Assembly: GCA_007135755.1 (NCBI GenBank)
Contig: SLIG01000142.1
Location: forward strand, 1 to 38,787
DNA from: Cyanobium sp.
Lineage (GTDB): Bacteria; Cyanobacteriota; Cyanobacteriia; PCC-6307; Cyanobiaceae
Direction of reading: 5' to 3'
Length of the DNA: 38,787 nucleotides
Shown piece by piece: positions 1 to 38,787 of this stretch. The position numbers were made by a program, and so were the translations under genes. The notes beneath the pieces were generated by a model. That model was not told where the DNA came from, searched no databases, and worked only from the letters and a program-made list of their open reading frames with translations. The number at the start of each line of letters is the position of its first letter. Position 1 is the stretch's first letter.

Positions 1-243
1 GGGCTGGAAACGGTGGGTGATGAGGTTGAGCAGGGTGGCACCGGCCTCACGGGCGGCGGCGGTGATCGTGTCCCTGAGGAAAGCCTGGTTGTCGAGCCGA
101 CCTGGGTCGCAGTCGTAGAGCTCGAGGATGCAGTGTTTCCCAACCGTGTCGCAGCTTGGGGGCGCGCAGCTCGGGGGTGCGCCGCCGGGAGACGGAGCAC
201 TCCATCCAGGGTTGGGGTGCAGGGATTGCAGGGTTGGGGTCAT
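1..243 (-). CDS. speD: S-adenosylmethionine decarboxylase proenzyme, N-terminal part (runs off the window)
   Basis: This enzyme decarboxylates S-adenosylmethionine to supply the aminopropyl donor for spermidine synthesis. Only the first 81 codons are present; the gene leaves the window at base 1 before the self-cleavage serine, so the pyruvoyl site cannot be checked. The reading frame gives [14 protein letters not shown] followed by [18 protein letters not shown], which is the typical start of prokaryotic SpeD. The start chosen is the ATG at 243, the only ATG in frame. It gives an N-terminal extension of about 36 residues rich in Pro, Gly and Ser before the conserved core. Such extensions occur in picocyanobacterial SpeD as I recall them. 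The extension is partly coded by a repeated 12-mer, CAGGGTTGGGGT on the plus strand. No strong Shine-Dalgarno sequence precedes the ATG. The gene diverges from ackA across 175 bases in which I see no gene. Confidence 0.85.
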
Positions 244-418
244 CGACCGGCCATGGGCACAATCGATCAATCTAGGGTCACCTGGGTCTGGGGTTCCTGC
301 CGCCCTCGCCGCGGCGGTGCTCCCGCGCACCCCGGCGGTCTGCATCCGCCCACCGGGTGGCCCCAACCGCAGCCGCGGCGCTTAGGCCAGCGCAGAGCAG
401 CGCGCGATTGCACACCTC

Positions 419-1513
419 ATGGCCACCCCGTCGCCCACGGTGCTGGTGCTCAACAGCGGCAGTTCCAGCCTCAAGGCCTCCCTGCGCGATGGCACGGGCG
501 AGCGCCTCTGGCAGGAGCAGCGGGCTTTTGACAGCCGCGACGGCAGCCGGGCCCTGGAGACCCTGCTGGAGCAGTGGCTGGCGCCGGTCATCGCCGCTGC
601 CGATCCGGCCCCGGCTCTGGTGGCCCACCGCATCGTCCATGGCGGTGCCGGCTTCACCGGCCCCACCCGGCTCACCCCGGCGGTGCTGCTGGAGCTGGAG
701 GCTCTGGTGCCCCTGGCGCCGCTGCACAACGGCCCGGCGCTGCAGGCGATCGCCTGGCTGCAGGGGTGGCTGGAGACCCATGGCGCCGCCGCCGGCGCCC
801 CACTGCCCCAGTGGGCGTGTTTCGACACCGGCTTTCACGCCAGCCTCCCCCCCGCGGCCTTCACCTACGCCCTGCCGGCAGCCTGGCGGGAGCAGGGCCT
901 GCGCCGCTATGGCTTCCACGGTCTCAACCACCAGCACGTGGCCGAAACCGTGGCCCGTCTCCACCCCGGGGCCCGGCGGGTGATCAGCTGCCACCTGGGG
1001 GCCGGCTGCTCCCTGTGTGCCATCGCCATCCCCACCGGTGGCAGGCCCCGCAGCATCGACACCACCATGGGCTTCACGCCCCTGGAGGGCCTGGTGATGG
1101 CCAGCCGCAGCGGCAGCGTGGACCCGGGGTTGCTGCTGCATCTGCTGCGCCAGGGGGTGAGCGCCGAGGATCTCGACCGCAGCCTCAACCAGGCCAGCGG
1201 CCTGCGCGGGCTCTCGGAGCTCAGCGGCGACATGCGCGAGCTGCGGACCGCGGCTGCGGCGGGCCATGGGGGCGCCGCCCTGGCGATCGCCGTGTTCCGC
1301 CACCGGCTCCTGCAGGGCATCGGCGCCATGGCCGCCAGCCTCGGCGGGGTGGAGGTGATCGCCCTCACCGGCGGCATCGGCGAGCACGACGATGCGCTGA
1401 TGGCAGAGCTGCGCGAGCGGCTCGACTGGCTGCAGCCGCTGGTGCTGACGCGGGTGGCGGCCGATGAGGAGGGGCTGATCGCCCGCCAGTGCCTGGCGGC
1501 CAGCCAGCCTTGA
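419..1513 (+). CDS. ackA: Acetate kinase
   Basis: Acetate kinase interconverts acetate plus ATP and acetyl phosphate plus ADP in the cytoplasm. The N-terminus has the family phosphate-binding signature NSGSSSLK at residues 12-19. Further along are AHRIVHGG, GFHGLNHQH, DTTMGFTPLEG, SGLRGLSELSGDMREL and the C-terminal ALTGGIGEHD nucleotide-binding segment, in the usual order. At 364 residues it is about 35 shorter than typical AckA. The segment that is usually HLGNGAS reads HLGAGCS, so the usual asparagine is an alanine. I see no phosphotransacetylase gene nearby, so it is not in the common ackA-pta arrangement. The start at 419 fits the beginning of the conserved beta strand. Family assignment is firm; substrate preference among short-chain acyl kinases is inferred. 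Confidence 0.92.
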   Translation: MATPSPTVLVLNSGSSSLKASLRDGTGERLWQEQRAFDSRDGSRALETLLEQWLAPVIAAADPAPALVAHRIVHGGAGFTGPTRLTPAVLLELEALVPLAPLHNGPALQAIAWLQGWLETHGAAAGAPLPQWACFDTGFHASLPPAAFTYALPAAWREQGLRRYGFHGLNHQHVAETVARLHPGARRVISCHLGAGCSLCAIAIPTGGRPRSIDTTMGFTPLEGLVMASRSGSVDPGLLLHLLRQGVSAEDLDRSLNQASGLRGLSELSGDMRELRTAAAAGHGGAALAIAVFRHRLLQGIGAMAASLGGVEVIALTGGIGEHDDALMAELRERLDWLQPLVLTRVAADEEGLIARQCLAASQP

Positions 1514-1565
1514 TGTTGCCTTAACCCGGCGTCGTCAAGCTGGGGATGGTTCTTTCGGGGTTTGT

Positions 1566-1961
1566 ATGCCGGCTCCCACGGCGGATGAGCAGCTGCTCCA
1601 CAGCATGCGGATGCTCAGCCACAACGGCTCCATCCAGGAGTTCGAGCCCGGTGCGGTGATCTTCCGGGCCGGTGAGCAGGGCGACTGCCTGTTTGGCGTG
1701 CTGGAGGGCAACGTACGGCTCACCTGGGCCGATGGCTCGGAGGCCGAACAGCTCGGGGCGGGCCGCTGTTTCGGCCAGGGCGCCCTCGTTCAGCCCGACC
1801 ACCGCCGCCACGGCACCGCCACCGCCACCGAGCCCACCAAGCTGATCGTGATGCGGCGCGAGGCCATGCTGTTCGCCATCGAGCAGCTGCCGATGTTCGC
1901 GCTGCAGCTGCTGGAGTCCACCGAACGGCGGCTCCAGCACCTGCGCGAGCTTGTGGCCTGA
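1566..1961 (+). CDS. Stand-alone cyclic-nucleotide-binding (cupin-fold) domain protein
   Basis: The 131-residue protein is almost entirely one cNMP-binding beta-barrel of the Crp/regulatory-subunit type. Residues around 25-60 read FEPGAVIFRAGEQGDCLFGVLEGNVRLT, and the phosphate-binding-cassette region reads GAGRCFGQGALVQPDHRRHGTATA. The helix that usually follows is present near the C-terminus (LQLLESTERRLQHLRELV). There is no helix-turn-helix and no effector domain, so it is not a complete Crp-type regulator. It starts 53 bases after ackA and runs the same way. Whether it binds cAMP, another ligand or nothing is not visible. The cassette lacks the common RTA(S/T)V arrangement in exact form, having RHGTATAT instead, so ligand binding is uncertain. 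Confidence 0.82.
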   Translation: MPAPTADEQLLHSMRMLSHNGSIQEFEPGAVIFRAGEQGDCLFGVLEGNVRLTWADGSEAEQLGAGRCFGQGALVQPDHRRHGTATATEPTKLIVMRREAMLFAIEQLPMFALQLLESTERRLQHLRELVA

Positions 1962-1994
1962 ACGCCGCCACCCACGACCCTCAGCCAGCGACCC

Positions 1995-3209
1995 TCAGCG
2001 GACTCCCGGCACGAAGCGGCGCTCGTGCTGGGCCCCGGTGAGCATGCGGTTCCAGTAGAGCGCCGGCAGGATCTTGCGCTTCACGAACCACATGCTCCAG
2101 CGCTCCTTGGTGGGATCGAGCGGGAACGACGGCACCGGCTCCTGTTTGTAGTTGAACTCGGCCATGATCGTTTTGCCGTAGCCGGTGATCAGCGGGCAGC
2201 AGCTGTAGCCGTCGTAGGCCGCCTCCAGAGGCTGGCCATCCAGCAGGGCCAGCAGGTTGGCCACCAGCACCGGCGCCTGGCCCCGCACGGCGGCGGCGGT
2301 TTTGGAGTTGGGCATGCCGCTCACATCGCCGAGGGAGAACACGTTGGCGAAGCGGACGTGCTGGAGGGAGAACTGATCCACCTCCACGAAGCCGGCGCCA
2401 TTGGCCAGGGGGCTTTCGGCCACCACATCGGGTGCCGCCATCGGCGGGGTGACGTGCAGGAGGTTGTAGGGAATCACCTCCTCACGGCTGCTCTCCCCCT
2501 CCGTCACCTTGAACACCGCTTCTTTTTTGTCCGCGCGCACGGCGGTGAGCACATGGTTGTAGCGGGCGTCGATGCCCTTGCGCTTCACCACCTCCCGCAG
2601 GGGCGCGGCATAGACGGGCACCCCGAAGATGCCCGGCGTGGCGGTGGCGTAGATCACGTTGGCCTGGAGTTTCTTCTTCTTGAAGACGTCGTCGGCCAGG
2701 TAGGCGATCTTCTGGGGCGCGCCGGGGCACTTGATCGGCATCGGCGCGCAGGTGAACACGGCGTTGCCGCCCTTGAAGTTCTGGATCGCCTCCCAGGTGT
2801 AGGCGGTGTGGTCCTTGCTGTAGTTGCTGCACACCCCGCCCTGGCCCAGGGCCTCGGTGAGGCCCGCGATGCGGTCCCAGCAGAGCTTGAGGCCGGTGGC
2901 CACGATCAGCGCCTCGTAGCTGATCGCCGTGCCGCTGGTGGTGATGACGCGATTGTGGTCCGGTTCAAAAGCGGCGGCGCCGTCCTGGATCCAGTGCACC
3001 CCCGAGGGGATCAGGTCCCGTTCGGCGCGATGGGTGTCCTGGAGGCTGAACACCCCGCCGCCCACCAGCGTCCAGCCAGGCTGGTAGTAATGGTCGGCCG
3101 AGGGCTCCAGGATCGCCACATCCAGCCCCACCCGTGCCCGTTTGAGCTGGGCCGCCACGGTGATGCCGGCGGCGCCTCCGCCGACGATCAGGATCTGGTG
3201 GTGGGCCAT
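1995..3209 (-). CDS. sqr: Sulfide:quinone oxidoreductase-like FAD flavoprotein (type II-like)
   Basis: This flavoprotein would oxidise sulfide and pass electrons to the quinone pool at the membrane. The N-terminus has the dinucleotide-binding motif ILIVGGGAAGITVAAQL, then a second FAD segment (YEALIVATGL) and the third one (VFSLGDVSGMPNSKTAAAVRGQ). Cysteines that could be redox-active lie in GGVCSNYS, PIKCPGAP and YSCCPLITGYGK. The C-terminal half has the lysine- and aromatic-rich membrane-facing pattern of the family. The 404-residue length fits type II SQR, known in Synechocystis-type cyanobacteria and mitochondria. The start is the ATG at 3209, directly before the GxGxxG strand. It converges with the cNMP-domain gene. 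A related ferredoxin- or NADH-type flavoprotein is possible, but the Cys-containing segments favour SQR. Confidence 0.82.
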   Translation of the reverse strand: MAHHQILIVGGGAAGITVAAQLKRARVGLDVAILEPSADHYYQPGWTLVGGGVFSLQDTHRAERDLIPSGVHWIQDGAAAFEPDHNRVITTSGTAISYEALIVATGLKLCWDRIAGLTEALGQGGVCSNYSKDHTAYTWEAIQNFKGGNAVFTCAPMPIKCPGAPQKIAYLADDVFKKKKLQANVIYATATPGIFGVPVYAAPLREVVKRKGIDARYNHVLTAVRADKKEAVFKVTEGESSREEVIPYNLLHVTPPMAAPDVVAESPLANGAGFVEVDQFSLQHVRFANVFSLGDVSGMPNSKTAAAVRGQAPVLVANLLALLDGQPLEAAYDGYSCCPLITGYGKTIMAEFNYKQEPVPSFPLDPTKERWSMWFVKRKILPALYWNRMLTGAQHERRFVPGVR

Positions 3210-3307
3210 GGAGGCAGGGCAGCAAACGATGCCCGTTCATTCCATCAGCCGGTCACGCCGTTGTCAGGCATTTGGCCCGGGCCGTGACGGGATTGTTGGA
3301 ATCGGCG

Positions 3308-3535
3308 TCAGGCGGCGGGCTGTTCGATCTCGCGCTTGAGCAACACGTAGAGGTAGTCGGGCGACTTGTAGCGGGTGGGCAGACACTTCTGCAGCAAGCT
3401 CAGGCGTTCCCAGCACACGGTGCGCTGAATGGCTTCAAAGCTGCGGCCGTTGCGGATCAGCAGGCGGAGCGCCTTGCAGTAGGTGGGGTAGCTCGCCTCC
3501 AGTTCCCCGATCGTGAGCTTGGCAGCAGCACCCAT
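3308..3535 (-). CDS. Small conserved cyanobacterial protein (DUF3136-like)
   Basis: A 75-residue soluble protein with no signal peptide or membrane segment. It reads KLTIGELEASYPTYCKALRL near the N-terminus, then TVCWERLSLLQKCLP and YKSPDYLYVLLKRE. This looks like the small picocyanobacterial family I know as DUF3136; the match is from memory and not searched. It is predicted to be largely helical, with two or three helices and three cysteines. It is read leftward, 98 bases upstream of the sqr start, so co-transcription with sqr is possible. Its function is unknown. It diverges from pyrC across 197 bases. Confidence 0.72.
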   Translation of the reverse strand: MGAAAKLTIGELEASYPTYCKALRLLIRNGRSFEAIQRTVCWERLSLLQKCLPTRYKSPDYLYVLLKREIEQPAA

Positions 3536-3715
3536 GGGCTTTCAGCGGATTGTCCACAACAACCATAGGAACCGGCCTCACGGCTCCCCGTGCCGCTGAT
3601 CACCTGCGGCCAGTTGCCTTCATGAATCCTTACCTGCCGACCTGGATCCCCTGGCCTGCCCCAGAGCCAGCGTGAGGCCCTCTGCGGCATCTGCCAGGGT
3701 GGATCCGGAGTGGCA

Positions 3716-3737
3716 ACGGCGATGACACGGCGATGAC
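3716..3737 (+). repeat. 11-bp tandem duplication covering the pyrC start; creates a four-codon upstream ORF
   Basis: The 11-mer ACGGCGATGAC occurs twice in tandem, at 3716-3726 and 3727-3737. Each copy contains an ATG. The first ATG (3722) opens a frame of four codons, Met-Thr-Arg-Arg, that stops at TGA 3734-3736. That stop overlaps the pyrC ATG at 3733-3735 in an ATGA arrangement. The repeat is seen directly; any effect on pyrC translation is inference. Confidence 0.85.
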
Positions 3738-4863
3738 AGGCCCCGAGATTTCAGGTCCGGAGCCCCCGCATCAGCTCACGCTGCGACAGCCCGACGACTG
3801 GCATGTGCACCTGCGCGACGGGGCCATGCTGCAGGCAGTGGCCGGAGCCACCGCGGCCCAGTTCGCCCGGGCGATCGTGATGCCCAACCTGCGGCCCCCC
3901 ATCACCACCGTGGCGGCGGCCAGCGCCTACCGGGAGCGCATCCGTGAGGCCCTGCGGGATGGCTGCCCCTTCCAGCCGCTGATGACCGCCTACCTCACCG
4001 ACACGATCGAGCCGGCGGAGGTGGAGCGGGGCTTCGCCGAGCAGGTGTGGGTGGCCTGCAAGCTCTATCCCGCCGGCGCCACCACCAACTCGGCGGCGGG
4101 GGTCACGGCCATCGAGGCGATCACGCCGGTGCTGGCGGTGATGGAGCGGATCGGGATGCCGCTGCTGATCCACGGCGAGGTGGTGGACCCCGGGGTGGAC
4201 ATCTTCGATCGCGAGGCGGTGTTCATCGAGCGGGTGCTGGCGCCGCTGCTGCAGCGTCATCCGGAGCTGAAGGTGGTGCTGGAGCACATCACCACCGCCG
4301 ATGCGGTGGATTTCGTGCGCAGCGGCCCGCCCACCCTGGCGGCCACCATCACCCCCCACCACCTGCACATCAACCGCAACGCCATGTTCGCGGGCGGCCT
4401 GCGGCCCGATTTCTACTGCCTGCCGGTGGCCAAGCGGGAGCTGCACCGCCTGGCCCTGCGCGCCGCCGCCACCTCGGGCAACCCGAAGTTCTTCCTCGGC
4501 ACCGACAGTGCCCCCCATGGCCGCGGCGCCAAGGAATCGGCCTGCGGCTGCGCCGGCATCTACAACGCCCCCTTTGCGATCGAGAGCTACGCGGCGGTCT
4601 TCGAGCAGGAGCGGGCCCTCGATCGCCTGGAGGGGTTTGCCAGCGAGCACGGACCGCGCTTCTACGGCCTGCCGCTCAATGCCGGCACGATCACCCTGGT
4701 GCGCGAGCCGGTGGTGGTGCCCCAGCGGCTGCATGGCAATGACGCCGCCGGCACCGCTGTGGAGCTCGTGCCCTTTCACGCCGGCGAGACCCTGCCCTGG
4801 CGCCTGCGCGGAGGGATTACGAGGTATGTCGGGCCCTCGCCCGGCCCAGTCGCCGTGCCCTAA
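3733..4863 (+). CDS. pyrC: Dihydroorotase
   Basis: PyrC cyclises N-carbamoyl-L-aspartate to dihydroorotate, the third step of UMP synthesis. The 376-residue protein is of the class II (E. coli PyrC-like) type. The metal-binding HVH is at residues 24-26 in DDWHVHLRDG. The bridging lysine lies in ACKLYPAGATTNS, further histidines in LLIHGEV and VLEHITT, and the catalytic aspartate in GTDSAPHGRGAKES. MPNLRPP, the substrate-loop region, is also present. The start is fixed by the frame, since the other ATG, 11 bases upstream, stops after four codons. The next gene, the pyrF-pyrE fusion, starts 24 bases after the stop, which makes a compact pyrimidine pair. The N-terminal ten or so residues before LTLRQPDDWH are not conserved in type. 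Confidence 0.95.
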   Translation: MTGPEISGPEPPHQLTLRQPDDWHVHLRDGAMLQAVAGATAAQFARAIVMPNLRPPITTVAAASAYRERIREALRDGCPFQPLMTAYLTDTIEPAEVERGFAEQVWVACKLYPAGATTNSAAGVTAIEAITPVLAVMERIGMPLLIHGEVVDPGVDIFDREAVFIERVLAPLLQRHPELKVVLEHITTADAVDFVRSGPPTLAATITPHHLHINRNAMFAGGLRPDFYCLPVAKRELHRLALRAAATSGNPKFFLGTDSAPHGRGAKESACGCAGIYNAPFAIESYAAVFEQERALDRLEGFASEHGPRFYGLPLNAGTITLVREPVVVPQRLHGNDAAGTAVELVPFHAGETLPWRLRGGITRYVGPSPGPVAVP

Positions 4864-4887
4864 CAACGCTGCAGGCAGCCCCCGGTC

Positions 4888-6393
4888 ATGGGCTTTTTCG
4901 TCCAGCTCACCGAGGCCATGGCCGATCGCCAGTCGTTGCTGGTGACCGGCCTGGACCCCAACCCCGAGATGCTGCAGAGCTGGGCGGCACGCCGCGGCAT
5001 GGCCAACCGCTCCTTCCTCAGCCAGGCACGGCACTGGATCAAGGCGGTGATCGAGGCCACCGCCCCCCACGTGTGCGCCTACAAGCCCAGCCTCGGCTTC
5101 TACCAGGCCCTGGGGCCGGTGGGGCTGGAGCTGCTGCTGGAGGTGCGTGAGCTGGTGCCGCCCGATCTGCCCCTGATCATCGACAGCAAGCACGGCGACC
5201 TCAACTCCTCCTCGGCCCTTGCCCACTACCTGTTCCGGGAGCTGGCCGCCGATGCCGTGAGCCTCTCGCCGCTGCCCGGCCAGGACATTGCCGCCCCGTT
5301 CCTGCTCTACCCCGGAAAGGCGGTGGTGATGAGCTGCCACAGCTCCAACCAGACGGCCCGGGTCATCCAGCACTTCCCCAGTGAGGACGACCCGCTCTAT
5401 CTGCGCATCGTGCGCGAAACCCTGCTCTGGGGCACCCAGGAGCAGCTGCTGCTGGAGGTGGGCACCAGCGATCCGGAGGTCCTGGCCCGGGTGCGGCAGG
5501 TGGCCCCGGAGCGCTTCCTGATCCTGCGCAGCCTCTGGGGGGAGGAGGAGAAACTGGAGGCGATGCTGCAGGCGGGCTTCACCGGCGCAGGCGACGGACT
5601 GCTGCTGCCCCTGCCCCAGAACCTGCTGGTGGAGGACGACATGGCCCAGCGCGCCGCTGCGCTGAAGGCCCAGATCAACGCCGTGCGCGACCGCTGGCTG
5701 GAGCAGCGTCAGGGCAGCGCCAGCTGCGAGCTCTGGCTGGCGGGCAACGCCCCCGAGCCCGTGGCGTCGCCGGGCGCCGCGGCGCCGGAGCCGATGGAGT
5801 CGCTGATCCTCGATCTGTTCGACATCGGCTGCCTGCTGTTCGGCGAGTACGTGCAGGCCTCCGGGGCGGTGTTCAACTACTACGTGGATCTACGCCAGAT
5901 CATCTCCGACCCCAACCTCTTCCACCGGGTGCTGGATGCCTATGCCGGCTGCATGGGCGAGCTGGCCTTCGATCGCATCGCCGGCATTCCCTACGGCTCG
6001 TTGCCCACCGCCACGGGCCTGTCGCTGCTGCTGCGCAAGCCCCTGATCTACCCCCGCAAGGAGGTGAAGGCCCACGGCGCCCGGCGGCTGATCGAGGGCG
6101 ACTTCGAGGAGGGCGACCTGGTGGTGGTGGTGGACGACATCCTGATCACCGGCGGCAGCGTGCTGGAGGGCATCGCCAAACTGGAGAGCTCCGGCCTGGT
6201 GGTGCAGGACGTGGTGGTGTTCCTCGACCACGGCGGCGACCACGACCGCCATGCCCGCGAGCGCCTGGCGGCGGCGGGCTACCGCTGCCATGCCGTGCTC
6301 GATATCGAGCGCATCACCCGGGTGCTGCACGGCGCCGGCCGCCTCAGCGACGAGCAGGCCGCCACGCTGCGGCCAGGGCTGGCCCTGGGCTAG
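4888..6393 (+). CDS. pyrF-pyrE: Bifunctional orotidine-5'-phosphate decarboxylase / orotate phosphoribosyltransferase (reverse-order UMP synthase)
   Basis: This 501-residue fusion would catalyse the last two steps of UMP synthesis. Residues 1 to about 275 form the OMP decarboxylase barrel: [20 protein letters not shown] and the catalytic Lys/Asp segment [13 protein letters not shown], followed by [10 protein letters not shown] linker rich in Ala, Pro and Glu (about 280-300) leads to the orotate phosphoribosyltransferase domain, with [15 protein letters not shown] and the PRPP-binding loop [13 protein letters not shown]. The order, decarboxylase first, is the reverse of animal UMP synthase. 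It is known in cyanobacteria and kinetoplastids. The gene lies 24 bases after pyrC. The start ATG at 4888 precedes the conserved FVQLTEAM helix directly. The fusion is a continuous frame with no sign of a frameshift. Confidence 0.95.
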
Positions 6394-6418
6394 AACCCCG
6401 ACAGTCGACGGCCCCGCT

Positions 6419-9400
6419 GTGGAGCGCAGACCTCAGGGGTCGATCTCCGATCCATTTCTGCGCCGGCCTGTGCTCACCGTGGTGGTGGCCCTGCTGGTGC
6501 TGCTGGCGGGGGTGGTGAGCCTGCCGGGCCTGCAGATCGAGAACCTGCCGGAGATCGCCCCGGGCCGGGTGTCGGTGAGCGCCAGCTATCCCGGCGCCGG
6601 ACCCGAGGTGGTGGAGCAGGGGGTCACCTCCCTGCTGGAGAAGCAGCTCAACGGCCTCGAGGGCCTCGATCAGATCCGCTCCACCAGCTCCAGCTCCAGC
6701 AGCAGCATCACCCTGAGCTTCGAGGGCGGCAACCCGGAAATCAACCAGATCAACACCCAGAACGAGGCCTCGGTGGTGCAGCCGCGGCTGCCGGGGCCTG
6801 TGTCGCGCTTCGGGGTGCGGGTGCGGCGCAGCTCCGACGACCTGCTGATGGTGCTGAGTTTCAGCGCCGAGCGCGACCGCTACGACGACGTCTTCCTCAG
6901 CGGCTGGGTGGAGCAGGTGGTGATCGACCGCCTGCAGCGGGTCAACGGGGTGGGGGAGGCGCGCCTGTTCGGCGGCAGCACCCTGGCCTTCCGGCTGTGG
7001 CTCGATCCCCAGCGCCTCAATCTGGCGAACCTCACGATCGCCGATGTGCGCCGGGCGCTGCAGGAGCAGAACGTGCTGGCGGCCCTGGGCCAGGTGGGCG
7101 AGGCCCCGGCCCCCGCCGACCAGATGCTCACCCTGCCGCTGCGCATGGAGGGGCGGCTGCGCACGCCTCAGGAATTCGAGGATCTGGTGGTGGCCCGCGG
7201 CCCGGGCGGTGGGGTGGTGCGCCTCCAGGACGTGGGCCGGGTGACCCTGGGCAGCGAGGACTACGGCTCGATTGCGACCAACCTCGACGGCCGCTCCACG
7301 GTGGCGATGGGGATCTTCCAGCGCGACGGCAGCAATGCCCTGGAGGTGAGCCGGGGCATCAGTGAGGCCCTCGAGGAGCTCAGCGGCCAGATCCCCCCCG
7401 GGGTGGACCTGCAGGTGATCATCGATGAGGCCGAAACCGTGCGCCAGGGGATCGACCGCACCCTGGCGGGCCTGCGCGATGCCGTGCTGCTGGTGTTCTT
7501 TGCGCTGCTGCTGGGGCTGGGCAACAGCCGGCTGGCCCTGATCTCCGCCCTGGCGGTGCCGGTGGCGCTGGTGGGCTCGCTCACGGTGCTGCGCCTCAGC
7601 GGCAGCTCGATCAACACCCTCACCCTGTTCGGGATGGTGCTGGCCACCGGCCTGGTGGTGGACGACGCCATCGTGGTGAGTGAGGACATCGGCCGTCGCA
7701 TGGAGCGGGGCCATCCGCCCCTGGAGGCGGCACGGGAGGCGATGGCGGAGCTGGGCGGCGCGGTGATCGCCACCTCCCTGGTGCTGATCGCGGTGTTCCT
7801 GCCGGTGCTCACCCTGCAGGGCAGCACGGGCCGTCTGTATGCCCCGATTGGCCTGACGATCGGCGCCACGATCGTGTTCTCCACCTTCAACGCCCTCACC
7901 TTCACCCCGGTGGCCGCCAGCCGGCTGCTCAGCGCTGAGCAGCGCGAGCCCCGCTGGCTGCTGCTGCGCCTGATCGATCCTCCCCGCCGCGCCCTGGAGG
8001 CCCTGGAGGGCCCCTACGACCGCTGGCTCACGAAAGCCCTGGTCTGGCGGCGGCGGGTGGTGGCCATGCTGCTGGCGGGTCTGCTGCTCACGGCCTGGGC
8101 CTACCAGCAGCGCCCCAAGGCGTTCATCCCCCAGGAGGACGGCAGCCAGCTGCGCGGCGTGGTGGTGCTGCCCGACGGTATGGCCCTGGCCCGCACCCAG
8201 GAGGTGATGGAGCGGGTGCGGGAGCTGGTGAGCCAGGAGCCGGCGGTGAGCTTCGGCAACTTCTATGCCGGCCGCTCCTTCGGCGACAGTGCCTCCAGCC
8301 GCGGCATCTTCTTCCTGCGGCTGCTGCCGATCGGCGAACGGCCGCCCGGGGAGCAAACGCCCGCCGCCATCGCCGCCCGCCTCAACCGCGAGCTGGCCGG
8401 GGCCATCGACGATGGCCAGGTGGTGGTGATCGAGGCCCCCAGTGTGCGCGGCTTCGGCGCCGAGGGGGGCATCGAGTTCGACCTGCTCGACACCAGCGGC
8501 GGCCGCCTCAGCCTCAGCGCGTTTCAGGAGCAGGTGCAGACCTTCATCGCCGCCGCCCAGGCCAGCGGCGACTTCGAGCGGGTGACCACCCGCTTCAGCG
8601 CCGATGCCCCGCTGCTGCAGCTTGAGCCCGACCGCCTGCAGCTGGCCTCCCTGGGGGTGGATCTCCAGGACGTGGTGGACGTGCTCGGGGCCAGCTTCGG
8701 CAGTGAGTATGTGAACGACAGCTTCGAGGGCGACCGCATCCGCCGGGTGATCGTGCAGCTCGAGGGCGCCAACCGCCGCGATCCGGCGGATGTGCTGGCC
8801 CTGCGGGTGCGCAACCGCGAAGGCCGGCTGATTCCGCTCGCCCAGCTGGTGCGCGTGCGCGAAGACACCGGCCCCGCCACGATCACCCGCACCCGCCTGG
8901 TGCGCTCGATCGCGGTGCGCGCCCAGCCCCGGGAAGGGGTGAGCACCGGCCAGGCGATGGCGCGCCTGCAGGAGGTGCGCAGCGAGCTGGGCAGCCAGCT
9001 CACGGATCTGGAATGGTCCGGTCTGGCGCGGGAGGAGTCCCGGGCCGGCGGCGCCAACGAGCGGGTGTTCCTGCTGGCGGTGGTGGTGATGGTGCTGGTG
9101 CTGGCTGCCCTCTACGAGAACTTCCTCGACCCGATGATCATCCTGATCACCGTGCCCCTGGGGCTGCTGGGGGGCATCGCCGGGCTGGCCCTGCGCGATC
9201 TGCCCCTGGATGTGTACGGCCGCATGGGCCTGCTGGTGCTGATCAGCCTGGCGGCCAAGAACGGCATCCTGATCGTGGAGTTCGCCAACCAGCGCCTGGC
9301 GGCCGGCATTCCCCTGGAGCCGGCGATCCACGGCGCCGCCGTGGCCCGGTTGCGGCCGATCCTGCTCACGGCGATCTCCTCGCTGGCCGGATTTCTGCCC

Positions 9401-9604
9401 CTGGTGTTCGCCGAAGGGGTGGGGGCGGTAAGCCGCCGCAGCATCGGCACCGTGGTGTTCTCCGGCCTGCTGATGGCCACGGTGCTGAGCCTGTTCGTGG
9501 TGCCGGTGGTCTACCGGATCGTCAAGGGCTGGGAGCTGCGCTGGGGTGAGCGGCGTCGCCGTGGCTCCGTGGACGCGCCGTCAGCGGCTTCTCAGCACCC
9601 TTAG
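6419..9604 (+). CDS. RND-family (HAE1/AcrB-like) efflux permease
   Basis: A large inner-membrane proton-driven exporter, 1061 residues from the GTG at 6419. The N-terminus, [20 protein letters not shown], is the usual first membrane segment, followed by the periplasmic porter region [13 protein letters not shown]. Transmembrane segment 4 carries the proton-relay pair Asp415-Asp416 in [13 protein letters not shown]. The conserved lysine of segment 10 is in [18 protein letters not shown] serine run ([11 protein letters not shown]) sits in the first porter domain. An open frame extends upstream to 6251, but that part overlaps pyrF-pyrE and looks non-coding, so I chose the GTG, which lies just before the conserved N-terminus; no good ribosome site is visible. 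No fusion protein or outer-membrane channel gene adjoins it. The only RND adaptor in the window is at 28.1-29.3 kb. Substrate unknown. Confidence 0.92.
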
Positions 9605-9664
9605 GCCACGCTATGGATCGCGGCAGCGACAGACCAGGCCGCAGTTCTGTGAGGAGTTGATCGC

Positions 9665-11425
9665 GTGACCGCAGCGGACACCTGGCCACCGCAGACGGGC
9701 AGTGCCGCCTCTGGCTTGCTCGGCCGGCTGCTGCCAGGCCTGGACCGGTTGCTCCACTACCGCGGCGGCTGGCTGCGAAGCGATCTGATGGCCGGTGTCA
9801 CGGTGGCGGCTTACCTCATCCCCCAGTGCATGGCCTATGGCGAGCTGGCGGGGGTGGAGCCGATCCAGGGCCTCTGGGCGATCTTGCCGCCGCTGTTGCT
9901 CTACGCCCTCCTGGGCTCGTCGCCGCAGCTTTCCGTGGGGCCGGAATCCACTACCGCCGTGATGACGGCCGCGGCGGTGGGGCCCCTTGCCGGGGGCAAC
10001 GCGGCTGATTATGCCTTGCTCGCCAGCACCCTGGCGCTGCTGGTGGGAATGGTGTGCTGCCTGGGGGCCTGGCTGCGGCTCGGCTTTCTGGCCGATCTGC
10101 TCTCCAAGCCGATCCTGGTGGGTTACATGGCTGGTGTGGCGGTGATCATGATCACTGGCCAGATCAGCAAGATCAGTGGTGTGCCGCTGTCGGCTGAGTC
10201 ACTCTCGGGCCAGCTGCAGGAACTGCTCCAGCATCAGGGCGAAATCCATCTTCCAACCCTCCTGCTGGCGGCGGGGGTGCTGGTGTTTCTCTTCTGGGTG
10301 CAGCGCCGGTTCCCGCAAGCACCCGGCTCGCTGCTGGCGGTGCTGCTGGCCAGCTCGGTGGTGGGCGTCTTCCGTCTCGACCAGGCCGGGGTGGCCGTGA
10401 TCGGCCCCATCCCGGCGGGGCTGCCCTCGCTGGCCATCCCGCGCGGCATCACCGCCGGCAACCTGAACTACCTCCTTTCCACCGCGCTGGGCATCGCTCT
10501 GGTGGGCTATTCCGACAACGTGCTCACAGCCCGCGCCTTCGCCGCTCGCGGCGGCTATCACATCGATGCCAACCAGGAGTTGCTGGCGCTTGGAACGGTG
10601 AATCTGGGCAATGGTCTGTTCCAGGGGTTTCCGGTGAGCAGCAGCGGCAGCCGCACGGCGATCGGCGATTCCCTCGGCAGTCGCTCCCAGCTGTTCTCGC
10701 TGGTGGCCTTCGCAGTGGTGCTGATCGTGCTGCTGTTTCTCAGACCCCTGCTGGCGCTCTTCCCCGAGGCGGCTTTGGGAGCGATCGTGATCTATGCGGC
10801 CCTGCGCCTGATCGAGGTGCCGGAGTTTCGGAGGCTGCGGCAGTTCAAGCGCAGCGAATTCCGCCTGGCTCTGATCACGCTGTTCGGTGTGCTGGCCACC
10901 GACCTTCTGATCGGAGTGGGTCTAGCGGTGGCGCTGTCGGTGGTGGATCTGCTCGCCCGCCTGATGCGCCCGCACGATGCGGTGTTGGGTTCGGCACCGA
11001 ACCTTGCCGGCCTGCACGACGTGAAGGACTGGAAGGGCGCCACCACTGTGCCGGGGCTGGTTTTATACCGCTACGACGCGCCGCTGTGCTTCGCCAACGC
11101 TGAAAACTTCAGGCGGCGGGCCCTTGAGGCGATTGCCGCAGAACAGACACCGGTGGAGTGGTTCGTGCTCAACGCCGAAGCGATTGCGGAGATCGACATC
11201 ACGGCCGCCGATGCCCTGCAGGACTTCTCCCAGGAGCTCCAGCGGCGCAACATCACCTTCGCCATGGCACGCGTGAAGCAGGACCTCTACGCCCTGCTGG
11301 AGCGGGCCGGCATCGTCGAGCGCCTGGGGCCGGAGCGGTTCTTCCCGACCCTTCCGAGTGCCCTCGCCGCCTTCAGCGCCCGCAGCCCCGACCACTCTGC
11401 AGCGCTTGAAGACGGCGGCGCCTGA
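9665..11425 (+). CDS. SulP-family anion transporter with STAS domain
   Basis: A 586-residue inner-membrane transporter. The SulP signature region reads AGVTVAAYLIPQCMAYGELAGV near residues 43-65, followed by LSVGPESTTAVMTAAAV. About ten to fourteen hydrophobic segments run to residue about 430, including GLFQGFPVSSSGSRTAIGDSLGSRSQLF. A cytoplasmic STAS domain occupies about 445-565 (VLYRYDAPLCFANAENF, then NAEAIAEIDITAADAL). The family moves sulfate, bicarbonate (BicA) or other anions, and the sequence alone does not decide which. The GTG start at 9665 has AGGAG nine bases upstream. The gene follows the RND permease by 60 bases and ends nine bases from a convergent gene. Confidence 0.9.
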   Translation: MTAADTWPPQTGSAASGLLGRLLPGLDRLLHYRGGWLRSDLMAGVTVAAYLIPQCMAYGELAGVEPIQGLWAILPPLLLYALLGSSPQLSVGPESTTAVMTAAAVGPLAGGNAADYALLASTLALLVGMVCCLGAWLRLGFLADLLSKPILVGYMAGVAVIMITGQISKISGVPLSAESLSGQLQELLQHQGEIHLPTLLLAAGVLVFLFWVQRRFPQAPGSLLAVLLASSVVGVFRLDQAGVAVIGPIPAGLPSLAIPRGITAGNLNYLLSTALGIALVGYSDNVLTARAFAARGGYHIDANQELLALGTVNLGNGLFQGFPVSSSGSRTAIGDSLGSRSQLFSLVAFAVVLIVLLFLRPLLALFPEAALGAIVIYAALRLIEVPEFRRLRQFKRSEFRLALITLFGVLATDLLIGVGLAVALSVVDLLARLMRPHDAVLGSAPNLAGLHDVKDWKGATTVPGLVLYRYDAPLCFANAENFRRRALEAIAAEQTPVEWFVLNAEAIAEIDITAADALQDFSQELQRRNITFAMARVKQDLYALLERAGIVERLGPERFFPTLPSALAAFSARSPDHSAALEDGGA

Positions 11426-11433
11426 GGGGGGGG

Positions 11434-12426
11434 TCAGCCGTCCCCATAGGCCACCACACAGGCCGCGTTGAGCAACTCAGCTTCCGCGGCCGTGCGGGGT
11501 GTCCGTCCGTCGAGGGTTCCCTGCTGACAGTCCGCCGTCATCTCCACCGTGCCGGTGTTGTCGTTCACCACGAAGGTCACGCCTTGGCTGCCGGCAGGTT
11601 CGACGCTCGGGTAGTACAGCTCAAAGCTGGTGTTGGGCACGGCGATGTAGGTGACCTGATCGGAGATGGCGTCATCCACCGCGGCGTCGATGATCGCGGC
11701 GGTGGTGAGGGTGGTGACGCCCCAGGCCGCGGCGCTGGCACCCCACCAGTTCCAGGGGGGAGAACTCCAGCCGCCATACCAGCCGTAGTTCCATGGGCGG
11801 GCATAGCCCCAACCCGGCCGGGCCCAGCCCGACCAGTAGTTGTCCCAGCGGTTGTCGGAGCGGTCGCGCCGCACGTCCGTGCGGTCCGACACGCGGTCGC
11901 TGCGCTGGTCCTGGCGGTTCGTGCTGCGGTCCGTGCGGTTGTCCTGGCGGATGTCGGTGCGGTCGGTGCGTTCCCCCTGGCGATCGCCGCGCTGGTCCGT
12001 GCGCTGGCCCTGTCGGTCCCCGGCCCCGTCCTGGCGGCCCTGCTGGCGGGTCGTGGCGGTCTGGCTGCGCTGCGTTTGCCGGGTCCCGCTTGCGGCGGGC
12101 TTGGGCTTGCTGCCGCTGCTGAAGCCACCGGCGGGTTTGCTGCTGCCCCGGTAGGCGCTGCCGCCGTTGCTGTAGTTGCCGAAGCCGGTGCGGCCGCTGC
12201 CACTGGGCCTGGAGCCGCTGCTGCGGCCGTAGCTGCTGCCACCGCCGCCGCGACCACCACCACCGCCGCGACCACCACCGCCGCCGCCGCCACGGGCGAG
12301 CAGGGTTGGCTCAGGAGCTGCCGCTGGTTCGGTGGCGGCAGCTCCTGAGGCCAGCAGCGGCAGGGGGGGCAGGGCCAGGGAAAGGCTCAGGGCAGCGAGG
12401 GTGCCCAGGCGGATCAGACGGTTCAT
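11434..12426 (-). CDS. Exported low-complexity protein with Gly-run and Arg/Asp-rich repeat
   Basis: I do not recognise the function. The 330-residue protein starts with a signal peptide (MNRLIRLGTLAALSLSLALPP, with likely cleavage near ASGAAA). Residues about 45-70 are almost all Gly with Arg. Residues about 70-120 are Ser/Gly/Lys-rich. Residues about 130-195 form a repeat of Arg, Asp, Gln and Thr in units of about seven residues, such as QRTDQRG, ERTDRTD and NRTDRST. A Trp/Tyr/Gly-rich stretch follows, then a more ordinary C-terminal domain (GVTTLTTAAIIDAAVDDAIS, then PNTSFELYYPSVEP) with two cysteines. Its start overlaps the stop of the upstream gene (ATGA), so the two are probably translated together. 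The Arg-rich part is very basic and may bind polyanions or the cell surface; that is inference. Confidence 0.8.
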   Translation of the reverse strand: MNRLIRLGTLAALSLSLALPPLPLLASGAAATEPAAAPEPTLLARGGGGGGGRGGGGGRGGGGSSYGRSSGSRPSGSGRTGFGNYSNGGSAYRGSSKPAGGFSSGSKPKPAASGTRQTQRSQTATTRQQGRQDGAGDRQGQRTDQRGDRQGERTDRTDIRQDNRTDRSTNRQDQRSDRVSDRTDVRRDRSDNRWDNYWSGWARPGWGYARPWNYGWYGGWSSPPWNWWGASAAAWGVTTLTTAAIIDAAVDDAISDQVTYIAVPNTSFELYYPSVEPAGSQGVTFVVNDNTGTVEMTADCQQGTLDGRTPRTAAEAELLNAACVVAYGDG

Positions 12427-12923
12427 TGGTCCAGGGCCTCCTTCAGCCGGGTGCAGCCGTCGTCGAAGCAGGCGATCTCGGTGCGGCCGTTGCTGCCGAA
12501 GCTCAGCGCCATCCGGTCACGGCCAGCCAGGGCCGGGCCGCCTTCCTCCCGCACGCTGTTGAGATAGTTGGGGTTGATCACGCAGAAGGCGCGGTCGTTG
12601 AAGCAGAGCTCGTTGGTGGAGAAGCGGATGGAGGCGTTGCGCACCGGCCCCCAGGTGTTGGTGGTGGGGTTGAGGGCCTCGATCCGCACATAGGGCTCAT
12701 CGATCACCCGGTACACGAGGGTGCGGTCGCCCACCCGGTGCCGGTATTCGGTGGCATCGCCCACGTCCACCGCCTCCACGACGCAGGGCACGGGGGCCAT
12801 GCGCTGGATGCTGCAGGTGGTGTTGAGGGAGTACAGGGTCTGCGCACCGGCGGCCCTGGGGAGGGCCACGGCAGCAAGCGAGACGGCGGAGCCGAGCAGC
12901 GCCAGCAGGCGGAGCGAAGTCAT
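12423..12923 (-). CDS. Small exported protein of unknown function
   Basis: A 166-residue protein with a clear signal peptide (LRLLALLGSAVSLAAVALPRAAGAQ, cleavage likely after AGA). The mature part is about 140 residues with six cysteines (TTCSI, VPCVV, ELCFN, AFCVI, IACFDDGC), which suggests disulfides in the periplasm. Segments such as YRHRVGDRTLVYRVIDEPYV and IRFSTNELCFNDRAFCV look like a beta-rich domain. I do not recognise the family. Its TGA stop overlaps the ATG of the following Gly/Arg-repeat gene by four bases, so the two are probably one operon and may act together outside the membrane. The 143 bases upstream hold no gene and probably carry the promoter, though I see no convincing -35/-10 pair. 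Confidence 0.82.
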   Translation of the reverse strand: MTSLRLLALLGSAVSLAAVALPRAAGAQTLYSLNTTCSIQRMAPVPCVVEAVDVGDATEYRHRVGDRTLVYRVIDEPYVRIEALNPTTNTWGPVRNASIRFSTNELCFNDRAFCVINPNYLNSVREEGGPALAGRDRMALSFGSNGRTEIACFDDGCTRLKEALDQ

Positions 12924-13066
12924 GGCGTTGAGGGGAGAGAACCCGGCGAAGCGTTCAGGTGCCGTGGCTTCAATCTGCGCGTCTGCTGGGCATCAGTCCT
13001 GTCCGCTAACTGCACTGACACCGTTCCTCACAGCCAGTCGCAGGGGCTGGCGTGGACCCGGTTGCT

Positions 13067-13786
13067 TCAGTCGCCGCCGGTCTCGTCGCCATCGCTGCTG
13101 CGCATGCTGAACCGCCCGATGAGCAGTCCCATCACGATGGCCAGGTAACTGTTGCCGGCCACCGCCAGGGCAATGCTCACCATCTGGGCCGCCGGCGTGA
13201 CCGGCAGGATGTCGCCATAGCCGGTGGTGGTGAGGGAGACGAAGGCGAAGTAGTTCAGCCGCACGAAGTCGAGCCTCCACACAGGCTCCAGACCGTCGGG
13301 TCCGGCCGGGGTCAGGTCGACGCTGGTGAAACTGCCGGGCGCCACGGTCTCCACGGCCGCGCTCAGAAACCCGCCGGAGAGGCCCAGCATCAGATAGCCG
13401 GCCAGGGCACCACTGAGCACGGCCTGGTCCACGCTGCGCTCCTCGCCCAGCTGGCGGATCAGCCGCTGGGCGCTCCAGACGCTGAACAGGGCCCAGAGGA
13501 CCACCACCGGCACGCCGGTGCCGCGCAGCTCCAGCGGGGTGAGCAGCCAGAAACCGCCCACGGCCAGGGTGGCGATGCCTGTGGCGCGGTACAGCCTCAG
13601 GCTGAGGCTGCCGCGGGGGCCACGGCTGGACCGGGTGCCCAGGGTGCGCAGCATGATCGCCCCCAGCACCAGGTAGCCGGGCGTGGCGAGGCGGCCCCAG
13701 GGGTCGGGGAGCGTGAAGATCGCCAGCAGCGCCACGCAGCCGACCAGCAGCAGGCGGTAGTGGTGCTGGCGGGCGGTGCTGGCCAT
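13067..13786 (-). CDS. Voltage-insensitive potassium channel, probably 6TM
   Basis: The 239-residue membrane protein has the potassium selectivity filter TTTGYGD at residues 186-192, flanked by a pore helix (YFAFVSLTT) and a last transmembrane segment (IALAVAGNSYLAIVMGLLIG). Four or five hydrophobic segments precede it (about 11-26, 33-46, 65-82, 88-106 and 117-135). None shows the regular Arg/Lys spacing of a voltage sensor. The C-terminus is short and acidic (SSDGDETGGD), with no RCK domain. An upstream continuation of this frame overlaps the SDR gene and is not natural protein, so the start is the ATG at 13786, five bases after the SDR stop. It is the last gene of a four-gene operon whose second gene is also a potassium channel. 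Confidence 0.85.
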   Translation of the reverse strand: MASTARQHHYRLLLVGCVALLAIFTLPDPWGRLATPGYLVLGAIMLRTLGTRSSRGPRGSLSLRLYRATGIATLAVGGFWLLTPLELRGTGVPVVVLWALFSVWSAQRLIRQLGEERSVDQAVLSGALAGYLMLGLSGGFLSAAVETVAPGSFTSVDLTPAGPDGLEPVWRLDFVRLNYFAFVSLTTTGYGDILPVTPAAQMVSIALAVAGNSYLAIVMGLLIGRFSMRSSDGDETGGD

Positions 13787-13791
13787 GGGCT

Positions 13792-14562
13792 TCAGGCCTC
13801 CAGCTGGCAGTTGACGCTGAACTCGAACGGCACCGCCGCCGCCGGCAGCGCGAGCAGATGGCTGACGCTGGCGGCCAGGTCCTGCGGCTGGGTCATGGCC
13901 TGGCGGGGGATCGCCGTGACGGCGGCGGCCATGGCGGTGTTCACCCAGCTGGGGCAGATGGCCGTGACGCGGATGCCGTTGTCCCAGCCCTCGTTGCGCA
14001 TCGTCTGGCAGAGGGCCAGCAGGGCGAACTTGCTGGCGCCGTAGGCGGCCAGTCGCCCCTTCACCCGCTTGCCGCTCATCGACACCAGCGTCAGCACGCG
14101 CCCGTCGCCACTGGCCGCCAGCAGGGGCCAGGCGGCCCGGCTCAGCCGCCAGGGGCCCATCAGATTCACATCCAGTACGCGGCCGATCTCCTCTTCCTCG
14201 CCGTCGGCGTACTGCAGGCCCACCCGCGAGAACACCCCGGCGCAGTGCACCAGGGCGTCGATGCCGCCCCAGCGCTCGGCGGTGGCCTCCACCCAGGCCC
14301 TCGGTCCGCGGGGGGCGGCGTCGCCGGCGCTGGCCTCGTAGGGATGGATGAGCAGGCGATCGGGCGCCTGCCGGCACAGTGCCGCCGCGCCGGTCTCGGC
14401 CTGCAGGCCCGCCGGATCGCGCACCCCCGCGCTCACCCGGTGGCCCTCGGCCAGCAGGCGCTCGGCGATGGCGCGGCCGATGCCGCGGCTGGCGCCGCTC
14501 ACCAGCACCGTGCGCGGGCTCGGGGCGTCGGCGGGCTCAGGCTGGCCTGGAGAGGCGCTCAT
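13792..14562 (-). CDS. Short-chain dehydrogenase/reductase (SDR)
   Basis: A 256-residue NAD(P)-dependent oxidoreductase of the classical SDR type. The cofactor motif is VSGASRGIGRAIAERLL, followed by the structural HCAG motif (the usual NAG), the catalytic serine in LTLVSMSGKR and the YxxxK pair in AAYGASKFALL. The C-terminal part, ICPSWVNTAM, is also typical. The basic residues in the GASRGIG loop and GVRD favour NADP. The substrate cannot be told. The start is the ATG at 14562, ten bases after the stop of the KirBac-like channel gene; the open frame continues upstream but overlaps that gene. It lies between two potassium channel genes in one operon, an unusual setting for an SDR. Confidence 0.9.
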   Translation of the reverse strand: MSASPGQPEPADAPSPRTVLVSGASRGIGRAIAERLLAEGHRVSAGVRDPAGLQAETGAAALCRQAPDRLLIHPYEASAGDAAPRGPRAWVEATAERWGGIDALVHCAGVFSRVGLQYADGEEEEIGRVLDVNLMGPWRLSRAAWPLLAASGDGRVLTLVSMSGKRVKGRLAAYGASKFALLALCQTMRNEGWDNGIRVTAICPSWVNTAMAAAVTAIPRQAMTQPQDLAASVSHLLALPAAAVPFEFSVNCQLEA

Positions 14563-14572
14563 GGGGCGGTGC

Positions 14573-15289
14573 TCATGGGGTGGTGGAGCCGGCCCGCACG
14601 ATCGCCCTGGCTGGGTAGCGGTGCACCAGGTGAATCGGGCGCTCCAGGGTGGCATCCATGCCGCTGAAGCTCACCAGCAGTTCGCCCCCGCCCGCCGCAG
14701 GATCGCGGTCATGGCCCGCCAGCGGACCGCCGTCCTCAAGGGGATGCAGCAGGCGCAGGTCGTCGAGCATGGGCAGGCCGTCGGGGGTGAGCAGGGGCAG
14801 CGGCCGCAGCTGCCGGTCCCCATCGGGGGGCTGCCAGAACACGCGCACGCGCACATCAAAGAGGGTGTTGGGGCGGCTGTTGTGCAGCCGGATCACCAGG
14901 CACTCGCGGCCCTCGTGCGCCTCGATCCGGGCCTCCTCGGCGAACTCCACGCTCTGCGGGGTGCGGGCGAAGCGGGCGAAGGCCAGGCCGGTGATCAGGG
15001 CCACCAGGATCAGGCCGGTGATCGCCTCGCCGGTGGTCACCAGGTGCACCCAGAGGCTGTCGGGGTAGAGGGAGCCGTAGCCGATCGTGGCCAGCGTCTC
15101 CACCGAGAGGAAAAAGGCCCGCAGGGACACAGGCAGATCGTCGCTGCCACCGATGCCGGCGGGATCGAGCAGGTAGAGGCCGGCGAACAGCAGGTTGATC
15201 AGCAGGTACAGCCCCGTGACCAGCGCCAGGAAGCGCCACCAGCTCAGCTCCACCAGCAGCAGATAGGGCTGGCGCCAGCGGCCGCTCAT
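14573..15289 (-). CDS. Inward-rectifier (KirBac-like) potassium channel
   Basis: A 238-residue protein with the KirBac layout. TM1 is at about 18-41 (WWRFLALVTGLYLLINLLF). The slide/pore segment LRAFFLSVETLATIGYGS follows, with the filter TIGYG at 68-72. TM2 is at about 84-104 and ends in FARFART, close to the FARFARP of known KirBac proteins. The rest is a beta-rich cytoplasmic domain (VIRLHNSRPNTLFDVRVRVF, then ELLVSFSGMDATL). It is about 60 residues shorter than typical KirBac, with less sequence at both ends. The residue after the filter is Ser rather than the common Asp. The start overlaps the stop of the upstream kinase gene by four bases (ATGA), so the two are probably coupled in translation. 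Confidence 0.88.
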   Translation of the reverse strand: MSGRWRQPYLLLVELSWWRFLALVTGLYLLINLLFAGLYLLDPAGIGGSDDLPVSLRAFFLSVETLATIGYGSLYPDSLWVHLVTTGEAITGLILVALITGLAFARFARTPQSVEFAEEARIEAHEGRECLVIRLHNSRPNTLFDVRVRVFWQPPDGDRQLRPLPLLTPDGLPMLDDLRLLHPLEDGGPLAGHDRDPAAGGGELLVSFSGMDATLERPIHLVHRYPARAIVRAGSTTP

Positions 15290-16878
15290 GGCTGCTCCGG
15301 CTGCCGCAGGGCCCGGCGCCAGCGCCGGCGCACCGCCGCCGCCGTGGCCGCCACCGCGCTCTGGGGGCCCACGGCGATCGCCTGCTGCCGCTCGTCGGAG
15401 TCGAGGGGTTCATCCCAGCCGATCTGGCGCTCCAGCACCGTCAGATCAGCGTCGGAGGGGTCGTGGCCGCGGCGCTGGCGCTGCTCGATGCGCTCCCGCA
15501 GCAGCGCCTCCGGGGCGCTGAACTCCAGGATCAGCAGGGGCACCCCAGCCCGGCCCGCCACCGCCGCCATGGCGGCCCGGTCGCCGCGGCGCAGGAAGCA
15601 GGCATCCACGATCACCGCAAAACCGGCTGCCAGCACCTGCGCCGCCAGCTCTGGCAGCCGCTGGCCGAACAGCTCCTCGCTCACCTGCCGGCCATAGAGA
15701 TCCCCCTGGCGCCTGGGGCCGGCCGGGATGCCCCAGAGCCCGAACATCCGCTTGCGCTCCACATCGGAGCGCAGGCGGATGGCCCCCAGCTCGGCCGCCA
15801 GCGGGCCGGTGTGGTGTGATTTGCCGCTGCCGGAGAGCCCGTGGCAGATCAGCACCGCCTGGGGGGCCGGCGTGATGCTGGCCTCGGCCAGGTCCAGGTA
15901 GGCCGCCACCGGTCCATCGGCGCTGCCGTCGCCGCTGAGGGCTGCCACCTTGGCGCGCACCAGGGCCCGGTAGCTCTGATACCAGCGCCACAGGGCCAGG
16001 CCGCCGTGGTCGCCGCTGAGGTCCAGCCAGTGGTTGAGCAGCCGGGCCCCCAGAGCCGGATGGCCGCGCTGCTGCAGATCCATCACCAGGAAGGCCAGGT
16101 CGCTGATCACGTCGATCCAGCGCAGGGCGGGGCTGAACTCGAGGCAGTCGAACACCTCGATGCGCCCGTTTCGCAGCAGCATGTTGCCCAGGTGCAGATC
16201 ACCGTGGCACTCGCGTACCCGCCCCTGCTCCAGGCGGTGCACCAGCAGCGGCTCCAGCTCGGCGAAGGCGGCCCGGTTCCAGCCCGCCAAGCGCTCGATG
16301 CGGGCCTGCAGCTCGGCGGCCGCTCGCTGCCGCAGGCAGGCCACATTGGCCTCCACCGGCTCAAGTACCGCAGCCGGGGTGCCGTAGGGGCCGGCGGCGG
16401 GGGCAACGGCCGCGGCGGCGTGGAAGCGGGCCAGGGTGTCCGCCAGGGCCTCGATCTGCTCGCCCCCCACCTCCTCCCGCGCCAGGGCGGCCGGCAGCAG
16501 GGCCTCCTGGGGAAACTGGCGCATCCGCACGGCCACCTCCAGCGGCGCAGTCCGCAGGATCTCCCCGTCGCTGGTGTTCTCCGCCAGCTCCTGCAGCCGG
16601 GGTCCCCGTTCGGTCTGCACCACGGCCGCCAGACCCAGGTAGAGGTCGCTCACCAGGCGCCGGTTGAGGCGCAGCTCCTCGCGGCAGTCGTGAAGGCGCA
16701 GCGCCAGGGTGGTGAAGTTCACGAAGCCCAGATCCACGGGCTTGCGGATCTTGTAGGCCACAGAGCCGGTGAGCAGCACCCAGGAGATGTGGGTCTCGAG
16801 CACCGCGATGGTCTCCACCGGATGGCCGTAGGCCTGGGGACGGCGCAGGGCCTCGATCAGGGCGGAGCCCTCGCTCAC
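15286..16878 (-). CDS. Aminoglycoside-phosphotransferase-like / P-loop kinase fusion protein
   Basis: A two-domain cytosolic protein of 530 residues from the GTG at 16878. The first part (to about 320) is an APH/choline-kinase fold: HISWVLLTGSVAYKIRKPVDLGF with the ATP-site lysine, then the catalytic loop CHGDLHLGNMLL and the metal motif FDCLEF. The second part (about 340-530) is a P-loop kinase like the gluconate or zeta-toxin group: LICHGLSGSGKSHHTG, then RSDVERKRMFGL. This fusion occurs in many bacteria with no settled substrate. I chose the GTG because GGGAGGGAG lies just before it and the conserved domain begins ten residues on. An ATG at 16935 is also in frame, but the extra 19 codons come from a repeat-rich stretch. 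It heads the operon with KirBac, SDR and a second potassium channel. Confidence 0.87.
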   Translation of the reverse strand: MSEGSALIEALRRPQAYGHPVETIAVLETHISWVLLTGSVAYKIRKPVDLGFVNFTTLALRLHDCREELRLNRRLVSDLYLGLAAVVQTERGPRLQELAENTSDGEILRTAPLEVAVRMRQFPQEALLPAALAREEVGGEQIEALADTLARFHAAAAVAPAAGPYGTPAAVLEPVEANVACLRQRAAAELQARIERLAGWNRAAFAELEPLLVHRLEQGRVRECHGDLHLGNMLLRNGRIEVFDCLEFSPALRWIDVISDLAFLVMDLQQRGHPALGARLLNHWLDLSGDHGGLALWRWYQSYRALVRAKVAALSGDGSADGPVAAYLDLAEASITPAPQAVLICHGLSGSGKSHHTGPLAAELGAIRLRSDVERKRMFGLWGIPAGPRRQGDLYGRQVSEELFGQRLPELAAQVLAAGFAVIVDACFLRRGDRAAMAAVAGRAGVPLLILEFSAPEALLRERIEQRQRRGHDPSDADLTVLERQIGWDEPLDSDERQQAIAVGPQSAVAATAAAVRRRWRRALRQPEQP

Positions 16879-16909
16879 CTGCTCCCTCCCGGCCTGGGTG
16901 GAATCGTGG

Positions 16910-16942
16910 CAGATCCGCAACGATCCGATCTGCAACGATCCG
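16910..16942. repeat. Direct repeats in a divergent promoter region (GCAACGATCCG twice)
   Basis: Between the divergent kinase-fusion gene and the 16996 gene, GCAACGATCCG occurs at 16917-16927 and 16932-16942, a 15-base period. The first copy is preceded by AGATCC. The position and period suit a regulator binding on one face of the helix, but no known operator is recognised. A related array lies at 25106-25128. Confidence 0.6.
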
Positions 16943-16995
16943 CGGGCCGCGGGCCGGGACTGGGCTATTCAAGTTCAGCCAATCACGGTGCTGCC

Positions 16996-17514
16996 ATGGG
17001 GCGGATCGTTCGCTGGGGGCTCGGCCTCCTGCTGGCGGTGGGGGTGCTGCTCGCCGGCCTGCTGCTGTTGCCGATCGGGGAGTGGTTGCCGGGGGGCACG
17101 GTGGGCGATGTGCCCAGCGCCCAGGTGGTGAACGGCACCGCCTTCAACGCCCTGTTCCCGGAGGCCGGCCCGGGCGAGCAGCTGGTGTACACCCAGGAGA
17201 AGCGGGGCTTCAGTGAGGCCCGCCTCAAGCAGGGCGACAGCACCCTGGCCCTGCTGGCCATCTCCGACACCACCACCGCCCCCGAGGCCCGCGAGAAGTT
17301 CAGCGCCAGCTCCGAGCGCATCCAGGGCTGGCCGCTGGTGGAGCAGGGCCCCCAGGCCAGCGCCCTGCTGGTGGCTGAGCGCTTTCAGGTGAAGGTGATC
17401 GGCCAGGGGGCGGGGCTGGATCCGGCCCAGCGCCATGAGCTGCTGGACGCCTTCGACCTGTCGGGTCTGGCGGATCTGCAGGCACCGGCCCTGCCTGCCA
17501 AGGGGGCCCGATGA
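16996..17514 (+). CDS. Membrane-anchored protein of unknown function
   Basis: A 172-residue protein with one N-terminal hydrophobic segment (about 9-30, LGLLLAVGVLLAGLLLLPIG) and a soluble part of about 140 residues, probably outside the membrane. No family is recognised. The soluble part contains AFNALFPEAGPGEQLVYTQEKRGFSEARL and later PQASALLVAERFQVKVIGQG, which look like an ordinary alpha/beta domain with no cysteines. The start ATG at 16996 is the one directly before the membrane segment. The open frame continues upstream through the oppositely oriented kinase gene but is not natural there. Its stop overlaps the next gene's ATG by four bases, so the two are coupled. Confidence 0.8.
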   Translation: MGRIVRWGLGLLLAVGVLLAGLLLLPIGEWLPGGTVGDVPSAQVVNGTAFNALFPEAGPGEQLVYTQEKRGFSEARLKQGDSTLALLAISDTTTAPEAREKFSASSERIQGWPLVEQGPQASALLVAERFQVKVIGQGAGLDPAQRHELLDAFDLSGLADLQAPALPAKGAR

Positions 17515-18398
17515 GCGCCACGGTTCTCGAGCGCCTCGAGCGCCTGCCCCGCCGCAACCTCACCGTGCTGGCCCTCAAGGGCATCGGCACCCTGGTGCCG
17601 GGGGGCTGGCAGAACATCACCTCCGCCGACGCCCTGATTGCCGAGGTGATGGGCAGTGAGGATCCGGCCCTGATCGCCCAGGTGCGGGCCCGGGCCGATG
17701 TGCTCAGCCGCGCCCGCCACGAGGGCTATGGGCGGGCCCTGAGCCTCTACGACGCCGTGAACCGCTCCCAGCGGGCCGGCGGTGGCCTGCGCTTGCTGGC
17801 CAACGTGGGCGGTGCGGTGCCGCTGCTGCGGCGGGTGGCCGACCTCACCCCCAGCAGCGACACCCTGCAGGCGGCCGATCTGGGCCTCAAGGTGGCCGCT
17901 GAGCTGCTGGCCTTCACCCAGGTGAACGGCCTGCCGGGGGACAGCTTCGGCGACTTCGCCGCCGCCCTGGCGGACTACGGCAGTGAGGCCCGGGTGCGGA
18001 TGGCGGCGCTGGTGTGCTTCGACGCCCTGCTGCCCCTGGGCGATCAGGCCCTGGCGCGGCTCGACGATCTGCTCGGGGCGGTGGGCCAGAGCGACCTGCG
18101 CCAGCTGCCCGCCTACGCCGGCATGGCCTCCCTGATCCCGGGGCGGGGGGAGGCGGCCCACCTCAGCTTCATCCGCCGTGGCGTGGACACCTGGCTGGGC
18201 TGGGCCGGTGGCTTTGTGAGCACCCTCGGCCTCAGCGGCCAGAAGGCGGTGCAGGCCCTGGAAACCACCCTCGGCCCCTGGCAGGGCCGCTTCGATCAGA
18301 TGGCCACGTTCCTGGATACCTTCACGGACACCTACCGCCACACCGGCACCCAGGCCGTCGCCCGCCGGCTGGTGCAGCGGGCGGCCGCTGAGATCTGA
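17511..18398 (+). CDS. Helical protein of unknown function
   Basis: A 295-residue protein, mostly alpha-helical by its pattern of Leu and Ala, with no signal peptide. The N-terminal part reads RRNLTVLALKGIGTLVPGGWQN. The middle has LQAADLGLKVAAELLAFTQVNG. Weakly hydrophobic stretches (LRLLANVGGAVPLLRRVADL and LGWAGGFVSTLGLSG) may sit at a membrane surface, but none is a clear transmembrane helix. I do not recognise a family. It follows the membrane-anchored gene with an ATGA overlap, and a third small gene starts 28 bases later. The three probably form one transcript, perhaps acting at the membrane together; that is inference from layout alone. Confidence 0.78.
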   Translation: MSATVLERLERLPRRNLTVLALKGIGTLVPGGWQNITSADALIAEVMGSEDPALIAQVRARADVLSRARHEGYGRALSLYDAVNRSQRAGGGLRLLANVGGAVPLLRRVADLTPSSDTLQAADLGLKVAAELLAFTQVNGLPGDSFGDFAAALADYGSEARVRMAALVCFDALLPLGDQALARLDDLLGAVGQSDLRQLPAYAGMASLIPGRGEAAHLSFIRRGVDTWLGWAGGFVSTLGLSGQKAVQALETTLGPWQGRFDQMATFLDTFTDTYRHTGTQAVARRLVQRAAAEI

Positions 18399-18426
18399 GT
18401 TCACCACCCGCTGAGCCCCCTTGCCG

Positions 18427-18801
18427 ATGCCACCGCTCACCCTCCGCGCCAAGGTCTCCGTGATTGCTGTGCTGCTGGCGCTGGTGGGGGTGTTCGCGCT
18501 CGCCTGGCAGCTCAGGCGCCAGCACCAGCAACGGGTGCTGGCGGCCTGCCGGGAGCTGCGCGGCGAGATCAGCGACCTCAAGACCAACACCTTTGATCCA
18601 CGCCTCGAGGAGATGCGCACCATGCGCCTCAATCCTTCCCAGGCTGAAACGCTGCGCAACGCCGATCCCGACGCCTACGCCCGCTACGCCGCCACCTATG
18701 GCCAGGTGGTGGAACAGGTGGCCCAGGCGGCCGACCGGCTGGGCGAGAAGGTGGACGCCTTCCAGAGCAAGGGCTGCGTGGATCTGGGGCCGACGTTCTG
18801 A
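18427..18801 (+). CDS. Small single-span membrane protein of unknown function
   Basis: A 124-residue protein with one transmembrane helix near the N-terminus (about 9-26, VSVIAVLLALVGVFALAW) and a charged, probably coiled helical remainder (HQQRVLAACRELRGEISDLK, then YGQVVEQVAQAADRLGEKV). No family is recognised. I chose the ATG at 18427; a TTG two codons upstream is also in frame. It follows the 17511 gene by 28 bases. The gene ends at 18801 and the chlL stop codon, on the other strand, begins at 18802, so the two meet with no gap and no room for a separate terminator between them. Confidence 0.72.
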   Translation: MPPLTLRAKVSVIAVLLALVGVFALAWQLRRQHQQRVLAACRELRGEISDLKTNTFDPRLEEMRTMRLNPSQAETLRNADPDAYARYAATYGQVVEQVAQAADRLGEKVDAFQSKGCVDLGPTF

Positions 18802-19773
<972 letters not shown>

Positions 19774-19889
19774 TCAGGAGCAGGATCCCGGCTGGTTGAC
19801 TCCATCCAAGACCCGGCCATCACCGCTGACCGAGGGGTGGTGCAATCCGAAACAACGGCGCGGTTGAGATGCTCAAATCCCCACAAGTG

Positions 19890-19909
19890 GCTGAGCACAA
19901 TCACTCAGC
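19890..19909. repeat. Inverted repeat over the chlB stop codon
   Basis: GCTGAG (19890-19895) and CTCAGC (19904-19909) form a perfect six-base stem with an eight-base loop. The stem includes the chlB stop codon (19905-19907). No T-run follows on the minus strand, so it is not a standard terminator. It could affect the chlB/chlL boundary in the transcript, or be chance. Confidence 0.4.
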
Positions 19910-21551
19910 GGCTGAAGTGCGCCTTGGCCTCGTAGAGGGTTTCGCCGTCGATGCTCACCAGGCCCCGTTCCCGGGCGAAGGCCTCCGTGTTGCGCCGCAC
20001 TTTGCCGCGCACGAAGAAGGGAATGCGGGAGAGTTCCGCCTCGCCATCGGCTGTCCAGCGCAGTTCGCCGTTTCCGGGGGTGGCAGCTGCCTCGGCGGCC
20101 AGTGAAGTAGCGGATTCGGCGTCTGGGATGGCGGAGGGGATGCCTGATCGGGAGCCTGCTGGGGCGGCCTCGGCGAGGTGGCTGCGATGGCCCTCCACGA
20201 ATTCGAAGTCGTGGCGGAACATGCCGATCAGGTGCTCCTCCAGGCCCATCATCAGTGGATGCACCCAGCTGTCGAAGATCACGTTGGCCCCCTCCCAGCC
20301 CATCTGGGGTGAGGTGCGGGCCGGCACGTCCTGCACGTGCAGCGGTGAGCTGATCACGGCGCAGGGGATCCCCAGGCGCTTGGCGCTGTGGCGCTCCATC
20401 TGGGTGCCCAGCACCAGCTCCGGTGCCGCCTCCGCCATCGCCGCTTCCACCGCCAGGTAGTCGTCGCTGATCAGGGCCTCGAGGCCCAGCTCCTTGGCGG
20501 CGGCCCGCACCTCGCGGGCCTGCTCGCGGCTGTAGCTGCCCAGGCCCACCACCTGGAATCCCAGTTCGCGGCTGGCGATGCGGGCGGCGGCGATGGCGTG
20601 GGTGGCGTCGCCGAAGATGAACACCCGCTTGCCGGTGAGGTAGGTGGAATCCACGGAGCGCGAATACCAGGGCAGGCGCGAGCGCCGCTCGGCTTCACAC
20701 ACCCCATCGGCGCCGGCCACGAGATCGGCCGGCAGCTCCAGGCCCAGCACGCCATGCAGCTCGCGCAGGAAGGCCGTGGTGGCGCCGATGCCGATCGGCA
20801 CCGTGCGCACCGTGGCCATCCCGAAGCTGCGCTCCAGCCAGCTGCACGCCGGGCCTGCCAATTCGGGATAGAGGCAGAGGTTGGCATCGGCGTCAGGCAG
20901 GCGCACCAGGTCGGCGGGGCGGGCCCCCAGGGGGGCCACCACGTTCACGTCGATGCCGTGGTCGGCCAGCAGCGCCGTGATCTCGCGCACGTCGTCGCGG
21001 CAGCGGAAGCCCAGCAGGGAGGGGCCCAGCAGGTTCACCCGCGGCCGGCGGCCCTCCTGGCGCCAGCGGCCGGGATCCGGCTTCTCGCTTCCCGGTGGGG
21101 GCACCTGGGCCTTGAGCAGGCCCCGCACCAGCTGGTAGAGGGTTTCGGCGGCTCCCCAGTTCTCCTTCTTGGAGTAGGCGGGCAGCTCCAGGCTCACCAC
21201 CGGGATGCCGCCCAGGTCCATGCCGCCGGCCAGGGCGCCGGGCTGGTCCTGGATCAGCTCGGCGGTGCAGCTCTCACCCACCAGCAGGGCCTCGGGCGCA
21301 TAGCGCTCCACCGCCTCGGCGATCGTGCGCGTCACCAGCTCGGCGGTGTCGCCGCCCAGGTCGCGGGCCTGGAAGGTGGTGTAGGTGACCGGTGGCCGTT
21401 TGTCGCGCCGCTCGATCATCGTGAACAGCAGATCGGCATAGGTGTCTCCCTGGGGGGCATGCAGCACGTAGTGCACCCCCTCCATCGAGGCGGCGACGCG
21501 CAGGGCGCCCACGTGGGGCGGACCTTCGTAGGTCCAGAGGGTGAGGTCCAT
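19905..21551 (-). CDS. chlB: Light-independent protochlorophyllide reductase, subunit B
   Basis: ChlB pairs with ChlN in the nitrogenase-like catalytic component. The 548-residue protein starts [15 protein letters not shown], the family N-terminus. Asp36 (in [12 protein letters not shown]) matches the aspartate known to complete the 4Fe-4S cluster of this enzyme. Other family segments are [39 protein letters not shown] and the C-terminal small domain ending [14 protein letters not shown] variable Ala/Ser-rich linker (about 445-495) precedes that domain. The frame is open further upstream, but the chosen ATG at 21551 matches the family and lies 37 bases after the chlN stop. The product is oxygen-sensitive in known systems. 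Confidence 0.97.
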
Positions 21552-21588
21552 GGAGGCGGTGCAGGGGCGAACGGGGTGGGCGGTTGGC

Positions 21589-25073
<3,485 letters not shown>

Positions 25074-25105
25074 GCTGCCTGGCGGTGGTTGGTTTAATAC
25101 GCCCA

Positions 25106-25128
25106 CAGATCCGCAGATCCGGATCCGG
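25106..25128. repeat. GATCCG-type repeat array in a divergent promoter region
   Basis: CAGATCCG occurs twice in tandem (25106-25121), followed by a further GATCCGG. It lies between the divergent DUF2126 and RCK-channel genes. The segment CAGATCCGCA is shared exactly with 16910-16919, in another divergent region next to potassium-channel genes. The shared string is seen directly; a regulator is inference. Confidence 0.55.
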
Positions 25129-25163
25129 GTTGCTCGGCCCCCGCCTCAGGTCCCCGCTTCTGG

Positions 25164-26282
25164 ATGGCTTCCCCCCCCTGGCGACGGCGCCGTCCCCCAT
25201 CCAGCCGCAGCAACCGCGCCTGGCGGGCGCCGGTGGCCCTGGCTTTGGTGGTGAACCTGGCGGCCCTGGGCTACCGCCTCACCGAGGGCTGGGACTGGGG
25301 CGATTGCTACTGGATGGTGGCGATCACCCTGAGCACCATCGGCTACGGGGAGGTGCATCCGCTCTCCTCCTCAGGCCGGCTGGTCACCGCCCTGCTGATC
25401 CTGGGCGGGTTGGTGGTGGTGCAGATCAGCATCCAGGGGGTGCTGGGGCTGAGTGAATCGGGCTATTTCCGGCGCCTGCGCGAGCGCCGTTTCCGCAACT
25501 GGTTGAAGGCCATGCAAGATCACGTGATTCTCTGCGGCTACGGCCGCATCGGCCAGGAGATCGCCCAGCAGGTGACCCGCGAGGGGGTGGAGCTGCTGGT
25601 GGTGGAGACCGATCCGGAGCGCCGCGAGGCCGCCGAGCAGGAGGGCCTGCCTGTGCTGGTGGCCGATGCCACCCTCGATGAAACCCTGGTGGAGGCCGGC
25701 ATCCACCGCTGCCGCTCGCTGGTGGTGGCCCTCTCCAGCAATGCCGCCAACCTCTACGTGGTGCTCAGCGCCCGGGGCCTGGCTCCGCGCTGCCGGCTGA
25801 TCGCCCGCTCCGACAGCAACGAGGCGGAGCGCAAGCTGCGCCTGGCCGGGGCCGATGAGGTGGTGAGTCCGTATGTGAGCGGCGGCCGCATGATGGCGGC
25901 CACGGCCCTGCGGCCCCTGGCCGTGAGCTTCATGGACCTGCTGGCGGGCAGCGACTGCGAGGTGGAGGAGTTTCTGCTCAGCTCCGATGCGGCCGATCTG
26001 GGCCGCCTCAACGGCCTCAGCCTGGGCGAGCTGGAGCTGGGCCGGCGCACCGGCGCCCTGGTGCTGGCGGTGCGGCAGCCCCGGCAACAGGTTGAGAGTG
26101 GGCTGCAATACCGCGGCTCCAGCTACGCCCTGCCGGATCAGGAGCTGGTGGCCAACCCCGGCCGGGAGTTTGCGCTGCAGCCCGGACAGCTGCTGGTGGT
26201 GATGGGCAGCAAGGAGGACCTGGCCCGGGTCAGCGACCTGCTGGGGCCGGCCCTGCACAGCGTCGAGCACATGTCCAGTTAG
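25164..26282 (+). CDS. Potassium channel with RCK (TrkA-N/TrkA-C) regulatory domains
   Basis: A 372-residue MthK-like channel. TM1 is at about 22-40, the pore follows with filter TIGYGE at 58-63, and TM2 is at about 72-95. The cytoplasmic TrkA-N Rossmann domain begins DHVILCGYGRIGQEIAQQV, with the nucleotide glycines at 125-130 and the acidic end of the second strand in VVETDPE. A TrkA-C domain fills about 285-365 (LGELELGRRTGALVLAVR, then LQPGQLLVVMGSKEDLARV). The start ATG at 25164 is preceded by no strong ribosome site. It diverges from the DUF2126 gene and ends 16 bases from a convergent unknown gene. It is the third potassium channel gene in the window, of a different class from the other two. 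Confidence 0.92.
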   Translation: MASPPWRRRRPPSSRSNRAWRAPVALALVVNLAALGYRLTEGWDWGDCYWMVAITLSTIGYGEVHPLSSSGRLVTALLILGGLVVVQISIQGVLGLSESGYFRRLRERRFRNWLKAMQDHVILCGYGRIGQEIAQQVTREGVELLVVETDPERREAAEQEGLPVLVADATLDETLVEAGIHRCRSLVVALSSNAANLYVVLSARGLAPRCRLIARSDSNEAERKLRLAGADEVVSPYVSGGRMMAATALRPLAVSFMDLLAGSDCEVEEFLLSSDAADLGRLNGLSLGELELGRRTGALVLAVRQPRQQVESGLQYRGSSYALPDQELVANPGREFALQPGQLLVVMGSKEDLARVSDLLGPALHSVEHMSS

Positions 26283-26298
26283 CGACGGCCCCTTGGGC

Positions 26299-26862
26299 TC
26301 AGGAGTCGGCTTCCTCGAGGATCTGCCGCTTGAGCTCGATCTGGTAACCCTCGGTCATGGCATCGAGCGCTTCGGCTTCCTGCTCGTCCACCTGCAGGGC
26401 CTCGGCCAGCACCAGGTCGGGCACCTGGGTGGCACCGACGGCCGTGAGCGCCATGCCCAGCGAGGCGCTGTCGCGGTGCCAGATCGAGGCCGCCTCGGCC
26501 AGCTTGGTGAGGGTGTCGTCGCTCACCACCTCGCCGCTGCGCTGGGCGATCGCCGCCGCCAGTCGCCGGTCGTCGAACACCGCCGCGGCGGCCAGGTGAG
26601 CGGCGTGCAGGGCCCCCAGGCTGTAGAGGGCTTCCGATCGCAGGGTCACCAGGCTCTTGCCCAGGGCCCGTTCGCGCACCCCCTGCCAGGGCACCGACGG
26701 GGTGGCCTCATCGCCGGCGGCCGGTCCATCGTCGAGGTCGCCCAGGGCAGGCAGTTTGCGGCTGGCCAGGCTGAGCTCGCCGCCGGCGGGGGGATCAAGC
26801 CGTTCCCCCACCACCCGCAGCCAGCGTCCGATTCCCTGCCGTAGTGCCCTGCGTACTCCCAT
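26299..26862 (-). CDS. Unknown protein, last gene of the Rrf2/MFP/HD-GYP set
   Basis: A 187-residue cytosolic protein with no motif that I recognise. The N-terminus is basic and amphipathic (GVRRALRQGIGRWLRVVGERL), suggesting contact with a membrane or nucleic acid. The rest is helical and acidic, ending AMTEGYQIELKRQILEEADS. The middle segment LYSLGALHAAHLAAAAVFDDRRLAAAIAQRSGE looks like a regular helix bundle. The start is the ATG at 26862, preceded by CGCAGGG, a weak ribosome site; the frame is open beyond it but overlaps the HD-GYP gene. The 34-base gap to the HD-GYP stop suggests one transcript. Confidence 0.75.
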   Translation of the reverse strand: MGVRRALRQGIGRWLRVVGERLDPPAGGELSLASRKLPALGDLDDGPAAGDEATPSVPWQGVRERALGKSLVTLRSEALYSLGALHAAHLAAAAVFDDRRLAAAIAQRSGEVVSDDTLTKLAEAASIWHRDSASLGMALTAVGATQVPDLVLAEALQVDEQEAEALDAMTEGYQIELKRQILEEADS

Positions 26863-26896
26863 CCCTGCGTTGCGGCTGCTCCCACTGTGGCCCCGA

Positions 26897-28072
26897 TCAG
26901 GCGTCGGTGTCGCGGAAGCGCTCACGGATCGCCTCCACGTCCCCGCGCCGCCGTGCCACGGCCGCCACGCAGTCGGGGTCGAGCTTGCCCATCGCCACCA
27001 ACCGCTCCAGTTCACTCAGGGCGGCGTCGAGGCTCCAGGACGTCTTGTAGGGCCGCTGGCTGGTGAGGGCGTCGAGCACGTCGGCCACAGCGATGATCCG
27101 CGCCTCCAGGCTGATCGCCTCGCCGGCCAGGCCACGCGGGTAACCCGAACCATCGAGGCACTCATGGTGGTCGGCCACCACGTTCCGCATCATCGCCGCC
27201 TCCTGGCGGTGTTCGAGGTCGAAGTCGCCGATCAGCTTCTCCAGCACCTCCACGCCCATGCGCACGTGGTTTTCCATCAGCTCCCGCTCGCCGGCATCCA
27301 GCTGGCCCGGTTTGAGCAGCACCTCGTCGGGGATGCCGATCTTGCCGATGTCGTGAAGGGGCGCGAACAGGTAGAGGTTTTCGATGAACTCATCGCTGAG
27401 TCCGTGGCTGGCCTGCAGGTCCCGGCCGATCAGGCGGGCGTAGTGGGCCATGCGCTCCAGGTGGCCGCCGGTTTCGGTGTCGCGCAGGTTGGCGAACTCG
27501 CGGGCCACCGCCGCCGACAGGCTGATGGAGCGCACCAGGTCGAGCTCCTGGCTGATCGTGAGGTTGATCAGGGTGGCGAACAGTTCCAGGCTGCGCTGCA
27601 CCGGGGCGGTGAAGGCGGCCGGCCGCAGTGAATCGAAGAACAGAATCCCGATCAGTTCGCCCCGCTGCAGCAGCGGCACGGTGAAGGAGGAGCGGTAGCC
27701 CTGCTCCAGCAGCCAGCGGGAGTGGGGAGTGTCGCCGCTGATCGCCGTCGGGATGTCGTCGATCACCCGGCTGCCGCCGCTGCGGGCCAGCTGGCTCAGG
27801 GAAGCGCTCTCAGCCAGCCGCCATTCGTAGGCCTCGATGGGGGTGCCGCAGCGGGTGCTGTTCACGAAGGTGCGCAGCAGATCGTCGCCCTGGTCGTAGA
27901 GGGCGCAGCCGATCCGGTCGACCGCCGGCACCACCTCCAGCAACTGGCCATGGAGCTGGCGCAGCCGGGCCCCGAGCCCCTCGCGGTCGCGGGTCTGGCT
28001 GCCGCCGCCGTCGGCGCCGGTGAGGGGGTGAAGGGAAACCATCCCGTTGGCGGGGGCCACGGACTTCTCCAT
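26897..28072 (-). CDS. GAF / HD-GYP domain phosphodiesterase
   Basis: A 391-residue signalling protein. Residues about 35-175 look like a GAF sensor domain (YRSSFTVPLLQRGELIGILFFDS). Residues about 185-385 form an HD-GYP domain: HD at 240-241 in APLHDIGKIGIPD, the HH pair at 302-303 and GYP at 310-312 in HHECLDGSGYPRGL. These metal-binding and signature residues are intact, so cyclic-di-GMP hydrolysis is likely, by analogy to the family. No transmembrane segment is seen. It follows the RND adaptor gene by 33 bases and precedes an unknown gene by 34, in a leftward operon headed by an Rrf2-type regulator. This could tie second-messenger signalling to export or to redox sensing; that is inference. 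Confidence 0.92.
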   Translation of the reverse strand: MEKSVAPANGMVSLHPLTGADGGGSQTRDREGLGARLRQLHGQLLEVVPAVDRIGCALYDQGDDLLRTFVNSTRCGTPIEAYEWRLAESASLSQLARSGGSRVIDDIPTAISGDTPHSRWLLEQGYRSSFTVPLLQRGELIGILFFDSLRPAAFTAPVQRSLELFATLINLTISQELDLVRSISLSAAVAREFANLRDTETGGHLERMAHYARLIGRDLQASHGLSDEFIENLYLFAPLHDIGKIGIPDEVLLKPGQLDAGERELMENHVRMGVEVLEKLIGDFDLEHRQEAAMMRNVVADHHECLDGSGYPRGLAGEAISLEARIIAVADVLDALTSQRPYKTSWSLDAALSELERLVAMGKLDPDCVAAVARRRGDVEAIRERFRDTDA

Positions 28073-28105
28073 GATCGGCCCCTGGGAGCCGGCGGGGGAG
28101 GGGGG

Positions 28106-29260
28106 TCACCCACCCACCTGGATCGGCAGCCCGTGGCGCAGGTTGAGCAGCCGGGAGGTGATCACCGCCTGGCCGGGCTCCAGGCCGCTGAGCACCGGAT
28201 AGCGGTTGTTCTGCAGCGGGCCGAGCCGCACCGGCACCTGGATGGCGAAGCGGCTGTCCGGGGGCAGGCTGCGCAGGCTGTCGAGATCCACCTGCCCGGA
28301 GTTCTGCTCGAGATCGGCCAGGGTGCCGGGCACGAACACGAACGCCTGGCCGGACTGCTGGCTCACGGCCTGGAAGGGCACCGACAGCTCGCGCCGCTCC
28401 TCCAGCAGCAGCCGCGCCAGGGTGCGCTGGCCGCTGCGCAGGCTGCCTGAGGGGTTGTCGAACTGGGCCTTGACCAGCAGGAACTGGCTGGCGTCGTCGA
28501 TCAGGGGATCCACCGAGCCCACCCGGCCCCGGCTGAGCTCCCGCTCGCCGGCGGGATCGAGCAGCACCACGGTCTGCCCGGGCTGCACGCGATCGGCGTA
28601 GAGGGCCGGCACCTCCAGCCGGGCCTGGAGCTGGTTGTTGCGCACGATGCTCGTGAAGGGTTCGTTGGCCTCGATCACATCCCCCACCTTCACCTGCAGG
28701 TCGGCCACGATGCCGCTGATCGGCGCGCGCACATCGCGGAAGGCGAGGTCGGCCTCGCGGGCCCGCAGTTCCTCCCGTGAGGCCACGGCCTGCTGGCGGA
28801 ACTCATCGCGCTGCTGCACGCTGGCCGCTCCCTGTTCGGCCAGGGTGGCAAAGCGCTCGGCATTGATCTGGTCGGTGCGGGCCTGGGCGCGCAGCCGGGC
28901 CACCTCGGCCTGGGCCTGCACCTGATCGAGCACCAGCACGAGTTCGCCGGCGCGCACGGGATTGCCCTGGCTCACGCGCAGTTCGCGGATGCGCCCCCCA
29001 GCCTGGGAGGACAGCTGCACCTCCTCGATCGCCTCCAGGGTGCTGACCGTATCGATGCTGGTGCTGAAGGGTGTGGGGGCCAACATCTCGCTGCTGACGC
29101 TCAGCGGCGGCGGCGTGGGGCGGGCCTCCCCGTTCTGAGTGCGGCAGCCCACCAGCAAGGGCAGGGCCAGCAGTGTGGCGGCCAGGGCAGCAGCCAGAGC
29201 GGAGCGACTGTCATGGCGGCCGGAGTTCGCCGCTCCCGCCCCCACCTCCTCAGCTGCCAT
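28106..29260 (-). CDS. RND efflux membrane fusion protein (lipoprotein adaptor)
   Basis: A 384-residue periplasmic adaptor of the AcrA/HlyD type. The N-terminus is a lipoprotein signal with lipobox LVGC (ATLLALPLLVGCRTQNG). The lipoyl-like half-motifs are GGRIRELRVSQGNPVRAGELVLVLD and FRDVRAPISGIVADLQVKVGD, separated by a helical hairpin (QAEVARLRAQARTDQINAERF and onward). A beta-barrel and membrane-proximal domain follow. The start is the ATG at 29260, the one giving the signal peptide; the open frame continues upstream but overlaps the Rrf2 gene. No permease adjoins it. The only RND permease in the window lies 18.5 kb away at 6.4-9.6 kb, and whether the two work together is unknown. It starts 40 bases after the Rrf2 stop. 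Confidence 0.92.
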   Translation of the reverse strand: MAAEEVGAGAANSGRHDSRSALAAALAATLLALPLLVGCRTQNGEARPTPPPLSVSSEMLAPTPFSTSIDTVSTLEAIEEVQLSSQAGGRIRELRVSQGNPVRAGELVLVLDQVQAQAEVARLRAQARTDQINAERFATLAEQGAASVQQRDEFRQQAVASREELRAREADLAFRDVRAPISGIVADLQVKVGDVIEANEPFTSIVRNNQLQARLEVPALYADRVQPGQTVVLLDPAGERELSRGRVGSVDPLIDDASQFLLVKAQFDNPSGSLRSGQRTLARLLLEERRELSVPFQAVSQQSGQAFVFVPGTLADLEQNSGQVDLDSLRSLPPDSRFAIQVPVRLGPLQNNRYPVLSGLEPGQAVITSRLLNLRHGLPIQVGG

Positions 29261-29300
29261 GGAGATCGCTGCGCAGCCAGCAGCGTAGGAGCCACGCGAG

Positions 29301-29732
29301 TCAGATGTAGAACATCTGCTGGGGCTGGGCCCGGACCGCCCGCTCCTCAAGCAGGTGTTCCAGGGTTGTGGCTTCGAGCAGGCGGGCACGGGCCTGTTCC
29401 AGCCGCGTTTCCAGGCCGGCCACCACCCCGAACTCCAGCGTGGAGCGGTCACCCTGGCGCTCGGTCGTGGCGTCCTGCTCCAGACAGGCGATCACCTCGG
29501 CCACGCTGATCGCGGCGGGCGGACGGGCCAGCTGGTAGCCGCCCCGGGGACCACGGATGCTGCGCAGGAGCCCCCCCTTGCGCAGGCTGGTGAGCATCTG
29601 GTCGAGGTAGCGGGCCGGGATGCCCTGGCGCCGGCAGATTTCCCCCGCCTGAAGCGTGCTTCCCGGAGGGTCGACGGCGGCCAGTTCGATCAGGGCCACC
29701 AGGCCGTATTCGGTCTTGGCACTGAAGGTCAT
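29301..29732 (-). CDS. Rrf2-family transcriptional regulator
   Basis: A 143-residue DNA-binding protein. The N-terminal winged helix reads FSAKTEYGLVALIELAAVDP, then the recognition region IPARYLDQMLTSLRKGGLLRSIRGPRGGYQLA, which is the family core. After the AEVIACLEQ helix, the cysteine trio that holds the 2Fe-2S cluster of IscR is absent; only Cys residues at EICRR and IACLEQ are seen. It therefore probably does not carry an IscR-type cluster. The start is the ATG at 29732. It diverges from the TspO-like gene over about 76 bases and sits at the head of the adaptor/HD-GYP operon, which it may control. Confidence 0.9.
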   Translation of the reverse strand: MTFSAKTEYGLVALIELAAVDPPGSTLQAGEICRRQGIPARYLDQMLTSLRKGGLLRSIRGPRGGYQLARPPAAISVAEVIACLEQDATTERQGDRSTLEFGVVAGLETRLEQARARLLEATTLEHLLEERAVRAQPQQMFYI

Positions 29733-29808
29733 GGGCCCGCTGCCGGCCGCTGCTGGGGCCATTCTCCCAGGTGAACCCCGGTGTGGGGGTGGGGATTGGG
29801 CCGTGGGA

Positions 29809-30282
29809 GTGTGGTGGGCCTGGTTTCGGTCTGCCGTGCGCGCTGCCCTGGTGATCCTGGTGGTGATGGTGCTGGTGGCGATCAGCCTCAACCCCCGGCG
29901 GGAGGATTTTGCCTGGTTTCTGCAGCTGCGCCGGCCCGCCTGGCTCACCTTCGAGCCCCTGATTCCCCTGATCTGGTTGCTGATCTACGGGTGTTTCTTC
30001 GTTTCGGCGTGGCTGGTGTGGACCGCCAGTGGCCGCTGGGACCTGATGGCCGGCTACCTGCTGCTGCTGGTGCTCGTCCAGAGCTACACCCTGGTGATCT
30101 GCCGCAGCCGCCGGCTGGTCTCCGGCACTGCCGTTGGATTCTGCGGCTGGGTGTGGGGCATCGCCCTGACGATCGCGGTGGCTCGGGTGAGCGATGGTGG
30201 CTGGTTGCTGTTGGTTCCCTATCTCCTCTGGAGCCCGGTGGGTACCTTCGTCACCTGGCAGATGCAGCGCCTCAACCGCTGA
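29809..30282 (+). CDS. TspO/MBR-like integral membrane protein
   Basis: A membrane protein of about 157 residues with five hydrophobic segments. RRPAWLTFEPLIPLIWLLIYG resembles the RPPWxPPxxxxxxxWxxLY region of the TspO/MBR family, whose members bind tetrapyrroles or related ligands. The remaining helices (LMAGYLLLLVLVQSYTLV, GFCGWVWGIALTIAVARV and LLLVPYLLWSPVGTFVTWQM) fit the five-helix plan, and the last resembles the family PYxxWxxxA segment. Start choice is uncertain: GTG codons at 29803, 29809 and 29836 are all in frame, and no ATG lies before the first membrane segment. It diverges from the Rrf2 gene. Assignment is by pattern only. Confidence 0.68.
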   Translation: MWWAWFRSAVRAALVILVVMVLVAISLNPRREDFAWFLQLRRPAWLTFEPLIPLIWLLIYGCFFVSAWLVWTASGRWDLMAGYLLLLVLVQSYTLVICRSRRLVSGTAVGFCGWVWGIALTIAVARVSDGGWLLLVPYLLWSPVGTFVTWQMQRLNR

Positions 30283-30367
30283 AGGCTGGCCGCTTCCACA
30301 CTGCTCGATCACCGCTGATCGCCGTGATCGCTGATTGGCTATGCTTTGGAAGTTAATGGGTTGAACC

Positions 30368-30736
30368 ATGCTGACGGGACAGGAACTTCTCTCGCGAGTC
30401 AAGGAGCTCGGCGACGCGTCGAAATCGGAGCTCGTGCGCGAATGCGGCTACGTGAGCACCAAGAAGGACGGCAGCGAGCGGCTCAACTTCACCGCCTTCT
30501 ACGAAGCGCTGCTGGAAGCCAAGGGCGTCAGCCTCGGTGATGGCTCCGCCCAGGGCCGCGGCAAGGGTGGCCGCAAGCTCAGCTACGTCACCAAGGTGCA
30601 GTTCAACGGCAATCTGCTGGTGGGCAAGGCCTACACCGCCCAGCTCGGCCTCCAGCCCGGCGACGAGTTTGAAATCAAGCTCGGCCGCAAACAGATCAAG
30701 CTCATTCCCATCGGCGGTACCGACGAGGAAGAGTGA
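30368..30736 (+). CDS. cyAbrB-type transcriptional regulator
   Basis: A 122-residue cyanobacterial AbrB-like DNA-binding protein. It begins MLTGQELLSRVKELGDASKSELV, with CGYVSTKKDGSERLNFTAFYEALLEAKG in the middle. The C-terminal AbrB-like domain is SYVTKVQFNGNLLVGKAYTAQLG, followed by PGDEFEIKLGRKQIKLIPI. In known cyanobacteria such proteins influence carbon/nitrogen balance and other global responses. The start ATG at 30368 is 85 bases after the TspO-like gene. Upstream, TATGCT at about 30339 is a possible -10 box, about 29 bases before the ATG; no good -35 is seen. A small hairpin follows the stop. Confidence 0.95.
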   Translation: MLTGQELLSRVKELGDASKSELVRECGYVSTKKDGSERLNFTAFYEALLEAKGVSLGDGSAQGRGKGGRKLSYVTKVQFNGNLLVGKAYTAQLGLQPGDEFEIKLGRKQIKLIPIGGTDEEE

Positions 30737-30742
30737 TCGTGG

Positions 30743-30757
30743 CGGCCCGATGGGCCG
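30743..30757. repeat. Perfect hairpin just after cyAbrB
   Basis: CGGCCC and GGGCCG form a perfect six-base stem with a three-base loop, seven bases after the cyAbrB stop codon. No T-run follows. The ATG of the next small gene (30750) lies in the loop and stem, so the fold would hide that start. Confidence 0.5.
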
Positions 30758-30935
30758 TCCCCCCGGCGATGACGACGATCTGCCCGCGGCTCAGGGTCTT
30801 CCGCTCCCACTACGCCTGCTGGCCCTGATCGGTGCGTTCTCCTTCCTGATGATCGGCCTCAGCAGTGTGGTGCCGCTGCTGAGACCTCCTCCGCCCAGGC
30901 CCATGCCGGATCAGCAGCGGGGCCCTCTCGTCTGA
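30750..30935 (+). CDS. Small single-span membrane protein
   Basis: A 61-residue protein with a hydrophilic N-terminus (GRPPGDDDDLPAAQGLP), one likely membrane helix (about 19-42, LPLRLLALIGAFSFLMIGLSS) and a Pro-rich tail ending MPDQQRGPLV. The length and layout resemble small proteins common in picocyanobacteria, but I recognise no family. It starts 14 bases after cyAbrB and is probably read from the same transcript. Its start codon sits inside the hairpin at 30743-30757, and the upstream region lacks a clear ribosome site, so translation may depend on passage of the cyAbrB ribosome. The frame extends upstream across cyAbrB without an alternative start that looks natural. Confidence 0.6.
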   Translation: MGRPPGDDDDLPAAQGLPLPLRLLALIGAFSFLMIGLSSVVPLLRPPPPRPMPDQQRGPLV

Positions 30936-31072
30936 GCTGCCCCTCTCTGCGGCAGCCTTCTCTTTCCGGCTGGCTGGTGCCGGGTGTCGCTCCTAGGCTC
31001 TGCTGAGGTTCAACGCGCCCTTCGCCAGGTCACCGGCATCGCTATCGGCCCAACCCAACCCTGCACGAAACC

Positions 31073-31846
31073 TTGAGCAGCCACTCTCTCCTGCTCGACG
31101 CTCTGCTGCTGTTCCTGATCATTCTGGGGCGCTACCTGCTCACCGCCGGTGGATCGTGGTGGCTGCTGCGCATCTGGGGCCGGCACCGAACCCCGGAACC
31201 CACTCCCGCCCAGCGCCGCCGCTGCGATGCGGGGATCCGCCATGACATCCGTCTGTCGGTGTCTTCAGCCGCGGTGTTCGCTGTGGGCGCCGGGCTGGTG
31301 CTCTGGCTGCAGGCCCATGGCCTCACCCGCCTCTACACCCGGCCCGATGCCTACGGCTGGTGGTACATCGCCGTGAGTTACCTGGCGGTGCTGGTGCTTC
31401 AGGACGCGGTGTTCTACGCCACCCACCGCCTGTTTCACCATCCGCGGCTTTACCACTGGTGCCACCACGGCCATCACCGCTCTCACCATCCCACCCCCTG
31501 GACCTCGTTTGCCTTCGATCCCCCTGAAGCGGTGGTGCAGGCCCTGTTTCTGGTGCTGGTGGTGGCGCTGATGCCCCTGCACCTGATCACCCTGGTGGCG
31601 GTGCTGAGCACCATGACGGTGTGGGCGATCGTGAACCACGTGGATCTGGATCACCTCCCCCAGCGCTTTCCCCACCATCTGTTCGGCCGCTGGCTGATCG
31701 GTCCGGCCCACCATTGCCTCCATCACCGCCGGCCCGGGGTGCATTTCGGCCTCTACTTCACCTTCTGGGACCGGATCGGCGGCACCGAAGACCGCAGCTA
31801 TGCCGCCAGCGTGGGAGCACCGGCCGTGGAGTCGGGGGCGGGGTGA
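31073..31846 (+). CDS. Fatty acid hydroxylase / sterol desaturase family membrane di-iron protein
   Basis: A 257-residue membrane protein with the histidine clusters of this superfamily: THRLFHHPRLYHWCHHGHH, then NHVDLDH, then HHCLHHRRPGVHFG near the C-terminus. Four or so hydrophobic segments surround them. The enzymes use a di-iron site to hydroxylate or desaturate lipids or carotenoids; the substrate here is not visible. The start is a TTG at 31073, because no ATG or GTG is in frame before the first membrane segment. The open frame continues to about 31007 and includes a CTG 12 bases upstream, so the N-terminus is uncertain. It lies alone between cyAbrB's small neighbour and a hairpin terminator. 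Confidence 0.88.
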   Translation: MSSHSLLLDALLLFLIILGRYLLTAGGSWWLLRIWGRHRTPEPTPAQRRRCDAGIRHDIRLSVSSAAVFAVGAGLVLWLQAHGLTRLYTRPDAYGWWYIAVSYLAVLVLQDAVFYATHRLFHHPRLYHWCHHGHHRSHHPTPWTSFAFDPPEAVVQALFLVLVVALMPLHLITLVAVLSTMTVWAIVNHVDLDHLPQRFPHHLFGRWLIGPAHHCLHHRRPGVHFGLYFTFWDRIGGTEDRSYAASVGAPAVESGAG

Positions 31847-31857
31847 GCGCCGGATAA

Positions 31858-31879
31858 CCGCCCCGCGCTGGTGGGGCGG
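31858..31879 (+). terminator. Possible terminator hairpin after the hydroxylase gene
   Basis: CCGCCCC (31858-31864) and GGGGCGG (31873-31879) form a perfect seven-base GC stem with an eight-base loop, 12 bases after the hydroxylase stop. The T-tract is weak and displaced (CTTT about ten bases on), so termination efficiency is doubtful. Confidence 0.45.
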
Positions 31880-31914
31880 GCGCGCCAGCTTTAAAAGACT
31901 TCACATCTGGAACC

Positions 31915-32097
31915 ATGAGCGTTTCTCAGGTGCATCGGGAGGCCATGACCTCCGGCGTGATCACAGTTCAGGAAATCCACTGGCTGGCCCGTCACCGCGA
32001 TCAGTTCAGCCCGCAGGAGCGGCAGGTGGTGGCGGGACTGATCCGCTTTCTGCAGCAGGGCGTGATCAACTACGGCTGCCGCCTGCAGGCTGTGTGA
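31915..32097 (+). CDS. Small conserved protein of picocyanobacterial type
   Basis: A 60-residue helical protein starting MSVSQVHREAMTSGVITVQE and ending FLQQGVINYGCRLQAV. I recall similar small proteins in marine and freshwater Synechococcus (same N-terminus, and a Gly-Cys-Arg near the end), but no function is known. The ATG at 31915 has TCTGGAACC before it, a weak ribosome site. TTTAAAAG at about 31890 may be part of a promoter -10 region. It precedes the transglutaminase-like gene by 34 bases in the same direction. Confidence 0.72.
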   Translation: MSVSQVHREAMTSGVITVQEIHWLARHRDQFSPQERQVVAGLIRFLQQGVINYGCRLQAV

Positions 32098-32131
32098 TGG
32101 CACCCTGAAGGGCCGGGAGACGCTCAACGGC

Positions 32132-33085
32132 ATGTTGTTCCACGTGCGCCACGTCCTGCGGTACGCCTACGAGCGACCGGTGTTTCTCGAGCCCACCACC
32201 GTGCGGCTCACCCCCCGCACCGACCCCGCCCAGCGGCTGCTGCACCACCAGCTCCAGGTCACCCCGGAGCCGAGCGGCAGCAGCCGGGTGCTGGAACCGG
32301 ACGGTGCCGAGAGCGTGGTGCTGTGGTTCAACGCCCTGCAGGAGGAGCTCACCATCGCGGTGGACACGGTGGTGCGAACCACCCGGGACAACCCTTTCGA
32401 CTGGATCATCACCCACTCCCCCGCCAGACGTCTGCCGGCGGCCTACCCGGCCGAGTACGGCGTCTCCCTGGCCCCGGCTCTGGGGGCAACGGCAGCGCCG
32501 ATCGCGGAGCCGGTGCGCCAATGGGCGGCCGAACAGGCCGCGGCGGTGGATGGTTCCACCACCGATTTCCTGATGCATCTGGCCGACACGATCCACCACG
32601 GTTTTCACCACATCGGCCGGCCCGACGGCGAGCCGATGGCCGCCGCCGACACCCTGGCCAGCCGCACCGGGGCCTGCCGCGACACCGCCATCCTCTACGT
32701 GCAGGCCTGCCGCAGCCTGGGGCTGGCGGCCCGCTTCGTGAGCGGCTACTCGATGCACCACCCCGAGGAGGTGAGCGAGCACGAACTGCACGCCTGGGCC
32801 GAGGTGTACCTGCCGGGGGCCGGCTGGCGGGGCTACGACCCCAGCCTCGGGCTGGCGGTGGCCGACGGCCATGTGGTGCTGGCGGCCTCCCCCGACCATC
32901 ACCTGGCGGCACCCGTGAGCGGCCGCTACCGCGGCACGGGGGTGGGTTCGTCGATGCGCTATGCGGTGGAGGTGCGCACCGCCGAAACCCTCGACGCCCT
33001 GCAGGCCCTGGATCGCGACAAGCCCGTGGCCATGCCGGCGCCGGAGCAGTGGATCAGCGGCGAGGGCACGCCCGGCCAGGGGTGA
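32132..33085 (+). CDS. Transglutaminase-like protease-fold protein
   Basis: A 317-residue protein with an N-terminal beta domain (VRHVLRYAYERPVFLEPTTVRL), common in bacterial transglutaminase-like proteins, and a catalytic core. The Cys-His-Asp triad is Cys182 (RTGACRDTAILYV), His220 (HELHAWAEVYLP) and Asp236 (GYDPSLG). No signal peptide is seen, so it is probably cytosolic. In other bacteria such proteins occur with DUF2126, alpha-E and permuted ATP-grasp proteins, a set of uncertain function. A DUF2126 gene is in this window, seven kb away, but no alpha-E or ATP-grasp gene is. The ATG at 32132 directly precedes the conserved first strand. Confidence 0.93.
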   Translation: MLFHVRHVLRYAYERPVFLEPTTVRLTPRTDPAQRLLHHQLQVTPEPSGSSRVLEPDGAESVVLWFNALQEELTIAVDTVVRTTRDNPFDWIITHSPARRLPAAYPAEYGVSLAPALGATAAPIAEPVRQWAAEQAAAVDGSTTDFLMHLADTIHHGFHHIGRPDGEPMAAADTLASRTGACRDTAILYVQACRSLGLAARFVSGYSMHHPEEVSEHELHAWAEVYLPGAGWRGYDPSLGLAVADGHVVLAASPDHHLAAPVSGRYRGTGVGSSMRYAVEVRTAETLDALQALDRDKPVAMPAPEQWISGEGTPGQG

Positions 33086-33165
33086 TCGCTGCGACGGCGT
33101 CTGTCCTGGTTGACGGGTCCATCGGTTGGTGGCCATAACCAAGGGGAGAGGCATGCCCGATCGCC

Positions 33166-33435
33166 ATGGCCATCGACACCGGCTCAGAGGTGGTGAGGAA
33201 CGACGACATGCCGCAACCGGCCAGTTGGCGTCTATCCGCTGTTCTGCTCGCTGCGGTCGAGTCGCAGGCCCGAGTGGAGGGCGTGAGTGCCGACGAGATC
33301 GCCGCCCGTGTGGTGGAGGCAGGTCTGAATGAGCTGGGGCTCCTGCCCAACGGCCGTTGCTCCCTGCGCACGGGCTTGTGCGGTGGCGGTCCGGTCCCGC
33401 TGCCGATCCAGCAGCAGGGCAGCTCGCCCTTGTGA
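33166..33435 (+). CDS. Small ribbon-helix-helix-like protein
   Basis: An 89-residue protein. The middle, SWRLSAVLLAAVESQARVEGVS followed by ADEIAARVVEAGLNELG, has the strand-helix-helix pattern of ribbon-helix-helix DNA-binding proteins, including antitoxins. The C-terminal 30 residues (after LPNGRC) are Gly/Pro/Gln-rich and may be unstructured. No toxin gene adjoins it. The start ATG at 33166 and an internal ATG at residue 15 are both possible. It lies 80 bases after the transglutaminase-like gene and ahead of the low-GC accessory region. The family call is from pattern only. Confidence 0.55.
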   Translation: MAIDTGSEVVRNDDMPQPASWRLSAVLLAAVESQARVEGVSADEIAARVVEAGLNELGLLPNGRCSLRTGLCGGGPVPLPIQQQGSSPL

Positions 33436-33715
33436 GTCGCCACTCTCCGTCGCCACTCGTCAGCGCCCGGCGCCTGCTGCGTTGCCCGCCGGCGCGCCGG
33501 GCCTGGTGGGCGGTGGTGGGGAGACGCTGCGGCGGGCAGGGAGGCGCCTGCCGGCCTCTGGCCCTCCATGGACCGAGACGGGAAGCGGGTGCGCTGGCCC
33601 ATGTCGCGGTGTTGCTTCCACCGGGTTCTGGTGGTAAAAAAATTCCGCCAACCCACCAGACCACAGTTTGCACATACGCTGCGGTCAATGACCCGACTGA
33701 AAACCGGAGGCGACC

Positions 33716-34150
33716 ATGACACCCCTGCACAAGGGTCAGTACTTCTGCGGTTCAGTCCAGCTTGAAGTGTCTGGCGACCCTGAGAGTATGGGGTAGTGCC
33801 ATTGCACATCCTGCCGCTCCTGGTCCGCCAGCCCGGTGCATGCATCGTCCATGTGGAAACCGGATGTGGTGAGGGTGGTAGCTGGTGGTGAACACCTGCA
33901 AACGTTTCACAAAACATCCGAAAGCCTCAGTTGCCGGCAGTTCTGCGGCTGCTGCAGTGGGCATGTGATGATCCGATCGCCGGAATGGAACCTGATCGAT
34001 GTAAGTCCAGCGATTCTTCCGTCGCTACGGTTTGTTCCGGCTGGCCATGTGAATTGCTCTGAATCGGTCTTGCAGATCCAGAATGGCCTGCCAAAGTTTC
34101 GTGATTTCCCGAGAGAGTATGGTGGCTCCGATGAGCTCGTGCCAGAGTAG
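33716..34150 (+). pseudogene. GFA / Mss4-like zinc protein gene broken by an in-frame TAG
   Basis: Read through one TAG at 33794-33796, the frame gives a complete protein of the glutathione-dependent formaldehyde-activating (GFA) family, about 144 residues. Its parts are KGQYFCGSVQLEVSGDPESM, the stop, then CHCTSCRSWSA, LQTFHKTSES, FCGCCSGHVM, LIDVSPAILPS and, at the end, LPKFRDFPREYGGSDELVPE. The TAG stands where the family normally has Tyr in GYCHC, so one base change (TAC or TAT to TAG) explains it. The first zinc-site cysteine also appears lost, with YFCG where the family has CxCG. GGAGG lies six bases before the ATG. The stretch is near 53% GC in sampled lines, well below its neighbours. 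The family name is historical; activity on formaldehyde is doubtful for most members. Confidence 0.82.
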
Positions 34151-34860
34151 TGCTACCCAGTTCAGCGTGATGCCGAAAGACCACCATCATTAAGCACAAG
34201 TAGCTGCGTATCTGTTGCCTGGCTTGCTTTGAACTGGTCTGCCTTTCTGATCATGAGTGGCGGACCACAACGTTTCCCTGGAAGCGAATCTTGCCCGCGA
34301 ACAAGTCTTGCACGCGAACAATCTCATGGTGATGGCCTAGGCGATAGAGCACAAGACAGGCCAGGCGCACGCTGGTGGTTCCTCCCATGGCGGCGGACGC
34401 GACGCACACCGCCCCTCCGCTGCACTAAGGAGGAGGTGTGCGCCGCCCGTGCCGGTGTGTGCGCCAGATCACCGAGGCACAGGGGGGCATGGCCTGGGGC
34501 CCAGCCGGCCTGAGGACCCCAGCGGCAGAGCTGATCGAGGAGCTTGCCGGACCCGCCGCGCTTCAGGAGCCGCACCCCGCTGCCCTCAGCGGAAAGCTCT
34601 GGATGGATGGAGACACGCCAGCGGATGCCGCCGTACCGGTCAGGTTTTGGCCTCATGGCAGACGATTCCCTGCGGCTGACCTGCTTGCTGCGATGAAGAG
34701 ACGATTCCTCGCGGCCACGTCATTCTCCAGCTGATCCGCTGCTGGTGCTGCGGCTGGGCTGAGCGGGTTCAATTCCGAGATACTCGTGGCGCTAAGAGCG
34801 GTGATCTCCGGAATGATCCCAGCCATGCACCCCGTCTCCAGACGGTGCTGGGGTGTGGGG
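34151..34860. other. Gene-poor, lower-GC stretch with short direct repeats
   Basis: About 700 bases with no gene I can defend firmly. It contains a tandem pair of near-identical 16-mers, TCTTGCCCGCGAACAA (34289-34304) and TCTTGCACGCGAACAA (34306-34321), and a looser pair, AGACGATTCCCTGCGG (34660-34675) and AGACGATTCCTCGCGG (34699-34714). A 45-codon minus-strand frame at 34251-34388 starts ATGGGAGGA and reads naturally in part (SVRLACLVLYRLGHHHEIVRV), but it has no known relative. Composition and the broken neighbour suggest decayed, acquired DNA. Confidence 0.5.
34438..34734 (+). CDS. Doubtful small ORF with a strong ribosome site
   Basis: A frame of 98 residues from the GTG at 34438, preceded by AAGGAGGAG. 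The residues AAELIEELAGPAALQEPHP and FPAADLLAAMKRRFLAATSF read like natural helices, while the first 20 are basic and unlike a protein start. The ribosome site is among the best in the window, but it lies within two bases of the GTG, closer than usual. An internal ATG at residue 18 is also possible. I recognise no family. The ORF contains both copies of the 34660/34699 direct repeat in its 3' part. It may be a remnant of an acquired gene, or non-coding. Confidence 0.28.
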   Translation: MRRPCRCVRQITEAQGGMAWGPAGLRTPAAELIEELAGPAALQEPHPAALSGKLWMDGDTPADAAVPVRFWPHGRRFPAADLLAAMKRRFLAATSFSS

Positions 34861-35526
34861 CTACGCCAGTAGCGCCTGCAGGAATCCATCGCTGAGCTCC
34901 GCTGCCATGGCCCAGGTCTGCTGCTCGCTGAGGCCGGAGCTGCGGGTGGGTTTGTAGCTGTGGTCGCCGCCGGGGATCCAGGCCAGCTGCAGCTGGGGCG
35001 AGAGGCTGTAGGCCTCCACTTCATCGCGCCGCCCGAAGCTGTCGCGCTCCCCCTGCAGGATCAGGGTGGGAGTCTGCAGGACGGCCAGGTGCTCGGTGCG
35101 CAGCTGCTGCGGCTTGCCGGGCCGGTGGAAGGGATAGCCCAGACACAGGCAGCCGCGCACCGGGAGGGCTGCTGCCAGTTCATCCACCAGTTGGCTGGCC
35201 ACCCGGCCGCCCATGGATTTGCCGGCAACGATCAGGGGCCGGTGGGGGTGGTCTGCGGCCTCCATGGCCACCTGCTGGCGGAACGCCTCCTGCAGCACGG
35301 GCAGCCGGTCGGGCCCATGGCGGCGGCCGCTGCTGCGGGAGCGGGCCATGTAGGGGAATTCAAAGCGCACCACCCGCCAGCCGCGCTGCGCCAGCCCCGT
35401 GGCGATGGCCACCATGAACGGGCTGTCCATCGGCGCGCCGGCCCCATGGGCCAGCAGCACGGTGGCCGCAGCGGCCTCGGGCCCATCGACCAGGCGCGGG
35501 GCAGGCAGAGGAGAGGCCGCGGTCAT
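34861..35526 (-). CDS. Alpha/beta hydrolase of the KANL3/TEX30 (dienelactone hydrolase-like) type
   Basis: A 221-residue cytosolic hydrolase. The N-terminus has VLLAHGAGAPMDSPFMVAIA, the oxyanion HG motif with the GAGA signature of this subgroup. The nucleophile elbow is VAGKSMGGRVAS. The acid is probably in ILQGERDSFG and the histidine in IPGGDHSYKP. FEFPYMARSR is another family segment. The substrate is unknown. The start is the ATG at 35526; the frame is open upstream to 36138, but that part overlaps the TauE/SafE fragment in antisense and is not natural. It diverges from the truncated TauE/SafE gene over 94 bases. Confidence 0.9.
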   Translation of the reverse strand: MTAASPLPAPRLVDGPEAAAATVLLAHGAGAPMDSPFMVAIATGLAQRGWRVVRFEFPYMARSRSSGRRHGPDRLPVLQEAFRQQVAMEAADHPHRPLIVAGKSMGGRVASQLVDELAAALPVRGCLCLGYPFHRPGKPQQLRTEHLAVLQTPTLILQGERDSFGRRDEVEAYSLSPQLQLAWIPGGDHSYKPTRSSGLSEQQTWAMAAELSDGFLQALLA

Positions 35527-35620
35527 GGCCCGATCCTGCCCCAGCTGGGGGTGCGGGATGGCCGTGCCGCCTCTCGGGGCCCCATGCTCGGATGCCTGCG
35601 GCACGGCAGATCTCCTCGCC

Positions 35621-36040
35621 ATGGCTGTTGTCGCCGATCTAGTTGTCGCCGCCGATCTCAGCGCCCTTGACCTGCTGCCGGCCGCGGCCCTGGGCGGCCT
35701 GCTGGGCGCGCTGCTGCCGCTCGACAGCGGCGAGAAGCTGTTCAGCGCGCTGGTGCCCTGGCTGATCCTGCTGGCGGTGCTGGCCGTGCTGCTCGCCGAG
35801 ACCCTCACCCGCCTCAACGGGCTCAAGCAGGCCCTGGCGCTGGGGGTGAATCTGGCGGCGGCGCTGCTGTTCCTCGGTTCCGAGCAGCTGCACTGGGGCG
35901 CGGCCGCGGTGATGGCGCTGGCCGCTCTGGCGGGGGGAGCGCTGGGGGGACGGCTGGCCAGCCGCATCAACCCCGGGCGGTTGCGGGCCGTGGTGGTGCT
36001 GCTGGGGCTGGGGGTGGCCACGGTGTTCTTTCTGCGCTGA
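35621..36040 (+). CDS. TauE/SafE-family permease, N-terminally truncated
   Basis: A 139-residue membrane protein that corresponds to the second half of a TauE/SafE permease (usually about 250 residues, exporting sulfite or other anions). The part LNGLKQALALGVNLAAALLFLG, then WGAAAVMALAALAGGALGGRLASRI and NPGRLRAVVVLLGLGVATVFFL, is typical of the C-terminal half. Before it, LPAAALGGLLGALLPLDSG and LVPWLILLAVLAVLLAETL fit the middle. The first half, including the usual Gly-rich GxGGG start, is absent. The upstream DNA holds the divergent hydrolase, so the loss is not a frameshift in place. The N-terminus (VVADLVVAADLS) comes from a short duplication, GTTGTCGCCGATCT and GTTGTCGCCGCCGATCT. It is probably non-functional or repurposed. 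Its end overlaps the glutamine amidotransferase gene by 74 bases. Confidence 0.68.
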   Translation: MAVVADLVVAADLSALDLLPAAALGGLLGALLPLDSGEKLFSALVPWLILLAVLAVLLAETLTRLNGLKQALALGVNLAAALLFLGSEQLHWGAAAVMALAALAGGALGGRLASRINPGRLRAVVVLLGLGVATVFFLR

Positions 36041-36845
36041 CGGCCGGCTGGGGGGTCGGCCGCACCCCATGGCGGCTGCGGTGGATCACCTCCCCGGCGC
36101 AGAAGAGCAGCGATTCTCCGGGCTGGAAGGGTTGCCACTGCTCATCGCTGGTGAGCGGTTCGGTGCTCAGGATGGTCACCACATCGTTGGCGGTGGTGAG
36201 GGTGGAGAAATCCACCTGAAGGGGCAGATCGGCAAGGGTGGCACGGCGAAAGGGTGCTCTCCTGGTGAGCCAGTGCAGGCGGGAGGTGGCGGTGGCAAAC
36301 AGCCACTGCCCATTGCTGAGCAGGGCGTTGAACGTGCCCCGCTGCGCCAATTGAGCAGCGCAGCGGTGCAGCTGATCAAACAGGACGCCGCGATCCTGGG
36401 CCTCCACAGCGGCTTTCTCGAGCTGCTCGAGGATCCAGCAGAAGGCGGCTTCGCTGTCGGTGGAACCGAAGGGGCGGTAGCGGCTCCCAAGGGGAATCTC
36501 CCCCTCGAGATGGCCGTTGTGGGCAAAGAGCCAGGTCTGTCCTCTCCAGGTGCGGGAGAAGGGGTGGCAGTTCTCCAGGGCCACCACGCCGCTGGTGGCC
36601 TTGCGGATGTGGGCGATGCTCACCAATGCCTTGGGTGCGCGGTCCGCCAGCTGCTCCGCCAGGGCGGAGAAGGCGGCTGGGGCCTCCTCGCGCAGGAGGC
36701 TGAGGCCATGGCCATCGCGCGTGAAGCTCGCCAGCCCCCAGCCATCGGCGTGCTCGCCGGTGACACCGCCCCGCCGGCTCAGCCCCCTGAAGGAGAAGCC
36801 CATGTCGGTGGGGGTGTTGGCGTTGAGGGCCAGCAGTTCACACAT
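35967..36845 (-). CDS. Class II glutamine amidotransferase (YafJ-like)
   Basis: A 292-residue protein with the N-terminal nucleophile fold. After removal of Met1, Cys2 would be the nucleophile (MCELLALNANTPTDMGFSF). Other family segments are HADGWGLASF, SIAHIRKATSG, NCHPFSRTWRGQTWLFAHNGHLEG and FGSTDSEAAFCWILEQL. The family hydrolyses glutamine; its acceptor partner is unknown, and no synthase domain is attached. The last 30 residues are Pro/Ala-rich (TPWPPPAPAAPPRPATARG), extend beyond the usual length, and lie in the 74-base antisense overlap with the TauE/SafE fragment. This suggests that the stop was moved by the same rearrangement. The start ATG at 36845 is fixed by the Cys2 rule. Confidence 0.92.
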   Translation of the reverse strand: MCELLALNANTPTDMGFSFRGLSRRGGVTGEHADGWGLASFTRDGHGLSLLREEAPAAFSALAEQLADRAPKALVSIAHIRKATSGVVALENCHPFSRTWRGQTWLFAHNGHLEGEIPLGSRYRPFGSTDSEAAFCWILEQLEKAAVEAQDRGVLFDQLHRCAAQLAQRGTFNALLSNGQWLFATATSRLHWLTRRAPFRRATLADLPLQVDFSTLTTANDVVTILSTEPLTSDEQWQPFQPGESLLFCAGEVIHRSRHGVRPTPQPAVSAERTPWPPPAPAAPPRPATARG

Positions 36846-37052
36846 CTGCCGCTCAGGTGCCTGGGCTCAGAACTGAGCGTAGATGCCGCCATTGTCGGAG
36901 AACACCTTGTTCGCTGGGACACCAGCTGCTCGCCCCGATGCGCACGGCGACGTTGGCGAACCGGCCCAGGGGCGCCCCCTGGTGAAGACTTGCCTGCTGG
37001 GCCCCCTGGCCGGTTCGTGGTCACCCAGAATGGCCCTACAGCTTGGGGTGCC

Positions 37053-37448
37053 ATGGCCCGCCTGGAAGCCCTGCTCGCCCCCGTAGGCGACAACGAGTCC
37101 CTGCGCGGCGCCATCGCTGAGCTGGCCAGGGAGTTGGGCGGCATGTTCACCTGGCTGGACAGACGCAACGGTTCTCTGGCGCTGACAACGGGGGGCCTGG
37201 CGGTTCAGGTGCTGCTGGAGCTGCGCATGGGATCTGAGCTGGGGGTGCTGCTGAGCAGCCGCGAGGGGATGGGCAGCGGCGCACCGCTGAGCACTGCGGT
37301 GCTGGAGCAACTGCTGGCTGGCCTGCAGGTGGCAGCCCCTGGTGCGCGGGTGCTGTTCCGTTCCGACCGCGATGGTCCGATCCGTCAAGGCGCCACGACT
37401 GGAGCGGTCGGGCGTGATCGCGAATGCTTGGCTGCGGGCCTGGATTGA
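37053..37448 (+). CDS. Hypothetical protein, possibly real
   Basis: A frame of 131 residues from the ATG at 37053. The sequence from ARLEALLAPVGDNESLRGAI to VAAPGARVLFRSDRDGPIRQ has the mix of hydrophobic and charged residues expected of a folded protein. It includes GGMFTWLDRRNGSLALTTGG, AVQVLLELRMGSELGVLL and TAVLEQLLAGLQV. No family is recognised. There is no convincing ribosome site. The frame is open far upstream across the amidotransferase gene, which is chance. The 207 bases between this ATG and the amidotransferase start hold nothing I can identify. Confidence 0.45.
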   Translation: MARLEALLAPVGDNESLRGAIAELARELGGMFTWLDRRNGSLALTTGGLAVQVLLELRMGSELGVLLSSREGMGSGAPLSTAVLEQLLAGLQVAAPGARVLFRSDRDGPIRQGATTGAVGRDRECLAAGLD

Positions 37449-37750
37449 TCAGCAGCCCTGAAGTGGCAATCGCTCCACCAACAGGACAAGGTTTTCCACA
37501 GGTTTTCCCCGGTCGCCCCACGCAAGACTCACCAGCCCGTGCCGCCGTTGACTGCGGTGCGGGGAAAACGCAGCGTGCTTGACAGGCCGCAAAGAACGGT
37601 CGCGCTCGCTACCAGCTCAGCATCGGTGTGCTCCAGAGTTGCTGCAGCGCAGTGAATCTCGGCGTGATCCCGCCAGATCTCATGGCCGGATCGCGCGTTG
37701 ACGGAAGCCCTGCTGTTGTGGGCTGATGGTGGGGCAGGCGAGAGCAGTGA
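37449..37750. other. Intergenic stretch with one DnaA-box-like 9-mer
   Basis: I see no convincing gene in these 302 bases. A minus-strand frame across 37529-37740 reads partly like protein but has no clear start. TTTTCCACA, a DnaA-box-like 9-mer, lies at 37492-37500. A single box does not indicate an origin. Confidence 0.4.
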
Positions 37751-37984
37751 ATGAGCGCAATTCCGGATGCGATGCCCCCGCACGTGAGTGTGGAAAACCA
37801 GTTCCCGGAGGATCTGTACGACGCCATGCGCCAGTTCATCGCCACCCACCCGGACTGGGACCAGTACCGGCTGATGCAGTCGGCAGTGGCGGGATTTCTG
37901 TTTCAGCAGGGCTGCAAGGAGCCTGCGGTGGTGCAGCACTACCTCAACGGCTTGTTCCGCCGGCCGGGGGTGAGCGCTACCTGA
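37751..37984 (+). CDS. Small conserved cyanobacterial protein (DUF2811-like)
   Basis: A 77-residue soluble protein. The core, VSVENQFPEDLYDAMRQFIA then THPDWDQYRLMQSAVAGFLF and QHYLNGLFRR, resembles the small cyanobacterial family I know as DUF2811 (typical pattern: VS.E..IPE.L...L..F...HP.WDQ.R....A...FL.Q.G). It is predicted to be helical, with no membrane segment. The start ATG at 37751 gives six more residues than an internal ATG at 37772; both are possible. Neighbouring DNA on both sides looks degraded, but this gene appears intact. The function is unknown and the family match is from memory. Confidence 0.72.
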   Translation: MSAIPDAMPPHVSVENQFPEDLYDAMRQFIATHPDWDQYRLMQSAVAGFLFQQGCKEPAVVQHYLNGLFRRPGVSAT

Positions 37985-38149
37985 GGTCGCCGGCGGGGCA
38001 ACGACCATCCACGACGGCATCACGGCGTTCTGATCGAGGCCACTGGATTGGAGCTGCGGCTCCAGCAAGTGGGCCACCGGGGCCCAGCCGCGCAGGCGTG
38101 CGAGGTCTTCCGTCCAGCTGGAGCAGCGGTGGGTGCGGTGCTCCCGTGG

Positions 38150-38359
38150 GCGAGCAGTCCCTTATGCGACTGGCAGGTGAGCAGGGGGATGCAGTGGATT
38201 CCGCTGTGGTGACGCAAGACGTGCTGGTGATCGAGGAAGGGCCACTCCTCGATGGGCTGATCCAGTGAGCCTGTGCTGTGCTTCCCGCTCCCAGGTGTCG
38301 CCGAGGAAAGCCCGCAGGACCGAGACGGGGACTTCGTCGTCCACCAGTGGGTAGGTCAT
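38150..38359 (-). pseudogene. Possible PIN-like (DUF5615-type) toxin remnant in two frames
   Basis: On the minus strand the ATG at 38359 opens a frame reading MTYPLVDDEVPVSVLRAFL, close to the DENVPxxVLRAL start of DUF5615 PIN-like proteins. From about 38265 downward a different frame reads LDQPIEEWPFLDHQHVLRHH, then SGIHCIPLLTC, which resembles the DxDFLDxxxFxxxxHPGIxxL part of the same family. A frameshift between the two would explain this, but the catalytic acid before FLD is not clear. Evidence is weak: similarity is by memory of patterns, and the plus strand carries another candidate. No antitoxin is seen next to it. Confidence 0.28.
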
Positions 38360-38600
38360 GGTCTTGCGCCCTCCCCCCCCGGCCCGCAGCAGGCCCCAGT
38401 TCCGGCAGCAGGGCCGGCTGGCGCTCTGCCTGCAGCGCCGGGCCGATGGCGCCGACCCCATGACGGTGCTGGAGGCATGGATTCAGGAGGCCGTCAGGTT
38501 GGGAGGCAGCCTGCTGGATCCTCCCCGCCTCGAACCCTTCGGAGCCGAGGCCTGTCTGCTGGATCCCGAGGGCAACAGGCTGCTGGTGCTGGTGCAGTGA
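38358..38600 (+). CDS. VOC/glyoxalase-like C-terminal fragment (doubtful gene)
   Basis: A frame of 80 residues. The last 45 (MTVLEAWIQEAVRLGGSLLD, then PPRLEPFGAEACLLDPEGNR and LLVLVQ) match the last helix-strand-strand of a vicinal-oxygen-chelate protein, whose C-terminus often reads DPxGNxxxL. The first 35 residues are Arg/Pro-rich and do not resemble the N-terminal half of that fold, so at most half a domain is present. A second start at 38461 (ATGACGGTG) would give just the 46-residue fragment. It could be a remnant, like others nearby, or a small real protein. It ends 11 bases before the A-run of the leftward terminator. Confidence 0.38.
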   Translation: MVLRPPPPARSRPQFRQQGRLALCLQRRADGADPMTVLEAWIQEAVRLGGSLLDPPRLEPFGAEACLLDPEGNRLLVLVQ

Positions 38601-38611
38601 GGAGTCTGTCC

Positions 38612-38641
38612 AAAACAAAACCCCCAGGCGAGGCCCGGGGG
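38612..38641 (-). terminator. Rho-independent terminator for the leftward gene at the window end
   Basis: Read on the minus strand, CCCCCGGGC, a short loop, then GCCTGGGGG form a strong GC hairpin with one mismatch, followed by TTTTGTTTT. The hairpin is at 38621-38641 and the T-run corresponds to plus-strand A-run 38612-38620. It lies about 30 bases after the stop codon at 38672-38674. Confidence 0.85.
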
Positions 38642-38671
38642 TTGAGGGGAGTCTGGGTATTGGCGTGGAGC

Positions 38672-38787
38672 TCAGAAGCAGAAGGGCAGGAACTGGGTGC
38701 GGCAGGCGGCGTAGCCGTCCACCAGGGCACCGAGGCCGATCTGATGGGCGATGCCAAAGCCCGTGAGCCCTTCCACCACCACGCCGA
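38672..38787 (-). CDS. C-terminus of an unidentified protein (runs off the window)
   Basis: The last 37 residues of a leftward gene are visible, GVVVEGLTGFGIAHQIGLGA followed by LVDGYAACRTQFLPFCF. The stop codon is at 38672-38674. The Gly-rich, weakly hydrophobic run and the aromatic Cys-containing tail do not tell me the family. It could be the end of a small membrane or bacteriocin-like protein, but I do not assign it. That it is a real gene rests on the open frame to the window edge, natural residue use, and the strong terminator just after the stop. Confidence 0.55.
   Translation of the reverse strand, partial: GVVVEGLTGFGIAHQIGLGALVDGYAACRTQFLPFCF

Follow-up and report, generated by a model that had tools for sequence, protein, structure and literature searches.

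The GFA/CENP-V family frame at positions 33716-34150 on the forward strand of the window (the whole stretch of DNA analyzed here, 38,787 nucleotides long) is in our estimation a pseudogene of an acquired GFA-family gene, with a probability of about 90%. As read from the DNA, this locus, referred to here as gfa, descends from the GFA/CENP-V family and is not a working member of it. The original prediction that gene function has been lost is borne out by changes at 5 of 42 near-invariant columns and by the copy in the congener G012, which is cut differently; we argue for loss of function from the neutral-like rate of change at near-invariant sites and from the different break in this congener.

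The frame comprises 144 codons and a terminal TAG. It opens with the ATG at 33716 and continues for 26 codons to an internal TAG at 33794-33796 (codon 27), beyond which a further 117 codons remain open, with no frameshift, up to the TAG at 34148-34150 that ends the frame. PF04828, the Pfam GFA family, matched the frame with X in place of the stop at an E-value of 9.9e-15 and 55.1 bits (cut-off 24.3). When the same profile was searched directly on the window's own genome, a 2.75 Mb draft assembly of 196 contigs, it returned gfa at 54.9 bits with one TAG inside the match, and this was the sole PF04828 match found there. Coordinates and profile match agree that the TAG at codon 27 stops the family frame, as had been predicted. 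The stop lies directly before the conserved CHC and takes the place of the Tyr of GYCHC, also as read originally; the corresponding column holds Tyr in 84 and Phe in 6 of the 90 relatives with which the frame was aligned. Compared with these intact relatives, gfa thus carries a disabling lesion. Scans of the locus for promoters found none, and a terminator scan identified one terminator-like site, which is within chance expectation.

The motif order CxC, CHCxxC, CxxC and the similarity over the whole length place gfa alongside the members of PF04828, from which it differs by the stop at codon 27, by the loss of the first zinc-site Cys, and by four more changes at near-invariant positions. The four-Cys zinc site of Paracoccus denitrificans Gfa (PDB 1x6m/1xa8), which is related by profile (alignment A1 against 1x6m, E 4.1e-5), consists of C31, C33, C99, and C102 according to the available part of the published account (PMC4682968). 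By motif order, codon 9 of gfa (33740-33742) would be the first Cys of CxC and the counterpart of C31; it encodes Tyr, in agreement with the predicted change of Cys to Tyr, whereas the residue is Cys in 89 of the 90 relatives and Trp in one. The frame therefore lacks a complete four-Cys zinc site (CxC plus CxxC) as well as an uninterrupted coding sequence. Two motifs downstream of the stop are unchanged: CHCTSC at 33797-33814, the second zinc-site motif, which by the same analogy would correspond to C52/C54/C57, and CGCC at 33944-33955, the second half of the four-Cys site, which would correspond to C99/C102. The remaining four changes are Ser at codon 81 (33956-33958; Gly in 89/90 relatives), Ser at codon 88 (33977-33979; His in 89/90), Cys at codon 114 (34055-34057; Tyr in 90/90), and Asn at codon 123 (34082-34084; Asp in 90/90). 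The locus had been described as otherwise intact, which holds for the open frame without a frameshift but not for these four conserved codons.

The set of 90 relatives combines the best 80 of at least 544 loci from an alignment scan of public genomes with 9 of 29 plasmid records and 1 viral contig. A single-protein scan of genome contigs found no relative; the alignment scan did. The gfa frame aligns at full length with all 90, and the relatives of the alignment set are 137-144 residues long. Their collection relied on peptide patterns within about columns 26-47, and the five changed columns fall outside these. When near-invariant columns were defined as those in which 89 or more of the 90 relatives agree, 42 qualified, and gfa differs at five (codons 9, 81, 88, 114, and 123); the stop column, with its 84 Tyr and 6 Phe, is outside the set. 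In a leave-one-out count over 39 or 40 columns each, 73 of the 90 relatives had no change and 17 had one, so that gfa, with 5/42 against a maximum of 1 in 39-40 for any relative, shows relaxed constraint. Because of these five changes, gfa looks worn even without the stop. They need not all post-date the loss of the gene, because the long end branch that leads to gfa includes time under selection.

With a looser threshold of 95%, gfa had 8 changes in 55 columns and its intact relative L041 had 8 in 58; we used the stricter 42-column count because three of the eight changes in gfa are traits of its clade. The VHASxMW segment (VHAS, M46) and two extra residues near codons 70-73 were considered as signs of decay and set aside, as they are shared by L040, L041, and L050. 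Private changes in gfa number 15, 14, and 24 at codon positions 1, 2, and 3, a pattern not clearly different from that of three intact relatives.

Among the matches listed, the closest to gfa is L041, from a gammaproteobacterial metagenome-assembled genome (MAG), with 63% identity, followed by L040 (62%) and L050 (54%), both from deltaproteobacterial MAGs (Myxococcota according to the tree tool). Most of the other 77 of the best 80 loci are presumably alphaproteobacterial or unclassified proteobacterial, judging by record titles and genera, and matches among the 29 plasmid records reach 53.6% identity. In a tree of 91 rows, gfa grouped with L040, L041, and L050 with support of 99/97; its end branch of 1.35, against a median of 0.16, is the longest of the 91, a length that makes its placement uncertain. 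The GC content of gfa is 0.56, similar to that of L040 (0.57) and L041 (0.59) and, as noted in the original prediction, lower than in its neighbors, most 500-base pieces of the window having 0.65-0.76. Among 400 sampled genomes of the window's taxonomic family, nine matched profile A1, the window's own genome and the G012 stub included; six of the other seven (all except G160) encode low-scoring, visibly different GFA proteins. Within the genus, 2 of 13 genomes matched PF04828, namely the window's and G010, the protein of which is 27% identical to gfa over residues 6-87. The organism itself is taken to be a cyanobacterium, since its genome contains pieces of psbA (none above the cut-off, several at contig ends) and, among 14 control genomes, Synechococcus elongatus alone gave a match to the psbA model. 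Because the nearest kin are proteobacterial or myxococcal, GC is below the level of the window, and GFA is rare in both family and genus, gfa was probably acquired from outside the cyanobacteria, from a proteobacterial-type source, which is also what the original prediction of acquired DNA had proposed.

The window is collinear with contig C25 of G012 over 13.6 kb (20170-33780, forward strand; 94.3% identity), and the match stops within the gfa frame at codon 22. In G012, gfa has the same start and keeps Cys at codon 9, for which reason the change of this codon to Tyr most likely occurred after the split between the window and G012. Past codon 22 the G012 sequence departs from that of the window into an opposite-strand BrxL N-terminal piece (profile positions 1-33 of 132), a Fic protein, and a second BrxL_N piece. 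The rest of gfa was not found elsewhere in the G012 genome, and much of the window sequence 3' of gfa sits on another G012 contig, C7. The junction of gfa and BrxL may be a rearrangement or a wrong assembly join. At the level of the two assemblies, gfa is broken by different lesions in two congeners. In another congener, G004, the upstream transglutaminase gene (88%) and an 89-codon gene (79%) are present and are followed by other sequence, and no GFA match was found in that genome.

As a separate observation on G012, the two partial BrxL N-terminal pieces (PF20442) and the Fic-family gene between them occupy 3570-5372 of locus L030 on the minus strand of C25, and a second Fic gene and a large helicase come after them; the region beside the gfa stub looks like a worn defense island joined to it.

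We weighed these results against the possibility that the TAG arose by an error of sequencing or assembly in a frame that is intact apart from the altered first zinc site. A single-base error would be enough to create the stop, and the assembly, with its 196 contigs, is a draft. An error at the TAG alone would, however, still leave the other five changes in near-invariant columns, where no relative has more than one (n = 90), and the G012 copy is likewise broken; we therefore regard an error as improbable.

Reading of the TAG as sense, by a suppressor tRNA, pyrrolysine, or leaky termination, with a full-length protein as the product, is less probable still, in keeping with the original prediction, which had ranked readthrough below loss. 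In favor of readthrough, the frame is open past the stop and retains its CHCxxC and CxxC motifs, but release factor 1 was found above its cut-off and the natural end of the gfa frame is also TAG. Among 40 tRNA matches, ARAGORN placed tRNAs at 39 sites in the draft genome, none with the anticodon CUA, and the 40th, at a contig end, was read by eye as Leu-UAA. A PylS match fell below the cut-off (21.1 bits); the same model also matched 13 of the 14 control genomes, in one case above the cut-off. A stop at the column of codon 27 occurs in 0 of 90 relatives, and the G012 copy does not include the region. Thus, neither of the features expected of UAG recoding, a CUA tRNA or pyrrolysine machinery in the genome (a draft) and a stop kept in relatives, was found for gfa. 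It is equally hard to credit programmed or leaky readthrough at the TAG that would yield a little GFA-like protein in which the first zinc site is changed. We also considered a TAG conserved in relatives and rejected it: among the A1 matches in the 400 sampled genomes of the taxonomic family, only that of G256 has a TAG as well, and this more distant GFA has it near its C-terminus. In that minus-strand locus (L123), the TAG stands shortly before the C-terminus at a position where the near relatives L121 and L122 have Gln. Least credible of all is a shortened protein with a new role from an internal GTG at 33836, where a 104-codon ORF does exist, since this ORF is without the CxC and CHCxxC motifs, has no Pfam match, and includes the changed codons 81, 88, 114, and 123.

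For a pseudogene of an acquired gene, the time of loss can be placed roughly by comparison of the window with G012. Divergence between the two sequences is 10% and 12% for the two intergenic pieces beside gfa, 13% for the 89-codon ORF, and 3.3% for the transglutaminase gene, where 3 changes fall on the first, 2 on the second, and 26 on the third codon position. In the shared start of gfa, 3 of 65 bases differ (4.6%), below the value in the flanking intergenic DNA, which, like the 117 open codons behind the stop, speaks against a pseudogene. We simulated evolution without selection at 0.055 changes per site, about half the intergenic distance between the window and G012 (0.10-0.12). The simulation yielded on average 0.76 stops and 5.0 changes over the 42 columns, and 36% of its runs had exactly one stop; the observed values are 1 and 5. 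These numbers fit a loss at about the time of the species split between the window and G012 or later, which is a consistency check and not a date. The loss of gfa is probably recent, as originally proposed, since one stop and no frameshift fit a simulated short time without selection.

The history that best accommodates these data would begin with the acquisition of a proteobacterial-type GFA-family gene by the common ancestor with G012, after which the gene would have ceased to be under selection. In the lineage of the window, point mutations would then have altered the first zinc-site Cys and four other near-invariant positions and turned codon 27 into TAG; in that of G012, a rearrangement would have cut gfa at codon 22, unless the assembly was wrongly joined there. 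Translation of gfa today would most likely stop after 26 residues and give a peptide that lacks a complete zinc site, and so no product with GFA function would be expected.

Against TIGR02820, the S-(hydroxymethyl)glutathione synthase model with a cut-off of 234.55 bits, L040 scored 23.6 bits, and L041 and the window frame gave no match; because these values are far below the cut-off or absent, we do not class the intact kin as S-(hydroxymethyl)glutathione synthases. For Paracoccus denitrificans Gfa itself, activity is disputed: the available part of the published account states that the protein bound glutathione and did not catalyze the reaction under standard conditions (PMC4682968).

The surroundings of gfa contain further features. 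Upstream, the 89-codon ORF at 33166-33435 has no Pfam match; it is open in G012, with 7, 7, and 22 changes at the three codon positions, and its N-terminal part is the most divergent between the window and G012. Because it is open in G012 and the DNA is similar in G004 (79%), it is probably a real small gene. Downstream, the stretch at 34151-34860 is mostly of low GC and has no recognized gene; its reading-frame pieces had no tblastn match in the flanks of the fetched relatives, and the ORF at 34438-34731 had no Pfam match. About 150 bases of it (34483-34632) recur, 79-89% alike, in the window's own genome (twice, on contig C167), in G004 (once), and in G012 (twice), and are possibly a short repeat or remnant. 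Farther along, pieces of 38072-38748 match the G012 contigs C90, C121, and C128 and other congeners in a search that scored 40 candidates for each genome; these matches suggest a multicopy gene or element.

In its patchy distribution, foreign kin, differing lesions in congeners, and relaxed constraint, gfa resembles other bacterial pseudogenes of horizontally acquired genes, with no notable difference. The locus should be annotated as a pseudogene, and as an ordinary dead gene it has little importance beyond annotation. It is nonetheless a tidy example of an apparent gain from outside in one small cyanobacterial branch, with two lesions and a remnant sufficient to place the loss roughly.
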